This document shows, piece after piece, positions 1 through 64,000 of a stretch of DNA of 64,000 bases. Under the pieces are notes generated by a model that was given only the letters and a program-made list of their open reading frames with translations, was not told where the DNA came from and ran no database searches. The stretch comes from Thermococcus barossii (lineage in GTDB: Archaea > Methanobacteriota_B > Thermococci > Thermococcales > Thermococcaceae). The stretch spans positions 813,013-877,012 of the forward strand of contig NZ_CP015101.1 in assembly GCF_002214465.1 (NCBI RefSeq). The letters run 5' to 3'. The position numbers and the translations under genes are program-made. Each line of letters begins with the position of its first letter. Position 1 is the stretch's first letter.

Positions 1-1
1 C

Positions 2-93
2 GGATTCCAGAAGGGGCACCTTCGAATTGGGACCGAAACGCACATCGCCCAAGGAACCGTAGGAAGGGTTATAAACCCCGGAGGGGTAAAATA
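2..93 (+). CDS. C-terminal end of an unidentified protein (partial)
   Basis: A reading frame open from the window edge ends in TAA at 91-93 and would encode about 30 residues ending in RVINPGGVK. I do not recognise the family. It is preferred over the neighbouring open frame because that frame is unusually arginine-rich with CGN codons, which this genome avoids. The TATA-like GGTTATAAAC at 68-77 lies inside this frame and could serve the next gene. The piece is too short to assign a function. Confidence 0.4.
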
Positions 94-138
94 AGTGGCA
101 ACCGCCCCACGGCGGTGCCTGAGATGGAGGTGTTGGAA

Positions 139-318
139 ATGGCTGAGCTGATAGTTAAGTCCAAGGTTAAGGAAGCCGTCAAGGCCATAGAGCCCGAGAT
201 GAGGGTTAACCCAGAGTTCTACGAGGCCCTTGAGGCCGAGATCAAGGCTCTCATAGAGAAGGCCGTCAAGAGGGCCAAAGACGAGGGCAAGAAGACCCTC
301 TACCCGAGGCACGTCTGA
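139..318 (+). CDS. Small histone-fold-like protein (DUF1931 type)
   Basis: A 59-residue basic and acidic helical protein starting MAELIVKSKVKEAV and ending KTLYPRHV. The layout (short first helix, long central helix rich in E/A/K, then a KKTLYPRHV tail like the end of a histone fold) matches the archaeal DUF1931 family of histone-fold-like small proteins. It is not the canonical archaeal histone, which starts MAELPIAP. The ATG at 139 was chosen because GGAGGTG lies just upstream at 126-132; an in-frame start at 115 has no such signal. A T-rich tract follows the stop. DNA binding is inferred from the fold only. Confidence 0.7.
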   Translation: MAELIVKSKVKEAVKAIEPEMRVNPEFYEALEAEIKALIEKAVKRAKDEGKKTLYPRHV

Positions 319-336
319 TTTTTCCCTTCTTTTTCC
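316..336 (+). terminator. T-rich terminator after the histone-fold-like gene
   Basis: Right at the stop codon the coding strand has T5 followed by T5 within about 15 bases, without a strong stem. This is the usual oligo-T intrinsic terminator of Thermococcales. Confidence 0.45.
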
Positions 337-392
337 TTGTGTTACCCCCGATGTCCTTTTATTCTCCTGCGCCTAATATCCTTGGTGGTATC

Positions 393-1268
393 ATGGGGCT
401 GAGGAAGTTAGGAGATTCGGTTTATCTCTATCCCGGTAGCCCCTCAACACTGGTGAGGGTATCCGATGGGAAGGCCGTTCTCGTTGACCCGGGCCACGGG
501 AGCGGAAGGCATAAGGACCTCAGGAGGGAGGTCAGAAAGCTTGGGCTTGAGATATATGCCCAGCTCGCAACGCACGGACACGCGGATCACATTGCTGTCG
601 CGCCGAAGATAGATGCGCCGCTCTTCATGCACCGCTTTGAATTCTCCATCGCCGAGAGCCCGCTCAACAGGGAGCTTCTCACCTTCGGCTCGAAGGCACC
701 GGAGGGGTTCCTCGTCTTCCAGTTTCCTGAGGAGGTTAAGGTTCACGCCGTATTCGAGTGGGGCGACGAACCCTTTGGTTTGAGAGCCATCAAGCTGAAC
801 GGCCATTCGCCGGGGATGACGGGCTTTCTGGACGAGGAAAACGGGCTCATCTACGCAGGGGATGCGTTCTTCGGGGAGAGGGTGATAGAGGCCGTGGGAT
901 TGCCGTATCTGGTCGATCCAGAACTCTTTAAAGCTTCAATTAAAGAATTACAGAATTATGCAGAGAAGGGCTTTCTGCTGATCCCCTCCCACGGGAAGGC
1001 GGTGGAGGGTGAGGAAGCGCTTGAACTCCTCAGCTTCAACATGAAGCGCGTTGAAGAAGTCGAGGGGCTGATCCTGGAGCTCCCCAAAGAGCCGATGAGT
1101 CTCGATGAACTTGCCTTCAGGATAATGGTGCACTACGGGGTCGAGCCAACGCCCCAGAAGCTCGCTCTGAACCTCGTTCCGCTCAGGGCATTTATAGCGA
1201 CGCTCTACAACGAGGGGAAAGTCGAGGCGAGGGTTGAGAGAGGTCTCAAGTGGGTGAGAAAGGAATAA
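393..1268 (+). CDS. Metallo-beta-lactamase-fold hydrolase
   Basis: A 291-residue soluble protein. The metal-binding signature HGHADH is at residues 61-66, with later MBL-fold motifs AGDAFFGE (metal-bridging Asp) and SHGKAV. The last 60 residues look like a small helical or winged-helix tail, as in LACTB2-like and other MBL hydrolases. The ATG at 393 is preferred over an upstream GTG at 339 because GGTGGT lies 5 bases before it and the upstream extension is not MBL-like. Substrate is unknown; hydrolysis of a thioester, phosphodiester or similar bond is inferred from the family. Confidence 0.8.
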   Translation: MGLRKLGDSVYLYPGSPSTLVRVSDGKAVLVDPGHGSGRHKDLRREVRKLGLEIYAQLATHGHADHIAVAPKIDAPLFMHRFEFSIAESPLNRELLTFGSKAPEGFLVFQFPEEVKVHAVFEWGDEPFGLRAIKLNGHSPGMTGFLDEENGLIYAGDAFFGERVIEAVGLPYLVDPELFKASIKELQNYAEKGFLLIPSHGKAVEGEEALELLSFNMKRVEEVEGLILELPKEPMSLDELAFRIMVHYGVEPTPQKLALNLVPLRAFIATLYNEGKVEARVERGLKWVRKE

Positions 1269-1276
1269 TCGTGAGC

Positions 1277-1915
1277 CTATTCCTCGTCCGGGTAGCACAG
1301 GTAGCGGTAGGGGCAGAAGCGACAAGCGTAGGAGTATTCGCCCCTCGGGGGCTTTCCCTTTTCGTAGGCCCTCTTGACGGAGTAGAAGTGCCTCAGCGTC
1401 TCGCGGAAGAGCTTACCGTCGTAGGGCACCTCAAAGGCCCTGAAGTTCGGTCCCCTGACTATCGGGAAGCGCGAGAAGTCTATTTTGTTTATAACCTTCA
1501 TGGGCTCCTCGTGGAGCTTGATGTAGTAGAGGTACCCGTACTCCGCCTCGGACCAGCGGAGGTACACGTTGAGCTGCGCCAGGTGGTAGTCGTAGGGACT
1601 CCGCGGAAGGCTCGTCTTCCCCTTGATTTCAATGGGAAAGTCCCTTATGGCATCAACCCGGCCGTGTATCTCGAAGCCGAGCCTGTTCGAGCGCAGAACC
1701 ATTCGCTTCTCAAGCTCAAATCCAAAGCGTTTCTGTAGAATCTCACCGAGGACGTTGTGGGTGTTTACCCCCTGGTTGAGCCTCACCTTAACGAACTCCG
1801 GCCATCTCTCGGGGTAACCCTTCAGCCGGAAGTATATTCGCCTGGGGCAGGTTAATGCCTCGCTGGCGTAAAACTCTATGAGTTCCCCACCCTCATCGTG
1901 ACCGTTGTTGCTCAT
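1277..1915 (-). CDS. Stand-alone Cas4/Dna2-like PD-(D/E)XK nuclease
   Basis: A 212-residue protein with the Cas4/RecB nuclease layout: an N-terminal cysteine (LTCPRRIYF), the catalytic core GRVDAIRDFPIEIKGK holding the D and ExK residues, and a C-terminal cysteine cluster (CRFCPYRYLC) which with the first Cys would bind a [4Fe-4S] cluster. GGAGGG sits 6 bases before the chosen ATG at 1915. A TATA-like element (rc of 2050-2062) gives it its own promoter. No cas1, cas2 or array is nearby, so it is probably a general repair or processing nuclease, not an adaptation protein. Confidence 0.8.
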   Translation of the reverse strand: MSNNGHDEGGELIEFYASEALTCPRRIYFRLKGYPERWPEFVKVRLNQGVNTHNVLGEILQKRFGFELEKRMVLRSNRLGFEIHGRVDAIRDFPIEIKGKTSLPRSPYDYHLAQLNVYLRWSEAEYGYLYYIKLHEEPMKVINKIDFSRFPIVRGPNFRAFEVPYDGKLFRETLRHFYSVKRAYEKGKPPRGEYSYACRFCPYRYLCYPDEE

Positions 1916-2096
1916 GGTGTTCCCTCCAGTGACGGGACGGGTCATCGGCCCGCGAACCTCTCCGCCCCTGCGTCAGCTAATACCGACGTCATCACCCATC
2001 AGACTGGGCAAGGGTCGTCATCCGCTTGGAGAGTTAAGACTGCCCCACCATTTAAAGGTTTGGGGAAGAATCCGGGGAAAGTTGAAGGAGGGGAAA

Positions 2097-2432
2097 TCAA
2101 AGTATCGTGCCCTTCTTCCTCTTGAGCGAGTAGCTGAGGCCGTACGCGGGCCAGAGGCTCGGTGGCTGCTCGTAGTGATGTAGATTGCGGAGTATCTTCT
2201 CCGCGGTCTTCCTGTTCCGGGCCTTCACCCTCAGAACCCCGTCCTCAAGCTCAACCGTTCCATCCGAGAGTCTGATGGTGAGCTTCGAGCCGTTCACCTC
2301 GGGGCGGGCTTTCATCAAAAGCTGCCTGTAGTCCTCGTATGCCTCCCGGCTCAGTTTCTGCTCAAGAAGGGCGGGTTTTTCACGTGACTTAAACAGACGG
2401 GAAAACCAACTACTTGAGGGCTCATCATCCAT
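2097..2432 (-). CDS. Conserved-looking hypothetical protein
   Basis: A protein of about 111 residues with a charged N-terminus (FSRLFKSREKPALLEQKLSREAYEDY) followed by beta-rich sequence (KLTIRLSDGTVELEDGVLRVKARN) and a basic C-terminal tail. No signal peptide or membrane segment. I do not recognise a family. The start is uncertain between ATGs at 2441 and 2432; GGAGGT stands 2 bases before the first and 11 before the second, so the second is more workable. It is divergent from taw2. Confidence 0.6.
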   Translation of the reverse strand: MDDEPSSSWFSRLFKSREKPALLEQKLSREAYEDYRQLLMKARPEVNGSKLTIRLSDGTVELEDGVLRVKARNRKTAEKILRNLHHYEQPPSLWPAYGLSYSLKRKKGTIL

Positions 2433-2559
2433 ACTCCTCATCGACCTCCGGAGGATTTCTCGCTCTAAATTCGGCCTTCAGGTTTTTAAGGCTTTCTCCT
2501 CGCTTTTTGCCGAAATGACGGGAGAAGACTTTTTAAGGTTTCCGGGTCGAGTAAGGCCG

Positions 2560-3399
2560 ATGGGAAAGACGCAACTGATAAAGCCGCGCATCCGGGAGAT
2601 ACTGTCCCGCGAACTCCCCGGGGAGTTAATCCAGATGCTCCCCAAGCACTGGGTCCAGATAGGCGACGTTCTAATCCTCCCCCTACGGCCGGAGCTCGAA
2701 CCCCATAAACACCAGATAGCCGAGGTCTACGCTCAAGTTCTCGGCGTTAAAACAGTCCTCAGAAAGGGCAGAATAGGCGGCGAGTTCAGAGAGACAAACT
2801 ATGAGCTCCTCTACGGAAACGACGCGATAACGGTCCACGTCGAGAACGGGATTAAATACAAGCTCGATGTGGCAAGGATAATGTTCTCGCCCGCAAACGT
2901 GAAGGAGCGCGTGAGGATGGCAAAGGTCGCAAAGCCCGGCGAGCTGGTCGTGGACATGTTCGCCGGAATAGGCCACCTCAGCCTCCCAATGGCTGTCCAC
3001 GGAAAAGCCAGGGTAATTGCCATAGAGAAGAGCCCGTACACCTTCCGCTTTCTGGTTGAGAACATCGAGCTCAACAGGGTTCAGGACAGGATGACCGCCT
3101 ACAACATCGACAACCGCGATTTTCCGGGGGAGGACATAGCCGACAGGGTTCTCATGGGCTATGTGGGGAAAACCCACGAGTTCATACCGAAGGCACTCAG
3201 CATAGCAAAGGAGGGAGCTGTAATCCACTACCACAACACCGTGCCGGAAAGGCTAATGCCCAGGGAACCCTTTGAGACGTTCAGAAGAATTGCAAGGGAA
3301 CACGGTTATGAGGTGGAAAAGCTCAACGAGCTGGTTATAAAGCGCTACGCTCCTGGAGTGTGGCACGTTGTCGTCGATGTGAGGGTCTTCAAAAAATGA
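2560..3399 (+). CDS. taw2: tRNA(Phe) 4-demethylwyosine C7-aminocarboxypropyltransferase (Taw2/Tyw2)
   Basis: A 279-residue Rossmann-fold enzyme. It transfers the 3-amino-3-carboxypropyl group of S-adenosylmethionine to the C7 of 4-demethylwyosine at G37 of tRNA-Phe, a step in wyosine biosynthesis. Visible features are IKPRIREILS at the N-terminus, the SAM motif VVDMFAGIGHLSLP and the characteristic IHYHNTVPERLMPREPFE stretch, all as I recall from Pyrococcus Taw2. Start at ATG 2560 rather than 2515 because this matches the N-terminus of that homologue; a TTTTTAAG box at 2530-2537 would then give a nearly leaderless transcript. Confidence 0.88.
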   Translation: MGKTQLIKPRIREILSRELPGELIQMLPKHWVQIGDVLILPLRPELEPHKHQIAEVYAQVLGVKTVLRKGRIGGEFRETNYELLYGNDAITVHVENGIKYKLDVARIMFSPANVKERVRMAKVAKPGELVVDMFAGIGHLSLPMAVHGKARVIAIEKSPYTFRFLVENIELNRVQDRMTAYNIDNRDFPGEDIADRVLMGYVGKTHEFIPKALSIAKEGAVIHYHNTVPERLMPREPFETFRRIAREHGYEVEKLNELVIKRYAPGVWHVVVDVRVFKK

Positions 3400-3400
3400 G

Positions 3401-3559
3401 CTATTCTCCCATCCCGCCCCAGAGAGGCTCCCAGTCGTCGCAGACGAAGTTCATGTGGACTGTCTTCATGCGCCTCCTGCATATTCCGTGGGTGGGAATG
3501 CAGGAATCTATCGGCCCGAACCAGCGGCAGTTCTTGCATGCCTTGAATTGCTCATCCAT
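3401..3559 (-). CDS. 52-residue cysteine-rich (zinc-ribbon-like) protein
   Basis: A short frame starting MDEQFKACKNCRWF with the cysteine pattern CKNC, SC, GIC, VC and ending in the aromatic acidic motif VCDDWEPLWGG. The CxxCRWF...C...VCDDW arrangement is typical of tiny archaeal and phage-like zinc or iron-sulfur proteins. GGTGA lies 6 bases before the ATG at 3559, and a TTTATG-like TATA element (rc of about 3592-3602) precedes it. It converges with taw2, the stop codons being almost adjacent. Function unknown; metal binding is inferred. Confidence 0.7.
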   Translation of the reverse strand: MDEQFKACKNCRWFGPIDSCIPTHGICRRRMKTVHMNFVCDDWEPLWGGMGE

Positions 3560-3678
3560 TCAGTTCACCGATGGAAGTTTCCGCACCATCACATAAACCT
3601 TTGGGCATGCGGGGTACATCCAGTTAACAGATGAACTTAACTTAAGATGAGTGGTGAAACGCTTCCTTTTGCGAAGGC

Positions 3679-3714
3679 CTTATATCCTTCAACCCGAAAA
3701 TCTTTCGAGGTGAT
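3679..3714 (+). promoter_or_regulatory. Promoter and ribosome-binding site of the tungsten oxidoreductase gene
   Basis: CTTATATCC (3679-3687) is a TATA box about 40 bases before the ATG, and GAGGTGAT (3707-3714) is a strong Shine-Dalgarno sequence 6 bases before it. Confidence 0.6.
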
Positions 3715-3720
3715 TCTGAT

Positions 3721-5622
3721 ATGGAGGCGAAAGGTGGTTACTGGGGCAAGATTCTGAGGGTCAACCTGACGACCCAGGAGGTCAAGGTGGAGCCCCTCCC
3801 AGAGGAGTTCCCGAGAAAGTACCTCGGAGGCGTTGGCTTCGGTGCCAGGCTTCTCTACGACGAGGTTCCTGCGGGAGCTGATCCCCTCGGACCGGAGAAT
3901 AAGATGATAATCACCCCCGGTCTGTTTGTTGGAACCGGCATTGGAACCGGCTCAAAGACGGCCTTCAACTTCAAGAGCCCCCTCACCGGTGCCTACGGCC
4001 GTTCGATGGCCGGAGCCAAGATGGGCGAGGAGCTGAAGAAGGCCGGCTACGACGTCCTCATCATCGAGGGGCAGAGTGAAGAGCCCGTCCTCCTCGTCAT
4101 AGAAGACGACGAAGTCAAGCTCGTCCCGGCGAAGGAGTACTGGGGCCTCACCACCGGAGAGGCCAGGAAGAAAGCCAAGGAAGAATATCCAGGCTTCGCA
4201 ACGGCCTTCATCGGCCCGGCCGGCGAGAACCTCAGCAGGATAGCCACGATAGAGACCGACGACAGGCAGGCCGGTAGGGGCGGCCCCGGAGCAGTTCTCG
4301 GAAGCAAGAAGCTCAAGGGAATCCTAGTCAAGGGGACCAAGAAGGTACCCATCGCCCAGCCCGAGAAGCTCCGCGAGCTGATAAAGGAGTGGGCGATGGT
4401 CTTTAAGGACCACCCGGCCACGAAGGCGGACATGGACTACGGAAGCGGCGAGTTCCTCGACTGGATGAACCGCGAGCGCGGAACCTTCCCTGTCAGGAAC
4501 TGGCAGATGGGCTTCTTCAAGAAGGCCTACGAGAAGGCCAAGGAGGAGGGCAGGGAGCACATCGAAATAGACCCCTACTTCTGGGCGCCGAAGTACCGCG
4601 TTGGAAGAAAACCGTGCCCGCTCTGTAACAAGCCCTGCAGCCAGTACATCAAGGTCGAGAGCGAGCGCTGGGGCACCTTCATGACGGATGGACCCGAGTA
4701 CGAGACCCTCTACTCCTTCGGCGGAGTCCTTGAGCTCGACGACTTCGAAACCGTCGCCTACCTCAACTACCTCGCGGACGAGCTCGGCCTCGACACGATT
4801 TCAGCCGGTGTGACAATCGCCTGGGCCATGGAAGCCTACGAGAGGGGCCTTCTCACCAAGGAGGAGGCTGACGGCCTTGAGCTGACCTTCGGAAACGGCG
4901 AGGCCGCGGTTGAGGCCCTCAAGAAGATGGCCTACCGCGAGGGCAACCTCGGAAAGCTTCTGGCGGATGGCGTCAAGAGGGCCAGCGAGAGGCTTGGCAG
5001 GGGAAGCGAGAAGTTTGCCATGCACGTCAAGGGCATGGAGCCACCTGCCTACGACGTCCGCGGCATAAAGGGAATGGCACTGGCATTTGCAGTCAACGTC
5101 CGCGGTGCCGACCACCTCACCAGCGGCGCCTACGGAACCGAGCTCGTTGGCAGGTGGTGGAAGTTCGACGGCGTGGACAGGACCAAGGGCGAGAACAAGG
5201 GCTTCGAGATAGCCTTCCACGAGAACCTCATGGCGGTCTACGACGCCACCGGCGTCTGTAAGTTCTCAAGGCACATGTACTTCCTTGAGGGCTTCCCGCC
5301 GCTCGTTGAGGCCGTCACCGGCATGAACATAGGTGAAGCCGAGCTGATGGTCATCGGCGAGAGGATAATGAACATCGCAAGGGCATTCAACGTCCGCGAG
5401 GGCTTCACCAGGAAGGACGACACGCTCCCGTACAGAATCATGTGGGAGCCGATTCCAGAGGGTGTCAGCAAGGGCCTCCACGTCCCGCCCTGGGAGCTCG
5501 ACAGGATGCTCGACGAGTACTACCAGGCCCGCGGCTGGAGCAGGGACGGAATCCCGACAAAGGCCAAGCTCATCGCCCTCGACCTCCCGGACATCGCCGA
5601 GGACATCGGGGCGGGAGTTTGA
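3721..5622 (+). CDS. Aldehyde:ferredoxin oxidoreductase family tungstoenzyme
   Basis: A 633-residue cytoplasmic enzyme expected to oxidise aldehydes to acids with ferredoxin as acceptor, using a tungsten bis-pterin and one [4Fe-4S] cluster. Seen: GYWGKILRVNLT N-terminus, KSPLTGAYG, the pterin-binding IGPAGENLSRIA and AGRGGPGAVLGSKKLK stretches, cluster ligands C299, C302, C306 (CPLCNKPC) and the fourth Cys near 514 (DATGVCKF), and LDTIS. Thermococcales carry several paralogues (AOR, FOR, GAPOR, WOR4, WOR5). It is clearly not GAPOR, but I cannot place it firmly among the others. Monocistronic with its own promoter. Confidence 0.88.
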   Translation: MEAKGGYWGKILRVNLTTQEVKVEPLPEEFPRKYLGGVGFGARLLYDEVPAGADPLGPENKMIITPGLFVGTGIGTGSKTAFNFKSPLTGAYGRSMAGAKMGEELKKAGYDVLIIEGQSEEPVLLVIEDDEVKLVPAKEYWGLTTGEARKKAKEEYPGFATAFIGPAGENLSRIATIETDDRQAGRGGPGAVLGSKKLKGILVKGTKKVPIAQPEKLRELIKEWAMVFKDHPATKADMDYGSGEFLDWMNRERGTFPVRNWQMGFFKKAYEKAKEEGREHIEIDPYFWAPKYRVGRKPCPLCNKPCSQYIKVESERWGTFMTDGPEYETLYSFGGVLELDDFETVAYLNYLADELGLDTISAGVTIAWAMEAYERGLLTKEEADGLELTFGNGEAAVEALKKMAYREGNLGKLLADGVKRASERLGRGSEKFAMHVKGMEPPAYDVRGIKGMALAFAVNVRGADHLTSGAYGTELVGRWWKFDGVDRTKGENKGFEIAFHENLMAVYDATGVCKFSRHMYFLEGFPPLVEAVTGMNIGEAELMVIGERIMNIARAFNVREGFTRKDDTLPYRIMWEPIPEGVSKGLHVPPWELDRMLDEYYQARGWSRDGIPTKAKLIALDLPDIAEDIGAGV

Positions 5623-5656
5623 TTTCTACCCCTTTCTTTGCTTCTTCCTCATGGAG

Positions 5657-5667
5657 TTAAATATAAG
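5657..5667 (+). promoter_or_regulatory. TATA box of hsdM
   Basis: TTAAATATAAG lies 35-45 bases before the hsdM ATG. This is the correct spacing for transcription starting about 12 bases before the start codon. Confidence 0.55.
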
Positions 5668-5701
5668 AACCTGCTGGAGTATCCCCTCTTCGGTGTGAAT
5701 C

Positions 5702-7285
5702 ATGGAGAGGAAGCTCACTGATTTCCTAGATGCCCCACCCAAGAAGGATAACGGTTTAACCCGTGAGGAGCTTGAGAGGGTTCTTAAGAAGGCCGCGGAT
5801 TTAATCAGAACAAGGGTTGATTACAAGTACATTCTCCTTCTGCTCTTCCTGAAGCGTCTGAGCGATGAGTGGGAGAAGGAGTTTGAGGAGTACGTTAGGA
5901 AGCTCATGAATGAAGGCCTGGACAGAAAGACCGCCGAGGAGCTTGCCCTCAAAGACAGGGAAGCGTACACAATTAGTTATCCACCCGAATACCTCTGGAG
6001 GAAGCTCCGCGAAAAGGACATCGAGAGTCTTCCTCAGAACCTTTCACAGGCCCTCAAGAAGCTCGCCGAGCTGAACCCCAACCTGAGGGGTATCGTTGAC
6101 CGCTTTGACTTCATGGAGTTCATGCTCCACAGGGACAACGCTGAAATACTCAGGCAGCTCTTCGAGCTTTTCAGCGGGCTTGACTTAAAGAACGCCTCCC
6201 CAGATGTTCTTGGCGATGCCTACGAGTGGATTCTGAGGTATTTCGCCCCGCAGAAAGCCAAAGAGGGCGAAGTTTATACCCCAAGGGAGGTCATCCGGCT
6301 TCTTGTTGAAATCCTCAAGCCGGAGCCGGGCGAGGAGGTTTACGATCCATCTATGGGTTCTGGCGGCATGCTTATTGGTGCCTACATTTACGTTAAGGAG
6401 CATCGCAGAGCGGATGAGGCTAAAAAGCTCTTCCTCTACGGCCAGGAGGTAAACCCGACCACCTACGCCTTGGCCGAGATGAACATGATACTCCACGGTA
6501 TTAAGTCGCCGAAGCTTGCCGTCGGTGATACACTTCTCAGGCCAGCCTTTAAGGAGGGCGAAAGGCTCAAGCGCTTCGATGTGGTTATAGCCAACCCTCC
6601 GTGGAACCAAGACGGTTACGGTGAGGCGACCCTTAAGAAGGCCGAGTTCAAGGAGGAGCGCTTTAAGTACGGTTATCCTCCGAACAACTCGGCCGACTGG
6701 GCGTGGATACAGCACATGCTCGCGAGTGCCAAAGATAATGGAAGGGTTGGCATCGTCATAGACAACGGCGCGCTCTTCCGCGGTGGGGCTGAAAAGAAGA
6801 TAAGGGCGAAGATACTCAAGGACGACCTGCTTGAGGCCGTTATCCTGCTCCCTGAAAAGCTCTTCTACAACACCGGCGCGCCGGGGGCTATAATGATATT
6901 CAACAGGAACAAGCCCGATGACAGGAAGGGGAAAGTCCTCTTCATCAACGCATCCCAGGAATATGAAAAGCATCCCGAGGTAAGGAAGCTCAACCGCCTC
7001 GGTGAGGAGCACATAAGGAAAATCGTTGATGCGTTTGAGAAGTTTGAGGACGTTGATGGCTTTGCCCGCGTCGTTGACCTCGACGAGATAAAGGAGAACG
7101 ACTACAACCTCAACGTCACCCTCTACGTCTTCTCGATGGAGGAAGAGGAGGAGATTGACGTTAAGGCCGAGTGGGAGGAGCTGAGAAGGATAAACGAGGA
7201 GCTTGCCGAGGTTGACGAGAAGATTGAGGGCTATCTGAGGGAGCTGGGACATGACTGTGTTAATACTACTGTCAGCAATAAGTAA
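5702..7285 (+). CDS. hsdM: Type I restriction-modification DNA methyltransferase subunit
   Basis: A 527-residue N6-adenine methyltransferase subunit. An N-terminal helical HsdM_N domain (DLIRTRVDYKYILLLLFLKRLSDEW) is followed by SAM motif I DPSMGSGGMLIGAY (about residue 214) and the catalytic motif IV NPPW (about 298). The C-terminus carries a predicted coiled coil. With HsdS it forms the M2S modification complex, and with HsdR the full restriction complex. The last dozen codons (GHDCVNTTVSNK) are AT-rich and unlike the usual HsdM end. The coupled hsdS gene is not next; a two-gene cassette intervenes, suggesting an insertion junction at about 7250-7290. Confidence 0.92.
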   Translation: MERKLTDFLDAPPKKDNGLTREELERVLKKAADLIRTRVDYKYILLLLFLKRLSDEWEKEFEEYVRKLMNEGLDRKTAEELALKDREAYTISYPPEYLWRKLREKDIESLPQNLSQALKKLAELNPNLRGIVDRFDFMEFMLHRDNAEILRQLFELFSGLDLKNASPDVLGDAYEWILRYFAPQKAKEGEVYTPREVIRLLVEILKPEPGEEVYDPSMGSGGMLIGAYIYVKEHRRADEAKKLFLYGQEVNPTTYALAEMNMILHGIKSPKLAVGDTLLRPAFKEGERLKRFDVVIANPPWNQDGYGEATLKKAEFKEERFKYGYPPNNSADWAWIQHMLASAKDNGRVGIVIDNGALFRGGAEKKIRAKILKDDLLEAVILLPEKLFYNTGAPGAIMIFNRNKPDDRKGKVLFINASQEYEKHPEVRKLNRLGEEHIRKIVDAFEKFEDVDGFARVVDLDEIKENDYNLNVTLYVFSMEEEEEIDVKAEWEELRRINEELAEVDEKIEGYLRELGHDCVNTTVSNK

Positions 7286-7290
7286 AGATT

Positions 7291-7343
7291 TTAAGCTTAA
7301 GTTTATAAGTTAAAATATCCCAACACTCCAAAGTACGGGGGGA
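7291..7343 (+). promoter_or_regulatory. Independent promoter of the cassette inside the R-M operon
   Basis: A perfect palindrome TTAAGCTTAA (7291-7300) abuts the TATA-like GTTTATAAGT (7301-7310), and GGGGGGAT (7337-7343) lies 4 bases before the ATG at 7348. The cassette can therefore be transcribed separately from hsdM. The palindrome may be an operator (inference). Confidence 0.5.
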
Positions 7344-7347
7344 TAGT

Positions 7348-9207
7348 ATGAATAACATTTTGATGAAAGTCTATTATACCCCAGCTAACGTTAAAGATGA
7401 TCCCGATAGGGTAAACATTATCGTAGTAACTGACGAAGACGATAAAGAAAAGATTGACAATAGAATCAGAAGGTACTGTGCGCAGAAGAAAAAGCCTTTA
7501 GTGTATAAGTATGATGAGACTGGAATCTCAGAATATCCCCCTCTTGCAAAAATCAAAGATTTCCCCAATCAGCTCCTCAAATCCTCATTAAAAGAAAAAG
7601 ATGAGATTAAAGTAGTAAAAGATATGTTTGAAACATTACGCAAGTTCTTATACACATCTGCTAAACACCAAACTAGGTACTTGGGGATGATAATAACAGA
7701 AGAATATGTTTTTTTATATCATTATATTCCTAAACCCGCAGTAACATTTGAAGGAGATAGTATCAAAGAATTCATAAAATATTTTGATGAAAGCACTATA
7801 AACTGGTTTATTTTTTATACTACTGGGAGTAATATAACTTCATTAATTTCTAACAATACCAAAGGTAATTCTTATTTTGAATTCAATGACAGTGATAATG
7901 TTATATATGCTCATGCAAAGCAAGGAAATTCTGGACTATCTGTAATTATAGATAGAGACATTGAATATGAGCAAAATGGGGAAGTGCTTTTTAGAGTCGG
8001 ATATAAACCTAATACGGATATTGTACTTGATACCTCTGCAGATGCCATTGAGGATGAACTTTTTAACAACAATAACCCTATAGTAGTTAATTTAGATAAC
8101 GGTATAGTAACAATTGAAGGATTTTCAGCACCATTAACTATCAAGGAAGTTAAAGTTGGAACGGATACTTATACAAAAGAACATTTTGAAGTTGCTAAGC
8201 ACCATATCACTTACAAAAGGTTGCACATAGAAGAAATTTTCGAGAGAATTAAATTCTATTTAAAGAAGTTAGATCCTATTGAAATTATAGATACACCTGG
8301 AGGACTTAAATTTATATACGAAGCTAAAGTTTCCCAGAAAGATAGAGAGCCTAAAAAGTATGAGATGAAAAAGTCTGCAATAATTTCCTATCCTAGAGAC
8401 ACTAAACTCAAACCAGGAAAAACGCTGTACTATATATTTCCCGGTCGGAGAAAAAAGAGCAATTACACAGAACTCGTTCAGACAATTTCTAATGATCTAT
8501 CCGCCCATTGTAATGTGGACATCGTTGAAATTTCCAGCTTCAAACATACCTATCAGTTGTTAGAAATTGGGAGGATATCCCTCTTCGTGAGAATAAAAGA
8601 CGAAGAATCAAAATTAGCTAAGAGAATTGCAACTCACATTAACAGAATAGTGAGTTCACTGGATCAAAACAAAACCCCCTCAAATTTATTATATAAGAGG
8701 CTTTTGAGTATTATTGGCCTAATTGAAATTTCTAGACTGCTAGTTTCAGCTAAACTTAAAGAGATTTTATCACTTTCCGCCAAACAAGCAATTGCTCAAA
8801 TATTGAAAAATGAATATGGATCTGGCCCAAGCATGGCAATTAGAGAACTTGACAAACTTGGAGTAGACTTAAAGGCAGGCATAAGGCGAGATAATCAAAA
8901 GGGGTTATTTGACTCATCGCCTTCGAAATTTGCAGAAAAGATCAAGGAGAAAATGAAAAGAAGAGAGGATATCGTTGTATATCTCATTGGCATAAATGAA
9001 GATACAAAAGACTTTAGTCCAGTACCTCTTAACAAGGTAAGAGACGAATTCATAACCTCTGCTAAAGAAAAGATTGAAGAGGATAGTACCTGGCGTGTCA
9101 TCGAATTAACCCCTATCCCTCTAAACGAGAGGGAGGGAGTATTACTGCTAATCGCTATGAGACAACAGGGACAAGTGAGCCCAGATGAACGCCAATACCA
9201 TCATTAG
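7348..9207 (+). CDS. 619-residue protein of unknown function, first gene of the hsdM-hsdS cassette
   Basis: A soluble, AT-rich-encoded protein that I do not recognise. The N-terminal 150 residues are alpha/beta (VYYTPANVKDDPDRVNIIVV, RYLGMIITEEYVFLYHYIP), the middle is beta-rich with acidic loops, and the last 200 residues are helical (LLYKRLLSIIGLIEISRLLV, AKQAIAQILKNEYGSG). No Walker, HNH, PD-(D/E)XK or transmembrane motif is evident. Codon use (ATA, AAA, TTT, third-position A/T) is far from the flanking chromosome, a sign of transfer. It has its own promoter and its 3' end overlaps the PIN-membrane gene by 23 bases, implying coupled translation. A sensor or partner for that gene is inferred. 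Confidence 0.75.
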   Translation: MNNILMKVYYTPANVKDDPDRVNIIVVTDEDDKEKIDNRIRRYCAQKKKPLVYKYDETGISEYPPLAKIKDFPNQLLKSSLKEKDEIKVVKDMFETLRKFLYTSAKHQTRYLGMIITEEYVFLYHYIPKPAVTFEGDSIKEFIKYFDESTINWFIFYTTGSNITSLISNNTKGNSYFEFNDSDNVIYAHAKQGNSGLSVIIDRDIEYEQNGEVLFRVGYKPNTDIVLDTSADAIEDELFNNNNPIVVNLDNGIVTIEGFSAPLTIKEVKVGTDTYTKEHFEVAKHHITYKRLHIEEIFERIKFYLKKLDPIEIIDTPGGLKFIYEAKVSQKDREPKKYEMKKSAIISYPRDTKLKPGKTLYYIFPGRRKKSNYTELVQTISNDLSAHCNVDIVEISSFKHTYQLLEIGRISLFVRIKDEESKLAKRIATHINRIVSSLDQNKTPSNLLYKRLLSIIGLIEISRLLVSAKLKEILSLSAKQAIAQILKNEYGSGPSMAIRELDKLGVDLKAGIRRDNQKGLFDSSPSKFAEKIKEKMKRREDIVVYLIGINEDTKDFSPVPLNKVRDEFITSAKEKIEEDSTWRVIELTPIPLNEREGVLLLIAMRQQGQVSPDERQYHH

Positions 9208-10270
9208 CATATCTAGAATACCCTTTGAGAACATATATGAACCTCCGGAGCTAAAATACATACTGAATAATTTCTTGAATGATCTTCCGCCGGGTATTTT
9301 AGAGCTTGTTAAACAGTTTGCAGAACACCTTCTTGTGAACATAACTGGAATTCAGGGCACGCTAGAGCTTTCCATTGTTGTTGATGCAAATCAAGTAATA
9401 TCCCAAGCAATTAACTACATCCGAGATGGTAGATTGCCCCTCATTATTAAACTATCTAGAAGCCCCTTTGTTAAGCTATATACCCCTCCATCCATCCGTG
9501 AGGAAACTCTAAACGATGAAAGAAAGCTAGAGAAAATCTCAAAGAAGAAGGGAATCCCAGTTGAAGCACTCAAGAGCGCCATTGAGGAAATTCTAGAGCA
9601 CATTACCTTTAAAGTGCCTGAGGGATATGAAGAATATAAAAAAGCTATGGAATTAGTAGGTGAGCGAGACCCCAAAGACGTGGACTATGTTTGGTTGTAC
9701 TTCTCAATAAACGCCAACGCTATCGTTTCATCAGACAAGGACATAACTGAGACTACAATCAAAACCTGGAAAAATATGGGGCCGCTAAAACACGTTGAAG
9801 TTATCCTCCGGAAAGGCTCGCTTTCTTTTATTGTTTTCTCGCTGGGATGGAGTGCCATCTTGGATTTTCTGTTTAAGATAATTCTGGCCATAGTCAGTAC
9901 AATTTTAGGAATGTTAAAAGTTATGTGGGAAGGCGTAAAGAGTGTTATCGCATGGATTGATAAGGGTATCCAAAATCTATCGGAAACTCAAGCATTGATC
10001 CTCTTCATGGCTCTTGGAGCTATCTTGTATCGCTTTGGCAGAGAAATTAGAGAGTGGATAGAGAATTTGGTAAATAGTGTTATCGAATTCTTAAAGTCCA
10101 TCAAGGACTTTATTTTGGGTCTTTTGGAGATAGCTCTAAACAACCCCTTAGCCAAGGCCCTAAAAAGCCTGATCGAATATTCTGCGATTTTGACCGAACT
10201 CTACAAAGAGATTAACCTTAAGGACATTGAGGAAAGTGTCATTAAAGTGGGTGGTTCCAATGCAAGCTAA
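9185..10270 (+). CDS. PIN-domain nuclease fused to a membrane segment
   Basis: A 361-residue protein. Residues about 62-190 show the PIN ribonuclease layout: D67 in SIVVDANQ, E106 in PPSIREE, D162/D165/D167 in [10 protein letters not shown], and the terminal strand motif [10 protein letters not shown] (D184, D186). Residues about 212-247 and 270-284 are strongly hydrophobic and probably span or anchor in the membrane, followed by amphipathic helices ([20 protein letters not shown]). The gene overlaps the preceding gene by 23 bases and hsdS by 11, so it is co-translated with both. AT-rich. Inferred role: a membrane-tethered RNase effector; no VapB-type antitoxin is visible next to it. Confidence 0.72.
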
Positions 10271-11561
10271 AACCAAGTTCAAGAAAACCCCAATCGGCGA
10301 GATTCCCAAGGATTGGAAAGTTGTGAGAGTTCGGGAGATCTTTGATGTAAAGACTGGAACAACTCCCTCAACAAAACAAGCGGACTATTGGGAAAATGGG
10401 GAGATAAACTGGATAACCCCAACTGACTTGAGCAAACTAAAGGATAATATTTACATTGAAGGTAGCGAAAGAAAAATTACCAAAAGAGCGCTCGAAGATT
10501 ACAATCTAAATCTTCTCCCCAAAGGCTCACTTATATTGTCAACAAGGGCCCCAGTGGGTTATGTGGCTGTTCTTAAAGAAGAGGCCACTTTTAATCAGGG
10601 ATGCAAAGGACTTGTTCCCAAGAATAGGAGCAAAATCATTCCAGAATTTTATGCATACTATTTTAAGTTCAAGCGACAATACTTAGAAAGTTTAAGTGGG
10701 GGAAGTACCTTCAAGGAACTTGCTAAGGCCATGCTTGAACACTTCTTAATTCCTCTTCCACCCCTCCCCGAGCAGAAGAAAATCGCCGAGATATTGAGAA
10801 CCGTTGATGAAGCCATCGAGAAGACCGACGAGGCAATTGAGAAGACGGAGCGGCTAAAGAAGGGCCTGATGGGGAGACTTTTAACGAAGGGCATCGGACA
10901 CGAGCGGTTCAAGAAGACCGAGCTGGGCGAGATCCCGGAGGAGTGGAGGGTTGTTAGACTTGGGGAGATTGCTGATCTAAAAAGTGGAGGTACTCCAAGC
11001 AGGAAGAAACCTGAATACTGGGAAAACGGGACAATTCCATGGGTAAAATCTGGAGAGCTAAATGATGGGATAATTGTTGAAACAGAAGAGAAGATCACAG
11101 AAAAAGCTGTTAGAGAATCCAGTGCCAAAATCTTTCCAGAAGGGACTTTGTTGTTCGCATTGTACGGGAAAGGAACAGTAGGCAAAACTGCCATTTTGGG
11201 TATAGATGCTGCCACAAACCAAGCAGTATGCGGCATTTTCCCAAAAAACAATGCATTTTTCCCAAGATTCATGCAGTACTATTTAATTCACAGGAGAGAG
11301 CCAATACTTACGCAATACGTCAATCCGAGCAGTGATGTTGGTAGAACTAATATATACATATCTTCGTTAGCATTATTAAAAATCCCTCTCCCACTACTCT
11401 CCGAACAGAAGCAGATCGCCGAAATCCTCTCCACCGTTGACAGAAAGCTCGAACTCCTGAGGAAGCGCAGGGAGAAGCTTGAAAAGGTGAAGCGCGGGCT
11501 GATGAAAGACCTGCTGACGGGAAGGAGGAGGATAAGTATTACAATCAAAAAGTATAAATAA
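10260..11561 (+). CDS. hsdS: Type I restriction-modification specificity subunit
   Basis: A 433-residue specificity subunit built of two target-recognition repeats. Each begins with near-identical [13 protein letters not shown] / [16 protein letters not shown] and a DYWENG or EYWENG segment, and each ends in a coiled-coil spacer ([19 protein letters not shown] and [18 protein letters not shown]). The recognition halves are AT-rich and variable, the spacers GC-rich and conserved, as expected for exchangeable TRDs. The ATG at 10260 is preceded by GTGGGTGGTT and overlaps the end of the PIN gene. The extreme C-terminus ([12 protein letters not shown]) is atypical. Confidence 0.9.
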
Positions 11562-11697
11562 CCTTTTGTCTTGAATATTAACATCCCGGTGGGTCTCCTG
11601 CTCCTGATGACCTCGGGAACCGTCAGCCCCGACATGATTTCAGCAGTCGTTGGAGTGATTGACATGGTGGTTCGAGCAACTTCAAGGTTCCCGAGAT

Positions 11698-11824
11698 GGG
11701 GGGCGGCCCTCCTCCGGGTTTCTGGGGGCGACGGAAGGAAGGAGCTGGAGGCTCGGGGGTAGAGGCTCGGGAGGGCCACCCCTAGGAGGGCGCGGTGATT
11801 GGGGTTCGAATCCCCACGCCCCCC
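11698..11824 (+). other. GC-rich structured block with a tRNA-like 3' end
   Basis: Between AT-rich genes lies a block of about 250 bases of high GC. It can form a near-perfect 15-bp stem (11699-11713 with about 11770-11784, one mismatch) around a 56-base loop. The last 25 bases look like a tRNA T-arm plus acceptor strand: TGGGG TTCGAAT CCCCA (11800-11816) then CGCCCCCC (11817-11824), which can pair with GGGGGGCG at 11698-11705. I could not fit a D-arm or anticodon arm, so it is not an intact tRNA. It may be a tRNA-derived attachment remnant or an undescribed structured RNA. The remainder of 11562-11861 shows no convincing gene. Confidence 0.4.
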
Positions 11825-11861
11825 AAGCTTTAACGTTCTTTCTGTTTGGAGGCTGGTCCAG

Positions 11862-13034
11862 ATGGTCGAGACTCCAGAGTGGGATACATTGGTAAAACTG
11901 ACCAAAAATGGATCCCTCCCTTTAGTAGCACTTTCTTATTTTACTGCTATTTATGCCGCTAGTAGATTGTGCAATGATATCAAATGTTTAGGAATCGCCT
12001 TTATCATATTTACTCTCGGAGTTGCATTAGTTATTTGGTTAATGACAAGATATTCTCAAGTAAACGCCGAGGTAAATCGTGAAAAAACAAAACAAATAAC
12101 AACAAAAATTATAGAAAAACACTTTTCTCCACTAATTTTGAATTTCTTTAGAGTTCTTGAGCATAGAGGTGTTTTAACTCTATCTGAGATTGAAAAACGA
12201 CTATTTGACAATCTCTCGCTGGCATTTTTGATAATAGAACGTGGTGAATCACTAGAAAAAACAGATAGAAGATTGAAATATATCATTAGCAACATTCTTG
12301 AACAAAGAAATCCAACACAATACAGGCGATTTCCTGGCTTTTCTACTCTTTTTAGGCACTTTATGCTTTCAGTAGTTTCAGAGTGGGAGACTATAGACAA
12401 AGTCATCCCATTTAACCTTGGTCCCGGATTTTCGCTATTTCTCGTGATTCCTCGAAAGCATTTCAAAAACTTGGAAAACAAAATCATAGAAGAGTACAGA
12501 AACTATGTTAGCCATTTATATGAAAGAGTTCAAAATGACCCAAATATAGAAGAAACTCACAAAAGGATATTTACCGAATGGTTTAATGAATTCTCACCTC
12601 CCTCTAACCCAATTATCATTGTTTCCTATCCATATCAGACGACAATTGATATGCTCTTAGAACGGCTTCCAGTAGCAAGTGGAGTAACAGGGGAGTACAT
12701 TAAATTCGTCCTTGAGTCAAAAATACTTAAACAAAGCTTGGACATTGGAAATATCAAACTGGCGTACTTATTTGAAGCTGTTGGGTATAATAAAAGGATA
12801 GTAGATAAACTTATCAAATTCGATAAAAGACTCAAAATAAAGCTCGGTAATGGTCAACAGATAACTCTAACGGAGTTCCTGGGTCTATCAAATCCATACC
12901 ATCGCCTTTTAACTTCAGTACAATCCATAGATCCACAGTTATACAATGAAATAACCACCAATGAGGGATCTCTCACTAATCTTGAGAGGTTAATTAACGA
13001 TTTACGAGTGGCTATGTATGGGATACCACCTTGA
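11862..13034 (+). CDS. Membrane-anchored protein of unknown function inside the R-M locus
   Basis: A 390-residue protein with two N-terminal transmembrane helices (about residues 19-35 and 42-61: GSLPLVALSYFTAIYAAS and LGIAFIIFTLGVALVIWL). A cytoplasmic helical body follows (KQITTKIIEKHFSPLIL, HRGVLTLSEIEKRLF). No catalytic motif recognised. The ATG at 11862 is preceded by GGAGG with 9-base spacing; an upstream in-frame start would translate the tRNA-like block and is rejected. Strongly AT-rich, unlike hsdR downstream, hence probably acquired. Position between hsdS and hsdR suggests a defence-related passenger (inference). Confidence 0.65.
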   Translation: MVETPEWDTLVKLTKNGSLPLVALSYFTAIYAASRLCNDIKCLGIAFIIFTLGVALVIWLMTRYSQVNAEVNREKTKQITTKIIEKHFSPLILNFFRVLEHRGVLTLSEIEKRLFDNLSLAFLIIERGESLEKTDRRLKYIISNILEQRNPTQYRRFPGFSTLFRHFMLSVVSEWETIDKVIPFNLGPGFSLFLVIPRKHFKNLENKIIEEYRNYVSHLYERVQNDPNIEETHKRIFTEWFNEFSPPSNPIIIVSYPYQTTIDMLLERLPVASGVTGEYIKFVLESKILKQSLDIGNIKLAYLFEAVGYNKRIVDKLIKFDKRLKIKLGNGQQITLTEFLGLSNPYHRLLTSVQSIDPQLYNEITTNEGSLTNLERLINDLRVAMYGIPP

Positions 13035-13049
13035 GGAAACCGTTAAATC

Positions 13050-13086
13050 GTTAACATTCCACCTCTTTAATGCCTCCAATGTTAAC
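13050..13086 (+). promoter_or_regulatory. Inverted repeat over the hsdR promoter
   Basis: GTTAACATT (13050-13058) and AATGTTAAC (13078-13086) are perfect inverted copies flanking a TATA-like CTCTTTAATG (13064-13073). The hsdR start follows 20 bases after. This is a candidate operator controlling restriction-subunit expression. Confidence 0.5.
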
Positions 13087-13105
13087 ACGCTAACAGGTGA
13101 CCCCC

Positions 13106-13669
13106 ATGCCCGCTCAAACCCCCGAATACCTCCAGTGTGAGAAGCCCATCATCGAGAGGCTTGAGAAAAGGAGCTGGACTTACAGGAGGGGCATCGAGGT
13201 TCTCGGAGACGAGAACGAGCCCCTCCTAATCTCAAAGCTAAAGAATGCGATAGTTAGGATAAATGGAGTCAGCGAGAGGGAAGCGGAGGAGGCAATCAAC
13301 CTCCTCAAGGCGAGTCCCTTCGGCGTTGAAGGTTCCCGCAGGGTTCTCGACTATCTCAAGAACGGCGTTCCCGTGAAGGATGAAGAAACCGGTGAGCCTA
13401 GGAGGCTTATGCTCATCGACTACGAAAACCTCGAAAACAACGAGTTCCTCGTTGCCAACCAGGTTGGCTATCCGTTTAAGACCAAGATACCCGACCTAAT
13501 CCTCTACGTCAACGGCATCCCGCTGGTCATCGTCGAGTGCAAAAGGCTGGACGTGAGCTGGAAAAAAGCATACAAGCAGATTAAGGACTACGAGAAGGAG
13601 ATGCCCGAGCTCTTCAAATATATTCAGATGGCGTTGCCGTCGGGGATAAACCCGTCTATTTCCCCATAG
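13106..13669 (+). pseudogene. hsdR: Type I restriction endonuclease subunit, N-terminal nuclease part (frameshifted)
   Basis: Encodes the N-terminal part of HsdR with the PD-(D/E)XK nuclease core (IPDLILYVNGIPLVIVECKR: catalytic D and ExK). The frame is right up to PELFKY at about 13621, then runs into unrelated residues (IQMALPSGINPSISP) and stops at 13669. The other frame continues as SDGVAVGDKPVYFPIVPW, the expected HsdR sequence. Removing one AT from the TATAT at 13619-13623 restores a single frame, so a dinucleotide duplication is the simplest cause. GGTGA precedes the ATG at 13106. Confidence 0.8.
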
Positions 13670-16056
13670 TGCCGTGGCTCAGCAGTGTTCCGGTCTATCA
13701 ATGGAAGGGCGAGAGCTTTGATGAGCTGGACAACCTGGTTGAGCTTTTAAAACCTGAGACCCTCCTCGACGTTCTCCGTTACTTCACCTTCTACCGCGAG
13801 AGCGGTGGAGCCTTTACCAAGGTTCTGCCGAGGTACATGCAGTACCGGGCGGTTAGGGAGATAGTGAGCATCGCTCTGGCCTACGCGAGGGGCGAGACCG
13901 AAAGAAACAGGGGCTTGATCTGGCACTGGCAGGGAAGCGGGAAGACGCTGACCATGATATTCTCCGCCTATAAAATCAAGCGCCTGCTTGGCAACCCCAC
14001 AATTTTCTTCGTCGTTGACAGGAAGGAACTTGAGAGACAGCTGAGCGACGAGCTTAAAGCCGTGGGGCTGAGCTTTGAAGTCATAGATTCAATCGAGAAG
14101 CTCAAGGAAGTCCTAACCCACGCCGATGGAAAGAGGGGAACGTTCATCACGCTCATTCACAAGTTCCGCGCCGAGGACCTCAATGACGTGCTGGAGGGGC
14201 TCAAGAGGGAAAGCCGGAGAAGAAAGACGATAATGAACCGCAGGGACGTCGTGGCTCTCATAGACGAAGGCCACAGAACCCAGTACGGCGAGCTTGCTTC
14301 GACTATGCGCTCGATACTCAAGAGCGCGTCCTTCTTCGCCTTTACCGGAACCCCAATAGCAAAGAAAGGGCGCGACACCTACGCCACCTTCGGCTATAAG
14401 GACAGGCCTTATCTCGACAGGTACTTCATAACGCAGTCCATAGATGACGGCTTTACTGTGAAGATAGCCTACCAGGCGAGGCTTGAGGAGGACGTTCACC
14501 TAAAGAGGGAGCTCCTTGAGGCATTTCTCTCATCGAAGCTGGAGGAAATCCCAGAGGAGTACCGCGGAAGGGTAGAGGAGAAGCTCAAGAAGAGGCTCAA
14601 CGCGATAAAGGTATTTCTGAAGAACCCGAAGAGGATCGAAATGATAGCCCAGGACATAGCAAAGCACTATAAGGAGAGCGTGGAGCCATTCAAAGCAATG
14701 GTCGTCGCCGTTGATAGGGAGTCCTGCGTCCTATACAAGCGCGCCCTCGACAGGTATTTGCCAAGGGAGTACACCGAGGTCGTGATGACGTTCAACCGGG
14801 ACGACAGCGAGGTTATCAAGGGATATCAAAAAGAGCTTGAAGAGCGTTTCCCAGGAAAGGACATGGCCGAAATCCGCGAGAGAATTCGTGAGGATTTCAG
14901 GAACAAGGAGACTCCAAAAATCCTGATAGTTACCGATATGCTCCTCACGGGCTTTGACGCCCCGATCCTTCAAACCATGTATCTGGACAAGCCGCTCAAG
15001 GAGCACAGGCTCCTTCAGGCAATAGCGAGGACCAACAGGCCCTTCATCAAGAACGGCGAAAACATCAAGCCCTTCGGCCTCGTTGTAGATTACGTGGGGG
15101 TATTCAAGGAGTTGAAGAGAGCGCTGGAAATCTACGATGAAGTTGATATCGAAGGGGCCGCCTACAGCGTCGAAGAGATAAAGGAAGAGCTCAGGAAAAA
15201 GATCGCCAAGGCTATGGGGTACTTTGATGGTCTTGAGCCGAGAAGAGATAGGGAGACGATAATGAACGCAGTCGAAACACTGTTCAGAAACAACAAAGGC
15301 GAGGAGTTCGGGAGGCTGTACCGGGAGATAAGGCACCACTACAAGCTCCTCAGGGAGGACAGAGATGAGTTCAGGGAGGCATTCAAATGGCTCACGGAAG
15401 TCTACTATGCATACAGAGCGAAGGTTGATGGTGTTCCACCGGAGGTCGAACTCAAAGCCGACGAATTCTTCAGGGAGGCCCTCAAGTTCATACACGAGAC
15501 AGTGGACATAGAGGAGATAAAGACTGACTTTCCAATAATTGAACTTGACGAAGAGTTCCTCAAGAAAGTAATGAGGGAGAGGGATAAGCGAAAGGCATTT
15601 ACTAACCTCCTATTCTCGGTCAGACACTACGTAAACACCCACAAGGGGCCTTTAACGGAGGATCTAGTTGAGCAGGTAGAGAGGATAATCGAAGCCTGGA
15701 GGCACAAGAAGGAAGAAATCGAGAAGCTCTATGAGGAGCTCCTTGGAATAGCACAGGAAATAGAAAAGCGCTCGCAGGAGCAGAGAAAGCTCGGTTTGAA
15801 CGAGCTCGAATACGCCCTTCTGATGGTGCTCAAGAAGCACGTAAAGACCAATACTACCGAGCTGATCAAAGGGGTCAGAAAGTTGCTCAAGGAGACCGAG
15901 GGGCTTAGGTTTCCCCGTTGGAGGGAGAAAACTGAGGTCGTCAGCGAAGTCTCGCGGAAAATTATGCTCTTCATTGTAAGGGAATATAAGGAGGAATGCG
16001 ACGACATCATCAAGACGCGTAACGAGCTCCTAGAGGTGCTCAAAAGGTGGGGATAG
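13669..16056 (+). pseudogene. hsdR: Type I restriction endonuclease subunit, helicase/translocase part (downstream of frameshift)
   Basis: A 795-codon frame carrying the motor and C-terminal domains of HsdR. Walker A WQGSGKTLTM is near residue 88, the DEGH box is in ALIDEGHRTQ, SF2 motif III is FAFTGTP, and TDMLLTGFDAP and IARTNRP represent motifs V and VI. A helical C-terminal region follows. It is the continuation of the preceding fragment; its apparent GTG start at 13669 is just an internal valine codon of intact hsdR. Alone it has no nuclease domain, so restriction should be off unless the shift is corrected by slippage, polymerase error or reversion. The 3' end overlaps the metallopeptidase gene by 10 bases. 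Confidence 0.85.
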
Positions 16057-16709
16057 AGTACCGCGTAATTCTGAGGGACGTTAAGTATCCCCGCATCGAG
16101 ATAAGCCCCCTTGGGGAGGTTAAGATAATAGTCCCACCAAATGCAGACGCCGAGGATCTGGTGAAGAGAAAGAAGGAGTGGATAGAAAAGAAGCTAAGGG
16201 AAATCGAAGAAGCCAAGATGAAGTTTCTCCCGCTTTCCAATAAGCTCCTACTCGACGGTGAGTTCTACGAACTCATCGAGTCAGAGGAGTTCGGGGTTAA
16301 TCCAAAGTTTCACGTGGTTCTCCTGCCCAACAACGATTTAGGGACCCTAAAAAGGTGGCTGAAGAGTCAGCTGAGAGAAGAGCTGGAATTTAAGGTGAGA
16401 CTCTTCTCATCGGTCTTTGGGGTAAAGTACAGAAAAATCTACATCCGCTTTCAGAAGACGAAGTGGGCAAGCTGCTCTGAGAAAGGAAATCTAAGCTTTA
16501 ACCTGATGCTTATGGCGCTGCCAGAGGAACTCAGGGACTACATTATAATCCACGAGGTGGCCCACCTCAAGTTTCAAAAGCACTCCCGCGCATTTTGGGG
16601 GCTCGTGAGGGAGTATTATCCCGATTACATGCGTGCCCAGAGGGAACTGAGAGAGTACTGGCTTGCACTCCAGTACAACGAGGTGTGGGGAAAGCTTAGA
16701 GAGGTTTAG
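16047..16709 (+). CDS. DUF45/M48-type zinc metallopeptidase-like protein linked to hsdR
   Basis: A 220-residue protein with the zincin motif HEVAHL (HExxH) in IIIHEVAHLKFQKHSRAFW, preceded by the conserved KTKWASCSEKGNLSFN segment of the YgjP/DUF45 family. N-terminal beta-rich half (VKIIVPPNADAEDLVKRKKEW). Members of this family often follow hsdR in prokaryotic type I R-M loci; their substrate is not established. The GTG at 16047 overlaps hsdR by 10 bases, with GAGGTG 7-8 bases upstream, implying coupled translation. Confidence 0.82.
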   Translation: MGIEYRVILRDVKYPRIEISPLGEVKIIVPPNADAEDLVKRKKEWIEKKLREIEEAKMKFLPLSNKLLLDGEFYELIESEEFGVNPKFHVVLLPNNDLGTLKRWLKSQLREELEFKVRLFSSVFGVKYRKIYIRFQKTKWASCSEKGNLSFNLMLMALPEELRDYIIIHEVAHLKFQKHSRAFWGLVREYYPDYMRAQRELREYWLALQYNEVWGKLREV

Positions 16710-16762
16710 AAATCACCATAATGCTGGTAGAGTTCTACCCAATGCAAAAGTTCTGGGGGCGT

Positions 16763-16869
16763 GGGGGCGAAGCCCCCCAGTAGTTTAGAGAGAAACGGAG
16801 TTGTGGGGCGAAGCCCCACTCCGGGGGTTTGAGAGTACAGAAAGATAAGGGGGCAGAGTCCCCTCGTCT
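16763..16869 (+). repeat. Cluster of three hairpins beside tRNA-Ser
   Basis: Two stem-loops share the core GGGGCGAAGCCCC: GGGGGC-GAA-GCCCCC (16763-16777) and GTGGGGC-GAA-GCCCCAC (16803-16819). A third (16841-16869) has outer arms AAAGA/TCTTT and inner arms GGGG/CCCC around CAGAG. GAA-capped GC stems of this kind are extremely stable. They lie between the metallopeptidase stop and the 3' end of the tRNA on the other strand, so they could act as convergent terminators or be part of a small repeat family. Confidence 0.5.
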
Positions 16870-16876
16870 TTCGTTG

Positions 16877-16963
16877 TGGCGCCGGGGCAGGGATTTGAAC
16901 CCTGGCGGGCTAACGCCCACGGACTCTCCAGGCCCGCGCCTTCCCAGGCTAGGCTACCCCGGC
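16877..16963 (-). tRNA. tRNA-Ser (anticodon GGA)
   Basis: Reading the minus strand: acceptor GCCGGGG/CCCCGGC, D-arm TAGCCTAGCCTGGGAAGGC, anticodon stem CGGGC/GTCCG with loop CTGGAGA giving anticodon GGA, a long variable arm (GGGCGTTAGCCC) typical of serine tRNA, T-arm CAGGGTTCAAATCCCTG, discriminator G and an encoded CCA (16877-16879). No intron. It lies just upstream of rps10 on the same strand-side gap. Confidence 0.95.
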
Positions 16964-16979
16964 GCAAAAAGGAGGAGAA

Positions 16980-17288
16980 TCATGAGATGAGCTCGATCTC
17001 GATGGTAACATCTTCTGGAACGCGGATGCGCATGATCTGGCGCATGGCCCTTTCGTCGGCCTCGATGTCAACGAGCCTCTTGTGGACGCGGAGCTCAAAC
17101 TTGTCGAAGGTGGCAGTGCCCTCGCCATCCGGGCTCTTCCTGGTGGTGATCCTTATCCTCTTGGTCGGGAGCGGTATCGGGCCGCTCATCCTGACGCCGG
17201 TCCTCTCGGCTATCTGCTTGATCTGGTCGGTGACCTCGTTGAGGGCCTTAATGTTGGTGCTCGCGAGCTTAATCCTTGCCTTCTGCAT
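16980..17288 (-). CDS. rps10: Small ribosomal subunit protein S10 (uS10)
   Basis: A 102-residue protein with the archaeal S10 sequence ([43 protein letters not shown]-like loop [13 protein letters not shown]). It is part of the small subunit head and contacts 16S rRNA. It follows EF-1A by 52 bases on the same strand, the usual archaeal EF-1A-S10 pairing. GGAGGG lies just before the ATG. Confidence 0.95.
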
Positions 17289-17340
17289 TTCAGTCCCTCC
17301 TAAAAGTTCAAGGAAGTAAAGGAAAGGTCAGAGAAGGCCT

Positions 17341-18627
17341 TCACTCGGCCTTCTGGATGGATATGACCATACCGGCAGCGACGGTCTGGCCCATGTCACG
17401 GATGGCGAACCTGCCCATCTGCGGGATCTCCTTGACCGGCTCGATGACCATCGGCTTGGTCGGCCTGAGGACGACGATTGCTGAGTCACCGGTCTTGATG
17501 AACTGCGGGTTCTCCTCGACGACGTTACCGGTCCTCGGGTCGAGCTTAGCCAGGAGCTGCTCGAACCTGACTGCCACCTGGAGGGTGTGCGCGTGGAGGA
17601 CCGGGGTGTAGCCGACGGTTATAGCAGTCGGGTGGTTGAGGACGATGATCTGGGCCTTGAAGGTGTCCTTCGGCCTGACGACGGTCGGCGGGTTGTTGGT
17701 GTGTCCAGCAACGTCACCGCGCTTTATGTCGTTCTTACCAACGCCACGGACGTTGAATCCGATGTTGTCACCCGGAAGGGCCTCCTGCATGGGCTCGTGG
17801 TGCATCTCGATGGACTTAACCTCACCCTGGATCGGCTTGTGGAAGATGGTGCTGGCCGGCTCGAAGATGACGACGTCACCGACGCGGAGGACACCGGTCT
17901 CGACACGGCCGACCGGGACGGTACCGACACCCTTAATGGAGTAGACGTCCTGGATCGGGATGCGGAGAGGCTTGTCGGTCGGCTTCGGCGGCTCGGGTAT
18001 CTGGTCGAGAGCCTCGATGAGGGTCGGGCCCTTGTACCAGGGCATGTTGTCGCTCTTCTTGACGACGTTGTCGCCCTCCCAAGCGCTGATCGGGATGATC
18101 GGGAAGTCCTTGTAGCCGAGCATCATGAGGAGCTTCTTGACCTGCTCGGCGACCTGCTTGAACTTCTTCTCGTCGTAGTTGACCATGTCCATCTTGTTGA
18201 TGGCGACGATGATGTGCCCGATACCGAGGGTCCTGGCAAGGAAGGCGTGCTCCTTGGTCTGCGGCATGACACCGTCGGTGGCGGCAACGACGAGAACTGC
18301 AGCGTCGGCCTGGCTGGCACCGGTGATCATGTTCTTAACGAAGTCTCTGTGGCCCGGAGCGTCGATGATGGTGATGTACCTGTGCGGGGTCTCGAACTTG
18401 GTGTGGGCGACGTCGATGGTGATACCCCTCTCGCGCTCCTCCTTGAGCCTGTCCATGACCCAGGCGAACTTGAAGGACTTACCCTTCTCACCCATCTCCT
18501 CGAACTTCTTGATGATGTTCTCCGGTATGTTGGCGGTGTCGAAGAGCAGCCTTCCGATGGTGGTGCTCTTTCCGTGGTCGACGTGGCCTATAAAGACGAT
18601 GTTAACGTGCGGCTTCTCCTTAGCCAT
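17341..18627 (-). CDS. tuf: Translation elongation factor 1-alpha
   Basis: A 428-residue GTPase that delivers aminoacyl-tRNA to the ribosome. G1 [10 protein letters not shown]2 RGITID, G3 DAPGHRDF and G4 NKMD are all present, followed by the two beta-barrel domains. The ATG at 18627 (MAKEKPHVN) is chosen over 18633 because GGAGGTG then has proper 7-base spacing. Promoter: a strong ATTTAAAAAG TATA element on the minus strand (18674-18684). Confidence 0.96.
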
Positions 18628-18673
18628 TTTCATACACCTCCATATTTTGGTCTAGTCTCGTTGACTAGGATGG

Positions 18674-18684
18674 CTTTTTAAATC
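18674..18684 (-). promoter_or_regulatory. TATA box of the EF-1A/S10 operon
   Basis: On the minus strand GATTTAAAAAG lies about 47 bases before the EF-1A ATG. It is a strong consensus TATA element, as expected for a highly expressed gene. Confidence 0.6.
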
Positions 18685-18811
18685 TTTCGAACCTCGGCCC
18701 CCTCGGGCGGGAAACCCGCCTTTTTCGGGGAGGCCTCATGAGTTCCGTGCTTAACTTACGAAGCGGGTTTAAAAAGTTAACTACGGGGGTTTGAACAGGA
18801 AAATGTAAACC

Positions 18812-19333
18812 TCAGCCCCCCTTCAGCCCGCATTTCCGGAGGTAGTCCCAGAGGGTGTAGTAGAGGACGAACCGCTCCTCCCTCCTGCTCTCAAGGTCAT
18901 ACACCACGAGAGCCCGCCTGCACTCCCTTGTGCCGTTTTCAAGGGTATAGCAGATTTCTCTGTAGGCATTCTCCGAGGGACCGGTGCTCGAGGTGTATCT
19001 GACCTCCACCAAGCGATCGTCCTTTCGCACCAGGACGAGACGCTGGTAGGTCCTACCGTCTCCATCGTTCGAGAGGAAACTCCTCTCCGCTACCACCGTT
19101 TCTATTCCGCTAGACCTGTTCACGCTCACGTTCCAGCTTTCATAGTTGATGCCTCTGACGAACTCGAAGGGTGCAGTTCCGGCTTTGCACTCCACCTTCT
19201 CCCGGGGTGTTGACGGCCCCCACCAGAAATAGGAGTAGTGCTCGTAGAACACCCTCCCCGGCCACGGGACGAACAGTAAAATCCCAATGACTACCAGAAT
19301 TCCAACGGAGAGTACCTTCCTTCGTGCCCCCAT
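18812..19333 (-). CDS. Membrane-anchored or secreted hypothetical protein
   Basis: A 173-residue protein with one N-terminal hydrophobic segment (VLSVGILVVIGILLFVPW, about residues 7-24) preceded by basic residues, which would be a signal anchor. The rest is a hydrophilic beta-rich extracellular domain with three cysteines (VECKAG, REICYTL, TRECRRA) plus one near the end. No family recognised. It stands alone between EF-1A and EF-2, with a TATA-like region upstream of 19333. Confidence 0.6.
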   Translation of the reverse strand: MGARRKVLSVGILVVIGILLFVPWPGRVFYEHYSYFWWGPSTPREKVECKAGTAPFEFVRGINYESWNVSVNRSSGIETVVAERSFLSNDGDGRTYQRLVLVRKDDRLVEVRYTSSTGPSENAYREICYTLENGTRECRRALVVYDLESRREERFVLYYTLWDYLRKCGLKGG

Positions 19334-19448
19334 GAAGCTGATATTATCGTTAGAAATTAAAGGATTTTCGGAGGAGGCGTTGAATTAAGCGGCACTGTAT
19401 CAAGGCCGTAAGCTCAGAAAGTAAGTAGAATGAAAGAGCAAAAAGCCC

Positions 19449-21647
19449 TCACTGCTGTGGGCAGACGTCCTGCTCCTTCGGCGGGTTCGGGTCGAGGCCC
19501 TTCCTCTGCCTGATCTGCCTGATTATCTGCTGGGCGAGCTCGTTCGGGACGCGCTTGAAGCCCGCGTGCTCGGTGCTCCAGAGGGCCCTTCCGCTGGTCG
19601 CTCCACGGATCGCTCCGGCGAATCCGAACATCTCGGCGACAGGGGCCTCTGCTATGATTATCATGACCTCGCCCTCCTGGCGCATGTCTATGAGCTGGCC
19701 GCGCCTCTGGTTGATCTCCCTGCTGACCGCTCCCATGTACTCGTAGGGCACGTTGATGATGACCTTCTGGTAGGGTTCGTAGAGTATCGGCTGGGCCTTC
19801 ATCATGGCGCACTGGATGGCACCCCTAATGGCCGGGTATATCTGAGCCGGACCGCGGTGGACGTTGTCCTCGTGTATCTTGGCGTCGTGAAGGCGAACCA
19901 TGACCTTCATGACCGGCTCCCTGGCGAGCGGGCCCTCGTCCATGGCCTGGTGGAATCCGTCAACGAGCAGGTCCATGACCTCGTTGAGGTACTGGATACC
20001 CTTGGTGTTGTCGAGGAACAGGTTGCCGTTGTAAATGTCGACGATGCCCTTGGCGACCTCGTAGTCCATTCCGAGCTCGGCGAGCTTCTTGGCGACCTCC
20101 TTCGGGTTCTTGGGCCTGCCCTCCGGAATGAGGCCCTCACGGATGGCCTGGTAAATCTCGTCCGGGAGCGGCTCGACGGTGATGTAGAACCTGTTGTGCT
20201 TGTTCGGGCTCTTTCCTTCGACTATCGGGCTCATCTTGCTGACGCTCTCGCGGTAGACGACGATCGGCGGGCTGACATCGACGTCGAGCTTCCAGTCCTC
20301 CTTGAGCTTGACGAGCTTGACCTCAAGGTGGAGCTCACCCATACCGCTGAGGAGGTGCTGGCCGGTCTCCTCGTCGATCTTGACGTGGAGCGTCGGGTCC
20401 TCCTTGGCGAGCTGTCTCAAAGCTTCGATGAGCTTGGGCAGGTCCTTCACGTTCTTGGCCTCGATGGCGACGGTAACGACCGGCTCGCTGGTGTAGTGGA
20501 GCGCCTCAAAGGGCTCGATCTGCTCCTGGGCGACGGTCTCACCGGCCATGGCGTCGCGCAGACCGGTGACGGCGACGATGTTTCCTGCAGGAACGGCCTC
20601 CATGTTGACCCTCTCGGGACCCATGTAGATGCCGACCTGCTGGATTCTCGCCTTTCTCTTGGCGTTGATGAGGTAGACCTCCTGGCCGGTCTTGACGGTA
20701 CCGCTCCAGACACGGCCGGTTGAAACCTCACCGGCGTGCTTGTCAAGGATTATCTTCGTGACGACCATGACCATCTTGCCCTTCGGGTCACACTTGAGCA
20801 TGGCCTGGCCAATCTCACTGTTCACGTCGCCCCTCCAGAGGTGCGGTATCCTGTACTTCTGGGCCTCCAGCGGGTTCGGGAGGTGCTTGACGACCATGTC
20901 CAGAACGACCACGTGAAGCGGAGCCTTCTTCCTGAGGGTCTTGAGGTCTCCGCTGTTGGTGAGCTCGACGATGTCCTTGAAGGAAACGCCGGTCTTCTTC
21001 ATGTAGGGCACGCTGAGGGCCCAGTTGTAGTAGGCACTTCCGAAGGCGACGCTACCGTCCTCAACCTTGACCATCCACTGGCTCCTGAACTCCTCGGGGG
21101 CGTACTTCTTGATGAGCCTGTTGACGTCGGTGATTATCTTGGCAAAGCGGTTGAGTATCTCGTTCGGGCCGAGCTTGAGCTCCTTGATGAGACGGTCAAC
21201 CTTGTTGATGAAGAGGACGGGCTTGACGTACTCCCTCAGGGCCTGCCTGAGGACGGTCTCGGTCTGGGGCATGACGCCCTCGACGGCGTCTACAACTATG
21301 ATGGCACCGTCTATGGCTCTCATTGCCCTGGTAACGTCACCACCGAAGTCAACGTGACCCGGGGTGTCGATGAGGTTGATGAGGTAGTCGTTGCCCTCGT
21401 AGTTGTGGACCATCGAGACGTTGGCCGCGTTGATGGTGATTCCTCTCGCCTGCTCCTGCTCGTCGAAATCGAGGACGAGCTGCTTTCCGGCGAGCTCCTC
21501 GCTTATCATCCCAGCACCGGCGAGCAGGTTGTCGCTCAGCGTCGTCTTACCGTGGTCAATGTGAGCGGCAATACCCATGTTCCTGATCCTCTCGGGCTGG
21601 GTCATGAGCTCCTTAATCTTCGCAATCATCTCTTCCCTTCTTCCCAT
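19449..21647 (-). CDS. fusA: Translation elongation factor 2
   Basis: A 732-residue translocation GTPase. G1 AHIDHGKTT, switch [10 protein letters not shown]3 DTPGHVDFG and G4 NKVD are present, and domain IV holds the NVHRGPAQ loop whose histidine is the diphthamide site in archaea. GGTGGTG lies before the ATG at 21647, and the minus-strand TATA GATTTATAAC is at 21701-21710. Long open frames on the opposite strand are shadows of its biased codon use. Confidence 0.96.
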
Positions 21648-21700
21648 TTACACCACCTTCTAACCTGATGAGCTTGTTCACCACTCACTTAAGAAGGTCG

Positions 21701-21710
21701 GTTATAAATC
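21701..21710 (-). promoter_or_regulatory. TATA box of EF-2
   Basis: GATTTATAAC on the minus strand, 54-63 bases before the start codon. Confidence 0.55.
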
Positions 21711-21813
21711 TTTCCCAGCGGGAAAGCGAGACCGCGCCGGAGCGTTCAAACTACTTAAGGTTTTTGCTCAGTGTCAAAGTAGGCCAAACAGGTCTTCAAG
21801 GCTCATTTGATGC

Positions 21814-22230
21814 TCAGCCCCTCACGACCCTGACGTCCAGCCTTTCAAAGTCCCTGTCAAAGGTGTAAATCTCGGCGATGCCCCTCTCCTTCATCTTGAG
21901 GTAGGCCAGGGCGTCGTTGATGCCGAGCCCCTTCTCCCCGGCAACCAGCGTTGCCCTGAGGTAGTCCCCGGGCGAAACTTCCAGGACTTCTATGTTCCCT
22001 CCCGTCAGGACGGAGAGCACGAAGTCCCTCGCGAGCCCCTTGCCTCCCCTGCTCTCAAGGACGTTGGCAACCTCGCTCAGGTGAACCACCGTGGTGACGA
22101 CTTTTTCCCCTTCGCTCACCCTTCTCAGGATCTCCTTGGAGTTTTCCTTGATTTGTCTGATGTTTTCGGGGGGCTCCCTCCGCGGTTTGAGAAGGGCGTA
22201 GATGAAAACGTTGGCGTCGATGAACCTCAT
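21814..22230 (-). CDS. vapC: VapC-type PIN-domain toxin
   Basis: A PIN ribonuclease of about 138 residues. D5 is in MRFIDANVF, a Glu in HLSEVANVL, an Asp in GINDALAYL, and the last acidic pair is in YTFDRDFERL. This is the four-acid PIN active site. The ATG overlaps the stop of the upstream AbrB-like gene as ATGA, so the two are a coupled toxin-antitoxin pair. A GTG 9 bases upstream is the alternative start. Expected role: cleavage of RNA when free of its antitoxin. Confidence 0.85.
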   Translation of the reverse strand: MRFIDANVFIYALLKPRREPPENIRQIKENSKEILRRVSEGEKVVTTVVHLSEVANVLESRGGKGLARDFVLSVLTGGNIEVLEVSPGDYLRATLVAGEKGLGINDALAYLKMKERGIAEIYTFDRDFERLDVRVVRG

Positions 22231-22445
22231 TCCTCCCACAGCTCCCCCTCAAGCTCTTCCCACTCCTTGAGCTCCTCTACCTCCACGGAATCGAAGAACC
22301 TCGTGAGGTCCGCCCTTTTCCTCGGGAGGAGCTCAACCCTGTCCCCGAGATCCACTATCATGACCTCCTCACCGAGTTTCTCTCTGAGCTCCTTGGGGAG
22401 CAGAAGCCTCCCCTGGGGGTCGAACCTCTTCACCAGAACTTCCAT
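22227..22445 (-). CDS. vapB: AbrB/SpoVT-type antitoxin (VapB)
   Basis: A 72-residue protein. The swapped-hairpin DNA-binding domain is FDPQGRLLLPKELREKLGEEVMI at the N-terminus, followed by an acidic C-terminal tail (VEVEELKEWEELEGELWEE) of the kind that wraps a PIN toxin. It directly precedes vapC with a 4-base overlap. A poly-A/T promoter region lies upstream (rc of 22450-22490). Confidence 0.85.
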   Translation of the reverse strand: MEVLVKRFDPQGRLLLPKELREKLGEEVMIVDLGDRVELLPRKRADLTRFFDSVEVEELKEWEELEGELWEE

Positions 22446-22523
22446 GTTACCACCAGATTCCTAATGTTCTACCAAATTTAAGTACTTTTTGGTGAGCAGC
22501 CTCACGCCCTGCAGGCCCGTCGC

Positions 22524-23609
22524 TTAATCGCGGAGGGGCAGGAGCTTCCGCACGAGGGCTTTGGCCATCTCCACCACGTCGGCCCTCGCGTAAACGCCCC
22601 AGCGCCAGTGGGTGTCCTTCAGCTCCACCAGCGAGCGGACGAGGGGCGAGACCTCGCTGAGGCGCTTTAGCTCATCGCCAACGAGGACGAAGGCGTTCTT
22701 CTCCTCGAACTTGGGCTTTGGAGGATAGTCCACGAGGACCAGGTGGCCGAACTCGGCATCGAGCTCCGTCCGGAGTTCCCTCAAACTGTCCCAGTCGAGC
22801 TCATCCTCGCTCCAGACGACGCGCTTGTAGAGCCTCCTTGAGTCGATGGCCGCGACCAGCTCGCGAACCTCTGCCCTTTCACTAGCCCTGAGCCGTGCTA
22901 TCAAATCAACCTCGTCCATGGTGCGTATCTCCTCGAAGGGAATCCCCTCGAGCTCAACGGCCTTGGTCAGCATCGAGCCGGCTATCTTCGAGACGTGGTG
23001 CTGGTAAACGGTGGGATACATCATGCTCCTCGCGAGCAGGAGACTCTGCGCGGCCATTACTCCCTTTTCACCTATTACGAGCCTCTCCCCGTCCCAGGCA
23101 AGGTTCCTCACCAGCCGATCCAGGTCGACGAGACCATAGGCCACGCCGGTGTAGTAGGCGTCCCTCACGAGGTAGTCCATCCTGTCGGCGTCGATGTCGC
23201 CGCTCACGAGGGGGTGCTTGAGGAGCTTGAGGAACTCGCCGAGGGAATAGCGCTCCCTCACCGCGTCCCCGATTTCACCGTGCCTTATGAACCATTTCGT
23301 GTTCTCCTCGTGTCTGCCGTAGATGCCCTCAAGGGTGTGGGAGAAGGGGTAGTGGCCGAGGTCGTGGAGCAAAGCCGCGTAAACTGCCCCATCATCAATC
23401 TCCGGATTATACCCGGCGATTTTTCTGGCAAGGTGGAAGGTTCCGAGGGAGTGCTCGAAGCGGGTGTGCCGGGCGGAGGGATAGGCGAGAAAAGCTAAGC
23501 CGAGCTGGGTTATCCGCCTAAGGCGCTGGAACTCGGAGGTATCAACGAGCCTGACCGCGAAGTCGTCGAGCTCGATGTGGCCGTGTATGGGGTCGTGGAC
23601 GAGCTTCAT
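22524..23609 (-). CDS. HD-domain phosphohydrolase (dNTPase-like)
   Basis: A 361-residue protein. The N-terminus KLVHDPIHGHIELDDF and the metal motif RHTRFEHSLG ... ALLHDLGHYPFSHTLEG place it with the SAMHD1/dGTPase-like HD family, with an HD pair in LLHDLGH. It probably hydrolyses a nucleotide or phosphodiester; the substrate is not visible from sequence. It is downstream of mptA with a 4-base gap on the same strand, so co-transcribed. Confidence 0.82.
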   Translation of the reverse strand: MKLVHDPIHGHIELDDFAVRLVDTSEFQRLRRITQLGLAFLAYPSARHTRFEHSLGTFHLARKIAGYNPEIDDGAVYAALLHDLGHYPFSHTLEGIYGRHEENTKWFIRHGEIGDAVRERYSLGEFLKLLKHPLVSGDIDADRMDYLVRDAYYTGVAYGLVDLDRLVRNLAWDGERLVIGEKGVMAAQSLLLARSMMYPTVYQHHVSKIAGSMLTKAVELEGIPFEEIRTMDEVDLIARLRASERAEVRELVAAIDSRRLYKRVVWSEDELDWDSLRELRTELDAEFGHLVLVDYPPKPKFEEKNAFVLVGDELKRLSEVSPLVRSLVELKDTHWRWGVYARADVVEMAKALVRKLLPLRD

Positions 23610-23613
23610 ACTC

Positions 23614-24417
23614 TCAGCTCCACGTCTCGGCTATGACGTCGTGCTTGTGGATGCTCTCGTTGCTGATCACCCTCACGTGGATTTTGCCCCTGAAGCGCTC
23701 CTTGGCCTTGGCGAATATCTCCCTCGCGACGTCCTCGACGAACTTCGGGTTCCTGTACATCCCCTGCACCACGGCGTTCTCGTCAACTGTCTTAAGGAGC
23801 GTGTAGGTTGGGTGACTGAAGGAGCTCTCGACGACGTCAATCATATCTTCCAGCGCTATCTCCTCGTCAAAGTCCGACCTCACCTCAAGCTCGCCTATGG
23901 CGCGCTGTATGTGGGTCTTGCCATCGTTGTTGGCCATCGCATGGGGGCAGGCGGTGTTGCCGATGACCCTGACGCGGAGAACCTTCCCAAACGAGCCGTC
24001 CTCGTTCTTGATGACGCCGACCTCAACGTCGTAGGGCTCGTAGGTGGTCTTTTTGCTCGCCGGCGTCTCGCGGGGGATTATGAGATGGGTCCTTATCCAG
24101 ACCTCGGCGCGCCTGTGAGGGTGCTTGCCTTCCAGGCGACGTATAACGCACTTACCGAGCTCCTCAAGCGAGGTGTGGGCCTGCATCACTTCCTCCTCAA
24201 CGGCCTCGCTCATGGCCTCTGTTATGCTTTCCACGAGCCTGCTCATGTGTATCCCCTTCTTCTCCTCGGGGACGTCTATGGTCACCTCGAACACGGGGAG
24301 GAAGGTGTAGACCCTTCCCTTCCAGTTTATCCTCGCCACGGTGCGCAGGTTGGTGATTCCGACGCGGTGAAGGCGCTCCATTATCTCGGGCCTCTCCTCC
24401 TGGGTCTCAACGAGCAT
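23614..24417 (-). CDS. mptA: GTP cyclohydrolase IV (MptA)
   Basis: A 267-residue enzyme that opens GTP to 7,8-dihydroneopterin 2',3'-cyclic phosphate, the first step of archaeal pterin synthesis. It shows the FolE2/MptA features [10 protein letters not shown] (metal-ligand Cys and His), [25 protein letters not shown] broken over two motifs, and [16 protein letters not shown]. Start at 24417 ([12 protein letters not shown]) follows GAGGGTGATG; ATG/GTG codons at 24423 and 24426 overlap that site and are less likely. Confidence 0.88.
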
Positions 24418-24466
24418 GAACATCACCCTCTTTTTTAGCGGCTTCTAATTCGACCGCTTTTTAAAC

Positions 24467-25228
24467 CTACCTCAGAAACGTCATCAGCCGGTCGTAGCTC
24501 TCGCGCGCGAGTTTAACGTCATCCTCTCTGAGCCTCCCCGCGTACTTCGCCTTCTCGAATATCCTCGTGAGGACGTCGAGGTCCTCCAGGTCCGGAAAAA
24601 TCTCCCTCAGCTTTTCCTCGTGCTCCCAGTGGGTCCAGCTCTTCTGGTAGGGGTAGCCCCTCATAACGAGGCCGGCGACGACGTTCTTGTACATCTTTAT
24701 GACCCTCTCCGCGGGGGTGCCCTCTATTGAGTCGAAGGTCATTTCCGGTTCGAACCGGATTTCGAACTGTGTAACGCGCCTCTTCCGCCTCCTGACCGTG
24801 AGGAGGAATAGAATGAAGACCACGAAGGGGATGAGGTAGAATATCCCCGGGAGCTCCCGGAGCGTGACGACGAGGTCGCCGGAAGTGACGTTGTACCAGA
24901 GTCCGGAGATGGTTTCTCCCACCCTGCCCCCGTTCACGAGGTTCTCGGGTCTTTTCTCAAGGAGCAGTTTGATGGCAACGAAAATCGCGAGGAGCGTTAT
25001 CGCGCCGGCAAGGACGTTGCCCCTCCTGGTTCGCTGCATCCCCCTCTCGAACTTCCCTTCGAGGAGCATCTTCAGTATGTAGCCCGCGGCCGCGAATAGG
25101 AAGAGGTTCGCGAAGAAAAAGACCCATTCGAAGTTGAAGACCGTCGTTCCGCCATGGATGGCCGTCCTGCCCAGGAGCGTGGAAACCACCAGGAACGAAG
25201 TGAACAGGGCGAGATACAGGCCCTTCAT
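24467..25228 (-). CDS. DUF4129-like membrane protein, last gene of the Top6 operon
   Basis: A 253-residue protein with about four hydrophobic helices (LYLALFTSFLVVSTLLG, WVFFFANLFLFAAAGYIL, VLAGAITLLAIFVAIKLLL, GIFYLIPFVVFILFLLTV). A cytoplasmic C-terminal domain follows (AERVIKMYKNVVAGLVMRGY, KLREIFPDLEDLDVLTRIFEKAKYA broken up) in the style of DUF4129. Function unknown. The ATG at 25228 overlaps the previous stop as ATGA; an ATG at 25237 is the alternative. Confidence 0.7.
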   Translation of the reverse strand: MKGLYLALFTSFLVVSTLLGRTAIHGGTTVFNFEWVFFFANLFLFAAAGYILKMLLEGKFERGMQRTRRGNVLAGAITLLAIFVAIKLLLEKRPENLVNGGRVGETISGLWYNVTSGDLVVTLRELPGIFYLIPFVVFILFLLTVRRRKRRVTQFEIRFEPEMTFDSIEGTPAERVIKMYKNVVAGLVMRGYPYQKSWTHWEHEEKLREIFPDLEDLDVLTRIFEKAKYAGRLREDDVKLARESYDRLMTFLR

Positions 25229-25635
25229 TCTCTCCATGAACGGACACCCAGCTGCTCGATCATGTAGTACACCGTCCGGAGCGGGATGCCCATTCTGGCG
25301 CTTATCTCCTTGGGGGGGACGCCGCTCATTACGAGGTTGTGAACCTCCTTAATCGTTCTCTCGTCGTATTTCCTCGGCCTCCCCCTCGGATAGCCCTCCG
25401 GAACGAGTTCTATGCCCATCTGGGCGAGGGCACTGATGGCTTTTTTGGAGACCTTCGGGTAGAGGCTCGGGGGACAGCTTATGCGTCTGACGTTGGGGGC
25501 GCGCTCAAGAATCCTCACGAGTATCTCCTTCGTCGGGCGGAGGTTTATGTAGACCTCCGTAACCTCGTCGTTCAGAACCTCGCCGAGCTTCCTTATCAGC
25601 TCGGAGTTGTTACGCGCCTTAACCTCCACCCTCAT
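25225..25635 (-). CDS. DUF1699-like protein with C-terminal helix-turn-helix
   Basis: A 136-residue protein. The N-terminal 75 residues (MRVEVKARNNSELIRKLGEV, VYINLRPTKEILVRILE) form an alpha/beta unit. After a basic RGRPRKYD AT-hook-like link, a helix-turn-helix follows (TIKEVHNLVMSGVPPKEISA, IPLRTVYYMIEQLG). DUF1699-type assignment is from memory of the family. DNA binding is inferred. GGGGTGAG precedes the ATG at 25635; an upstream extension is rejected as non-homologous. Operon with DUF530-like upstream. Confidence 0.72.
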   Translation of the reverse strand: MRVEVKARNNSELIRKLGEVLNDEVTEVYINLRPTKEILVRILERAPNVRRISCPPSLYPKVSKKAISALAQMGIELVPEGYPRGRPRKYDERTIKEVHNLVMSGVPPKEISARMGIPLRTVYYMIEQLGVRSWRE

Positions 25636-25639
25636 AAAC

Positions 25640-26887
25640 TCACCCCTGGAGGAGGGCCAAAAACTGCTTGGCCTTATCGCTCTTCGGCAGGAACTTCTCA
25701 AACTTCTTCGTGTCGGCAAAAAGGGTCTTGTGCAGGCCGGAAATCACGAACTTCCTAATGGCCTCCTCAAGCTCATCCCTCGGAACGCCGAGGAGCTCGG
25801 CAACCCTGTCCTCCCCGTACTCGCTCATCCCGTAGAGGAGAACCGCGCCGAGGAGGTAATTTGGGATTGTTGTTATGTCCTTTCTCTTCCCGACCAGGGC
25901 GTTCTCCATCTCGCACTTCCGTATGATTAGCATGCTTCCGTGACCCGTTCTGAAGCCCGGCTCGTTTCGGAACGGGAGGTCGAATATCGAGTAGTGGCAG
26001 TCTATGCAGAGCTTTATGTTGGGGTAGAGACCGAGGGTTTCCCTCTCGTTCTCGGAGGTGAGGAAGTAGTAGCGGAAAAGGTCGAGGCCGAGCTTTTCGG
26101 CACCGTTCTGTGGGTCGAGAATGGAGTAAGCCAGCGCCAGGTTGTCAACTGTATAGTGGTTGTTTATGAGCACCCCCTTGGTCTTGACGAAGCTCAGCAC
26201 GCGCCAGCGGAAGCGCCTTCCGTAGCGTTTTCTCAGCTCGCCTTCGATGTCAGCATCCGCAGGAAGGTCGAGGCGGGCCTTCTTCAGACGGTTGTTCTCC
26301 CAGTATTCAACCTCTATGCGCAGGCCGCGGGTTCTGACTGTTCCTTTCTCGCGGAGCTTGCCCTTTATGAGCTTGAAGGATTCTCTGACTGCTATGCTCT
26401 CCCTGGCGAGGAGCCGCAGGACGTCGCCGGAGTAGGCCATGTAGGGTAGCACCTCAATCCTGCCTATCTGGACGCTTCTCGGAACGGCCTCAACGTCCTC
26501 AACGTTCTCCCTGGTGAGTTCCTTGAGGGTTATCGGCTTTCTTCCGAGGAAAAACGTGTAGTTGGCGGAGATTAATGCTAGGGCCATCTTGTGGGCAGTT
26601 ATGGCGGCGCGAAGCCTCTCAAGCGCGAGAACCCTGTTGCGCTTCTTTTTGTAAATCCACTGGATGTGCGGATCGCGGTCGCGCTTGCCCATTCCCTTAA
26701 CGGATGGAGTCGTCTCCCCAACGCGCCTCGAAAGGTCTTCCTCAAGCTCCTGAAGGAGGGAAAGGTTTTCCCGGAGATGGTAGGAGATGGACGGGACGTC
26801 GAAAGTCTCGAATAACCCGTCCATGTCTATCCCGATGTCGTCCAGTATCTTGTTTACCTGGGCCACCAGCTCCTCGGTGGTCGTCAT
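25640..26887 (-). CDS. DUF530-like protein following Top6A
   Basis: A 415-residue soluble protein. Helical N-terminus ([20 protein letters not shown]), a central region with [19 protein letters not shown] and a helical C-terminus. No catalytic motif recognised. It resembles archaeal DUF530 proteins, which I recall near top6 genes. The ATG overlaps the Top6A stop (ATGA), so the two are translationally coupled. A role with topoisomerase VI or chromosome structure is plausible only from context. Confidence 0.7.
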
Positions 26888-28044
26888 GGCAGCAGATCAC
26901 CGCTGTTTATCTTTTCCGGGAGGTATTCCTTCGCCACGAACTCAAGGCTCTTGTTGGCGAGGGCCTGCTGCTCTATCCTGACGCCCATCTTAATGGCCAT
27001 CTTGAGCTGCCTCTGCCACTCCCTGTTCTGGAACCAGGGGTACTCCATCTCCTCAAGGATTCTCTTGTAGTCCCCCGTCGGACCGCCCTTCTTGTTGGGC
27101 GGAATGCCCTTGAGCTTCTCCGTGACGTTCTCAAGGCCGTAGCGCTTTATGTCGTCCATCGTCATCCCGACGAACTTCGCCTCCGGCGTCGCCAGCTTGT
27201 CGCTGAGGTAGGCGAGGTTTATCGAGCCCTGCTTTATGGTGGAGTAGATGTACCAACCGTAGGGGTCGCCGTCGGTGAAGACTATTATCGGCAGCCCCTC
27301 CTCGTAGTGGAGCCTGTGGATTAGCCTCCTAACTCCACGTGAGGCCTGGCCCTGGGTCGCTATGATGAGCGCCTTCTCCTTCTTCGGGAACTTTTCCTCA
27401 ATGAGACGGTCGGCCATAGCGGCGGTCTCGACAACGAGGGCATAATCAACGTTTATCTCCGGAAACTGGAGGTGCTCGACCGTTCCCGGAACGGCCCAGC
27501 CACCCATGCCGAGCTTTGACGTATTGAACTCGTCCTCGCCGTCGCGAATCACGATGTCGCCGTAGATGTAGCCGCGCCTGTCGGCGGTGAGATGCATCTC
27601 CTCACGCAGAACCCCAAGCATCCTCTCCAAGTCCTCGATGATGGGGTCGCTCTCGCGCTGGTCCTCGAAGGTGTTCTCCTTCGTTCCCGGAATCGTGTGC
27701 TTGTTGGCGTAGTAGGCCTCACGAAGGCTCGCGTGCTTGCCTTCGCTGACCAAGCGCTTCACGTAGGCCATAATCAGGAGCGTCTGCATGAACTTCCTGG
27801 CGTGGGCCACGTTGAGGAAGTACCTCCTGGATAGCTTGTCACCCATCCTGATGACGCGCCTCTTCTCGTCGAAGTAGACGTTGTTGAGCCCGCGCATCGG
27901 AATGTCGAAGTAGGGGTTCTTCCCGCTCTTTATGTCCTCCAGGATTCTCCTTCCGTAGTCCTCCAGCTTGGTGAGGACCCTGGTCGGGTCGTAGGAGAAG
28001 CGCTCCCTGGGCTTCTCGCGCTTTACGGCCTTAGCTTTAGGCAT
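26884..28044 (-). CDS. top6A: DNA topoisomerase VI subunit A
   Basis: A 386-residue Spo11-like catalytic subunit. The winged-helix 5Y-CAP domain holds the catalytic tyrosine in LREAYYANK (Tyr111 or 112), and the Toprim domain shows the acidic motifs VVETAAM and FTDGDPYG, which bind Mg2+. With Top6B it forms the A2B2 ATP-dependent type IIB topoisomerase. It starts 8 bases inside the end of top6B. Confidence 0.95.
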
Positions 28045-29725
28045 TCTCTGTCACCTCCTCACTTGCCTTGGCCGCGAAGTGGCTCTCTATAAAGGTCAGG
28101 AAGTACTTCTTAACGACCTCCTCATCCTCCCCCGTCAGAATGCTAAGGGCCCTCGCTATCTCCGGCACGTACTTCTCGAAGGTCTTCTTCCTCTTGACCT
28201 GGTAGAGCTTCCTGTGCTTGCCACTGAGGTAGGTCTGGAGCCTTCTCGCCGCGTCCATTATGGCCAGCCTTATCTCGTTCTGGATCTCCTCGACGTTTGC
28301 TATGCTCTGCTTCCCGGTGCCGGTGTAGGGGACGTGGACGCTGATGACATTTATCATCAGCACCACCGGAGCGCGGTCGAGGTCGTCCACCTTATAGCGT
28401 TTCCAGTCTATAGAGCGGGCCGCGAGGGTCGTCACGCACGAACCGGCGTCGAAGAGGAGGGGAACCCTGTTGGCGTAGCGGAGGAGCTCGAAGCCGGCCG
28501 GAATCTCTCCCCCGTAGGCGAGGCCAACCTCGACCTGGAAGGGAATGCCTCCGGAATAGACCTTCGGCGGCCTCGTCACGGCGGTAACGAACTCCGGCTT
28601 GAGGATTCCTTTGAGGCCCTTTTCGATGTTCTCCTCGCCTATCGGCCTGAGGCCATGAGTTGGGGGAGCGAGGAACTTCATGTACTTGAAGGCCTCGACT
28701 ATCTCCTCCGCCTCGTGCCAGGTGAGCTTCTCAGGCGGCTTCTCCATGAGCTTTGCCACCTGCTTGAGAACCTTTGTGTAGCCCCTGAAGGAGCGGAGAA
28801 CGGCCTTAACCTCGCCCCTCATTAGCCTCTCGTAGAGCTGCTCCTGGACGTTCTTGTCCTCCTCAGTCTTGATTAGTCTCAGCGCCGCGATGTACTCAAT
28901 CAGTTCGTCTATCTTCTTGTCGCTTATCCTTGAGAACTCCCCGACGAGGAAGCGCTTCACGGTGTTCCTCCGGGTCTTCTTGGCCATCCTGTAAACGTCG
29001 TCGGTGAGAACGCCACGGGGATGGGGCTTCATCTCAACGGGGGGTTCGGGAATGTAATCGCTCGACCTCGGAAAGACTATGAGCTTTCCGTCGGGCTCTA
29101 TGAGCTCTATGTGGGCGTGCGGGTTGGCTATGGCGGTGAGCTTGAGGTACCAGTAAACGCCCTGTTTGGAGCGGACGTAGCGGACGTTTTTCACTTCGAG
29201 CTCTATCCTCGTCCCGCGCCAGCCCTTGGGATTGGGATGCTTCTCCTTTTTCACGATTTTACCCTCGTTCTTGTCAACGTCTATCTTCACCCAGGCCTCG
29301 ATGGTTTTGTCGCCGCCGGTTGAGGTGATAACGCGCGTCGCCTTCCCACTGGTTATCTGGGCAAACATGACGGCGCCGCTTATACCTATACCCTGCTGAC
29401 CGCGGCTCTGAATGTTTCTGTGGGCCTTCGTACCGGCCAGCATCTTGCCGAAAACGTGGGTTATGTACTTCTCGGGTATCCCCGGACCGTTGTCCTCGAC
29501 GATGACCTTGTAGTGCTCCTTCCCGAGCTCCTCTATCTCAACGCGGATATACGGCGCTATCCCTGCCTCCTCACAGGCGTCGAGGGAGTTCGTTACCGCC
29601 TCGTGGACGACCGTCGTGAGGGAGCGTATCTTACCCGTGTAACCGAGCATGGCCGCGTTTCGCCTGAAGAACTCGCTGACGCTCTGAATCTTGAACTCCT
29701 TAAACAGCTGACTTGCTTCGGCCAT
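28037..29725 (-). CDS. top6B: DNA topoisomerase VI subunit B
   Basis: A GHKL ATPase subunit of about 562 residues. The N-terminal Bergerat fold shows [25 protein letters not shown] and [10 protein letters not shown] helix-two-turn-helix insert and the transducer domain with the ATP-sensing lysine follow ([13 protein letters not shown]). The ATG at 29725 (MAEASQLF) is 6 bases downstream of another ATG and better spaced from GGAGGA. Sits 2 bases after the KH-protein stop. Confidence 0.95.
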
Positions 29726-29727
29726 CT

Positions 29728-30426
29728 TCATTCCTCCTCGTTCTTCTCAACCTCTTCGCCAAGGGCCTCGTAATAGCTCATGCTCTCCAGTTCGAGGTCC
29801 TTCTTCCTGCGTTCCAGGTACTTGTAGACCACACCGTGGGGGGAGCCCTTGGCGAGCTTCTCTATGGCAGTCTTGGCAACCTCAACCTGAATAGGGTTGC
29901 CGATTATCGCAACGGTCTTGCCGTAAACGCTCACATCCGCCCCGCTCATCTCCTCTATTATCTCCCTGGTTCTGCCCTTCCTGCCGATTATCCTTCCCCT
30001 AACGCGTGGAAGGGCGTTCTTATCGTTGCCGATAACTACATCGGTGAGGTTAACGACCTCAAGAACCTCACCCTCGTTGAAGAGCCTGAAGGCCCTCTCC
30101 GGGGAGAAGCCCCTCCCGATGGCCATCACGACGTCCCTCGCTTTCCACACTGCCAAGGGATCGTCGGTCTCCTTCGTGGCGGTGATGAAGACCTCGCCCG
30201 TTTCGCTGTCTATCTCTATCTTAGTCTTGGTTCTCCGCTCTATCTCCTTCTTCGTCTGCCCCTTCTTCCCTATGACGACCGCCACCCTGTCCTTCGGAAT
30301 CCTCACGAACTCCTCCTGCTCACCCTCGGCCGCGTAGGTTATCTCCTCCTCGTGTCTCTCCACCAGCGGCCGGCCGTCCTTGTCAAGGCGTTCGTACTTC
30401 TTAAGGAGCCTCTCGAACTCGTCCAT
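29728..30426 (-). CDS. KH-domain RNA-binding protein (Pno1/Dim2/Krr1-like)
   Basis: A 232-residue protein with two KH domains, GxxG loops in VIGKKGQTKKEIE and IIGRKGRTREIIEE, and an acidic helical tail. Archaeal Dim2/Pno1 homologues bind the 3' end of 16S rRNA during small-subunit maturation. Lies between rio1 and top6B in the same operon, consistent with a ribosome-biogenesis role together with Rio1. Confidence 0.88.
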   Translation of the reverse strand: MDEFERLLKKYERLDKDGRPLVERHEEEITYAAEGEQEEFVRIPKDRVAVVIGKKGQTKKEIERRTKTKIEIDSETGEVFITATKETDDPLAVWKARDVVMAIGRGFSPERAFRLFNEGEVLEVVNLTDVVIGNDKNALPRVRGRIIGRKGRTREIIEEMSGADVSVYGKTVAIIGNPIQVEVAKTAIEKLAKGSPHGVVYKYLERRKKDLELESMSYYEALGEEVEKNEEE

Positions 30427-30437
30427 AATCTCACCCT

Positions 30438-31214
30438 CTAAAGACCAACCAGCTCACGGAACTTATCGTCGAAATCATCAACATCCACACCCTTTCTACC
30501 GAAGTAATTGATGACGTTACGCAGGTCGCGCTTTAGGAGCTCCAGGCTCATGCGATTCCTCCTCACCGTCGCCTGGGACCAGTCTATGACCACCGGCCCC
30601 TTGTGGAGCAGGATGTTGTACTCGCTCAAATCCCCGTGCACCATGTCGCCGCGCTTCCAGAGCCTCTCGATGACCCCTATGGTGAAGTCGTAGAGATCCT
30701 CGAAATCTCTGAGCTCAAGCTCGCGCTCCATATCCTTGAGCCTGGGGGCGGGAAGTTCGTCGCCAACGAACTCCATCACCAGGACGTTGTTGCGGAAGAT
30801 TATCGGCTCGGGAACACGAACAGCGTACTTAATCGCCCGCTGGAGGTTCTTGAACTCCCTCCTTGTCCACACGAAGACGAGCTTGCGCATATCCTTGGGC
30901 AGGTATCCGATTCTCGGGTCCGCAGCCAGATACTCCCATATGCGCCTGAACTCGGTTGTATAGGTGCGGTATATCTTGACGGCTATCCTCTTTCCCTCGG
31001 CGTCCACCCCGGCAAAGACATTGGCCTCCTTTCCCGTACTTATCACACCGTAGAGAGTGTCTATTTTGCCCCTCCTGTGCAGGTAGGCGAGGGTTTCCTT
31101 CGTCGTCCTGTCAAAGACCTCGTTGGCTATCTTGTAGAGTTCGCTGTCCTTTTCACGCCTCTCCCTGAGGCCGAGCATGTCCTCGATGGCCCTCTCGATG
31201 AACTCCTCGCGCAT
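30438..31214 (-). CDS. rio1: RIO1-type serine/threonine protein kinase
   Basis: A 258-residue atypical kinase. Flexible P-loop-like STGKEANVFAG, Lys in IAVKIYR, catalytic loop MVHGDLSEYNILLH, and metal-binding VVIDWSQA. Rio1 acts in late 40S/30S maturation. A GTG 9 bases upstream is in frame, but the ATG at 31214 fits the family start. 20 bases after aIF1A. Confidence 0.92.
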   Translation of the reverse strand: MREEFIERAIEDMLGLRERREKDSELYKIANEVFDRTTKETLAYLHRRGKIDTLYGVISTGKEANVFAGVDAEGKRIAVKIYRTYTTEFRRIWEYLAADPRIGYLPKDMRKLVFVWTRREFKNLQRAIKYAVRVPEPIIFRNNVLVMEFVGDELPAPRLKDMERELELRDFEDLYDFTIGVIERLWKRGDMVHGDLSEYNILLHKGPVVIDWSQATVRRNRMSLELLKRDLRNVINYFGRKGVDVDDFDDKFRELVGL

Positions 31215-31234
31215 CGCTATCACTCAGAGCACGC

Positions 31235-31600
31235 TCAGAAGAGCATATCTCCGCCGGTAAGGAAGTCCTGGCTTATCTTGCCCTTCCTGAGGAGCCAGTC
31301 AACCTGGGTTCTGGTGTAGCGGTACACTATGTCGCCCCTCTCGTCGGTCTGAACCGGCCAGGGCTGGACTATGACGACGTCGCCGACGCGCATCCACATG
31401 CGTCTCTTCAGCTTGCCAGGGATTCTGCACCTTCTGATTTTTCCATCCTCGCAGCGGACGTCCATCCATCCCGAGCCAAGGGCCTGTTCTATCACCCCGA
31501 AGAGCTGTCCGTTCTTCGGTAGGGGGACCCTGATGACCTCATCACCCTGAACCTCACGGTTCTTTTTCTTTCCACCTTTTCCACCCCTGTGGTACACCAT
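31235..31600 (-). CDS. eif1A: Translation initiation factor 1A
   Basis: A 121-residue OB-fold factor (basic [11 protein letters not shown]-terminus, [20 protein letters not shown] split across the barrel, [13 protein letters not shown]). It binds the A site of the small subunit during initiation. GGAGGTGATT precedes the ATG at 31600. First gene of the eight-gene operon that runs through topoisomerase VI. TATA GTTTATAAG on the minus strand at 31632-31640. Confidence 0.92.
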
Positions 31601-31649
31601 GACAATCACCTCCAGCGAGTAGGCTCGAGCCCTTATAAACCTGAGCCTT

Positions 31650-31698
31650 GCAAAAATTTTCTAATTGGAGTACAGGTCTGTGCTTTTAAAATTTTTGC
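31650..31698. promoter_or_regulatory. 11-bp inverted repeat between aIF1A and the metal transporter
   Basis: GCAAAAATTTT (31650-31660) and AAAATTTTTGC (31688-31698) are perfect inverted copies 27 bases apart in the divergent promoter region. It may be an operator or a stable A/T-rich stem. Confidence 0.4.
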
Positions 31699-31714
31699 AC
31701 GCCGCTCGGGTAAT

Positions 31715-31789
31715 TGCCCATCTCTGTCCAGTATGGGCACATGAAAGTTTAAAAACGCACCGTTTAAATTGAAGTTCGGAGATGCCCAT
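31715..31789 (+). promoter_or_regulatory. TGCCCAT boxes and TATA of the metal ABC transporter operon
   Basis: TGCCCAT (31715-31721) and its inverse ATGGGCA (31733-31739) form a palindromic site with half-site centres 18 bases apart. A third TGCCCAT (31783-31789) covers the start codon. The TATA GTTTAAAAAC (31748-31757) lies between them. This is a plausible metalloregulator operator arrangement. Confidence 0.45.
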
Positions 31790-32582
31790 GGCAGCGATAA
31801 CCGCCGAGAACCTCACCATAACGTACGAGGGAGTACCCGCGGTGGAGGGGGTCACGTTCGAGGTGGAGAGGGGGGAGACTCTGCTCCTCCTCGGCCCCAA
31901 CGGTGCCGGAAAAACGACCCTCCTCAAGACGATAGCCTGCTTTCACCGGGAATACCGCGGAGAGCTTAAGGTTTTTGATATGCCCCCCTGTGAGGCGAGG
32001 GAGCTCATAGGATACGTGCCCCAGAGCCATAGCCTCAACGAACGCGTTCCCGTCACGGCCCTTGAAGTCGTCGCCATGGGCGGGATATACAAGAGAGGTT
32101 TTTCCCATTTCAAAATACCCAAACACGTCCTCGAAAAGGCTGAAGACGCCCTAAACTTCGTGGGGCTTTCGAACGTCCAGGGAAAGCTTTTCCGGGAGCT
32201 GAGCGGGGGGCAGAAACAGCGCGTCCTTCTCGCCCGTGCCCTGATAAGCGACCCGAAGCTCCTCCTGCTTGATGAGCCCCTGTCTGCCCTCGACCCGAGC
32301 GCAAGGGCAGAGGTCTCGAACGTTCTCGGAAAGATAAAACGCGAGCGCGGGATAACGATGGTGATAACGACCCACGACGTGAACCCCCTCCTGGAGATTG
32401 GAGACAAGGTAATGCTGATCAACAGGCGCCTCATAGCCTTCGGAAAGCCGGAGGAGGTGCTGAGGGACAGCGTCATCAAGTCCGTATACGGCCCGCTGGC
32501 GAGGGTCATACCCGTGGAAGATAGGCTCTTCTGCATAACCGGCGACGTCCACCTGCACGGGCACGGGGGTGGGGGTAGATGA
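31788..32582 (+). CDS. Zinc/manganese-type ABC transporter ATP-binding protein
   Basis: A 264-residue ATPase: Walker A GPNGAGKTT, Q-loop YVPQSH, signature LSGGQKQR, Walker B LLLLDEP and H-loop TTHD. Sequence style is ZnuC/TroB/MntB-like. The C-terminus ends in a histidine-rich DVHLHGHGGGG tail that could bind metal. GGAG is 6 bases before the ATG at 31788; an ATG at 31782 is also possible. It overlaps the permease gene by 4 bases. No substrate-binding protein gene is adjacent. Confidence 0.87.
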   Translation: MAAITAENLTITYEGVPAVEGVTFEVERGETLLLLGPNGAGKTTLLKTIACFHREYRGELKVFDMPPCEARELIGYVPQSHSLNERVPVTALEVVAMGGIYKRGFSHFKIPKHVLEKAEDALNFVGLSNVQGKLFRELSGGQKQRVLLARALISDPKLLLLDEPLSALDPSARAEVSNVLGKIKRERGITMVITTHDVNPLLEIGDKVMLINRRLIAFGKPEEVLRDSVIKSVYGPLARVIPVEDRLFCITGDVHLHGHGGGGR

Positions 32583-33400
32583 TCCCCGAATACCTAATCA
32601 GGGCAATCCTTGCCAGCGTGATGGTCAGCGTCCTCCTTGGAATGCTCAGCCCCCTCATCAACACCAAGGGACTCGCGTTCCTCACCCATGCAATCTTCCA
32701 CTCCCTCCTCTTCGGCGCCGTCCTTGGGATGATACTGGGGCTCCTCTTCGAGAACATGGCACTTGTGATGACAGTCGCTCTCCTCGTAACGATAGTGGTG
32801 GTTCTCCTGATAGCGCATCTCGAAAAGCTCGGATTCACTCCCGACTCCGCCGTGGGGATAGTGGCGAGCTTCGTTGCGGGACTAACGGTTCTGGGCTTTG
32901 GCGTTCTGTACAAGGTCATGGAGAGCCGCCCGTACTTCCCGCTCAGCGAGAGCATAATCTCGTACCTCACCGGCGAGATATTCCTGATAACCCTGAACGA
33001 CCTTACAGTCCTTGTGCTCGGAGGGGCGCTTCTCTTCTTCGTCATGCTCTTTCTCTACCGCGACTTCCTCTACCTGAGCTTCGATCCCGAGGGTATGGAG
33101 AGCTACGGCGGTAACGTGAGGGCCTACCTGATGATTCTATACGTCCTCGTCGGGGCCATCGGAGCTTTAATCGTCCAGACAGTCGGCCTGATAACGCTCC
33201 AAGTCGTCGCGGTCCTTCCCGGGGCAATAGCACTGATGGTAAGCAGCGACATCCGGAAGGTTCTTGGCGTGAGCCTCTTTCTGACGCTGGGAATACAGCT
33301 CTCGTCGGTTATCCTCGCGTACTTCACGGACATACCGCCCAGCGGAATAGCCACGATAATGCTTGGCCTCATCTACGGGGCCCTTCTCTTCAGGAGGTGA
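32579..33400 (+). CDS. Zinc/manganese-type ABC transporter permease
   Basis: A 273-residue membrane protein of the ZnuB/TroC (ABC-3) family with about eight hydrophobic helices and the conserved HAIFHSLLFGAVLG and PGAIALMVS segments. It starts within the end of the ATPase gene (ATGA), so the two subunits are coupled. Expected to form the inner-membrane channel for divalent metal uptake; the specific metal is not decidable from sequence. Confidence 0.88.
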   Translation: MIPEYLIRAILASVMVSVLLGMLSPLINTKGLAFLTHAIFHSLLFGAVLGMILGLLFENMALVMTVALLVTIVVVLLIAHLEKLGFTPDSAVGIVASFVAGLTVLGFGVLYKVMESRPYFPLSESIISYLTGEIFLITLNDLTVLVLGGALLFFVMLFLYRDFLYLSFDPEGMESYGGNVRAYLMILYVLVGAIGALIVQTVGLITLQVVAVLPGAIALMVSSDIRKVLGVSLFLTLGIQLSSVILAYFTDIPPSGIATIMLGLIYGALLFRR

Positions 33401-33404
33401 AATC

Positions 33405-34097
33405 TTGAAGCTCGCTGGAATTGACGAGGCAGGCAGGGGGCCGGTGATAGGTCCGATGGTCATAGCCGCTATTGTAGTGGACGAGAAGAACGTTCCGAAG
33501 CTGGAAGAGCTCGGTGTTAGGGACTCGAAGAGGCTCACCCCAAGGAGGCGCGAGAAGCTCTTCGATGAAATAATTGCAGTTTTAGACGATTATGTAATTC
33601 TTGAATTATTGCCCGAGGAGATTGACTCCCGCGAGGGCACGCTCAACGAGTTCGAGGTCGAGAACTTCGTCAAGGCCCTAAACTCGCTCAAAGTCAAGCC
33701 CGATGTCGTTTACATCGACGCAGCGGACGTCAAAGAGGCCCGCTTCGGCGAGGAGGTAGGGAAAAGGCTGAACTTCGAGGCGGAGATAGTGGCAGAGCAC
33801 AAGGCCGACGACAAGTTCGTGCCGGTTTCGGCCGCCTCAATCCTCGCGAAGGTAACCCGCGACAGGGCTATAGAGAAGCTTAAGGAGGAGTACGGCGAAA
33901 TCGGGAGCGGTTATCCCAGCGACCCGAGGACGAGGGCTTTTCTGGAGAGCTACTACCGCGAGCACGGCGATTTTCCCCCGATAGTAAGACGGGGCTGGAA
34001 GACGCTGAGGAAGATTGAGGAAAAGCTGAGGGCTGATGTCGAGGCCAAGAAATCGAGGGGAAGGGGACAGCTCAGCCTGGATAGGTTTATGGAGTAG
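33405..34097 (+). CDS. rnhB: Ribonuclease HII
   Basis: A 230-residue type 2 RNase H that nicks RNA in RNA/DNA hybrids. Catalytic residues lie in GIDEAGRGPVIGPM (D, E), VRDSKRLTP and KADD. A C-terminal QLSLDRF resembles a PCNA-interacting box. The start is TTG at 33405, placed 6 bases after GGAGGTGA and matching the KLAGIDEAGRG N-terminus; no ATG fits. Follows the permease by 4 bases. Confidence 0.92.
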   Translation: MKLAGIDEAGRGPVIGPMVIAAIVVDEKNVPKLEELGVRDSKRLTPRRREKLFDEIIAVLDDYVILELLPEEIDSREGTLNEFEVENFVKALNSLKVKPDVVYIDAADVKEARFGEEVGKRLNFEAEIVAEHKADDKFVPVSAASILAKVTRDRAIEKLKEEYGEIGSGYPSDPRTRAFLESYYREHGDFPPIVRRGWKTLRKIEEKLRADVEAKKSRGRGQLSLDRFME

Positions 34098-35483
34098 TTA
34101 CCTCCCCAGCCTCAGCCTTATTCTGTCCTTTATTTCAAGGAGCCATTCGAGGTAGAGCCAGAGTGAGTCGGTGAAGGCCTCCCAGCGGAGGAGCTCCTTC
34201 AGGGCGATGCCCATGACTATCGCCGCCGGTGGGACGAGAACGGTGGCATAGAAGCTGAACTGGGTCGTTCCGCCGAGGAGGTACTGGAGGACGAAGAATC
34301 CGACGGTGCTCCAGAAGATGCCGAAGGGAATCAATATCTTCCCGCGTTTTCTGTAGAGCCAGGGTAGTGAGAGGATGAAGAGAACCATGCTGAGGAGCAG
34401 AAACGGGTCCGTCTGGGCGAAGATATTGGGGTTGTAGTGGAATGGAAAGGCCTTCTTGTTCACGAACCACTCCCACACCGGGGAGGCGGCCGGGTGACCG
34501 CCCTTGTTCGAGAGGTGCCACCGGAAGCTTCCGAGGATGTCGTCGACCCACTGCTCGAATCCGACGGCCTTTATGGCCACGAGGTTGGGTATGAGAAAAC
34601 CGAGGGCAGGAAGGGCTGCAATGGCAAGTAAAAAGCTTGTCAGCCTTCTTTCATCTCTGAACGCCTTTATCAGGAGTATTGGATACCCAAAGGCGCCGCT
34701 GAGCTTTGCGGCCGCGGCGAGGCCAACGGCAAAGCCCGAAGCCTTACGCTTTTCGTAGATTAGCAGAGTGGTGAACAGAGTCACGAACAGTGCCACATGT
34801 ATGTCGAGCATCGCCGTTACGGCGGTTGCCTCAAGGGTTGGGTCGGCAATCGTAAAGATGAGCGCTATAAGCGCTGCGAGATAACTTCCGCTTATTCTGT
34901 AGGTTGCGAGAACCACGAGAAGGCCTATCATGACGAAGGCCAGTATACCCGGCAGGCGCCAGTTTATGGGCCTGTCCTCGACGAGCATCCCGAGCATTAT
35001 GAGATCCTTCCCAAGGAACGGGTGCTCCGTGTTGAGGTAGTTCTGGATGTTCTCCTTGTCGGGATACCTGTAGCCGGGGACGACGTAGTAGGCATCGGAC
35101 GGTATCTCCGAGGAAAGGGCACCGATGAACCCATCCACGTTCTCCAAGGGTACCTCAAAGTAGACGCCCGGAAACTTGAGGTACTCCATCTCGTAGGTGG
35201 CGTTGTAACGGAGGGCTATCTTTTCGACTTCGTACTGGTACTTTATCCTGACGCTGGTGTTTGAAAAGATGACGTTTATCCCGGCTGAGTTCGTCGTTTC
35301 GTTCACGTAATGGAGGCTAACACCAAGCCTGTGGAGAACGTTTCTGCTGGCTGGAACGTACCAGACCTCGTCTCCAATGTAATCCCTGAGGTCGGAACGG
35401 GAGGCAAAATCGTAGAGATACCAGAATGAACCGATGAGTATAACGGCCGAAACCGCGATGAAGAGGACCCTTCTCCAGTCCAT
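34098..35483 (-). CDS. PMT/ArnT-like membrane glycosyltransferase
   Basis: A 461-residue polytopic protein. An N-terminal helix leads to a luminal acidic motif (DYIGDEVWYVPASRNVL) and a long extracellular loop. The second motif EHPFLGKDLIMLGM precedes about nine further helices. This is the GT-C fold layout of dolichyl-phosphate-mannose protein mannosyltransferases and related enzymes, which use lipid-linked sugar donors outside the membrane. Acceptor unknown. GGTGGT before the ATG. Convergent with rnhB, directly abutting. Confidence 0.8.
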   Translation of the reverse strand: MDWRRVLFIAVSAVILIGSFWYLYDFASRSDLRDYIGDEVWYVPASRNVLHRLGVSLHYVNETTNSAGINVIFSNTSVRIKYQYEVEKIALRYNATYEMEYLKFPGVYFEVPLENVDGFIGALSSEIPSDAYYVVPGYRYPDKENIQNYLNTEHPFLGKDLIMLGMLVEDRPINWRLPGILAFVMIGLLVVLATYRISGSYLAALIALIFTIADPTLEATAVTAMLDIHVALFVTLFTTLLIYEKRKASGFAVGLAAAAKLSGAFGYPILLIKAFRDERRLTSFLLAIAALPALGFLIPNLVAIKAVGFEQWVDDILGSFRWHLSNKGGHPAASPVWEWFVNKKAFPFHYNPNIFAQTDPFLLLSMVLFILSLPWLYRKRGKILIPFGIFWSTVGFFVLQYLLGGTTQFSFYATVLVPPAAIVMGIALKELLRWEAFTDSLWLYLEWLLEIKDRIRLRLGR

Positions 35484-35541
35484 TTTACCACCGGGTAGAT
35501 TAGCGCGGCAACGTTTTTAAGCCTCTCCCCGAGGTTCGAAC

Positions 35542-36687
35542 ATGATGATAACCGAGGAGCAGGTTCAACTCGCGGTGGAGATGATACGGCGGGGCCTCGA
35601 TGAGCGGAAGCTACGCGCCAAGCTCGGTGAGAACTGGAAGCTCATAGCGGAAATAGCGAGGGCCAGAATAAGGGCAGGGGACAAATTCTCCCGGAATGAC
35701 CTGTGGATGGACACGGAAGGCCTCCGCTACGCCACCCATGAGGTCGTGGCCAAGTACCGGGCCGAACGTCTGAGTGAGCTCGGCGTAAAAAGCATAGCCG
35801 ACGTCTCCTGCGGGATAGGGATACAGCTCATCTTCTACGCCATGAAGGTCGAGAGGGCATACGGGATAGACATAGACCCCATGAAGATTGAGTTCGCCCG
35901 GAGGAACGCAGAAAAGTACGGCGTGGCAAACATCGAGTTCATAAACGCCGACTCGCTCGACCCCGAAACCGTCGGGAGAGTGGATGCGGAGGTAATCTTT
36001 TCAGATCCCGCAAGGCCGCCTGAAATGCCCGAAAGAAGGCTGGAAGACCTCCTGCCCAGCCCGCTGAAAGTTTACGAGGCATACAGGAATAAAACCGATT
36101 CTTTCATCTTCGATTTACCTCCCCAGATGAGGCGCGAGAGGGTTCCCTGGAAGGGAGAGTTTGAGTACATAGACCTATTCGGCGCCCTGAACAGGCTGAC
36201 GTTCTACACTGAACCCCTGGCGAGAACCGAGAGGAGCGCGGTAATCCTGCCGGCGGGGGGGAGAATCGAAAGCAATCCTGACCTGGAGAACATCGTCGAG
36301 TGGGCTGAAAAGCCCGGGGAGTACCTCTATGAGATTCCACAGAGCGTTGACTATGCAGACCTGATAAACGAGCTCTTCCACATCCTGAGCGCCGATGTTA
36401 GAATGCTTCTCCGTGAGAAGAGGCGTGTCTTGGCCACCGGAGACGAGGAAATCAGGAGCCCATACCTCAAAAGGACGTATGTCATAGCTGGCGTCGTCCC
36501 CTTCCACCCGGTCAGAATAAACGATTTCCTCAGGAAGGAGGGCTTTGGCAGGGCGACGCTCAGGATAAGCGTGCCAGAGGGAGAATACTGGAAGGTCAGA
36601 AAGAGAATCGAGGCGAACCTGAGGGGTGAGAGAAGAGCCTTCGTCTTCCAGTTCGGGAAGATGGCAATAATAGCGGAGGGGCTATAG
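35542..36687 (+). CDS. Class I SAM methyltransferase with THUMP-like C-terminus
   Basis: A 381-residue protein. SAM motif [17 protein letters not shown], then YGIDIDPMK and the motif IV-like SDPARPPE. The C-terminal 100 residues ([25 protein letters not shown] split) look like a THUMP-like domain. Archaeal proteins of this design are predicted RNA methyltransferases; the target is unknown. Convergent 6-base overlap with the next minus-strand gene. Confidence 0.78.
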
Positions 36688-36885
36688 CTCCTCTATCCTG
36701 GCGTTTCTTATCTTCTTGGACCCTATGCGGAGCCTCTTGAAGTAATTCACATGCTCCTCCGGAAGAAAAGACTCCAGACTGGTTGATTTCAGGCGCTTCT
36801 TCTTTTTCCTCTGCCCACTATTGGTTTCTTCAACCCCTGTCCTCGGCGAGACAGCCTCCAAGAACTCGTCGAGCTTCCGGTTCAT
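36682..36885 (-). CDS. Small basic hypothetical protein
   Basis: A protein of about 67 residues with a very basic centre ([12 protein letters not shown]) and a basic C-terminal half ([23 protein letters not shown] split). No cysteine, signal or membrane segment. Nucleic-acid or protein binding is a guess from charge. ATG at 36885 preceded by GGGTG. Family not recognised. Confidence 0.55.
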
Positions 36886-37047
36886 CGGCACACCCAAACT
36901 GGATAGGCCTGGGGATATAAAGGCTTTATCCTCCCATCGAGTGTTGAACCAAAGGCCATATTAACCGTCCGGGAAACCACCGTTGAGAAACGCTTTTAAC
37001 TTCCGGCATTTATTTAGGGAAAGAGTAAGCGAGGCGGGTGGAAGGTA

Positions 37048-38856
37048 ATGTGCGGTATAATCGGGTACATCGGGGACAGGCCGGCCTGCGAGGTCATTGT
37101 AAAGGGTCTAAAAAGGCTGGAATATAGAGGGTACGATTCGGCTGGAATAGTCACCGAAGACGGGGGAAGGCTTTACATAAGGAAGGGCGCCGGGAGGATA
37201 GATGATCTCACTGAAAAGCTCGGCTTTCTTGAAATGCCCGGAAAGAGGGGAATAGGACACACCCGCTGGGCCACCCACGGGATTCCAAACGACATCAACG
37301 CCCATCCCCAGACGGACTGCACCGGGAGGATAGCCCTCGTTCACAACGGCATAATCGAGAACTACCGCGAGCTCCGGGAGGAGCTTCTCAGGAGGGGGCA
37401 TCACTTCGATAGCGATACGGACACCGAGGTTATAGCCCATCTCATTGAGGAGGAGCTTAAATCGAGTGGGAGCTTTGAGGAGGCCATGAGGAGGGCGCTC
37501 CTCAGGCTCAAGGGTTCATTTGCCCTCGGCATAGTGTACACCGGAGAACCTGACAGGCTGTACTTCGTGAGAAACGAGAGCCCCCTCGTGCTGGGCATTG
37601 GAGACGGCGAGAACTTCGCGGCGAGCGATGTTCCTGCCTTCCTTGAGTACACGAACCGCGTTGTGTTTCTGGATGATAGGGAGTACGCTATAATCACGAG
37701 AAACTCGTGGACCGTCAAGAGTCTTGACAGCGGGAAGATCGTTGAAAAAACCGTCCAAGAGGTAGAATGGACCCTTGAGATGGCCGAGAAAGCGGGCTAC
37801 CCCCACTTTATGCTCAAGGAGATACACGAGCAGCCCAGGGCCATAAGGGACGCCATACACGGGAACGCAGGGATAATTCGCTCGGTGGCAGAGGAAATAG
37901 CGAAATACGACCGGGTGTTCATTGTGGCAATGGGCACTTCCTACCACGCCGGTCTGGTTGCCAAGTACCTGTTCCAGAGACTCGCCAAGAAGGTGCCCAT
38001 AGTCGAGGATGCGAGCGAGTTCCGCTACGAGTTTGAAGAGCTGGTGGACGGAAACACCCTCGTCATAGCGATAACCCAGAGCGGGGAAACTGCAGATACG
38101 CTCGCGGCGATGAAACTGGCCAGGAGGAAAGGGGCGAAGGTTCTTGCCATAGTCAACGTCGTTGGGAGCATGGCGACCAGGATAGCGGACTTCACCCTCT
38201 ACACCCACGCGGGTCCGGAGATAGGCGTCGCGGCCACCAAAACATACACCACCCAGCTGACGGTTCTCACGATGCTCGCCATCGAACTTGCGAGGGTTCT
38301 CGGAACCGCTGATCAGGGGTACCTTGATGAACTGGAGGCGGAGCTCAGCGCTGTTCCCGAACTCGTGGAGAGGGCCCTCCGGCATGAGGCATCGCTGAGA
38401 GAGCTGGCCGAGGAGCTGAAGGATAAGAGGGACTTCTTCTACATCGGAAGGGGCATAAGCGTCCCAACGGCCCTTGAGGGGGCACTCAAGCTCAAGGAGA
38501 TAAGCTACATACACGCGGAAGGCCTAAGCGCCGGCGAGCTTAAGCACGGGCCCCTTGCACTCCTTGAGGACGGTGTCCCGGTCGTTGCGATAGCACCCAG
38601 CGGAAAGACCTTCGACAAAATCGTTTCAAACATCGAGGAGTCCAGGGCCAGGGGGGCATTCATAATAAGCATCGGGGACAGGGAAGAGCTGGGAAGAATC
38701 TCGGACGTTTTCGTCCAGATGCCTGAGATGGACGAACTCCTCACGCCGATAGTTTACATCGTCCCCCTCCAGATACTCGCGTATCATCTCTCTGTCTTGC
38801 GGGGTAACGACCCCGATAAGCCCAGGAATCTGGCCAAGTCGGTTACCGTTGAGTGA
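37048..38856 (+). CDS. glmS: Glutamine:fructose-6-phosphate aminotransferase
   Basis: A 602-residue enzyme making glucosamine-6-phosphate. The N-terminal glutaminase domain starts MCGIIGYIG with catalytic Cys2, then [11 protein letters not shown] and GHTRWATHG. Two SIS domains follow ([39 protein letters not shown]) and a C-terminal [16 protein letters not shown]-like end. GGTGGAAGG before the ATG. It feeds amino-sugar supply for the N-glycans made by the following gene aglB, which starts 10 bases after. Confidence 0.95.
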
Positions 38857-38866
38857 GGTGGTTTGG

Positions 38867-41731
38867 ATGGTAAAAACAAAGGTTAAGGAAAAACGGAAGA
38901 AGAAGGGAGAGAAAACTTCCCTCCCCGAGTACTATCAGAAGTTTAAGACCTACGGTCTCCCGCTGATAGTCCTTGTACTGGCTTACTTTGGCTTTAAGAT
39001 AAGGAACGTCACGTCAAACTACAAGACCTTCCTTGACCCGGATACGTTCTTCCACTACGAGATGTACAGGATAGCCATTCACAACTGGATTCCCAAGTAC
39101 TTCGCCTACGCGGATCCACCCACGGGAATAAAAGCAGGTGGTTACCTCGGCCTCTACACCATTCAGGCCGTATTCTACAAAATCGTCTCGGTATTCGGGT
39201 ACGACCCGCTGGGGGCGTTCAAGCTCTGGCCGCCCTTCGTCGGAGCGATGACAATCATAGCAGTATACCTCCTTGGAAGGAAGCTACACTCAAACTGGGC
39301 CGGCCTCTGGGCCTCGGCATTCATGATGTTCTCCTACGCCAACTTCAGCAAGACCTACTCGGGCAACAACCGTGGTGAAGGTCCCTTCATGATGTTCTTC
39401 ATCTACGCCGTCTTTCTCCTGATGATCTATCTCGACGAGAAGGAGTGGAACTGGAGGAAGGTACTCTCCGGGGCCCTGTTCCTGCTGATGAGCATCCTTT
39501 ACATGGCCGCCTGGACGGGAAGCACCTTCGGTGTCGGCATACTGCTGCTCTTTGCGGGCGTCACCGCCGTTGTGTTCTTCATCTTTGGAAAGATTGATGC
39601 TCTGAAAGGGTTCGTCAGGGACTTCTTCCCGCTCTACGGCCTTTCACTTATCCTCGGACTGGCCCTATCATACACCGGATTCATCGGCATAAAGTGGTTC
39701 CTGATATTTGCCATCGAGACCTTCATAGCCCTCAGTGTTCTAGTCGCGATAATGCTCTACGGAGAGAGGATCGGCCTCAACTACTCGGACAGAAAGCACA
39801 GGTTCGGCACCGTTGCGGTTATCGCGATCATTGGAGTCCTAGCTGTTTACGGTTACTTTGGTAAGGATCTCCTCAAGTTTCTTGGGAGCGCAACCCAGTC
39901 AAATCCCCTCTACCAGACGGTAGCGGAGCTCGCGAAGACGGACTGGAACACGATAAAGGCCTACTACAGCGTCAAGACCAAGGACGCGCTAATCTTCATC
40001 CTCTCAGCTGTGGGCTTCATCATAGTTGCCGCGAGATTCGTAAGGAAGCTCGCCAGGAACGACCTGACCGGCCACAAGGAGATATTCCTCGTCACGTACT
40101 ACATTGGCTCACTCTACCTGCTCCTCTTGGCGGTTCGTTTCGTGTTCCAGGCATCTGGAGCCATACTCCTGCTGGCAGGCGTTGCCATCGGGGAGATATT
40201 CCTCTTCGTTGAGGAGATGAAGGAGAGCACAACCACCAAGGCCCTTTACGCCGTTCTTCTGATACTCCTGTTCCTGCCGTTACCGCTCATTGGAGCCCAG
40301 TACATGAACAGCATAGCCACAAACACCGCGAAGAGCCAGGGCTCGGTTCCGTCCGAGTGGGTGAACTCACTTAACTGGCTCAGGGAGAACAGCAACCCGC
40401 TCGACAGCGCCACCAGCTGGTGGGACTACGGCTACTGGATAGAGTCCAGCCTGCTCAGTCACCGGCGCTCCGCCACGGACGGTGGTCACGCCTACGACAG
40501 GCGCTACATCGTCGCGGACTTCTTCTCGCACTACGGCAACGAGAGCGAGCAGGACTTCGAGGCCTGGGAGCTCAACTACCTCATAGTCTGGCAGCAGGAC
40601 ATCTACAAGTTCAACGCCATAAGCTACCTTGGCGGTGCGATAACCTACGGCGAATACAGGAAGAACCCGATGTTCCAGCTCATTCCCGCCCAGTACATCC
40701 AGTACGTCAACGAGAGCGGAAAGATCGTTGTGTACATCAACACAGGAAAGTATGCCTATCAGCCGGTTTTCACCATAGACCTCACCAAGGGAAGGATAAT
40801 CCAGGGGAGGGGAGACATACCATACGTCCTCTACGTCTTCCAGGGATACGGACTTCTGGCGTACCAGAAGATAGCATTCAGCAACTTCGTAAGGCTGGCG
40901 TTCCACATCCCGTACTCCTTCGAGCCCTGGGATGCCCAGAAGCTCTTCGCCAACTTCAAGCCAGTGCACAGCGACGGTGGAGTATCAACCTATGAGTTCA
41001 GACCCTTCGCGGTGTACAGAATTGACAAATTTGAGAACGGGACATGGAAGGCATTCCACAGCACCCTCGGCGGCGGAAAGCTCCCACTCGGAGAGCAGAG
41101 GCTCAGGCTCTGGATATCCGCATTTGGCAGAGACGTCAAGGACGCCACCCTCATCTTTGAGGCTTACAATGGTAGCGTGCTTGTAAAGAGGGAGGTACTG
41201 GCGGAGGGCGTCAACATGAACCACCTCAACGAGACCCCGATCGAGGTGAACCTGACGGTACCCAACGCCACCAGCTACCGCTTTGTCCTGGCTCAGAACG
41301 GTCCCCTCGGGGTGCTCGACGGGCCTGTCTACGTCAACGGAAAGGAGGTAAACCCAAGCTACGTTCTCGACGAGGGACAGAGCGGAGAGCTGAAGCTCAC
41401 CGCCGCGTTCAGGGAGGAGCGCACAGTTGACCTGTACCTCAGGGCAAGCATAGTCTACTACGTCGCACCCAACGGCAAGGACATCTACCAGGAGAAGTTC
41501 TACCTCGAACCCCATCAGGACATAGTGACGTACGTGCCGGTTAAAGAAGGGATAAGCGTTGTCGCTGGGGACAACCATATCACCGTCCAAGCATCGATGC
41601 CCGATGGCGTCTTTGAGAGCTATGTCCAGAGGCTCTATCAGAAGTACGGAGAGGACAAGGTTGTAGTGGTCAGGAAGAGGGTAGAGCCAATCTTCATTGC
41701 AAAGAAGGAGTACGTGATCTGGGAGGGCTAA
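38867..41731 (+). CDS. aglB: Oligosaccharyltransferase STT3/AglB
   Basis: A 954-residue N-glycosylation enzyme. A basic cytoplasmic N-terminus, the first external acidic motif LDPDTFFHYEMYR, about 13 transmembrane helices and a large C-terminal extracytoplasmic domain. The catalytic WWDYGYWI motif is near residue 518. It transfers a dolichol-linked oligosaccharide to Asn-X-Ser/Thr. The ATG at 38867 has GAGGTGG upstream; an ATG/GTG 18 bases earlier overlaps glmS and is less likely. Confidence 0.93.
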   Translation: MVKTKVKEKRKKKGEKTSLPEYYQKFKTYGLPLIVLVLAYFGFKIRNVTSNYKTFLDPDTFFHYEMYRIAIHNWIPKYFAYADPPTGIKAGGYLGLYTIQAVFYKIVSVFGYDPLGAFKLWPPFVGAMTIIAVYLLGRKLHSNWAGLWASAFMMFSYANFSKTYSGNNRGEGPFMMFFIYAVFLLMIYLDEKEWNWRKVLSGALFLLMSILYMAAWTGSTFGVGILLLFAGVTAVVFFIFGKIDALKGFVRDFFPLYGLSLILGLALSYTGFIGIKWFLIFAIETFIALSVLVAIMLYGERIGLNYSDRKHRFGTVAVIAIIGVLAVYGYFGKDLLKFLGSATQSNPLYQTVAELAKTDWNTIKAYYSVKTKDALIFILSAVGFIIVAARFVRKLARNDLTGHKEIFLVTYYIGSLYLLLLAVRFVFQASGAILLLAGVAIGEIFLFVEEMKESTTTKALYAVLLILLFLPLPLIGAQYMNSIATNTAKSQGSVPSEWVNSLNWLRENSNPLDSATSWWDYGYWIESSLLSHRRSATDGGHAYDRRYIVADFFSHYGNESEQDFEAWELNYLIVWQQDIYKFNAISYLGGAITYGEYRKNPMFQLIPAQYIQYVNESGKIVVYINTGKYAYQPVFTIDLTKGRIIQGRGDIPYVLYVFQGYGLLAYQKIAFSNFVRLAFHIPYSFEPWDAQKLFANFKPVHSDGGVSTYEFRPFAVYRIDKFENGTWKAFHSTLGGGKLPLGEQRLRLWISAFGRDVKDATLIFEAYNGSVLVKREVLAEGVNMNHLNETPIEVNLTVPNATSYRFVLAQNGPLGVLDGPVYVNGKEVNPSYVLDEGQSGELKLTAAFREERTVDLYLRASIVYYVAPNGKDIYQEKFYLEPHQDIVTYVPVKEGISVVAGDNHITVQASMPDGVFESYVQRLYQKYGEDKVVVVRKRVEPIFIAKKEYVIWEG

Positions 41732-42131
41732 TCCCTCACTATTCTTACATCTTCGAGTCTTTTTAATCCCCCTTTTTCCGCGGTCTTGACAACGCCGGGT
41801 GTGAATTTTTTCCCCGGAACAAGGATGATGGCCTCAACTTCCCCAAAGCCCAGTTTCTTAAGGGCAAAGGCCCTGTGGTGGCCGTCTAGGAGGTAGTACC
41901 GGCCCCCGTGGGGTATGACTATTACCGGCGCATCGTAGCCGTGCTTTATCTCCTGGAGAACCACCAGGAGCTTGACCTCGCTCAGCTCCGCCTGGGTCGG
42001 GACAATGCAATCCAGGGAATAAACGCCGATTCAAGTTTGAACTCAATGCCATAGATCGCCTCGTATTCCCTTCTTATCCTTTCCGCCCACTTCCAGGCTT
42101 CCTCCCTCGTTATCAACCTTATCCTTCTCAA
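41728..42131 (-). pseudogene. ParB/Srx-like domain protein, frameshifted
   Basis: Reading the minus strand from a TTG at 42131 (overlapping the previous stop as TTGA, with GGGGAGTGA upstream) gives LRRIRLITREEAWKWAERI and then ESAFIPW before the frame closes. The next frame continues as CIVPTQAELSEVKLLVV and then the ParB-like core YYLLDGHHRAFALKKLG. One missing base in the CCC at about 42013 (FIP-L-D-C-I expected) explains it. Total length 404 bases fits a 135-codon gene minus one. Its intact 78-codon tail has the DGHHR nucleotide-binding motif. Function of the family here unknown. Confidence 0.6.
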
Positions 42132-42799
42132 GGCTTCACTCCCCGAACGGCTATGAAGGCAGCCATGTTCCTGCAGCGTCTGTAAAATCTCCTGTCGATA
42201 CTCTCAGCCAGACCATGGAAAGGCCAGAAGGACGGAAAGTATATGACACCAGCACTCTCGATGTCAGTGAACCCCGCGTTTTCGAGGAGTTTCTCCAGCT
42301 CCTTTGGGGTGTAAAAGCGGGCGTAGCGATAGGCGGTCTCCACAAACAGACTCTTCAGCCTTTTGAAGAAAAACCATGCACTCCGTCCGTTCATCGTGGC
42401 TATGAGAACCTCTCCACCTGGTTTCAGGACGCGGCTTATCTCGGCCAGGACCCTTTCCGGTTCATGGATGAACTCGAACATCGTGACGCTTAGAACCAGG
42501 TCAAAGCTCCGGTCGGGAAACGGCAGGCTGTAGGCGTCGCCCTTTATGCATTCCAGTCCCTTCGAGCGTGCAACCTCAAGCATGCCCTCACTGGCGTCGA
42601 GTCCAATAACATCGAATCCCCTTTTCTTCAGCTCAAGGGTGTAGTTGCCGGTTCCGCAACCGAGGTCGAGCGCCCTCCCAGACCTCGACCGTAGCATCGA
42701 GAAGACTAGCCACTTCTCGGTCCTGTCAACGTAGCTGCCCGTCTTCGTCCGGTACCACTCGTCGTACCTGCCGGCAATCCTGTCGAAGTACTCTGCCAT
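42128..42799 (-). CDS. Class I SAM-dependent methyltransferase (UbiE-like)
   Basis: A 223-residue methyltransferase with motif I ALDLGCGTGNYTLEL, motif II VIGLDASEGML, DLVLSVTMFEFIHEPE and post-motif VLKPGGEVLIATMNG. Small-molecule substrate probable, unknown. It follows the thiamine-binding-like gene by 1 base and precedes the ParB-like gene with a 4-base overlap, so all four minus-strand genes from 43363 form one operon. Confidence 0.85.
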   Translation of the reverse strand: MAEYFDRIAGRYDEWYRTKTGSYVDRTEKWLVFSMLRSRSGRALDLGCGTGNYTLELKKRGFDVIGLDASEGMLEVARSKGLECIKGDAYSLPFPDRSFDLVLSVTMFEFIHEPERVLAEISRVLKPGGEVLIATMNGRSAWFFFKRLKSLFVETAYRYARFYTPKELEKLLENAGFTDIESAGVIYFPSFWPFHGLAESIDRRFYRRCRNMAAFIAVRGVKP

Positions 42800-42800
42800 C

Positions 42801-43085
42801 TCACACCCTCATCTTGCCCTCTATGGTCAGCGGCTTGTCCGTCCTGTCATCTATCCTCAGGCTTATAACGACCCTCTCGGCTCCAGCCCGGAAAATGGCC
42901 TCGTGGCAGGCCTTCACGAGGTCAAGGATTTCCTCTACGGAACCCTCGACCACAGTTCCCATCGGACAGAGCTTGTACTTGAGGCCGCTCGTCCGGATGA
43001 CCTCCAGCACGGGTTCCAGGTACTTTCCCACGCTCGGCGTTTTCGTCCCCAGAGGGAACAGACACAGCTCGGCAACCGCCATCAT
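42801..43085 (-). CDS. MTH1187-family thiamine-binding-like protein
   Basis: A 94-residue ferredoxin-like-fold protein (VAELCLFPLGTKTPSVGKYL, LCPMGTVVEGSVEEILDLV split by a loop, ISLRIDDRTDK) of the DUF77/YkoF type. These bind thiamine or related small molecules as tetramers. Starts at ATG 43085 (ATGA with the MoaD stop) or 43082. Confidence 0.82.
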   Translation of the reverse strand: MMAVAELCLFPLGTKTPSVGKYLEPVLEVIRTSGLKYKLCPMGTVVEGSVEEILDLVKACHEAIFRAGAERVVISLRIDDRTDKPLTIEGKMRV

Positions 43086-43363
43086 CCTCCCCCCGCGGGA
43101 GGGAATATGTGCACCTCGTCATCCTCGTGAAGCTCCGTGTCCAGACCGTTCAGATGAAGGACGTTGTGACCGTTGACGAGTATCATTCCATCGACCGGCT
43201 TGTTTTCATCAACGCGCTCCGTTTCAAGGAGCTGTTTTTTAATGTCGGGGCTGTAGTGCTCCGAGAGGTACTCAATGAGCTCGCGTACGGTTTTTACACC
43301 GTGAACTTCCACCTCTTTTCTCCCCACCAGCTCCCTAAACGTGGCGTAGAACTTAACCCTCAT
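43082..43363 (-). CDS. MoaD/ThiS-type ubiquitin-like sulfur carrier
   Basis: A 93-residue beta-grasp protein ending in FPPAGGG, the C-terminal diglycine that is adenylated and thiocarboxylated. N-terminus MRVKFYATFRELVGRKEVEV fits MoaD. Could serve molybdopterin (tungstopterin) synthesis for the tungsten enzymes, or tRNA thiolation, or act as an archaeal SAMP. First gene of its operon. Confidence 0.85.
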   Translation of the reverse strand: MRVKFYATFRELVGRKEVEVHGVKTVRELIEYLSEHYSPDIKKQLLETERVDENKPVDGMILVNGHNVLHLNGLDTELHEDDEVHIFPPAGGG

Positions 43364-43426
43364 GGAACCACCAAATATCTCTGTATGGAAAACCCTTAAA
43401 GTGATTTCGTCGTATTTAGTAACGGA

Positions 43427-44182
43427 GTGTTGAAATTGCTGACGGTTAATCCACCGGAATACTATCCTGTCATCGATAAACTGTTTGCGGGGAGGATTAA
43501 AGAGGCCGTGGAGGCCTTTGGGGCATCACTGGAGGAGCTCACCGTTTTCGTCCAGCCGGAGGACAGGGTTCTAAACCTCATATTCTTTCTGAAAGTCAGG
43601 GGGCTCCAGAGGTTCCTGTCCATGGAGGTGGATCCCTTTGTCTACGGCCTCTTAGAAAAACTTGCCTCAGATGCCACGGAGACCTTCGGAAAGGTCTACG
43701 GGGTAAGGTTTTCAATATCCGGCTTCAAGGTGGTTGATGAACACCCCCGTGAGCAACCCGAGAGCGCCGCCAGGCTCGTAGTCAACGGTCCCGATGAGAT
43801 GAAAGAGGTGCTGGAGCGCCTTGGAAAGGGTCTCATGATAACCCTGCGTGAGTGGAACGTACGCTTCTCTGCCCTTGCCGTGACTGTGCCCATTGAAGAG
43901 CCCCATATCCTCACGATAGTCCTTAAGATGGAACATACGGCATCCCCCGAAGGGAAGAGGGAACTGGAAAATAAGCTGAGACACAAGACGGTAACCTACC
44001 TCAAAACCCTGACAAAGAGGGTCATTCCCGTTGAGGTTAAGATACTCGACCCGGAGGACAAGACCCTCGCGTCGATACTACGGAGAAAGATCGAAATTGA
44101 GAAGGAAGCTGAAGAACTGGCGGAAAGTGACGAAGTCAGGGAGCTGATGAACCTCCTGGGGAAGGAGACTCCCGGTTCCTGA
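43427..44182 (+). CDS. Hypothetical protein of 251 residues
   Basis: A soluble alpha/beta protein (VNPPEYYPVIDKLFAGRIK, LEELTVFVQPEDRVLNLIF, ITLREWNVRFSALAVTVP) with a charged helical C-terminus (RKIEIEKEAEELAESDEVRE). I do not recognise it. The start is GTG at 43427 or a nearby TTG; a CCCTTAAAG TATA-like box about 30 bases earlier suggests leaderless initiation. Its 3' end overlaps adenylate kinase tail-to-tail by 47 bases. Confidence 0.65.
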   Translation: MLKLLTVNPPEYYPVIDKLFAGRIKEAVEAFGASLEELTVFVQPEDRVLNLIFFLKVRGLQRFLSMEVDPFVYGLLEKLASDATETFGKVYGVRFSISGFKVVDEHPREQPESAARLVVNGPDEMKEVLERLGKGLMITLREWNVRFSALAVTVPIEEPHILTIVLKMEHTASPEGKRELENKLRHKTVTYLKTLTKRVIPVEVKILDPEDKTLASILRRKIEIEKEAEELAESDEVRELMNLLGKETPGS

Positions 44183-44819
44183 TGTAGTCCAGGAGGGGCC
44201 TTATCCTCTCCCACACCTCGCTTATGCTCCCGTGCCCGTCTATTCTAACGTACACGCCCTGCTTCTTGTAAAACTTGATGATTGGCTCCATGTTCCGCAC
44301 GTAGAGGTCATAGCGTCTTGCAACTATCTCAGGCCGGTCGTCCTCCCTCTGCACCAGTTTTCCCCCACAGATGTCACATCTTCCCGGAACTTTTGGTGGC
44401 CTGTATCTCAGGTGGTACACGGCACCACATTTTGAACATATCCTTCTCCCCGAGATTCTCTCGATGCTCTCCTCCTTGGATATTGATATCTCTATGGCAA
44501 CGTCTATGCTCATGCCGTGGTCATAGAGGTAGTTCTCCAGGGCCAGAACCTGTTCTGCGGTTCGTGGATAGCCGTCTATGATGAAGTTCCTCCTGTCGCG
44601 TCTCAGCCTTGAGATTATCAGTGTGTTAACGACGGTATCAGGTATCAGCTCCCCCCGTGCGAGGTACCTCTGCAGTTCCCTGCCGAGGGAACTTCCCCTC
44701 TCTATCTCGGCCCGTATCATGTCACCGGAGGATACGTACGTCAGGCCGTAGCGCTCCGTTATTGTCCTGGAGTGGGTTGACTTGCCGCTTCCGGGTGGTC
44801 CAAATATGAGGATGTTCAT
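44136..44819 (-). CDS. adk: Adenylate kinase
   Basis: A 227-residue enzyme interconverting ATP + AMP and 2 ADP. P-loop FGPPGSGKST, SSGDMIR, IIDGYPRT AMP site and a zinc-binding LID with CSKC ... CDIC. ATG at 44819 after GGTGAG. The last 16 codons overlap the convergent gene on the plus strand. Confidence 0.93.
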   Translation of the reverse strand: MNILIFGPPGSGKSTHSRTITERYGLTYVSSGDMIRAEIERGSSLGRELQRYLARGELIPDTVVNTLIISRLRRDRRNFIIDGYPRTAEQVLALENYLYDHGMSIDVAIEISISKEESIERISGRRICSKCGAVYHLRYRPPKVPGRCDICGGKLVQREDDRPEIVARRYDLYVRNMEPIIKFYKKQGVYVRIDGHGSISEVWERIRPLLDYIRNRESPSPGGSSAP

Positions 44820-44875
44820 TTTTCTCACCGTTAGTTATTTATTTCTCAACGGATAAAACACTTATGGTGATGGCC

Positions 44876-45322
44876 ATGAGGCTGAGTACGGGATTCGTTC
44901 GTGCCTCTGGCTATGCGTACAAGGTGAGGAGAGTCCTCTTCGCGCTGACGCGGAAGAAAGTCGAGCCGAGGGAGGTCGTGAGGGCGGCCGGAGAGCTGAA
45001 CCAGAGAATCTTCGAGAGGCTGCAGGAGCTGGGCGTTGAGAAGAGCGACGTCATCAGGATAACCGTGCCCTTCAGGATTGAAGATGGAACCATAGTATGG
45101 GACTACAACGGAATGAATATCGAAGTCTACAGAAAGAGCGAGGAAGAAAACCTCGCGCGGGCCATGGAAGAAATCGAAGAGCGCGAGAAAGCCCTTGAGG
45201 AACAGATAAAAGAACTTGAGGAACTTGCACTGCAGCTCAGGGACACGAGCGAGAAGATACTGGAGAAACTGGAGGAGCTCAAGCAGGAGCACACCTCGCT
45301 GAAGCTCAGGGCTGAGGAGTAA
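44876..45322 (+). CDS. DUF2258-like protein with C-terminal coiled coil
   Basis: A protein of about 148 residues. N-terminus [20 protein letters not shown] and [19 protein letters not shown] match DUF2258, followed by a long coiled coil ([19 protein letters not shown]). The family is a small archaeal group of unknown function, possibly nucleic-acid related. ATGs at 44864, 44870 and 44876 compete; GGTGAT favours 44876. Convergent 17-base overlap with trmY. Confidence 0.7.
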
Positions 45323-45917
45323 GGGAATCCAAGAAGATGTTGACGTAGGCCACGACATGGGAGGCAAGGTAGCTCTTTTTTCCGACGCTTATTTTTTGCG
45401 CTATTCCAGAGAGAAAGACCTCGTCCTCCCGAGAAAGGCCCTCGTGGTCGCCGAGAACAAAGGCCACGTTGGGAGGGAAGGAGACCCCCGCTATCGGCTT
45501 CCCCTCCTCGTGCAGGTAGTAGAGAGCGGAACCTTTCAGGGTTCTTCTAACGATGTCCTCGAAGGTCATGTTGCTGACGTAGATACCCGGCAGGACTTCA
45601 ACTTCTTTGCTCGGTTCTCTCAAGTTTTCCGCGGCCTTGAGCGCCCGTATTATTAGCTTTGCCGTGCTGAGCTCGTCCGGGTTGAGCGTCTTCGGCCTCA
45701 TTTTCTGGCCTTCAAAGCGTATGGCCTTGGGCGGATTTGGTGGACCGTATAGGCTCAGCCACACCCTGACGTTCTTTCTGAAGCCGTGAGACAAGAGGAA
45801 CGCCGAGTTCAAAACCCTGCAGAGAAGGTCTATCCTGCCGCTCGTGCCGGGGAGGTCATTGAGCTTGAAATCCGGAGCTGTGTGTGCCTTGCTGGCCTTG
45901 ACAATGAAGGTTCTCAT
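45306..45917 (-). CDS. trmY: tRNA pseudouridine-54 N1-methyltransferase TrmY
   Basis: A 203-residue SPOUT methyltransferase that converts pseudouridine 54 of tRNA to N1-methylpseudouridine. Seen: [36 protein letters not shown], and the knotted SAM site [14 protein letters not shown] with a C-terminal [16 protein letters not shown]. Divergent from the CRISPR leader. Confidence 0.92.
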
Positions 45918-46408
45918 GTTTAATGATTAGGAAACCTGGTTTATAAGATTCACCAGACCATGCAGAATCTTAAAGTACATACAGCATGACTGCGGCGGTA
46001 GATTGAAGGCCCAAACTCCCCCGAAAGTCTTTAGTAACCTTCCCACAGTATCGCACGCTTAGTTTCATTCATGTCAGATTTTGTAACGAAATTTTTTCGA
46101 AAATCACGGATTAGACAGCTCCTCCGCCAAAATTCGCGAAACCCCGATTAAAATAAAGATTTTCTGAGTACTGGCGATTTAACGGGAATATTTCCAAATT
46201 CCAGTCAGCTTCTGGCCCTGGAAGCTGACAAACAGGGACGGGACATAAAATACAGGAAACACCAGCGAAAAGTAAACGAAAAATGGCCGGCTCTTGTACC
46301 CCGTACAACTCCCCGGAAAAGTCCGCAAATACGAACCTTCGAGGAAAACCTTATAAATTTGAAGCTCGTCTAATTCTCTGTTGGGCGAAAGAAAGCAAAA
46401 ACCGCCCT
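45918..46408 (+). promoter_or_regulatory. CRISPR leader region
   Basis: 490 bases without a gene, AT-rich in part (GAAATTTTTTCG, ATTAAAATAAAG), directly upstream of the array on the conserved-repeat side. A TATA box TTATAAATT (46351-46359) after AAACC lies about 55 bases before the first repeat, so pre-crRNA would start near 46380. A perfect 9-bp inverted repeat GTCAGCTTC/GAAGCTGAC (46204-46229) sits 180 bases upstream. Confidence 0.65.
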
Positions 46409-46908
46409 GTTGCAATAAGACTCCAGGAGAATTGAAAATTCGTCGTCGACATCTCTGAAGACCTGCTCGATGATGTTGCAATAAGACTCCAGGAGAATTG
46501 AAAAGCGGTCCTGGTCGCGGTCGCGACTTGGCAACTGATAGGGTTGCAATAAGACTCCAGGAGAATTGAAAAGGCTTTAGGTTCATCGTGACAGTCTTGC
46601 TTTTCATTGTTGCAATAAGACTCCAGGAGAATTGAAAACACGAAGTACTCGATCATCATGACAGGAACGTGGAAAGGTTGCAATAAGACTCCAGAGAGAA
46701 TTGAAAGCGTACTCTCACTAATGTCCCTGATAGGCTGGCTCAGGTTGCAATAAGACTCCAGGAGAATTGAAAGCAAGAAGCGCTTAGGCTGGGCGCGCCA
46801 ACATATGTCGGTTGCAATAAGACTCTAAGAGAATTGAAAGTCGCCTGCATCAGATTTCCCATTGCGTCGAACCAGCCCGTTGCAATAAGACTCTAAGAGA
46901 ATCGAAAG
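46409..46908 (+). CRISPR. CRISPR array, 8 repeats and 7 spacers
   Basis: Repeats of 30 bases begin GTTGCAATAAGACTC and end GAATTGAAAR. Starts: 46409, 46475, 46543, 46609, 46677, 46744, 46811, 46879. Spacers are 36, 38, 36, 38, 36, 37 and 38 bases and unrelated to each other. Repeats 1-4 carry CCAGGAG and end in A, 5-6 end in G (repeat 5 has one extra base in its middle), and 7-8 carry CTAAGAG. Repeat 8 has an extra mutation (AATCGAAAG), marking the old, leader-distal end. Transcription is therefore left to right. No cas genes are in the window apart from a distant Cas4-like gene. Confidence 0.97.
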
Positions 46909-46950
46909 ATGGGCTGGTTAGGTAGAATCAAAGGAAATAAAAAAGCGCCA

Positions 46951-49206
46951 TCACTCCACCCTTCTTCCAAGCAGACGGTTTATTCTCGCCCGTATGCCCC
47001 TGTTGATCTTGACCAGCATGACGGTTCTTGGGCATCTGCTTGCTACCCTCTCGGGCACTTCACCGAATATCAGCCTTCTGAAGAGCGGCTCCCTCGTTGC
47101 ACCCATCACCACGAGGTCGTGCACCCTGCATTCCTGGAGAATTGCCTGTACCGGGTCGCCGTCCACTATCTTAAGTTCGGCCCCCTTTATCTTCTCAACG
47201 ACCGGCTTAAGGCGCTCTCTGAGCTTCTCCTCCGGCTCATTCTCAACATTAACGCTCAGCACTGTAACCCTGGTACCGTAAACATCGGCCAGTATTGAGA
47301 CGAGCTCTGCGCTCGCGGCGCCCTGTTTTCCTCCCCTCGTCGGGAATAGTATGCTCCCTATCTTTTCTAGCTTCTCTGTATCGCCGGGTTTTATGACGAG
47401 AACGTTGCAGGGGGCGTTTTCGACTATCTTGTCCAGGTTGCTGCCGAGGACGTATTTGCTCCACCTCGAGCGGCCCTCCCAGCCAAGGATGAGAAGGTCA
47501 GCCTTCTGGTCCCTGACGGCGCTCAGGATTCCTCTGTAAACGCTGTGGGCATAATAAACGATTCCCTCCGTCTTGACGCCGCTCGGCGCGTATGACTTGG
47601 CGAGTCTGATGGTCTGCACTGCCTCATCAGCAAACTGTCTGGCCTCCTCAAGCGGGGTCTGTTCGGGAACGGTAACGACGCTGACTATCAGCAGCTCCCC
47701 GTTTATCCTCTCCGCTATTTTCCCCGCGTATTTCGTTAGTATTTCGGCATTCTTCTGGTTTGAGACGGCCACCATTATTCTGTAGCGGGCCTCCTCGCCG
47801 GCCTCTTCGAAGACCACCTCACTCTCCGGCTTTTCCGCCTCGACTTTGGCGCCCTCGTATCCGCGGTAGATAACCAGGCCGGCAACTATCCAGAGGAGGG
47901 TTATTGCCCATGCCGTGGGGCTGACGTGGAAGACCCAGAGCGAGAGGATCGCCTGGAAAACGATTGCGAGCAGAGGAATGTAGGGGAAGTAGGGCATGAG
48001 AAAGCCATAGTTAAGCTCATCTCCCCGTTCGTTCCTTATCTTTATCACAGCCGCGTTAACGAGCAGGAAGATTAGGAGAAACACTATGTCCGCGCTTGCC
48101 GCGACATCCTCTATCGGAAATATGAGGGCAACGGTTAGAACTATCAAGGACGATGCAAAGAGCGCGTAGTGGGGAACGCGCCTGACCCTGTGAATCCTTG
48201 AAAAGATTCTGGGAAGCCTGCCGTCTCTGCTGATGGCAAAGAGAACCCTCGTGGAGGAGTAAATGGTGGCGTTCAATGCAGAGGTAGATGAGAAAATCGC
48301 CGCCAGCGTTATGAGAAGTCCCCCGTACGGCATCAGGTCGCTTATGGCCTCGCCCATTCCAACCGGTCCGTGCATCGCAAACCACTCACTCACAGACATC
48401 CCGCCGGGTTCGGCCCCAACTATCGCCGCAAAGGCGAATAGAAGGTAGGTCGCCGTAACTGCGGCGACAGAGTATAGTATGGCCTTGGGGACGGTTTCCT
48501 TGGGTTCAAAGGCCTCCTCTCCGGCGTGGGCTATGACCTCGTACCCCTCGAATCCCACATAGGTGAAGCCCATGGCCATCAAAACCTTCTCCCAGCCGTT
48601 GGGGACGAAGTTACTGAAGTGCGAGAGCTTTTCAGGGTGAATAACGATGTAGTAGATGGAGAAGAGGCCTATAAACGCCAGCGTTCCCATCTGGCCGAGG
48701 GTTATGAGGTTCTCGATGTTCCCGGTCTCAGACACGCCGATGTAGTTTATGACAATGAACACAAGTGCTATCGCCAGGGCCAGGAGCTTGATGACCAGCT
48801 CACTCTCAAGGCCGAGGTTGATGAACCATGGCGTATCTTCGATGAGAAAAACCGTGTAGGTTGCAAAAGTTATCGCGTAGAGGCTGCCCGCGACCGTCAG
48901 GGCAAACCAGTTCATCCAGCCGGATATGAAACCAACGATGCCCTTAAATGCCTCGTCGATGTAGGTGTAGGCCCCTCCGGCCGTTGGGAGGGCGGAGGCC
49001 AGCTCCGCAAAGGACATCGCTGAGAAGAAAGCGATGAGACCGTTGAGAGCGAACGCAACTAAAATACCACCCGGACCGGCGAAACCAATGGCGATGCCGG
49101 TTGCAACGAAGACACCGGCACCTATCATCATGCCCATACCCATCATCATGAGATGAACCAGCGAAAGCCCCCGGGAAAGCTCCACCTTTTCACCCTCGTG
49201 CTCCAT
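46951..49206 (-). CDS. APC-family amino acid permease fused to universal stress protein domains
   Basis: A 751-residue protein. About 12 transmembrane helices in residues 1-450 with the APC signature GMGMMIGAGVFVATG and YEVIAHAGEEAFEPKET. Then a cytoplasmic half with two USP-like domains (ARYRIMVAVSNQKNAEIL, DLLILGWEGRS and SILFPTRGGKQGAASAELV, DLVVMGATREP). The USP modules may bind ATP or nucleotides and gate transport. ATG at 49206 after GGAGGAGGTAAT. Follows a small membrane protein gene by 1 base. Confidence 0.88.
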   Translation of the reverse strand: MEHEGEKVELSRGLSLVHLMMMGMGMMIGAGVFVATGIAIGFAGPGGILVAFALNGLIAFFSAMSFAELASALPTAGGAYTYIDEAFKGIVGFISGWMNWFALTVAGSLYAITFATYTVFLIEDTPWFINLGLESELVIKLLALAIALVFIVINYIGVSETGNIENLITLGQMGTLAFIGLFSIYYIVIHPEKLSHFSNFVPNGWEKVLMAMGFTYVGFEGYEVIAHAGEEAFEPKETVPKAILYSVAAVTATYLLFAFAAIVGAEPGGMSVSEWFAMHGPVGMGEAISDLMPYGGLLITLAAIFSSTSALNATIYSSTRVLFAISRDGRLPRIFSRIHRVRRVPHYALFASSLIVLTVALIFPIEDVAASADIVFLLIFLLVNAAVIKIRNERGDELNYGFLMPYFPYIPLLAIVFQAILSLWVFHVSPTAWAITLLWIVAGLVIYRGYEGAKVEAEKPESEVVFEEAGEEARYRIMVAVSNQKNAEILTKYAGKIAERINGELLIVSVVTVPEQTPLEEARQFADEAVQTIRLAKSYAPSGVKTEGIVYYAHSVYRGILSAVRDQKADLLILGWEGRSRWSKYVLGSNLDKIVENAPCNVLVIKPGDTEKLEKIGSILFPTRGGKQGAASAELVSILADVYGTRVTVLSVNVENEPEEKLRERLKPVVEKIKGAELKIVDGDPVQAILQECRVHDLVVMGATREPLFRRLIFGEVPERVASRCPRTVMLVKINRGIRARINRLLGRRVE

Positions 49207-49207
49207 A

Positions 49208-49402
49208 TTACCTCCTCCTGTGTCTCGTAGCCCTCTGAACTTCAAGGACATGACCTATCCTCTTTTTCGCGTATTTACGCTTTCTTTCAATCCGTTTGCG
49301 CTTCATCTCGGCTATTATGGAGTTTGACTTGTGAAGAAGAGCAAGCATCGCCCCATAGGAGCCAAAGATTATAGCAGCGCCGAGTATCTGGTCGGTGTTC
49401 AT
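49208..49402 (-). CDS. Small single-span membrane protein co-transcribed with the permease
   Basis: A 64-residue protein: one hydrophobic helix (ILGAAIIFGSYGAMLALL) followed by a very basic tail (MKRKRIERKRKYAKKRIGHV). ATG at 49402 after GGTGGAAGG; the stop is 1 base before the permease start, so it may be a subunit or assembly partner of the permease (inference). Confidence 0.65.
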   Translation of the reverse strand: MNTDQILGAAIIFGSYGAMLALLHKSNSIIAEMKRKRIERKRKYAKKRIGHVLEVQRATRHRRR

Positions 49403-49465
49403 TCCTTCCACCCCGCAGGTGAGGAAATAGTAGGGAAACGGAAATTTAAAATGTATCGATAGTCT

Positions 49466-50902
49466 TCAGACGGTGAATATCCTGATGGTGTTCGTGCCTG
49501 CGGTCTTTCCTATCGGCGTCCCCTTGGTCAGAAGAACCGGGTCGTTATCCTTAACGAGGCCCAGTCCCCGTATCAGGCGCAGTATCTCTTCCTCACTCGT
49601 CTCACTGACAACGAAGGGGTAGACGCCGTACGAGAACATCAGATTCCGTGCAACGTGCTCGTCGGTGGCAAAGGCCAGAATCCACTGCTTGGGCTTGAAG
49701 CGCGAAATGAGCCTCGCCGTCTCGCCGGTTCTCGTCGGGGTAAGGATGTACCTGATGTCCATTGAAGTGAGTGCCTCGATGATGCTCCTGGCTATTGTGT
49801 CCTTTATCGTGCCCTTCTTGGGCCCCCTTTCGCTCCAGCGGGTCATCTTCCACTCGATTATGCGTGCTGACCACTGGGAGTCCCTGTATGCCTCCGTCGT
49901 CTTGGCTATCCTGGCCATCATTCTAACCGCATCTACCGGATACTTTCCAACCGCGGTTTCCTCCGAGAGCATGACGGCGTCGGTGCCGTCCAGAATGGCA
50001 TTCGCCACGTCGGTGACCTCTGCCCTCGTCGGGAGCTTTTCCTCGGTCATGCTCTCCAGCATCTGGGTGGCCGTTATCACGGGTTTTCCGGCAACGTTGG
50101 CCTTGTGTATGAGCTTCTTCTGGAGGACGGGGAGCTTCTCGATTGGCATCTCGACGCCGAGGTCGCCCCTTGCTATCATAATACCATCGGCAGCGCAGAG
50201 TATATCATCGAAGTTTTTCACGGCATCAGGTCTCTCTATCTTTGCGATTATGAAGAGGCTCCCCTTCCGTTCCTCCACAAATCTTCTGACCTTGAGGACG
50301 TCGTAGGCAGAGCCGACGAAGCTTATACCCACGGCGTCAATACCGTTCTCAATCGCAAATTTAATGAACTCCAAATCTCTATCAGTTACTGCGTCGATTG
50401 CCATCCTTGCCTTCGGCACGTTGATGCCCTTGTGGGAGAAGAGGGTTCCCCCAACCAGAACCTTGCAGACGACATCCTGCCCCCTGATCTCCTCCACCCT
50501 CAGCGCTATGAAGCCGTCGCTCAGGTAGATGACATCCCCCTTTGAGACCATTCTGGGGAAGTCCTTGAATTCTACGGGTATCTCTGCCTCATTTCCAACG
50601 ACGTCCCTCGTTGTCAGAACAACGGTCTGCCATCGTCTCAGCGTCACCGAACCGTTCTGTATCTCCCCAACACGGATTTTTACCCCAGGCAGGTCGCCGA
50701 GAATGGCCACTGGGCGGTTGAGCCTTTCTGAGATTTCCCTTACCATCTCGACCGTTTTCGCGTGCTGCTCAAGGTCACCGTGGGCGAAGTTTATCCTCGC
50801 AACGCTCAGGCCGGCCTTTATCATGGCCTCGATGGTTTTCCGGTTCATCGAAGCGGGACCTATCGTGGCCACTATCTTGGTTTTGTGAGACGGAAGCCTC
50901 AT
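49466..50902 (-). CDS. pyk: Pyruvate kinase
   Basis: A 478-residue glycolytic enzyme forming pyruvate and ATP from phosphoenolpyruvate. TKIVATIGPAS start, ARINFAHGD, the catalytic IIAKIERPDAV lysine, MIARGDLGVEMP and the MLESMTEEKLPTRAEVTDVA cluster split by a turn. C-terminal regulatory domain present. Divergent from the peroxiredoxin gene. Confidence 0.95.
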   Translation of the reverse strand: MRLPSHKTKIVATIGPASMNRKTIEAMIKAGLSVARINFAHGDLEQHAKTVEMVREISERLNRPVAILGDLPGVKIRVGEIQNGSVTLRRWQTVVLTTRDVVGNEAEIPVEFKDFPRMVSKGDVIYLSDGFIALRVEEIRGQDVVCKVLVGGTLFSHKGINVPKARMAIDAVTDRDLEFIKFAIENGIDAVGISFVGSAYDVLKVRRFVEERKGSLFIIAKIERPDAVKNFDDILCAADGIMIARGDLGVEMPIEKLPVLQKKLIHKANVAGKPVITATQMLESMTEEKLPTRAEVTDVANAILDGTDAVMLSEETAVGKYPVDAVRMMARIAKTTEAYRDSQWSARIIEWKMTRWSERGPKKGTIKDTIARSIIEALTSMDIRYILTPTRTGETARLISRFKPKQWILAFATDEHVARNLMFSYGVYPFVVSETSEEEILRLIRGLGLVKDNDPVLLTKGTPIGKTAGTNTIRIFTV

Positions 50903-50997
50903 GTTCTCACCTGATATGACAGTTCAGCACCCTCCTAAATAATCTTATCCCACGAAAGGCTTATGAGTTAGGATACCCTAATCAGAGGGGTGATTGG

Positions 50998-51459
50998 ATG
51001 AAGCCGCTGGAAGTTGTGGTATTCGATGAAGAGGGAAAGGAAGTCTCGCTCCGCGAAGTTCTGGGTGGCAAATGGACCGTTCTCTACGTCTACCCCAAGG
51101 ACAACACCCCCGGCTGCACCACCGAAGCGAAGGAATTCACGGAACTCCTTCCAGAGTTCGAGAAGCTGGGCTTTCAGGTTGTTGGTGTCTCAAAAGACTC
51201 CGTGAAGAGCCACCTCCGATTCAAAGAGAAGCACGGATTGAGAATCAAACTGCTCAGCGATCCCGAGGCCAGGCTGATAAAGGCCCTGGGTGCATGGGGA
51301 AAGAAGAAGCGCTACGGGAAGGAGTACGAAGGCGTGATAAGGAGCACGTTCATATTCGACCCGAATGGAGAAATAGTCTGGAAGAAAATCAACGTCAGGG
51401 CGAAGGGCCACGCGGCAAAGGTTCTTGAGGAGGCCAGGAAGCTGGTAGGCGATTTGTAG
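50998..51459 (+). CDS. Thioredoxin-fold peroxiredoxin (Bcp/PrxQ-like)
   Basis: A 153-residue thiol peroxidase. The peroxidatic Cys lies in YPKDNTPGCTTEAKEF with the conserved Thr and Pro; the usual resolving Cys five residues on is replaced by Lys/Glu, so it is a 1-Cys-like form. C-terminal RSTFIFDPNGEIVWKKINV strand pair. GGGGTGAT before the ATG. Confidence 0.88.
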   Translation: MKPLEVVVFDEEGKEVSLREVLGGKWTVLYVYPKDNTPGCTTEAKEFTELLPEFEKLGFQVVGVSKDSVKSHLRFKEKHGLRIKLLSDPEARLIKALGAWGKKKRYGKEYEGVIRSTFIFDPNGEIVWKKINVRAKGHAAKVLEEARKLVGDL

Positions 51460-51488
51460 AACTGGACTCTGCCTCAGAAATCAGGGGG

Positions 51489-52535
51489 CTAACCCACCAG
51501 GGCGTTTCTGAAACCGAGCCCCTCAACGATCTCGGCTGCTCTCTCCATTTCATCCCTCTTGAGTCTCCTGTTGATCTCGGAATACCTTCCTGCCAGGTAT
51601 TCCGGCCTGTACTGGAACATCACGTTGATGCGCACGTCCCGTCCAAGGTTCCCGGCTATCCATTCAAGCACAGGACGCGTGCAGCACTCAAGGTGCCCCG
51701 GAACCACGAGGTGCCTTATGAGGAACTCTGCCCCGTAATGTTTCCTGGCCAGGAGAAGGTTCCTGGTTACCACCTCCCAGTAACGGGGAATCTTTGAGTA
51801 CTTCAAGGCGCACTCATCGTTTCCCCACTTAAAATCGGCAAGATAAACGTCAACCACACCATCGAGAAGCCTCATTGCCTCCTCGCTCATGTACATGTTG
51901 GAGTTCCAGACGACGGGTATTGGAACATCAACGTGCCTCAGGGTTTCCAGGATGAAGGGGAGGTTTGGAGTCGGCTCACCGCCTACGAAGTTAACGTTTC
52001 TGGCGCCCCGCTTGAACGCCTCTTCGATTTTCAGAGCCATGAACTCCGGAACGTGCTCCACCCCAACCCGGTACTGGCTTATGTCCCAGTTCTGGCAGAA
52101 GACGCAGCGAAAGTTGCAGCCTGAGAAGAAGACTGTGTACGACGGCACCAGCTCGGGTTCCTCCCCGTAGTGGAGGAAGTCGCTCGCAACCAGGCTCTCC
52201 CGAACGCGGCAGTACCCTACACCCTCCCTTCTATTCACGCGGCACTTTACCTCGCAGAGGGTGCAGGATTCCAGGATTCTGTCTGCGATGAGTGCCTTGA
52301 GGTCGAGGAGGTTCTTTTCGGGGATCTCGCCGAGGTCGTTGTCCCTAAGTCTGTCCATGCCCTCGGCGTGCTCGTTCCAGAGCTCATCGAGTGGTGAATT
52401 CTCATCAAAGCTCACCTTAACTTTCCTCAGGGCGAAAAATGCCGGCTCAGTCTCCCCGGCCAGAATTGAGAAGTAGCGGGGTAGCGCTCTTCTTGCATTC
52501 TCGGATTCGTATCCGTGAAACCTTCCGCCCCACAT
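51489..52535 (-). CDS. Radical SAM protein (pyruvate formate-lyase activase-like)
   Basis: A 348-residue protein with the radical SAM cluster CNFRCVFCQNWD, preceded by an N-terminal four-cysteine segment (CTLCEVKCRVNRREGVGYC). GGEPTP is the SAM-binding motif. These PflA-like archaeal proteins activate unknown targets; they often neighbour AmmeMemoRadiSam-type genes, but none are seen here. TATA-like GTTTTAGGG on the minus strand suggests near-leaderless initiation. Confidence 0.85.
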   Translation of the reverse strand: MWGGRFHGYESENARRALPRYFSILAGETEPAFFALRKVKVSFDENSPLDELWNEHAEGMDRLRDNDLGEIPEKNLLDLKALIADRILESCTLCEVKCRVNRREGVGYCRVRESLVASDFLHYGEEPELVPSYTVFFSGCNFRCVFCQNWDISQYRVGVEHVPEFMALKIEEAFKRGARNVNFVGGEPTPNLPFILETLRHVDVPIPVVWNSNMYMSEEAMRLLDGVVDVYLADFKWGNDECALKYSKIPRYWEVVTRNLLLARKHYGAEFLIRHLVVPGHLECCTRPVLEWIAGNLGRDVRINVMFQYRPEYLAGRYSEINRRLKRDEMERAAEIVEGLGFRNALVG

Positions 52536-52579
52536 CACAATGGTGTGGCGCTGGGAACCCTAAAACCTTTGCCTCCCAT

Positions 52580-53269
52580 TCATTCCCTCAGGTTGAGGTC
52601 AGACCATTCAACGGCCCTCTTGAGACTGATGAAGCAGGAATCGCAGTAGCCGAGCATCCTTGAGTCCCATTCCTCCATGCTCGATGGTGAGTTCATCACA
52701 CAGTTGTTGGTGCAGTGGTCAAGGCCAAAGCTGTGACCGACCTCGTGGAGAACCCCCTTCAGGAGGCGGTTCTTGAAGAGCTCAAGCTTTGACCTCAAAA
52801 GCTCCCCCTTTCCGTTCTCTCCAGGGTTCTTCAGGAGCTCTGGGAGCTCTGGTGGTTCAAACGGCCTCATCGAGAGCACCATAATCCTGAGACCGATCCG
52901 CGTTTCGTGTATCCCAAGAAACTTCTCGAAGAAATCGAAGTAGGGATTGCGGGAGACGAGCGGAAATGTGGTCAGGGCAAATATCTTGTTCATCTTGATA
53001 TCGGGCCTCTCCTCTATCTCGTTTAGCAACCTGGCGTGGAGAACATCAACCAGGGCCTCGAGCGGATAGACCCTAACCTTTCCCTCTGGAGTGTTTAAGC
53101 TTATTAGGTACCCCGGTTCAAGCTTGAGTTTCCCTATGTACAGAAACCTCAGGGGAATATCGCTCTCCTCAAAGAAATGATTGGCCTCCTCGAATACGCT
53201 GAACACAACTTCCCGTATGGCCTCCTCCTTCACGAAGTTCCCGACGTAGGTGAAGGCTATGAACTCCAT
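52580..53269 (-). CDS. amzA: Archaemetzincin zinc protease
   Basis: A 229-residue metallopeptidase with the archaemetzincin signature HEVGHSFGLDHC, then CVMNSPSS and the distal YCDSC: three His and the Glu bind and use one zinc, four Cys bind a second. A conserved Met lies in the turn. Substrate unknown. It is divergent from the fluoride riboswitch, with a start at 53269. Confidence 0.92.
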   Translation of the reverse strand: MEFIAFTYVGNFVKEEAIREVVFSVFEEANHFFEESDIPLRFLYIGKLKLEPGYLISLNTPEGKVRVYPLEALVDVLHARLLNEIEERPDIKMNKIFALTTFPLVSRNPYFDFFEKFLGIHETRIGLRIMVLSMRPFEPPELPELLKNPGENGKGELLRSKLELFKNRLLKGVLHEVGHSFGLDHCTNNCVMNSPSSMEEWDSRMLGYCDSCFISLKRAVEWSDLNLRE

Positions 53270-53340
53270 GATTTCATCACAAATGAAAGGCCGTTTTATG
53301 CTTATTAAATTTTTAGGTTATTAGGTAATTGCACCACAAA

Positions 53341-53351
53341 CGTTTTTAAAC
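53341..53351 (+). promoter_or_regulatory. TATA box of the fluoride operon
   Basis: CGTTTTTAAAC, itself nearly palindromic, is centred about 24 bases before the first base of the riboswitch aptamer, so transcription should begin at the aptamer's 5' edge. Confidence 0.6.
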
Positions 53352-53369
53352 GACCGTCAAAGTCTTTTC

Positions 53370-53427
53370 GGGCGATGGCGTCCGCCCGGGCTTCGAGCCG
53401 AACCGCCCGCAAGGGCTGATGACGCCT
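53370..53427 (+). ncRNA. Fluoride riboswitch (crcB motif)
   Basis: Matches the fluoride aptamer: GGGCGATGGCGTCCGCCC at the 5' end and GGGCTGATGACGCC at the 3' end. P1 is GGCGTC (53377-53382) with GACGCC (53421-53426). The GGGCG (53370-53374)/CGCCC (53383-53387) helix is intact. P3 is GCCC-GCAA-GGGC (53405-53416). An extra hairpin GGCT-TCG-AGCC (53389-53399) is inserted in the linker. CGCCT (53423-53427) can instead pair with AGGCG (53450-53454), which covers the Shine-Dalgarno GGGAGG (53447-53452). Ligand binding would free the ribosome-binding site: an ON switch (inference). Confidence 0.88.
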
Positions 53428-53459
53428 GTTCTCCGTCAAAACTTCAGGGAGGCGGTAGA

Positions 53460-54326
53460 ATGGGCTCGAAGCTTTATGAAATTGCACGATTCATTAACGC
53501 TGATTCGCTCATCAGGTACATAGAGGAAAGACGCCATGAAGACGGCGGCTACTGCTTCGTCAGCGTTCTGGACGATACCAACGTCAATGACACATACTAC
53601 GCGGTCAAGATTTACAACCTCCTCGGCCTTGAGATTCCCGAGAAAGAAAGGACGGTGGAGTTCTTGGAAAGGGCAATACAGCCCCAGACCGCTGTGGTGG
53701 CGATAGCAATGGCCTTTGAAGGGCTGGCCATGTTGGGAGCAGAAGACGTTGCGATGGAGCACATTGACATCGTTTTTACCAAGTACAACCCGCTGGAAGG
53801 CAAATTTGCCGTCGGTCTCGGCGGAAGTGAGGAATTCGGAACGGCAACACCGCTGGAGGCAACCTACTGGGTGGTCAAGGCGTTTAAAGCCATAGGCTAC
53901 GGGTTCAGCGCCGATGAGAGAGACGCCATAAGAACCTTCGTCATGAGGTTTAGAAACGGCAACGGGTACGGCGTTAAGGGGCCCACAACGACGATGACCT
54001 ACCAGGCAATCTACACACTCCGGGCCCTCGGCTACAGGCCGCCCAAGAGTCCTCACTTCAGGAACTGCGAGCTCTGCGGTGATTGGGGCGGTTTCACCCA
54101 GGTCCCCTACAGCCTGCCTCCATACCTGGAGCCGACTTTCTACGCGGCCAGGGGGCTGGAACTTCAGGGTGAAACCCCAGGCTGTCCGAGGAGGCACATC
54201 TGGTTCATACGCCAGCTGCAGAATCCCAACGGCGGCTTCAGACGCTCTCTGGAACTGGGCATTTCGAACTTCCAGAACACGTACAGGGCCCTGGCCGTGC
54301 TGGATTTCATGAAGCGCTACCTCTGA
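53460..54326 (+). CDS. Alpha/alpha-toroid (prenyltransferase/terpene-cyclase-like) protein under the fluoride riboswitch
   Basis: A 288-residue protein built of helical repeats typical of the alpha6-alpha6 toroid: RHEDGGYCFVS, DTNVNDTYYAVKI, GGSEEFGTATPLEATYWVV, GNGYGVKGPTTTMTYQAIY, LEPTFYAARGLELQG and NPNGGFRRS. A CELCGDWGGF pair and a later GCPRRH could bind metal. The DDxxD motif of real cyclases is absent, so enzymatic activity is uncertain. First gene of a four-gene fluoride-regulated operon; its SD is the presumed switch target. Confidence 0.78.
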   Translation: MGSKLYEIARFINADSLIRYIEERRHEDGGYCFVSVLDDTNVNDTYYAVKIYNLLGLEIPEKERTVEFLERAIQPQTAVVAIAMAFEGLAMLGAEDVAMEHIDIVFTKYNPLEGKFAVGLGGSEEFGTATPLEATYWVVKAFKAIGYGFSADERDAIRTFVMRFRNGNGYGVKGPTTTMTYQAIYTLRALGYRPPKSPHFRNCELCGDWGGFTQVPYSLPPYLEPTFYAARGLELQGETPGCPRRHIWFIRQLQNPNGGFRRSLELGISNFQNTYRALAVLDFMKRYL

Positions 54327-54335
54327 GTGGTGTGA

Positions 54336-55025
54336 ATGGACCTTATTGGCATGTATCTCCGAGATGCGATGGGAGACGGCTGTCCCGTCTGTAGAATACT
54401 TCGCAAATACGAGGAGTCTGAGATAGAGACGATCCTCTACGAACACGTGAACGACCCGGGAGTGCGGGAGAAGTTCAAGGAGAGTCTCGGCCTCTGCACC
54501 TACCACGCATGGAAGACCCTCGGGGAGGCCTACTCCGACCCCCTCCTCGGACCCCTGGGCGTGGCCATCATCTACCGGGACGTTCTCTCCGAGTACGTGG
54601 CATCGCTGGAAAGGGGCCGTACCCCCGAGGAGGGGGAATGCTTCCTCTGCCGGCTGGTGGAGGAGAAAGAGACCAGCACTGTGGAAGCTTTTGCGGAGAG
54701 GATTGAGGAGCTTCTCCCGGAGTACCGGAACTCCGAATCCATACTGTGCAGGAGACACTATGAGATGCTGGTGTCAACCCTCCAACGGACGAATCCTCAA
54801 GCAGCCAGGATGCTTGAAAGCCTCCAGCTGGAAAAGCTACGGGTTCTGGAGAAGCGCCTCGGGTCATTCATAGATAAATTCGACTACCGTGCCAGGGAGA
54901 AACCCACGAAAGAGGAGATATCATCACTGCCCCTTGCGATAGAAGCTCTAAAGGGTCTCGAAACTGGAGTAACGATTAGAAAGAGGGGAAAAGGAAAAGG
55001 TCGGAGGGGCTTTCCGTGGAGATAG
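54336..55025 (+). CDS. Protein with duplicated CxxC...CxxH zinc motifs (DUF6062-like)
   Basis: A 229-residue helical protein with two similar halves: CPVC then GLCTYHAW, and CFLC then ILCRRHYE, each a CxxC-CxxH set suited to zinc. The C-terminus is basic (RKRGKGKGRRGFPWR). It resembles the DUF6062 type; function unknown. Starts 9 bases after the toroid gene and overlaps the next by 10 bases. ATG preceded by GGTGTG. Confidence 0.72.
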   Translation: MDLIGMYLRDAMGDGCPVCRILRKYEESEIETILYEHVNDPGVREKFKESLGLCTYHAWKTLGEAYSDPLLGPLGVAIIYRDVLSEYVASLERGRTPEEGECFLCRLVEEKETSTVEAFAERIEELLPEYRNSESILCRRHYEMLVSTLQRTNPQAARMLESLQLEKLRVLEKRLGSFIDKFDYRAREKPTKEEISSLPLAIEALKGLETGVTIRKRGKGKGRRGFPWR

Positions 55026-55318
55026 AGGTCACGGACGACGAGCTAAAGGAAATAAGAAAGAATCGGAGGGAGATAGAGGCCAGGTTTCGGGACCTGGAGG
55101 GCCTTGAGAGAACCCTGAGGGTTCTAAAGCTACGTTTTCTCATCGAGCAGAGGGAAAGGGTCAAGAAGAGGCTCATCGAGATGAAGGCAAACTACGAAGA
55201 GCTGATCGAGTTTGAAGAAATGGCCAAGCTGGACAAGAGGTTCCTGATGGCGTTTCGGAAGGAGCTCAGTGAGGAAAATAAACGGCTCAGAGCAGAGCTG
55301 GAGGGCAGAAGAGGATGA
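55016..55318 (+). CDS. Short coiled-coil protein in the fluoride operon
   Basis: A 100-residue protein that is almost entirely heptad-patterned helix (ELKEIRKNRREIEARFRDLE, ERVKKRLIEMKANYEELIEF). GTG start at 55016 with GGAGG 9 bases upstream; overlaps both neighbours (10 and 4 bases), showing tight translational coupling. Likely structural or a binding partner of the neighbouring coiled-coil proteins. Confidence 0.7.
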   Translation: MEIEVTDDELKEIRKNRREIEARFRDLEGLERTLRVLKLRFLIEQRERVKKRLIEMKANYEELIEFEEMAKLDKRFLMAFRKELSEENKRLRAELEGRRG

Positions 55319-55740
55319 AACTCACGGTACGGCCAAAGAAGGGCTGGCGAAGGGTAACGTTCAGGATTCCGGACGAAATCATGGAGCGAATCAAGGAGCT
55401 CTGTGAACGCTATGGATTCCGGGTTGAAGAGGCGATCAGGATAGTGCTTCTTCACGGTTACCTGGAGGACGACCCCAACGCCAACGAGGAAACGTTTGAA
55501 AGGCTCAAAGAGGAGATATCCCAGCTCGAAAAAGAACTCTACGAACTGGAGGGCAAATGGTCCCCTCTGAAGTTCCGCTCATACTACATCGCACTGGACA
55601 ACCAGAACCTTGCGATACAGCTCTCAGCCATGATTGCCGAGAACAAGAGACTCCGTGAGCGGCTGGGACTTCCGGAGAGGGACTACAGTGAGGTCGAAAA
55701 GAAGATACACTACTACCTCAACTTTGGGGGAAAATACTAA
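55315..55740 (+). CDS. Ribbon-helix-helix-like protein with coiled coil
   Basis: A 141-residue protein. The first 45 residues (WRRVTFRIPDEIMERIKELC, YGFRVEEAIRIVLLHGYL) look like a ribbon-helix-helix DNA-binding unit; the rest is coiled coil (TFERLKEEISQLEKELYELE) and a C-terminal helix. It could be a regulator of the cluster or a structural protein. ATGA overlap with the gene before; its stop overlaps the antiporter stop on the other strand. Confidence 0.68.
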   Translation: MKLTVRPKKGWRRVTFRIPDEIMERIKELCERYGFRVEEAIRIVLLHGYLEDDPNANEETFERLKEEISQLEKELYELEGKWSPLKFRSYYIALDNQNLAIQLSAMIAENKRLRERLGLPERDYSEVEKKIHYYLNFGGKY

Positions 55741-57017
55741 CCCAGCAGTTTCCCCCTGAGGGGAGAAACCCACGCGGATTCCAGCAACATTGAGAGCAGA
55801 ACCGTCATCAGCCCGGCGCTCAGTATCAGCTCCCCCCATTCAATAAGCTCAGGGCTGCCGTAGACCCTCCCGAGGACGACGGGCAGTATGGCCATGCTCG
55901 CGGCAACGGCACCCTTCGGGCCCTCCAGGGATATAAAGAGGTACCTCCTGAGGCCGGTGAAGGGCAGGATGACGAGGGAAGCCAGCGGCCTGGCGACGAA
56001 TATGACGAAGAGGGCCACGAGGAGCGATGCCACTATCGTTTTCCACTCCAGGCCGGTGAGGTCGAGGCTTGCACCGAGGAGCACGAAGATGAATATGACC
56101 GAGAATGTCGAGAGGACGTCGTTGAACTCCATGTTCCTCTCCACCGCATCGTCCACCTTGCTGCTTTCCTTCCTGAAGAACTCGCGGTGGTTTCCAAGGA
56201 TGAGACCTATGACGGTAACGACGAGGAATCCCGATGCCCCCAGGAACTCTCCGACAACGTAGCCCCCGAAGGCCATCGCCAGACCGAGTATCTGGGTGTA
56301 GGGGCTTCTGTAGAGGCCAAGCTTCACTATGGCCTGGTACGCCATGTAGGCTATGGCCGCTCCAATGGCCGCCGAGACGAATATCTGGTAAAGGAAGTAG
56401 GCCACGGCCGCCCCGTATAGCCCCGCACCCTCCAGAACGGGCCCGATGGGATTGTAGCCAGGAATCTCAGGAACTACAAGGAAAAGAGCGACCATCGTGA
56501 GTATTATCGCAAGGGGGCCGTTGAATATGGCCTCCGTAATGATTATCGTCTCAACGTCCTCCGGGACCTCGTGCTCCTGGAAGAGCGGTATGAGTGTGGC
56601 GGGGTCGGTGCCGGAAACCACCGCCCCAAAGAGAAAGCCGACCGCGAAGGGAACGTGGAAGACCCACGAGAAGAACCATCCAGCGAGGAGTGCAGTTCCA
56701 AGAAGGCCGGCCGTATCGAGGAGTGTTATGACGAGCTTGTGCCGCCTGAGAACGTGGAGCTTGAGGTCAAAGCCCGCCGCGAAGAGAACCAGAAAGAGAC
56801 CGAAGGCGCGGACGTAGTAGAAGAGCACCCTGGCGGTGTGAGGGAGAATGAGACTGAGGACGGGCCCCACAAGAACGCCGAGGAGGACGAGAAGGGGAGT
56901 GTAGGGAAACTTCGTCTTCCTGCTGATGAGCATCGCCAGTATGCCCGAGAGAAGAACTACCAGTGAAGCGAGGGCAATGGTCTCTATTCCAAATTCAAAG
57001 CTCGGAATCCCCGGCAT
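55737..57017 (-). CDS. CPA-type cation/proton antiporter
   Basis: A 426-residue membrane protein with about 12 helices. The ion-binding stretch GAVVSGTDPATLIPLF carries the TD(P) motif of Na+/H+ and K+/H+ antiporters, with GFDLKLHVLRRH and RPLASLVILPF further along. Antiporters of this family are known companions of fluoride riboswitches. Start ATG 57017 (MPGIPSFEFG) or GTG 57026. TATA CTTAAATAA on the minus strand near 57048-57056. Confidence 0.85.
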   Translation of the reverse strand: MPGIPSFEFGIETIALASLVVLLSGILAMLISRKTKFPYTPLLVLLGVLVGPVLSLILPHTARVLFYYVRAFGLFLVLFAAGFDLKLHVLRRHKLVITLLDTAGLLGTALLAGWFFSWVFHVPFAVGFLFGAVVSGTDPATLIPLFQEHEVPEDVETIIITEAIFNGPLAIILTMVALFLVVPEIPGYNPIGPVLEGAGLYGAAVAYFLYQIFVSAAIGAAIAYMAYQAIVKLGLYRSPYTQILGLAMAFGGYVVGEFLGASGFLVVTVIGLILGNHREFFRKESSKVDDAVERNMEFNDVLSTFSVIFIFVLLGASLDLTGLEWKTIVASLLVALFVIFVARPLASLVILPFTGLRRYLFISLEGPKGAVAASMAILPVVLGRVYGSPELIEWGELILSAGLMTVLLSMLLESAWVSPLRGKLLG

Positions 57018-57061
57018 GTTTGCCACACTCCTACAGCGGCGGGGAATTATTTAAGGGTATT

Positions 57062-57097
57062 GCAACCCGGGGGCCCAAAATCTTAAGTAGGGGTTGC
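57062..57097 (+). promoter_or_regulatory. Inverted repeat spanning the fluC promoter
   Basis: GCAACCC (57062-57068) and GGGTTGC (57091-57097) are perfect inverted arms flanking a TATA-like AAAATCTTAAG (57077-57087). A protein operator is plausible; no fluoride aptamer is seen here. Confidence 0.4.
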
Positions 57098-57144
57098 GGG
57101 ATGCATGCTGGAGACGGGAGAAAGGCAGAGGAGAGGGTGATATC

Positions 57145-57901
<757 letters not shown>

Positions 57902-57909
57902 TCCCTCCT

Positions 57910-57923
57910 AAGTATTATATATG
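57910..57923 (+). promoter_or_regulatory. TATA box of coaBC
   Basis: AAGTATTATATATG lies about 35-45 bases before the coaBC ATG; GGAGGTGCC follows as ribosome-binding site. Confidence 0.55.
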
Positions 57924-57954
57924 AGTTAGTGCAATCCCTTCTGGAGGTGCCATC

Positions 57955-59172
57955 ATGCTCCACCACGTCAAGCTTATCCACGCCACCAAGAGCCGAAAAC
58001 TCCTTGGAAAGAAAATCGTTCTCGCTATTCCGGGCAGCATAGCAGCGGTTGAATGTGTGAAGCTCGCCAGGGAGTTTATTCGACATGGCGCAGAGGTTCA
58101 CGCCGTCATGAGCGAGAGCGCAACCAAGATAATTCACCCCTACGCAATGGAGTTCGCTACCGGCAATCCAGTCGTTACCGAAATCACGGGCTTCATAGAG
58201 CACGTTGAATTGGCGGGAGAGCATGAGAACAAGGCGGACCTGATTCTCGTCTGTCCGGCAACCGCTAACACCATTGGCAAAATCGCCTGCGGCATAGACG
58301 ATACACCCGTTACAACCGTTGTAACCACCGCTTTTGCCCACACGCCGATAATGATAGCCCCTGCCATGCACTCCACGATGTACGAGCACCCGATAGTTGT
58401 GGAGAACATCGAGAAGCTCAAAAAACTTGGCGTCGAGTTCATAGGGCCTCGCTTTGAGGAGGGCAAGGCCAAGGTAGCTTCGATAGACGAGATAGTTTAC
58501 CGCGTCATCAAAAAGCTCCATCCCAAGAACCTCGAAGGGAAGCGCGTTCTGGTTACGGCGGGAGCGACACGGGAGTACATAGACCCGATCCGCTACATAA
58601 CCAACGCGAGTTCTGGGAAGATGGGTGTTGCTATAGCAGAAGAGGCCGACTTCAGAGGGGCGGAGGTAACGCTGATAAGGACAAAGGAGAGCGTCCCCAG
58701 CTTCGTGGAAAACCAGATCGAGATTGAGACCGTTGAGGAGATGCTCCGGGCGATAGAGGGCGAGCTGAGGGCAAAGAAATACGATATTGTTGTTCTGGCG
58801 GCGGCTGTCAGCGACTTCAGGGTCAAGAATAAGGCGGAGACCAAGATAAAGAGCGGGAAATCGCTGACCCTTGAACTCGAACCGACGCCGAAGATAATTG
58901 ACCGCGTTAAGAAACTCCAGCCCGACGTCTTCCTCGTCGGCTTCAAGGCCGAGACGGGCCTCAGCGAGGAAGAGCTTGTAGAGGCCGCAAGGAAGCAGAT
59001 TAACAGAGCCGGAAGTGACCTTGTGGTGGCCAACACCCTCAAAGCCTTCGGGAGTGACGAGAACGAGGTTTTGCTGGTCACCCGCGATGCTGTAAAGAAG
59101 CTCCCCCGGATGAGCAAGAGGGAGCTGGCAGAAAGGCTCTGGGACGAAATAACTTCAATTCTTAGCCGATGA
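57955..59172 (+). CDS. coaBC: CoaBC: phosphopantothenoylcysteine decarboxylase / phosphopantothenate-cysteine ligase
   Basis: A 405-residue bifunctional coenzyme A biosynthesis enzyme. The N-terminal flavoprotein domain has IPGSIAAVECVKLARE, the active-site His (TGFIEHVELAGE) and PAMHSTMYEHP. The C-terminal ligase has VTAGATREYIDPIRYITNAS, LAAAVSDFRVK and NRAGSDLVVANTL with the Lys-rich substrate loop. GGAGGTGCC before the ATG. Confidence 0.94.
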   Translation: MLHHVKLIHATKSRKLLGKKIVLAIPGSIAAVECVKLAREFIRHGAEVHAVMSESATKIIHPYAMEFATGNPVVTEITGFIEHVELAGEHENKADLILVCPATANTIGKIACGIDDTPVTTVVTTAFAHTPIMIAPAMHSTMYEHPIVVENIEKLKKLGVEFIGPRFEEGKAKVASIDEIVYRVIKKLHPKNLEGKRVLVTAGATREYIDPIRYITNASSGKMGVAIAEEADFRGAEVTLIRTKESVPSFVENQIEIETVEEMLRAIEGELRAKKYDIVVLAAAVSDFRVKNKAETKIKSGKSLTLELEPTPKIIDRVKKLQPDVFLVGFKAETGLSEEELVEAARKQINRAGSDLVVANTLKAFGSDENEVLLVTRDAVKKLPRMSKRELAERLWDEITSILSR

Positions 59173-59230
59173 ATGAAAAACCTTTTTTACCCTCTTAACC
59201 AATTTTCCTAAAACCATTCGAGGTGATAGT

Positions 59231-60043
59231 ATGGTGGCCTTCGATGAGCCCCTGCCGTACATAGGGGTGACACCGTTCCAGCTGGTGTCGGCGCTGATAA
59301 TACTTGTCGTCGGCTATCTGGTGGCGAGGATACTCGTATCGCTCCTCAAGAGGAGCCTGAGAAAGACCAAGCTCCCGCCGCTCGTCGTCGAGTTCCTCGG
59401 CAGGTTCCTGGCCATACTGCTCTACGTGGTCGTCATAATAGTGGCCCTTGGGGCCGTTGGCATCTCGGTTTCCCCGCTGATACTCGGCCTGTCGGCTGTG
59501 GTAGGCCTGATACTGGGCTTCGGCCTGCAGGATACGCTCACCAACCTCGCAGCGGGCGTGTGGATAGCGGCCCTAAGGCCGATAGACCTCGATGAGGTTG
59601 TCGAGGTCTCTGGCCAGGTCGGGAAGGTTAACGGCATAGGCCTGATGAGCACCGAGCTGATGACCCCGGACAACAGGGTCATAACCATACCCAACAAGCT
59701 GGTCTGGGGAAGCATAATAGTGAACTACACGAGGATGCCGACGAGGAGGGTCGATGTGGACATAGGCGTCGCCTACGGCACGGATCTTGACAGGGCAATA
59801 AAGCTGGCCATGGACCTGATGAAGGGCCACTCCAAGGTCCTCAACGACCCCGAGCCGAGCGTCGTGATAACTGCCCTCGCGGACTCATCGATAAACCTCC
59901 AGCTGAGGGCCTGGGCGAAGACAGAAGACTATTGGACGGTCAAGGGAGACCTCACCAAGGGTATCTACGAGCTTTACACCAGGGAAGGCATAGAGATACC
60001 GTTCCCACAGCTCGACGTCCATGTCAAGGAGATGCCCGAATGA
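59231..60043 (+). CDS. Small-conductance mechanosensitive channel (MscS family)
   Basis: A 270-residue channel with three N-terminal helices; the pore helix is glycine/alanine rich (LGLSAVVGLILGFGLQDTLT). The beta domain carries DLDEVVEVSGQVGKVNGIGL and the end is DVHVKEMPE. It relieves turgor on hypo-osmotic shock. GAGGTGAT before the ATG; monocistronic. Confidence 0.92.
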   Translation: MVAFDEPLPYIGVTPFQLVSALIILVVGYLVARILVSLLKRSLRKTKLPPLVVEFLGRFLAILLYVVVIIVALGAVGISVSPLILGLSAVVGLILGFGLQDTLTNLAAGVWIAALRPIDLDEVVEVSGQVGKVNGIGLMSTELMTPDNRVITIPNKLVWGSIIVNYTRMPTRRVDVDIGVAYGTDLDRAIKLAMDLMKGHSKVLNDPEPSVVITALADSSINLQLRAWAKTEDYWTVKGDLTKGIYELYTREGIEIPFPQLDVHVKEMPE

Positions 60044-60127
60044 CTTTTCTTAAGGGCGGCGAGAAAGATTTTTGAACCTTGCCGCCCAGTTTTATTATTG
60101 TCAGAACCCGTTACAAAGTGAGCAGGG

Positions 60128-60850
60128 ATGGTGGTCATAGGGATAACCGGTTTTGAAGGCAGCGGTAAGACCGCCCTCACTTCAAACATTGGGGCATGCC
60201 TAGCCATGAGGGGCATCAGAACCCTTCTCGTAGATGCCGACCTGTACTTCCCCAACCTGGCGTTTCAGTTCGGGGTCACTCCAAAATACACCATCCACTC
60301 ATACCTTGAGAATCCGAGGATGGACTTAGAATGGCTGACGTATCCCTACGTGGAGATAAGGAACCTTCATCTCCTCTTGGGCGACCCAAACGCCCCGATA
60401 AGGCACAGGTTACCCTTTAAAAATCTCACGACACTTATTGAGTACTTTAAACCTGCATACGGAGCCGTTCTGATAGATTTCCCCTCCGGACTCCCGATAG
60501 ACGCCCACCCGCTCATCCCCGAGCTTGACTATCAAGTGCTGGTCATAGACCCCAGCACCGTGCCGTTGAGGAACCTCAAGGACTGGGTGGATTCTGCGAT
60601 AAGAAAGTTTCTCCACCTGGGAATCGAGGATTTCTGGGTCATCCTCAACAAGCCGTTAATCCCAGAAAAGAACCTCGAAGACCTTGAGAAATTCATCTCC
60701 GAGGAGCTTGAGGTGCCCCTCCTTGGCACGGTGCCGTACGACCCGCTGATACTTGAGGGCACGTACAACGGCACTCCAATCTGCACCTGGGGGGATGAAC
60801 TGGGTGTGATAACCAAACTGTCCTACACGTTTGAGGAAGTTTTCTTCTAA
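60128..60850 (+). CDS. MinD/ParA-like ATPase with atypical P-loop
   Basis: A 240-residue Rossmann ATPase: P-loop GFEGSGKTALTSNIG, switch I VDADLYFPNLAFQF, switch II LIDFPSGLP. The first lysine of the usual KGGxGKT deviant Walker A is replaced (FEGSGKT), so a MinD-type intermonomer lysine is missing. Role in positioning or as a metal/cofactor maturation ATPase cannot be told. Monocistronic with a leader of about 20 bases. Confidence 0.82.
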   Translation: MVVIGITGFEGSGKTALTSNIGACLAMRGIRTLLVDADLYFPNLAFQFGVTPKYTIHSYLENPRMDLEWLTYPYVEIRNLHLLLGDPNAPIRHRLPFKNLTTLIEYFKPAYGAVLIDFPSGLPIDAHPLIPELDYQVLVIDPSTVPLRNLKDWVDSAIRKFLHLGIEDFWVILNKPLIPEKNLEDLEKFISEELEVPLLGTVPYDPLILEGTYNGTPICTWGDELGVITKLSYTFEEVFF

Positions 60851-60900
60851 TTTCCAAAACGCTCATAAACCCTGGAACGTTCCGTTTCTCGGTGGTTCTT

Positions 60901-61581
60901 ATGAAAAGGATAGGAATCATAGGCGGAACAAGCCCCGAGGCCACGTGTTATTACTACAAGAAATACCTGGAGATAAGCCGCGAAAAGTTCGAGCCCTACG
61001 TCTTTCCCGAGCTGATAATCTACTCGATAAACTTCAAGGAGTTCATCCACAACCCGAACGGCTGGGAGGGACGGAAGGAGATACTTATCAAGGCTGCCAA
61101 GGCCCTTGAGAGGGCGGGGGCGGAGATAATATCGCTCTCGGCCAACACTCCCCACATAGTCTTTCCGGACGTTCAGAAAGCAATCAACGTCCCGATGGTG
61201 AGCATAATAGATGCCCTCATCGAAGAGATGAAGAGGAGGGGTGTTATAAAGGTCCTCCTCCTCGGAACGAAGACGACAATGACGGCCGACTTCTACAAGA
61301 ACGCACTCCGCGAGGCCGGTTTCGAGGTCGTGACGCCGAGTGAAGAGGAGATGGACGAGCTGAACAGGATAATCACCGAGGAGCTGATGTTCGAGGACTT
61401 CACCAGCAGGAACTGGGTGATTGACCTCATCAACCGCTACATAGAAAGAGAAGGCATCGAAGGCGTCATCCTCGGCTGCACCGAGCTCCCGCTGATAGTG
61501 AAGTCCGGCGATGTGCCGGCGGAGGTCTTCGACACCGTCGAGATCCACATGAGGAAGCTCATCGAAGTGGCGAGCGAGTGA
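60901..61581 (+). CDS. Aspartate/glutamate racemase family protein
   Basis: A 226-residue protein starting MKRIGIIGGTSPEATCYYY. The second catalytic cysteine is present in GVILGCTELPLI. At the first catalytic position the usual CNT motif reads SANTPH, i.e. Ala instead of Cys, so two-base racemisation is doubtful. It may be a lyase, a one-base racemase or an isomerase of the same fold. GGTGG precedes the ATG at 60901. Confidence 0.8.
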   Translation: MKRIGIIGGTSPEATCYYYKKYLEISREKFEPYVFPELIIYSINFKEFIHNPNGWEGRKEILIKAAKALERAGAEIISLSANTPHIVFPDVQKAINVPMVSIIDALIEEMKRRGVIKVLLLGTKTTMTADFYKNALREAGFEVVTPSEEEMDELNRIITEELMFEDFTSRNWVIDLINRYIEREGIEGVILGCTELPLIVKSGDVPAEVFDTVEIHMRKLIEVASE

Positions 61582-61621
61582 TTTTTAAGCCCTTTTCTTC
61601 CCCTTCCTCCTGGTGGGGAAA

Positions 61622-61912
61622 GTGGAAATACGGGAATTCCAGGAGATGATCAGGGAGATATACTTCCACAAGGACTCGAAGAGGGGAGTGGAGAGAACCT
61701 TCCTCTGGTTCGTTGAGGAGGTCGGCGAGCTGAGCGAGGCGATAAGGAAGAAGGACAGGGGAGCGATGGAGGAGGAGTTCGCCGACGTTCTGGCCTGGCT
61801 CGCGAGTTTAGCTAATCTGCTCGGTGTTGATTTGGAAGAGGCGGCCAAGAAGAAGTATCCCGGTGTCTGCCCCTACTGCGGAAAAAAGCCGTGCGAGTGC
61901 GAGGAGAAGTAA
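61622..61912 (+). CDS. MazG-like nucleotide pyrophosphohydrolase with C-terminal zinc motif
   Basis: A 96-residue all-alpha NTP pyrophosphatase: WFVEEVGELSEAIRKKD and EEFADVLAWLASLAN carry the ExxE and ExxD metal motif. A CPYCGKKPCEC tail adds a possible zinc site. Likely removes aberrant NTPs. GTG start at 61622 after GGTGGGG. Confidence 0.85.
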   Translation: MEIREFQEMIREIYFHKDSKRGVERTFLWFVEEVGELSEAIRKKDRGAMEEEFADVLAWLASLANLLGVDLEEAAKKKYPGVCPYCGKKPCECEEK

Positions 61913-61915
61913 CGC

Positions 61916-62104
61916 TCAAGGGCCAAACTCCTTCTTGGCCTTCTCCCATGGCACTCCGTTTTCCAGAGTTTCCTTGGAGAGATTTTCTAACCCCTCAAGC
62001 TCCTGAATCTTTAGCTTGAGGAGTTCTTCTTCTATCTCGTCCAGGTTTCCTAATAAGCTGGATATCCCGAAGTATGTAAACCTTACGTGCTTTTCGACCG
62101 CCAT
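61916..62104 (-). CDS. 62-residue hypothetical protein
   Basis: A small helical, acidic protein (GNLDEIEEELLKLKIQELEG, SKETLENGVPWEKAKKEFG). The size and helical C-terminus recall antitoxin-like or adaptor proteins, but no toxin gene is adjacent. A minus-strand TATA AGTATAAAAG about 20-30 bases before the ATG suggests it is truly transcribed and leaderless. Confidence 0.6.
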   Translation of the reverse strand: MAVEKHVRFTYFGISSLLGNLDEIEEELLKLKIQELEGLENLSKETLENGVPWEKAKKEFGP

Positions 62105-62112
62105 CTTAACGA

Positions 62113-62135
62113 AAAGACTTTTATACTTTCGAACG
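62113..62135. promoter_or_regulatory. Bidirectional promoter between a small gene and tldD
   Basis: The segment AAAAGACTTTTATACTTTCG contains TATA-like elements readable on both strands (CTTTTATAC on plus, GTATAAAAG on minus). Starts lie 10-25 bases away on the minus side and about 40 on the plus side. Confidence 0.5.
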
Positions 62136-62168
62136 CACTATTCTATGCAGTAAACCGAGGTGATGTGC

Positions 62169-63587
62169 ATGGATGTTTTAGAGTTCGCGGTTGAGAAGGC
62201 CCTCGAACTCGGCGCTTCCTACGCGGAGGCGAGGTTCGAGGAGAAGAACGGCACCTCCCTGGCGATGAAGAACGGCAACCCCGAAGGCCTTCAAGTACTC
62301 GCGGACAGGGGGATGGGGATAAGGGTTCTCGTGGATGGAGGAATGGGCTTCGCCAGTACAAACGTCCTCACGAGGGAGAGCGTGGGCGAGGCCGTTAAAA
62401 AGGCCGTCAAGCTGGCCAGGGCGGCATCGAAGGTGAGGAACGAGCCGATTCGTTTTTCCGAGGAGGACTTCCACCGCGTTTCCTACAAGGTCAAGATGAA
62501 GAAGGACTTCCGCGACGTTTCTCCGGAGGAGAAGCTTGAGCTTTTGAAGAAAATCGAGGAGGAAGTCAAAGCCACCGGCGTGAACGTGCCCATGCGCTAC
62601 CTCATGTACTCTGACCAGCTCTGGAAAAAGGAGATACTGACCAGCGAAGGGGCCTACGTGAAGAGCAAAATCCCGCGCGTTTCTGTGACCTACAACCTCG
62701 TTGTCTTCGAGAATGGCCAGATGGAGCAGGCCCCCTTCGTCCAGAGGGCATTCTCCGGGGGATTGGAGCTCATCGAGAGGGACGAGCCCTGGAAGTGGGC
62801 TGTCAAGGACGTTCAGGCACTAAAGAGGCTCATTTACGAGGGGAAGAGGCCCCCAGAGGGGAAGATCGACCTGGTCATAAGCCCTGAAGTGGCGGGCATA
62901 GCCGTCCACGAGAGCGTCGGGCACCCCTACGAGGCCGACAGGATATTCGGAAGGGAAGCCGCTCAGGCCGGGGAGAGCTTCGTCAAGCCCGACATGCTCG
63001 GCGAGAGGATTGGAAGCGAGGTCGTTACGGTCATAGACGACCCGACGATACCGAACAGCTGGGGCTTCTACCTCTATGACGACGAGGGTGTCAAAGCCCG
63101 TCCAAGGTATCTCATCAGGGAGGGAATCATAACCGAATTCCTCACCAACAGAGAATATGCCCATAAGCTCGGCCAGCGCTCCAACGCCTCGGCGAGGGCG
63201 ATAAACTACAACCGCGAGCCGATTGTGAGAATGGCCAACACCTACTTAGCTCCCGGCGATTACTCCTTCGAGGAGCTGATTGAGGACGTCAAGCTCGGCG
63301 TCTACATGGTCTCGTTCAACGAGTGGAACATCGACGACAGGCGTTACCAGCAGAGGTACATCGGAAGGGAGGCCTACCTCATCGAGAACGGCGAGCTGAA
63401 GCACCCTGTTAGGAGGCCAATCCTTGAGATAACCACCAGAGCTTTGTGGAGCAGCGTCGATGCCGTTGGCAAAGAGGTCGAGTTCTATCCTGGAACCTGC
63501 GGAAAGGGTGAACCCGGCCAAGGCGTCCCGGTCTGGATGGGCGGAGCGCACGCGAGGCTCAGGGATATACCGCTTAGGAGGCCGTGA
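62169..63587 (+). CDS. tldD: TldD family zinc metallopeptidase subunit
   Basis: A 472-residue protein with the TldD zinc site HESVGHPYEADR (HExxxH) in the C-terminal half. N-terminal domain YAEARFEEKNGTSLAMKNG, closing with the EFYPGTCGKGEPGQGVPVWMGG motif. TldD/TldE heterodimers degrade unfolded peptides. ATG 62169 after GAGGTGAT. Directly followed by its partner gene with an 10-base gap. Confidence 0.93.
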   Translation: MDVLEFAVEKALELGASYAEARFEEKNGTSLAMKNGNPEGLQVLADRGMGIRVLVDGGMGFASTNVLTRESVGEAVKKAVKLARAASKVRNEPIRFSEEDFHRVSYKVKMKKDFRDVSPEEKLELLKKIEEEVKATGVNVPMRYLMYSDQLWKKEILTSEGAYVKSKIPRVSVTYNLVVFENGQMEQAPFVQRAFSGGLELIERDEPWKWAVKDVQALKRLIYEGKRPPEGKIDLVISPEVAGIAVHESVGHPYEADRIFGREAAQAGESFVKPDMLGERIGSEVVTVIDDPTIPNSWGFYLYDDEGVKARPRYLIREGIITEFLTNREYAHKLGQRSNASARAINYNREPIVRMANTYLAPGDYSFEELIEDVKLGVYMVSFNEWNIDDRRYQQRYIGREAYLIENGELKHPVRRPILEITTRALWSSVDAVGKEVEFYPGTCGKGEPGQGVPVWMGGAHARLRDIPLRRP

Positions 63588-63597
63588 GGTGGTGGAG

Positions 63598-64000
63598 ATG
63601 TTCGACATTAATGAGTTCATCCTTAAGAAGGCCAAAGAGCTGGGCTTCGGTGACGTCGTGGTTCTGGGTTATGAGACCAACCGCAGACAGGTTCGCTTCG
63701 CCAATAACGAGATAACCGTGGCCAAAAACTGGCACGAGAGGAAGGTGGAGCTGTTCGTTGAGCTTGAGAAGCGCGTTGCCGGAACGAGCATCACCGAGCT
63801 GAGCGAAGAGAACATAGAGCGGACTTTGAAAACCCTGCTGGCGAACATGAAGGGCATGGCGCCGAAGGAGGACTACTATGGCATCGCCGAGGGACCCTTC
63901 GAGTACAAAGATATTCCGGAGACCTTCGATAGGGCCATAGTCGAGCTGGACGAGCCGAACGAGTACGTTGAGACCGCCATAAACGCGGCCCTTGAGGAAG
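63598..64000 (+). CDS. pmbA: TldE/PmbA subunit (partial, runs off the window)
   Basis: The first 134 residues of the partner of TldD: MFDINEFILKKAKELGF, VVLGYETNRRQVRFANNEIT and RKVELFVELEKRVAGTSITE. TldE lacks the zinc motif but is needed for the heterodimer. GAGGTGGTGGAG before the ATG. Continues beyond 64000. Confidence 0.9.
   Translation, partial: MFDINEFILKKAKELGFGDVVVLGYETNRRQVRFANNEITVAKNWHERKVELFVELEKRVAGTSITELSEENIERTLKTLLANMKGMAPKEDYYGIAEGPFEYKDIPETFDRAIVELDEPNEYVETAINAALEE

Follow-up and report, generated by a model that had tools for sequence, protein, structure and literature searches.

Organization of the type I restriction-modification locus

The window, the whole 64,000-nucleotide stretch of Thermococcus barossii DNA analysed here, contains a type I restriction-modification (R-M) operon with two additional genes, termed X and PIN-TM, between hsdM and hsdS. 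Its features are as follows.

5702-7285 (+): hsdM, type I methyltransferase subunit (N6_Mtase and HsdM_N; Pfam PF02384, E=1.3e-117; PF12161, E=1.5e-16), left border of the slot
7291-7345 (+): AT-rich gap with a palindrome, TATA-like TTTATAA and a purine-rich stretch before the ATG, possible promoter (read directly; palindrome by script)
7348-9207 (+): X, 619 aa, member of an archaeal family of ~550-620 aa (profile search, tblastn, alignment)
8845-9174 (+): probable AlbA_2/Schlafen-like domain at the C-terminus of X, residues ~500-609 (hhalign, Pfam)
9185-10270 (+): PIN-TM, 361 aa, PIN_2 ribonuclease-type domain and hydrophobic C-terminal half (Pfam PF10130, E=3.9e-11; homologues)
9377-9775 (+): PIN domain of PIN-TM, residues 65-197 (Pfam; conserved acids)
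9857-9934 (+): hydrophobic segment of PIN-TM, about residues 225-250, candidate membrane anchor (Kyte-Doolittle)
10260-11561 (+): hsdS, specificity subunit with two target-recognition domains (TRDs), ATG at 10260, right border of the slot (PF01420, E=5.4e-81)
11862-13034 (+): TM411, hydrophobic N-terminus, within the hsdS to hsdR interval (homologues at hsdS-hsdR in G023, G043, G083 and G084)
13097-16056 (+): hsdR, split into an HSDR_N nuclease part of 190 aa and a motor part of 795 aa (Pfam; alignment with five intact relatives)

The open reading frames of hsdM, X, PIN-TM and hsdS lie on the same strand, with overlaps of 23 bases between X and PIN-TM and 11 bases between PIN-TM and hsdS, and the GC contents of X (34%) and PIN-TM (40%) are low against those of hsdM (52%) and the window (54%). 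These values agree with a preliminary description of the locus, which had reported two AT-rich, overlapping genes between hsdM and hsdS, the second reaching 11 bases into hsdS. The same description had assigned the two genes their own promoter: the ten-base palindrome TTAAGCTTAA is present at 7291-7300 with TTTATAA directly 3' of it, and the purine-rich GGGGGGAT precedes the start ATG of X at 7348, a stretch that is plausible, on sequence grounds, as an archaeal promoter. A type I R-M system requires intact HsdM, HsdS and HsdR; in the window HsdM and HsdS are intact and hsdR is split, owing to a one-base deletion near 13630 (13629-13630) relative to its relatives, in all five of which (5/5 aligned) the missing base is present. 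The split may mean that restriction has truly been lost, that two functional parts are made from the overlapping stop and start, or that the sequence contains an error.

The PIN-TM protein

PIN-TM matches the PIN_2 family (PF10130) over residues 65-197 with a score of 43.7 bits against the curated cut-off of 22.4. In an alignment of five homologues, including one from Methanocaldococcus jannaschii, the acidic residues Asp67, Glu107, Asp162, Asp165, Asp184, and Asp186 are invariant, while Asp167 is replaced by Pro in M. jannaschii. The active site proposed in the preliminary description is thus retained for Asp67, Asp162, Asp165, Asp184, and Asp186; its Glu106 is really Glu107 in the conserved register, and its Asp167 varies. 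The PIN reading had been made to depend on the acids being kept in homologues, as these six are across all five. In a Kyte-Doolittle profile (19-residue window), one strong membrane segment is found at about residues 225-243 (maximum, 2.21), followed by perhaps one or two weaker hydrophobic segments up to about residue 282, so that the fusion of a PIN domain to hydrophobic membrane segments described earlier is upheld, with one clear segment.

Among the 115 Thermococci genomes surveyed, full-length PIN-TM occurs in four: the window genome, G075 (77% identity), G067 (77%), and G105 (55%). As judged by dN/dS values of 0.14-0.17, the gene is under purifying selection, and its recurrence with such values shows that it is not a chance open reading frame. 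The protein is mosaic between its catalytic and hydrophobic halves, residues 61-205 being 92% identical to G075 and residues 206-361 being 88% identical to G067. A more distant homologue (36%) is encoded on the M. jannaschii plasmid pDSM2661_1, about 1.5 kb downstream of hsdR, and a scan of genome contigs gave a single match, the Thermococcus metagenome-assembled genome (MAG) that is listed here as G067. No relatives of PIN-TM or X were found among viral contigs, neither protein had a PADLOC match, and sequence searches of the PDB gave nothing convincing. The predicted structures are of low confidence (mean pLDDT, 41.5 for PIN-TM from two sequences and 39.4 for X from a single sequence). The RNase activity, membrane location, antiviral role, and trigger that may be ascribed to PIN-TM are putative and are read from its sequence.

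The X family

The window X protein has no significant Pfam match, and the family was analysed through an alignment of ten relatives. The full form found in R-M slots is encoded in G000 (the window genome), G023, G040, and G055 among the 115 Thermococci genomes, with more distant forms elsewhere. Its C-terminus aligned with AlbA_2 domains in hhalign (P=5.6e-4; score, 28.1, against ≤12.6 in 20 column shuffles) and shares with the Schlafen AlbA_2 proteins (PF04326) the motif order EFK ... GI/V..D, whereas the N-terminal ~450 residues resemble nothing tested and the Pfam match to SLFN_AlbA_2 stays below the cut-off (best E=0.005, in two of the ten members, the window protein not among them). A weak match to SLFN14 (E=0.7) with a four-row profile was gone with the ten-row profile. 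The statistical support from these comparisons is modest, and the C-terminus of X is probably an AlbA_2/Schlafen-like, nucleic-acid-binding domain. Kinship of X with KwaB was ruled out (hhalign P=0.35). Haloarchaeal relatives of X (25% and 23% identical, with 91-95% of the query aligned) lie outside R-M loci and have no RNase neighbours.

X-family genes were also observed in another setting. X comes after the gene of a large type IIG-like methyltransferase in G050 (T. profundus plasmid NZ_CP014863), G071, and G084, and AbiEi/AbiEii and an HKD-SNF2 helicase are encoded close to X in G050, G071, and G102. The combination of a type IIG-like methyltransferase with an X-family protein recurs in Thermococcales (L069, 7865-18411; L070; L071; L072) and may represent an undescribed defence system.

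A variable slot between hsdM and hsdS

In all 17 scorable loci, from 16 genomes, whose HsdM is 82-95% identical to that of the window, hsdM and hsdS are separated by coding sequence. The borders of this slot are conserved (hsdM ending in GGGGTATTGA and hsdS beginning with TTCAAGAAAACCCCAATCGGCGAGATTCC), the DNA between them is variable, and all of the cargo is on the operon strand and tightly packed. The cargo, with PIN and HEPN assignments made by Pfam, is as follows.

Window (G000): X + PIN-TM
G075: PIN-TM
G105: PIN-TM + TM117 + PIN223
G036, G072: small basic protein + PIN204 + TM117
G053: small basic protein + PIN208 + 60 aa TM protein
G043: small basic protein + truncated PIN
G103: TM116 + TM117
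G023: X558 + 156 aa protein + HEPN498
G040: X568
G054: HEPN537
G078: 762 aa protein (first contig); PIN238 (second contig)
G104: 595 aa protein
G083, G107, G089: 351 aa multi-TM protein (TM351) or a 346 aa relative

The HEPN proteins of G023 and G054 were assigned from weak matches (to DUF4145 with E about 0.001 and to HEPN_Swt1 with E=0.005) together with an RNKFIH/RNDLIH motif. All four Thermococcales copies of PIN-TM are at the hsdM-hsdS junction, between remnants of the two genes in G067; PIN-TM thus recurs inside type I R-M loci. Many of the loci occupy one chromosomal site, with a 633 aa aldehyde-ferredoxin-oxidoreductase-like gene upstream and an EF-1alpha-like 430 aa gene downstream, and the cargo has therefore been exchanged in place. 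The exchange is independent of HsdS specificity, as judged from sequence identities: G072 and G053 have a TRD1 about 90% identical to that of the window genome next to different cargo, and G075 shares PIN-TM with the window genome while both TRDs are about 30% identical.

Other hsdM lineages were compared with the window lineage. In 13 of their loci hsdM and hsdS are directly adjacent, and hsdS exchange alone thus makes no slot. In three loci of a 48-50% sister lineage (G048, G022, and G036), hsdM is separated from hsdS by genes for KwaA (PADLOC, E=2e-18) and a KwaB-like protein (Pfam, E=7e-7) (L037, 4016-5754; L040, 3500-5719; L041, 3707-5926), joined in two of the three (G022 and G036) by a 156 aa TM117-family protein; a slot equivalent to that of the window thus accepts known defence genes. 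Among the other lineages, G055 has X552 and G090 a TM protein with a DUF5677-like protein, and in G024 a Fic gene follows hsdM on a contig that ends ahead of any hsdS. Archaeal classes beyond Thermococci were sampled through a plasmid collection, in which a TM117-family gene was found at the hsdM-hsdS junction of M. jannaschii pDSM2661_1 (blastp, 4e-12 in a two-sequence comparison); none of the TM117 relatives on haloarchaeal plasmids was in an R-M locus.

A candidate tRNA-like RNA downstream of hsdS

The hsdS to hsdR interval is a second variable region, occupied in the surveyed loci by TM411, nucleotidyltransferase and HEPN-like pairs, a VapBC-like PIN155, and multi-TM proteins. In the window it contains a G+C-rich (64%) element at 11580-11826 (+), present in one copy per genome, whose tRNA-like part spans 11698-11826. 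DNA comparison detects the element in six of the 115 Thermococci genomes when the window copy is used and in six when a divergent copy is used, always directly downstream of hsdS or within the hsdS-hsdR interval with G060 as the sole exception. The 3' part can adopt a tRNA-like fold with an 8-bp acceptor-like helix, a long P2 stem, and the T-arm GGGGTTCGAATCCCC. The acceptor-like helix covaries (GGGGGGCG/CGCCCCCC, TGGGGGCG/CGCCCCCA, and GGGCGGAG/CTCCGCCC), with changes on both sides at positions 1, 4, and 7, and the element is 94% identical to that of G023, compared with 71% for hsdR DNA. No Rfam family reached its gathering threshold for the element, which is a candidate for a new R-M-linked RNA.

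A hydrophobic small open reading frame of 57 codons (VGLLLLMTSGTVSPDMISAVVGVIDMVV...) occupies 11589-11762 (+), its stop lying inside the tRNA-like part, and similar hydrophobic small frames occur upstream of the element in the other genomes. In G060 (L103, 7096-8236), the chromosomal site that corresponds to the window has lost hsdM, hsdS, and hsdR apart from a 36-base stretch similar to the hsdS 3' end; it still carries a multi-TM protein (85% identical to L028, 5815-6675) as well as the tRNA-like element (95% identical to G053). In G105, a relative of this multi-TM protein weakly matches Hfq close to the C-terminus (E=0.07), which makes a membrane RNA-binding protein beside the tRNA-like RNA possible.

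Probable origin and role of the slot genes

We consider it probable that the hsdM-hsdS junction serves as a fixed slot for the exchange in place of accessory genes, most of them for RNase-type or membrane proteins, and that the slot of the window holds two independently acquired genes. The slot genes would resemble second-line antiviral effectors and would be replaced in an operon that retains its hsdM and hsdR. The likeliest role of PIN-TM is that of an RNase at the membrane that harms or arrests the infected cell; X would be a large protein whose C-terminal domain is probably AlbA_2/Schlafen-like and nucleic-acid-binding. By riding with the R-M operon, the cargo would gain common transcription and spread and would serve as a backup against viruses that evade restriction; it would not be held silent by HsdM and HsdS, an independence from the R-M complex that we infer. 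Since X, TM117, TM351, and the 595 and 762 aa proteins belong to families without known function, they are better called putative effectors. The presence of haloarchaeal X genes outside R-M loci counts against the notion of cargo riding with R-M.

The preliminary description had instead regarded the two genes as one system, to be supported by recurrence of the pair in type I R-M loci of other genomes, and had proposed a guard that is silent as long as the methylase/specificity complex is intact. X and PIN-TM forming a dedicated toxin-antitoxin or sensor-effector pair is the least probable of the readings considered here: their genes overlap, and the slot of G023, with an X relative and a HEPN protein, would suit a sensor role for X alongside RNase effectors that can be swapped, but among the 115 Thermococci genomes the two co-occur in the window genome only, PIN-TM being found without X in G075, G105, and G067, X alone filling the slot in G040 and G055, and the haloarchaeal X genes having no RNase neighbours. 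The pair is real, yet it is one cargo set among many and not a new two-gene system. Silencing of PIN-TM, with or without X, by bound HsdM/HsdS and its release when a virus inhibits restriction, in the manner of PrrC, is better founded but still unlikely. Such a guard would follow the genomic logic of PrrC/EcoprrI and the published immunity-suicide coupling hypothesis; a small antitoxin gene beside PIN-TM is absent, every Thermococcales PIN-TM is at the hsdM-hsdS junction, and through the 11-base overlap with hsdS its translation may be coupled. Against this, PIN-TM is intact in G067, where it is flanked by an hsdM of 49 codons and by hsdS remnants and where no other hsdM or hsdS copy was found in the genome, a draft MAG of about 210 contigs. 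This speaks against strict silencing by HsdM and HsdS, although the R-M genes may have decayed so lately that dependence would not yet show, or PIN-TM may be unexpressed there. In addition, very different cargo types, the Kiwa pair included, occupy such slots, PIN-TM accompanies HsdS of unrelated specificity, and a PrrC-type NTPase sensor domain was not found by Pfam in PIN-TM or X. The comparison gives the guard no direct support.

The junction might also be a passive hot spot that recombines through hsdS exchange, in which genes lodge without a functional tie to R-M or defence. The sharp borders next to the strongly recombining hsdS and the AT-rich, foreign-looking cargo, part of it without known function, would suit such a site, which we nevertheless regard as quite improbable: the recognisable cargo consists nearly entirely of nuclease-type, defence-type, or membrane proteins on the operon strand only, purifying selection acts on PIN-TM, cargo and hsdS recognition domains exchange independently, and the 13 loci of other lineages have hsdM and hsdS adjacent. 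Exchangeable cargo, our preferred reading, is a better fit than a co-evolved inhibitor complex to the reassortment of TRDs and cargo, the mosaicism of PIN-TM, and the state of G067. A more elaborate scheme, in which R-M operons would be effector platforms with HsdM/HsdS sensing, RNase and membrane effectors as an exchangeable cassette, and the conserved tRNA-like RNA after hsdS helping to control them, seems very unlikely, suggestive as a tRNA-like RNA beside exchangeable RNases may be.

Relation to described systems

The preliminary description knew of no system with this architecture. However, R-M loci have been proposed to carry toxins that lack antitoxins and are inhibited by R-M components, with repeated displacement of one toxin by another noted as well (Makarova et al. 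2012, PMC3506569), and many R-M-linked HEPN families were listed together with the PrrC model by Anantharaman et al. 2013 (PMC3710099), so that both the coupling of a toxin to R-M (PrrC/EcoprrI) and toxin displacement had already been described. With toxin swapping in R-M loci proposed in 2012, the concept is known and the archaeal variant is new; in the open-licence literature, we found no description of such a fixed slot in archaea, of the architecture of PIN-TM, of the X family, or of a Kiwa pair in the slot. Like PrrC/EcoprrI of the Escherichia coli type I system, PIN-TM is a ribonuclease-type gene with no obvious antitoxin inside an hsd locus (hsdM and hsdS flank it in the window, G075, and G105, and their remnants do so in G067). 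PrrC, however, combines an ABC-NTPase with a HEPN anticodon nuclease, whereas PIN-TM is a PIN_2 domain with a hydrophobic tail, Pfam finding PIN_2 only in PIN-TM and nothing in X; unlike PrrC/EcoprrI, the archaeal junction is a fixed slot with many unrelated cargo families, and the gene outlasts the loss of hsdM and hsdS. PIN-TM shares the PIN fold and conserved acids with the VapC-type toxins of VapBC, but is extended by 150 residues of hydrophobic sequence and lacks a VapB-like partner, its neighbours being X (619 aa) or hsdM and hsdS; the PIN204 and PIN208 cargo (G036, G072, and G053), with a small basic protein upstream, looks more VapBC-like. As to Kiwa, a Kiwa-like pair fills the slot of a related type I lineage, whereas the window has neither KwaA nor KwaB.

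The slot would thus be an archaeal case of the toxin exchange proposed in 2012, in which one operon accommodates at one junction many unrelated cargo families independently of specificity. It could be mined directly for new antiviral effectors, with PIN-TM, X, TM117, and TM351 as candidates, and a strain that has naturally lost R-M but retains an intact PIN-TM makes silencing of the toxin by R-M testable.
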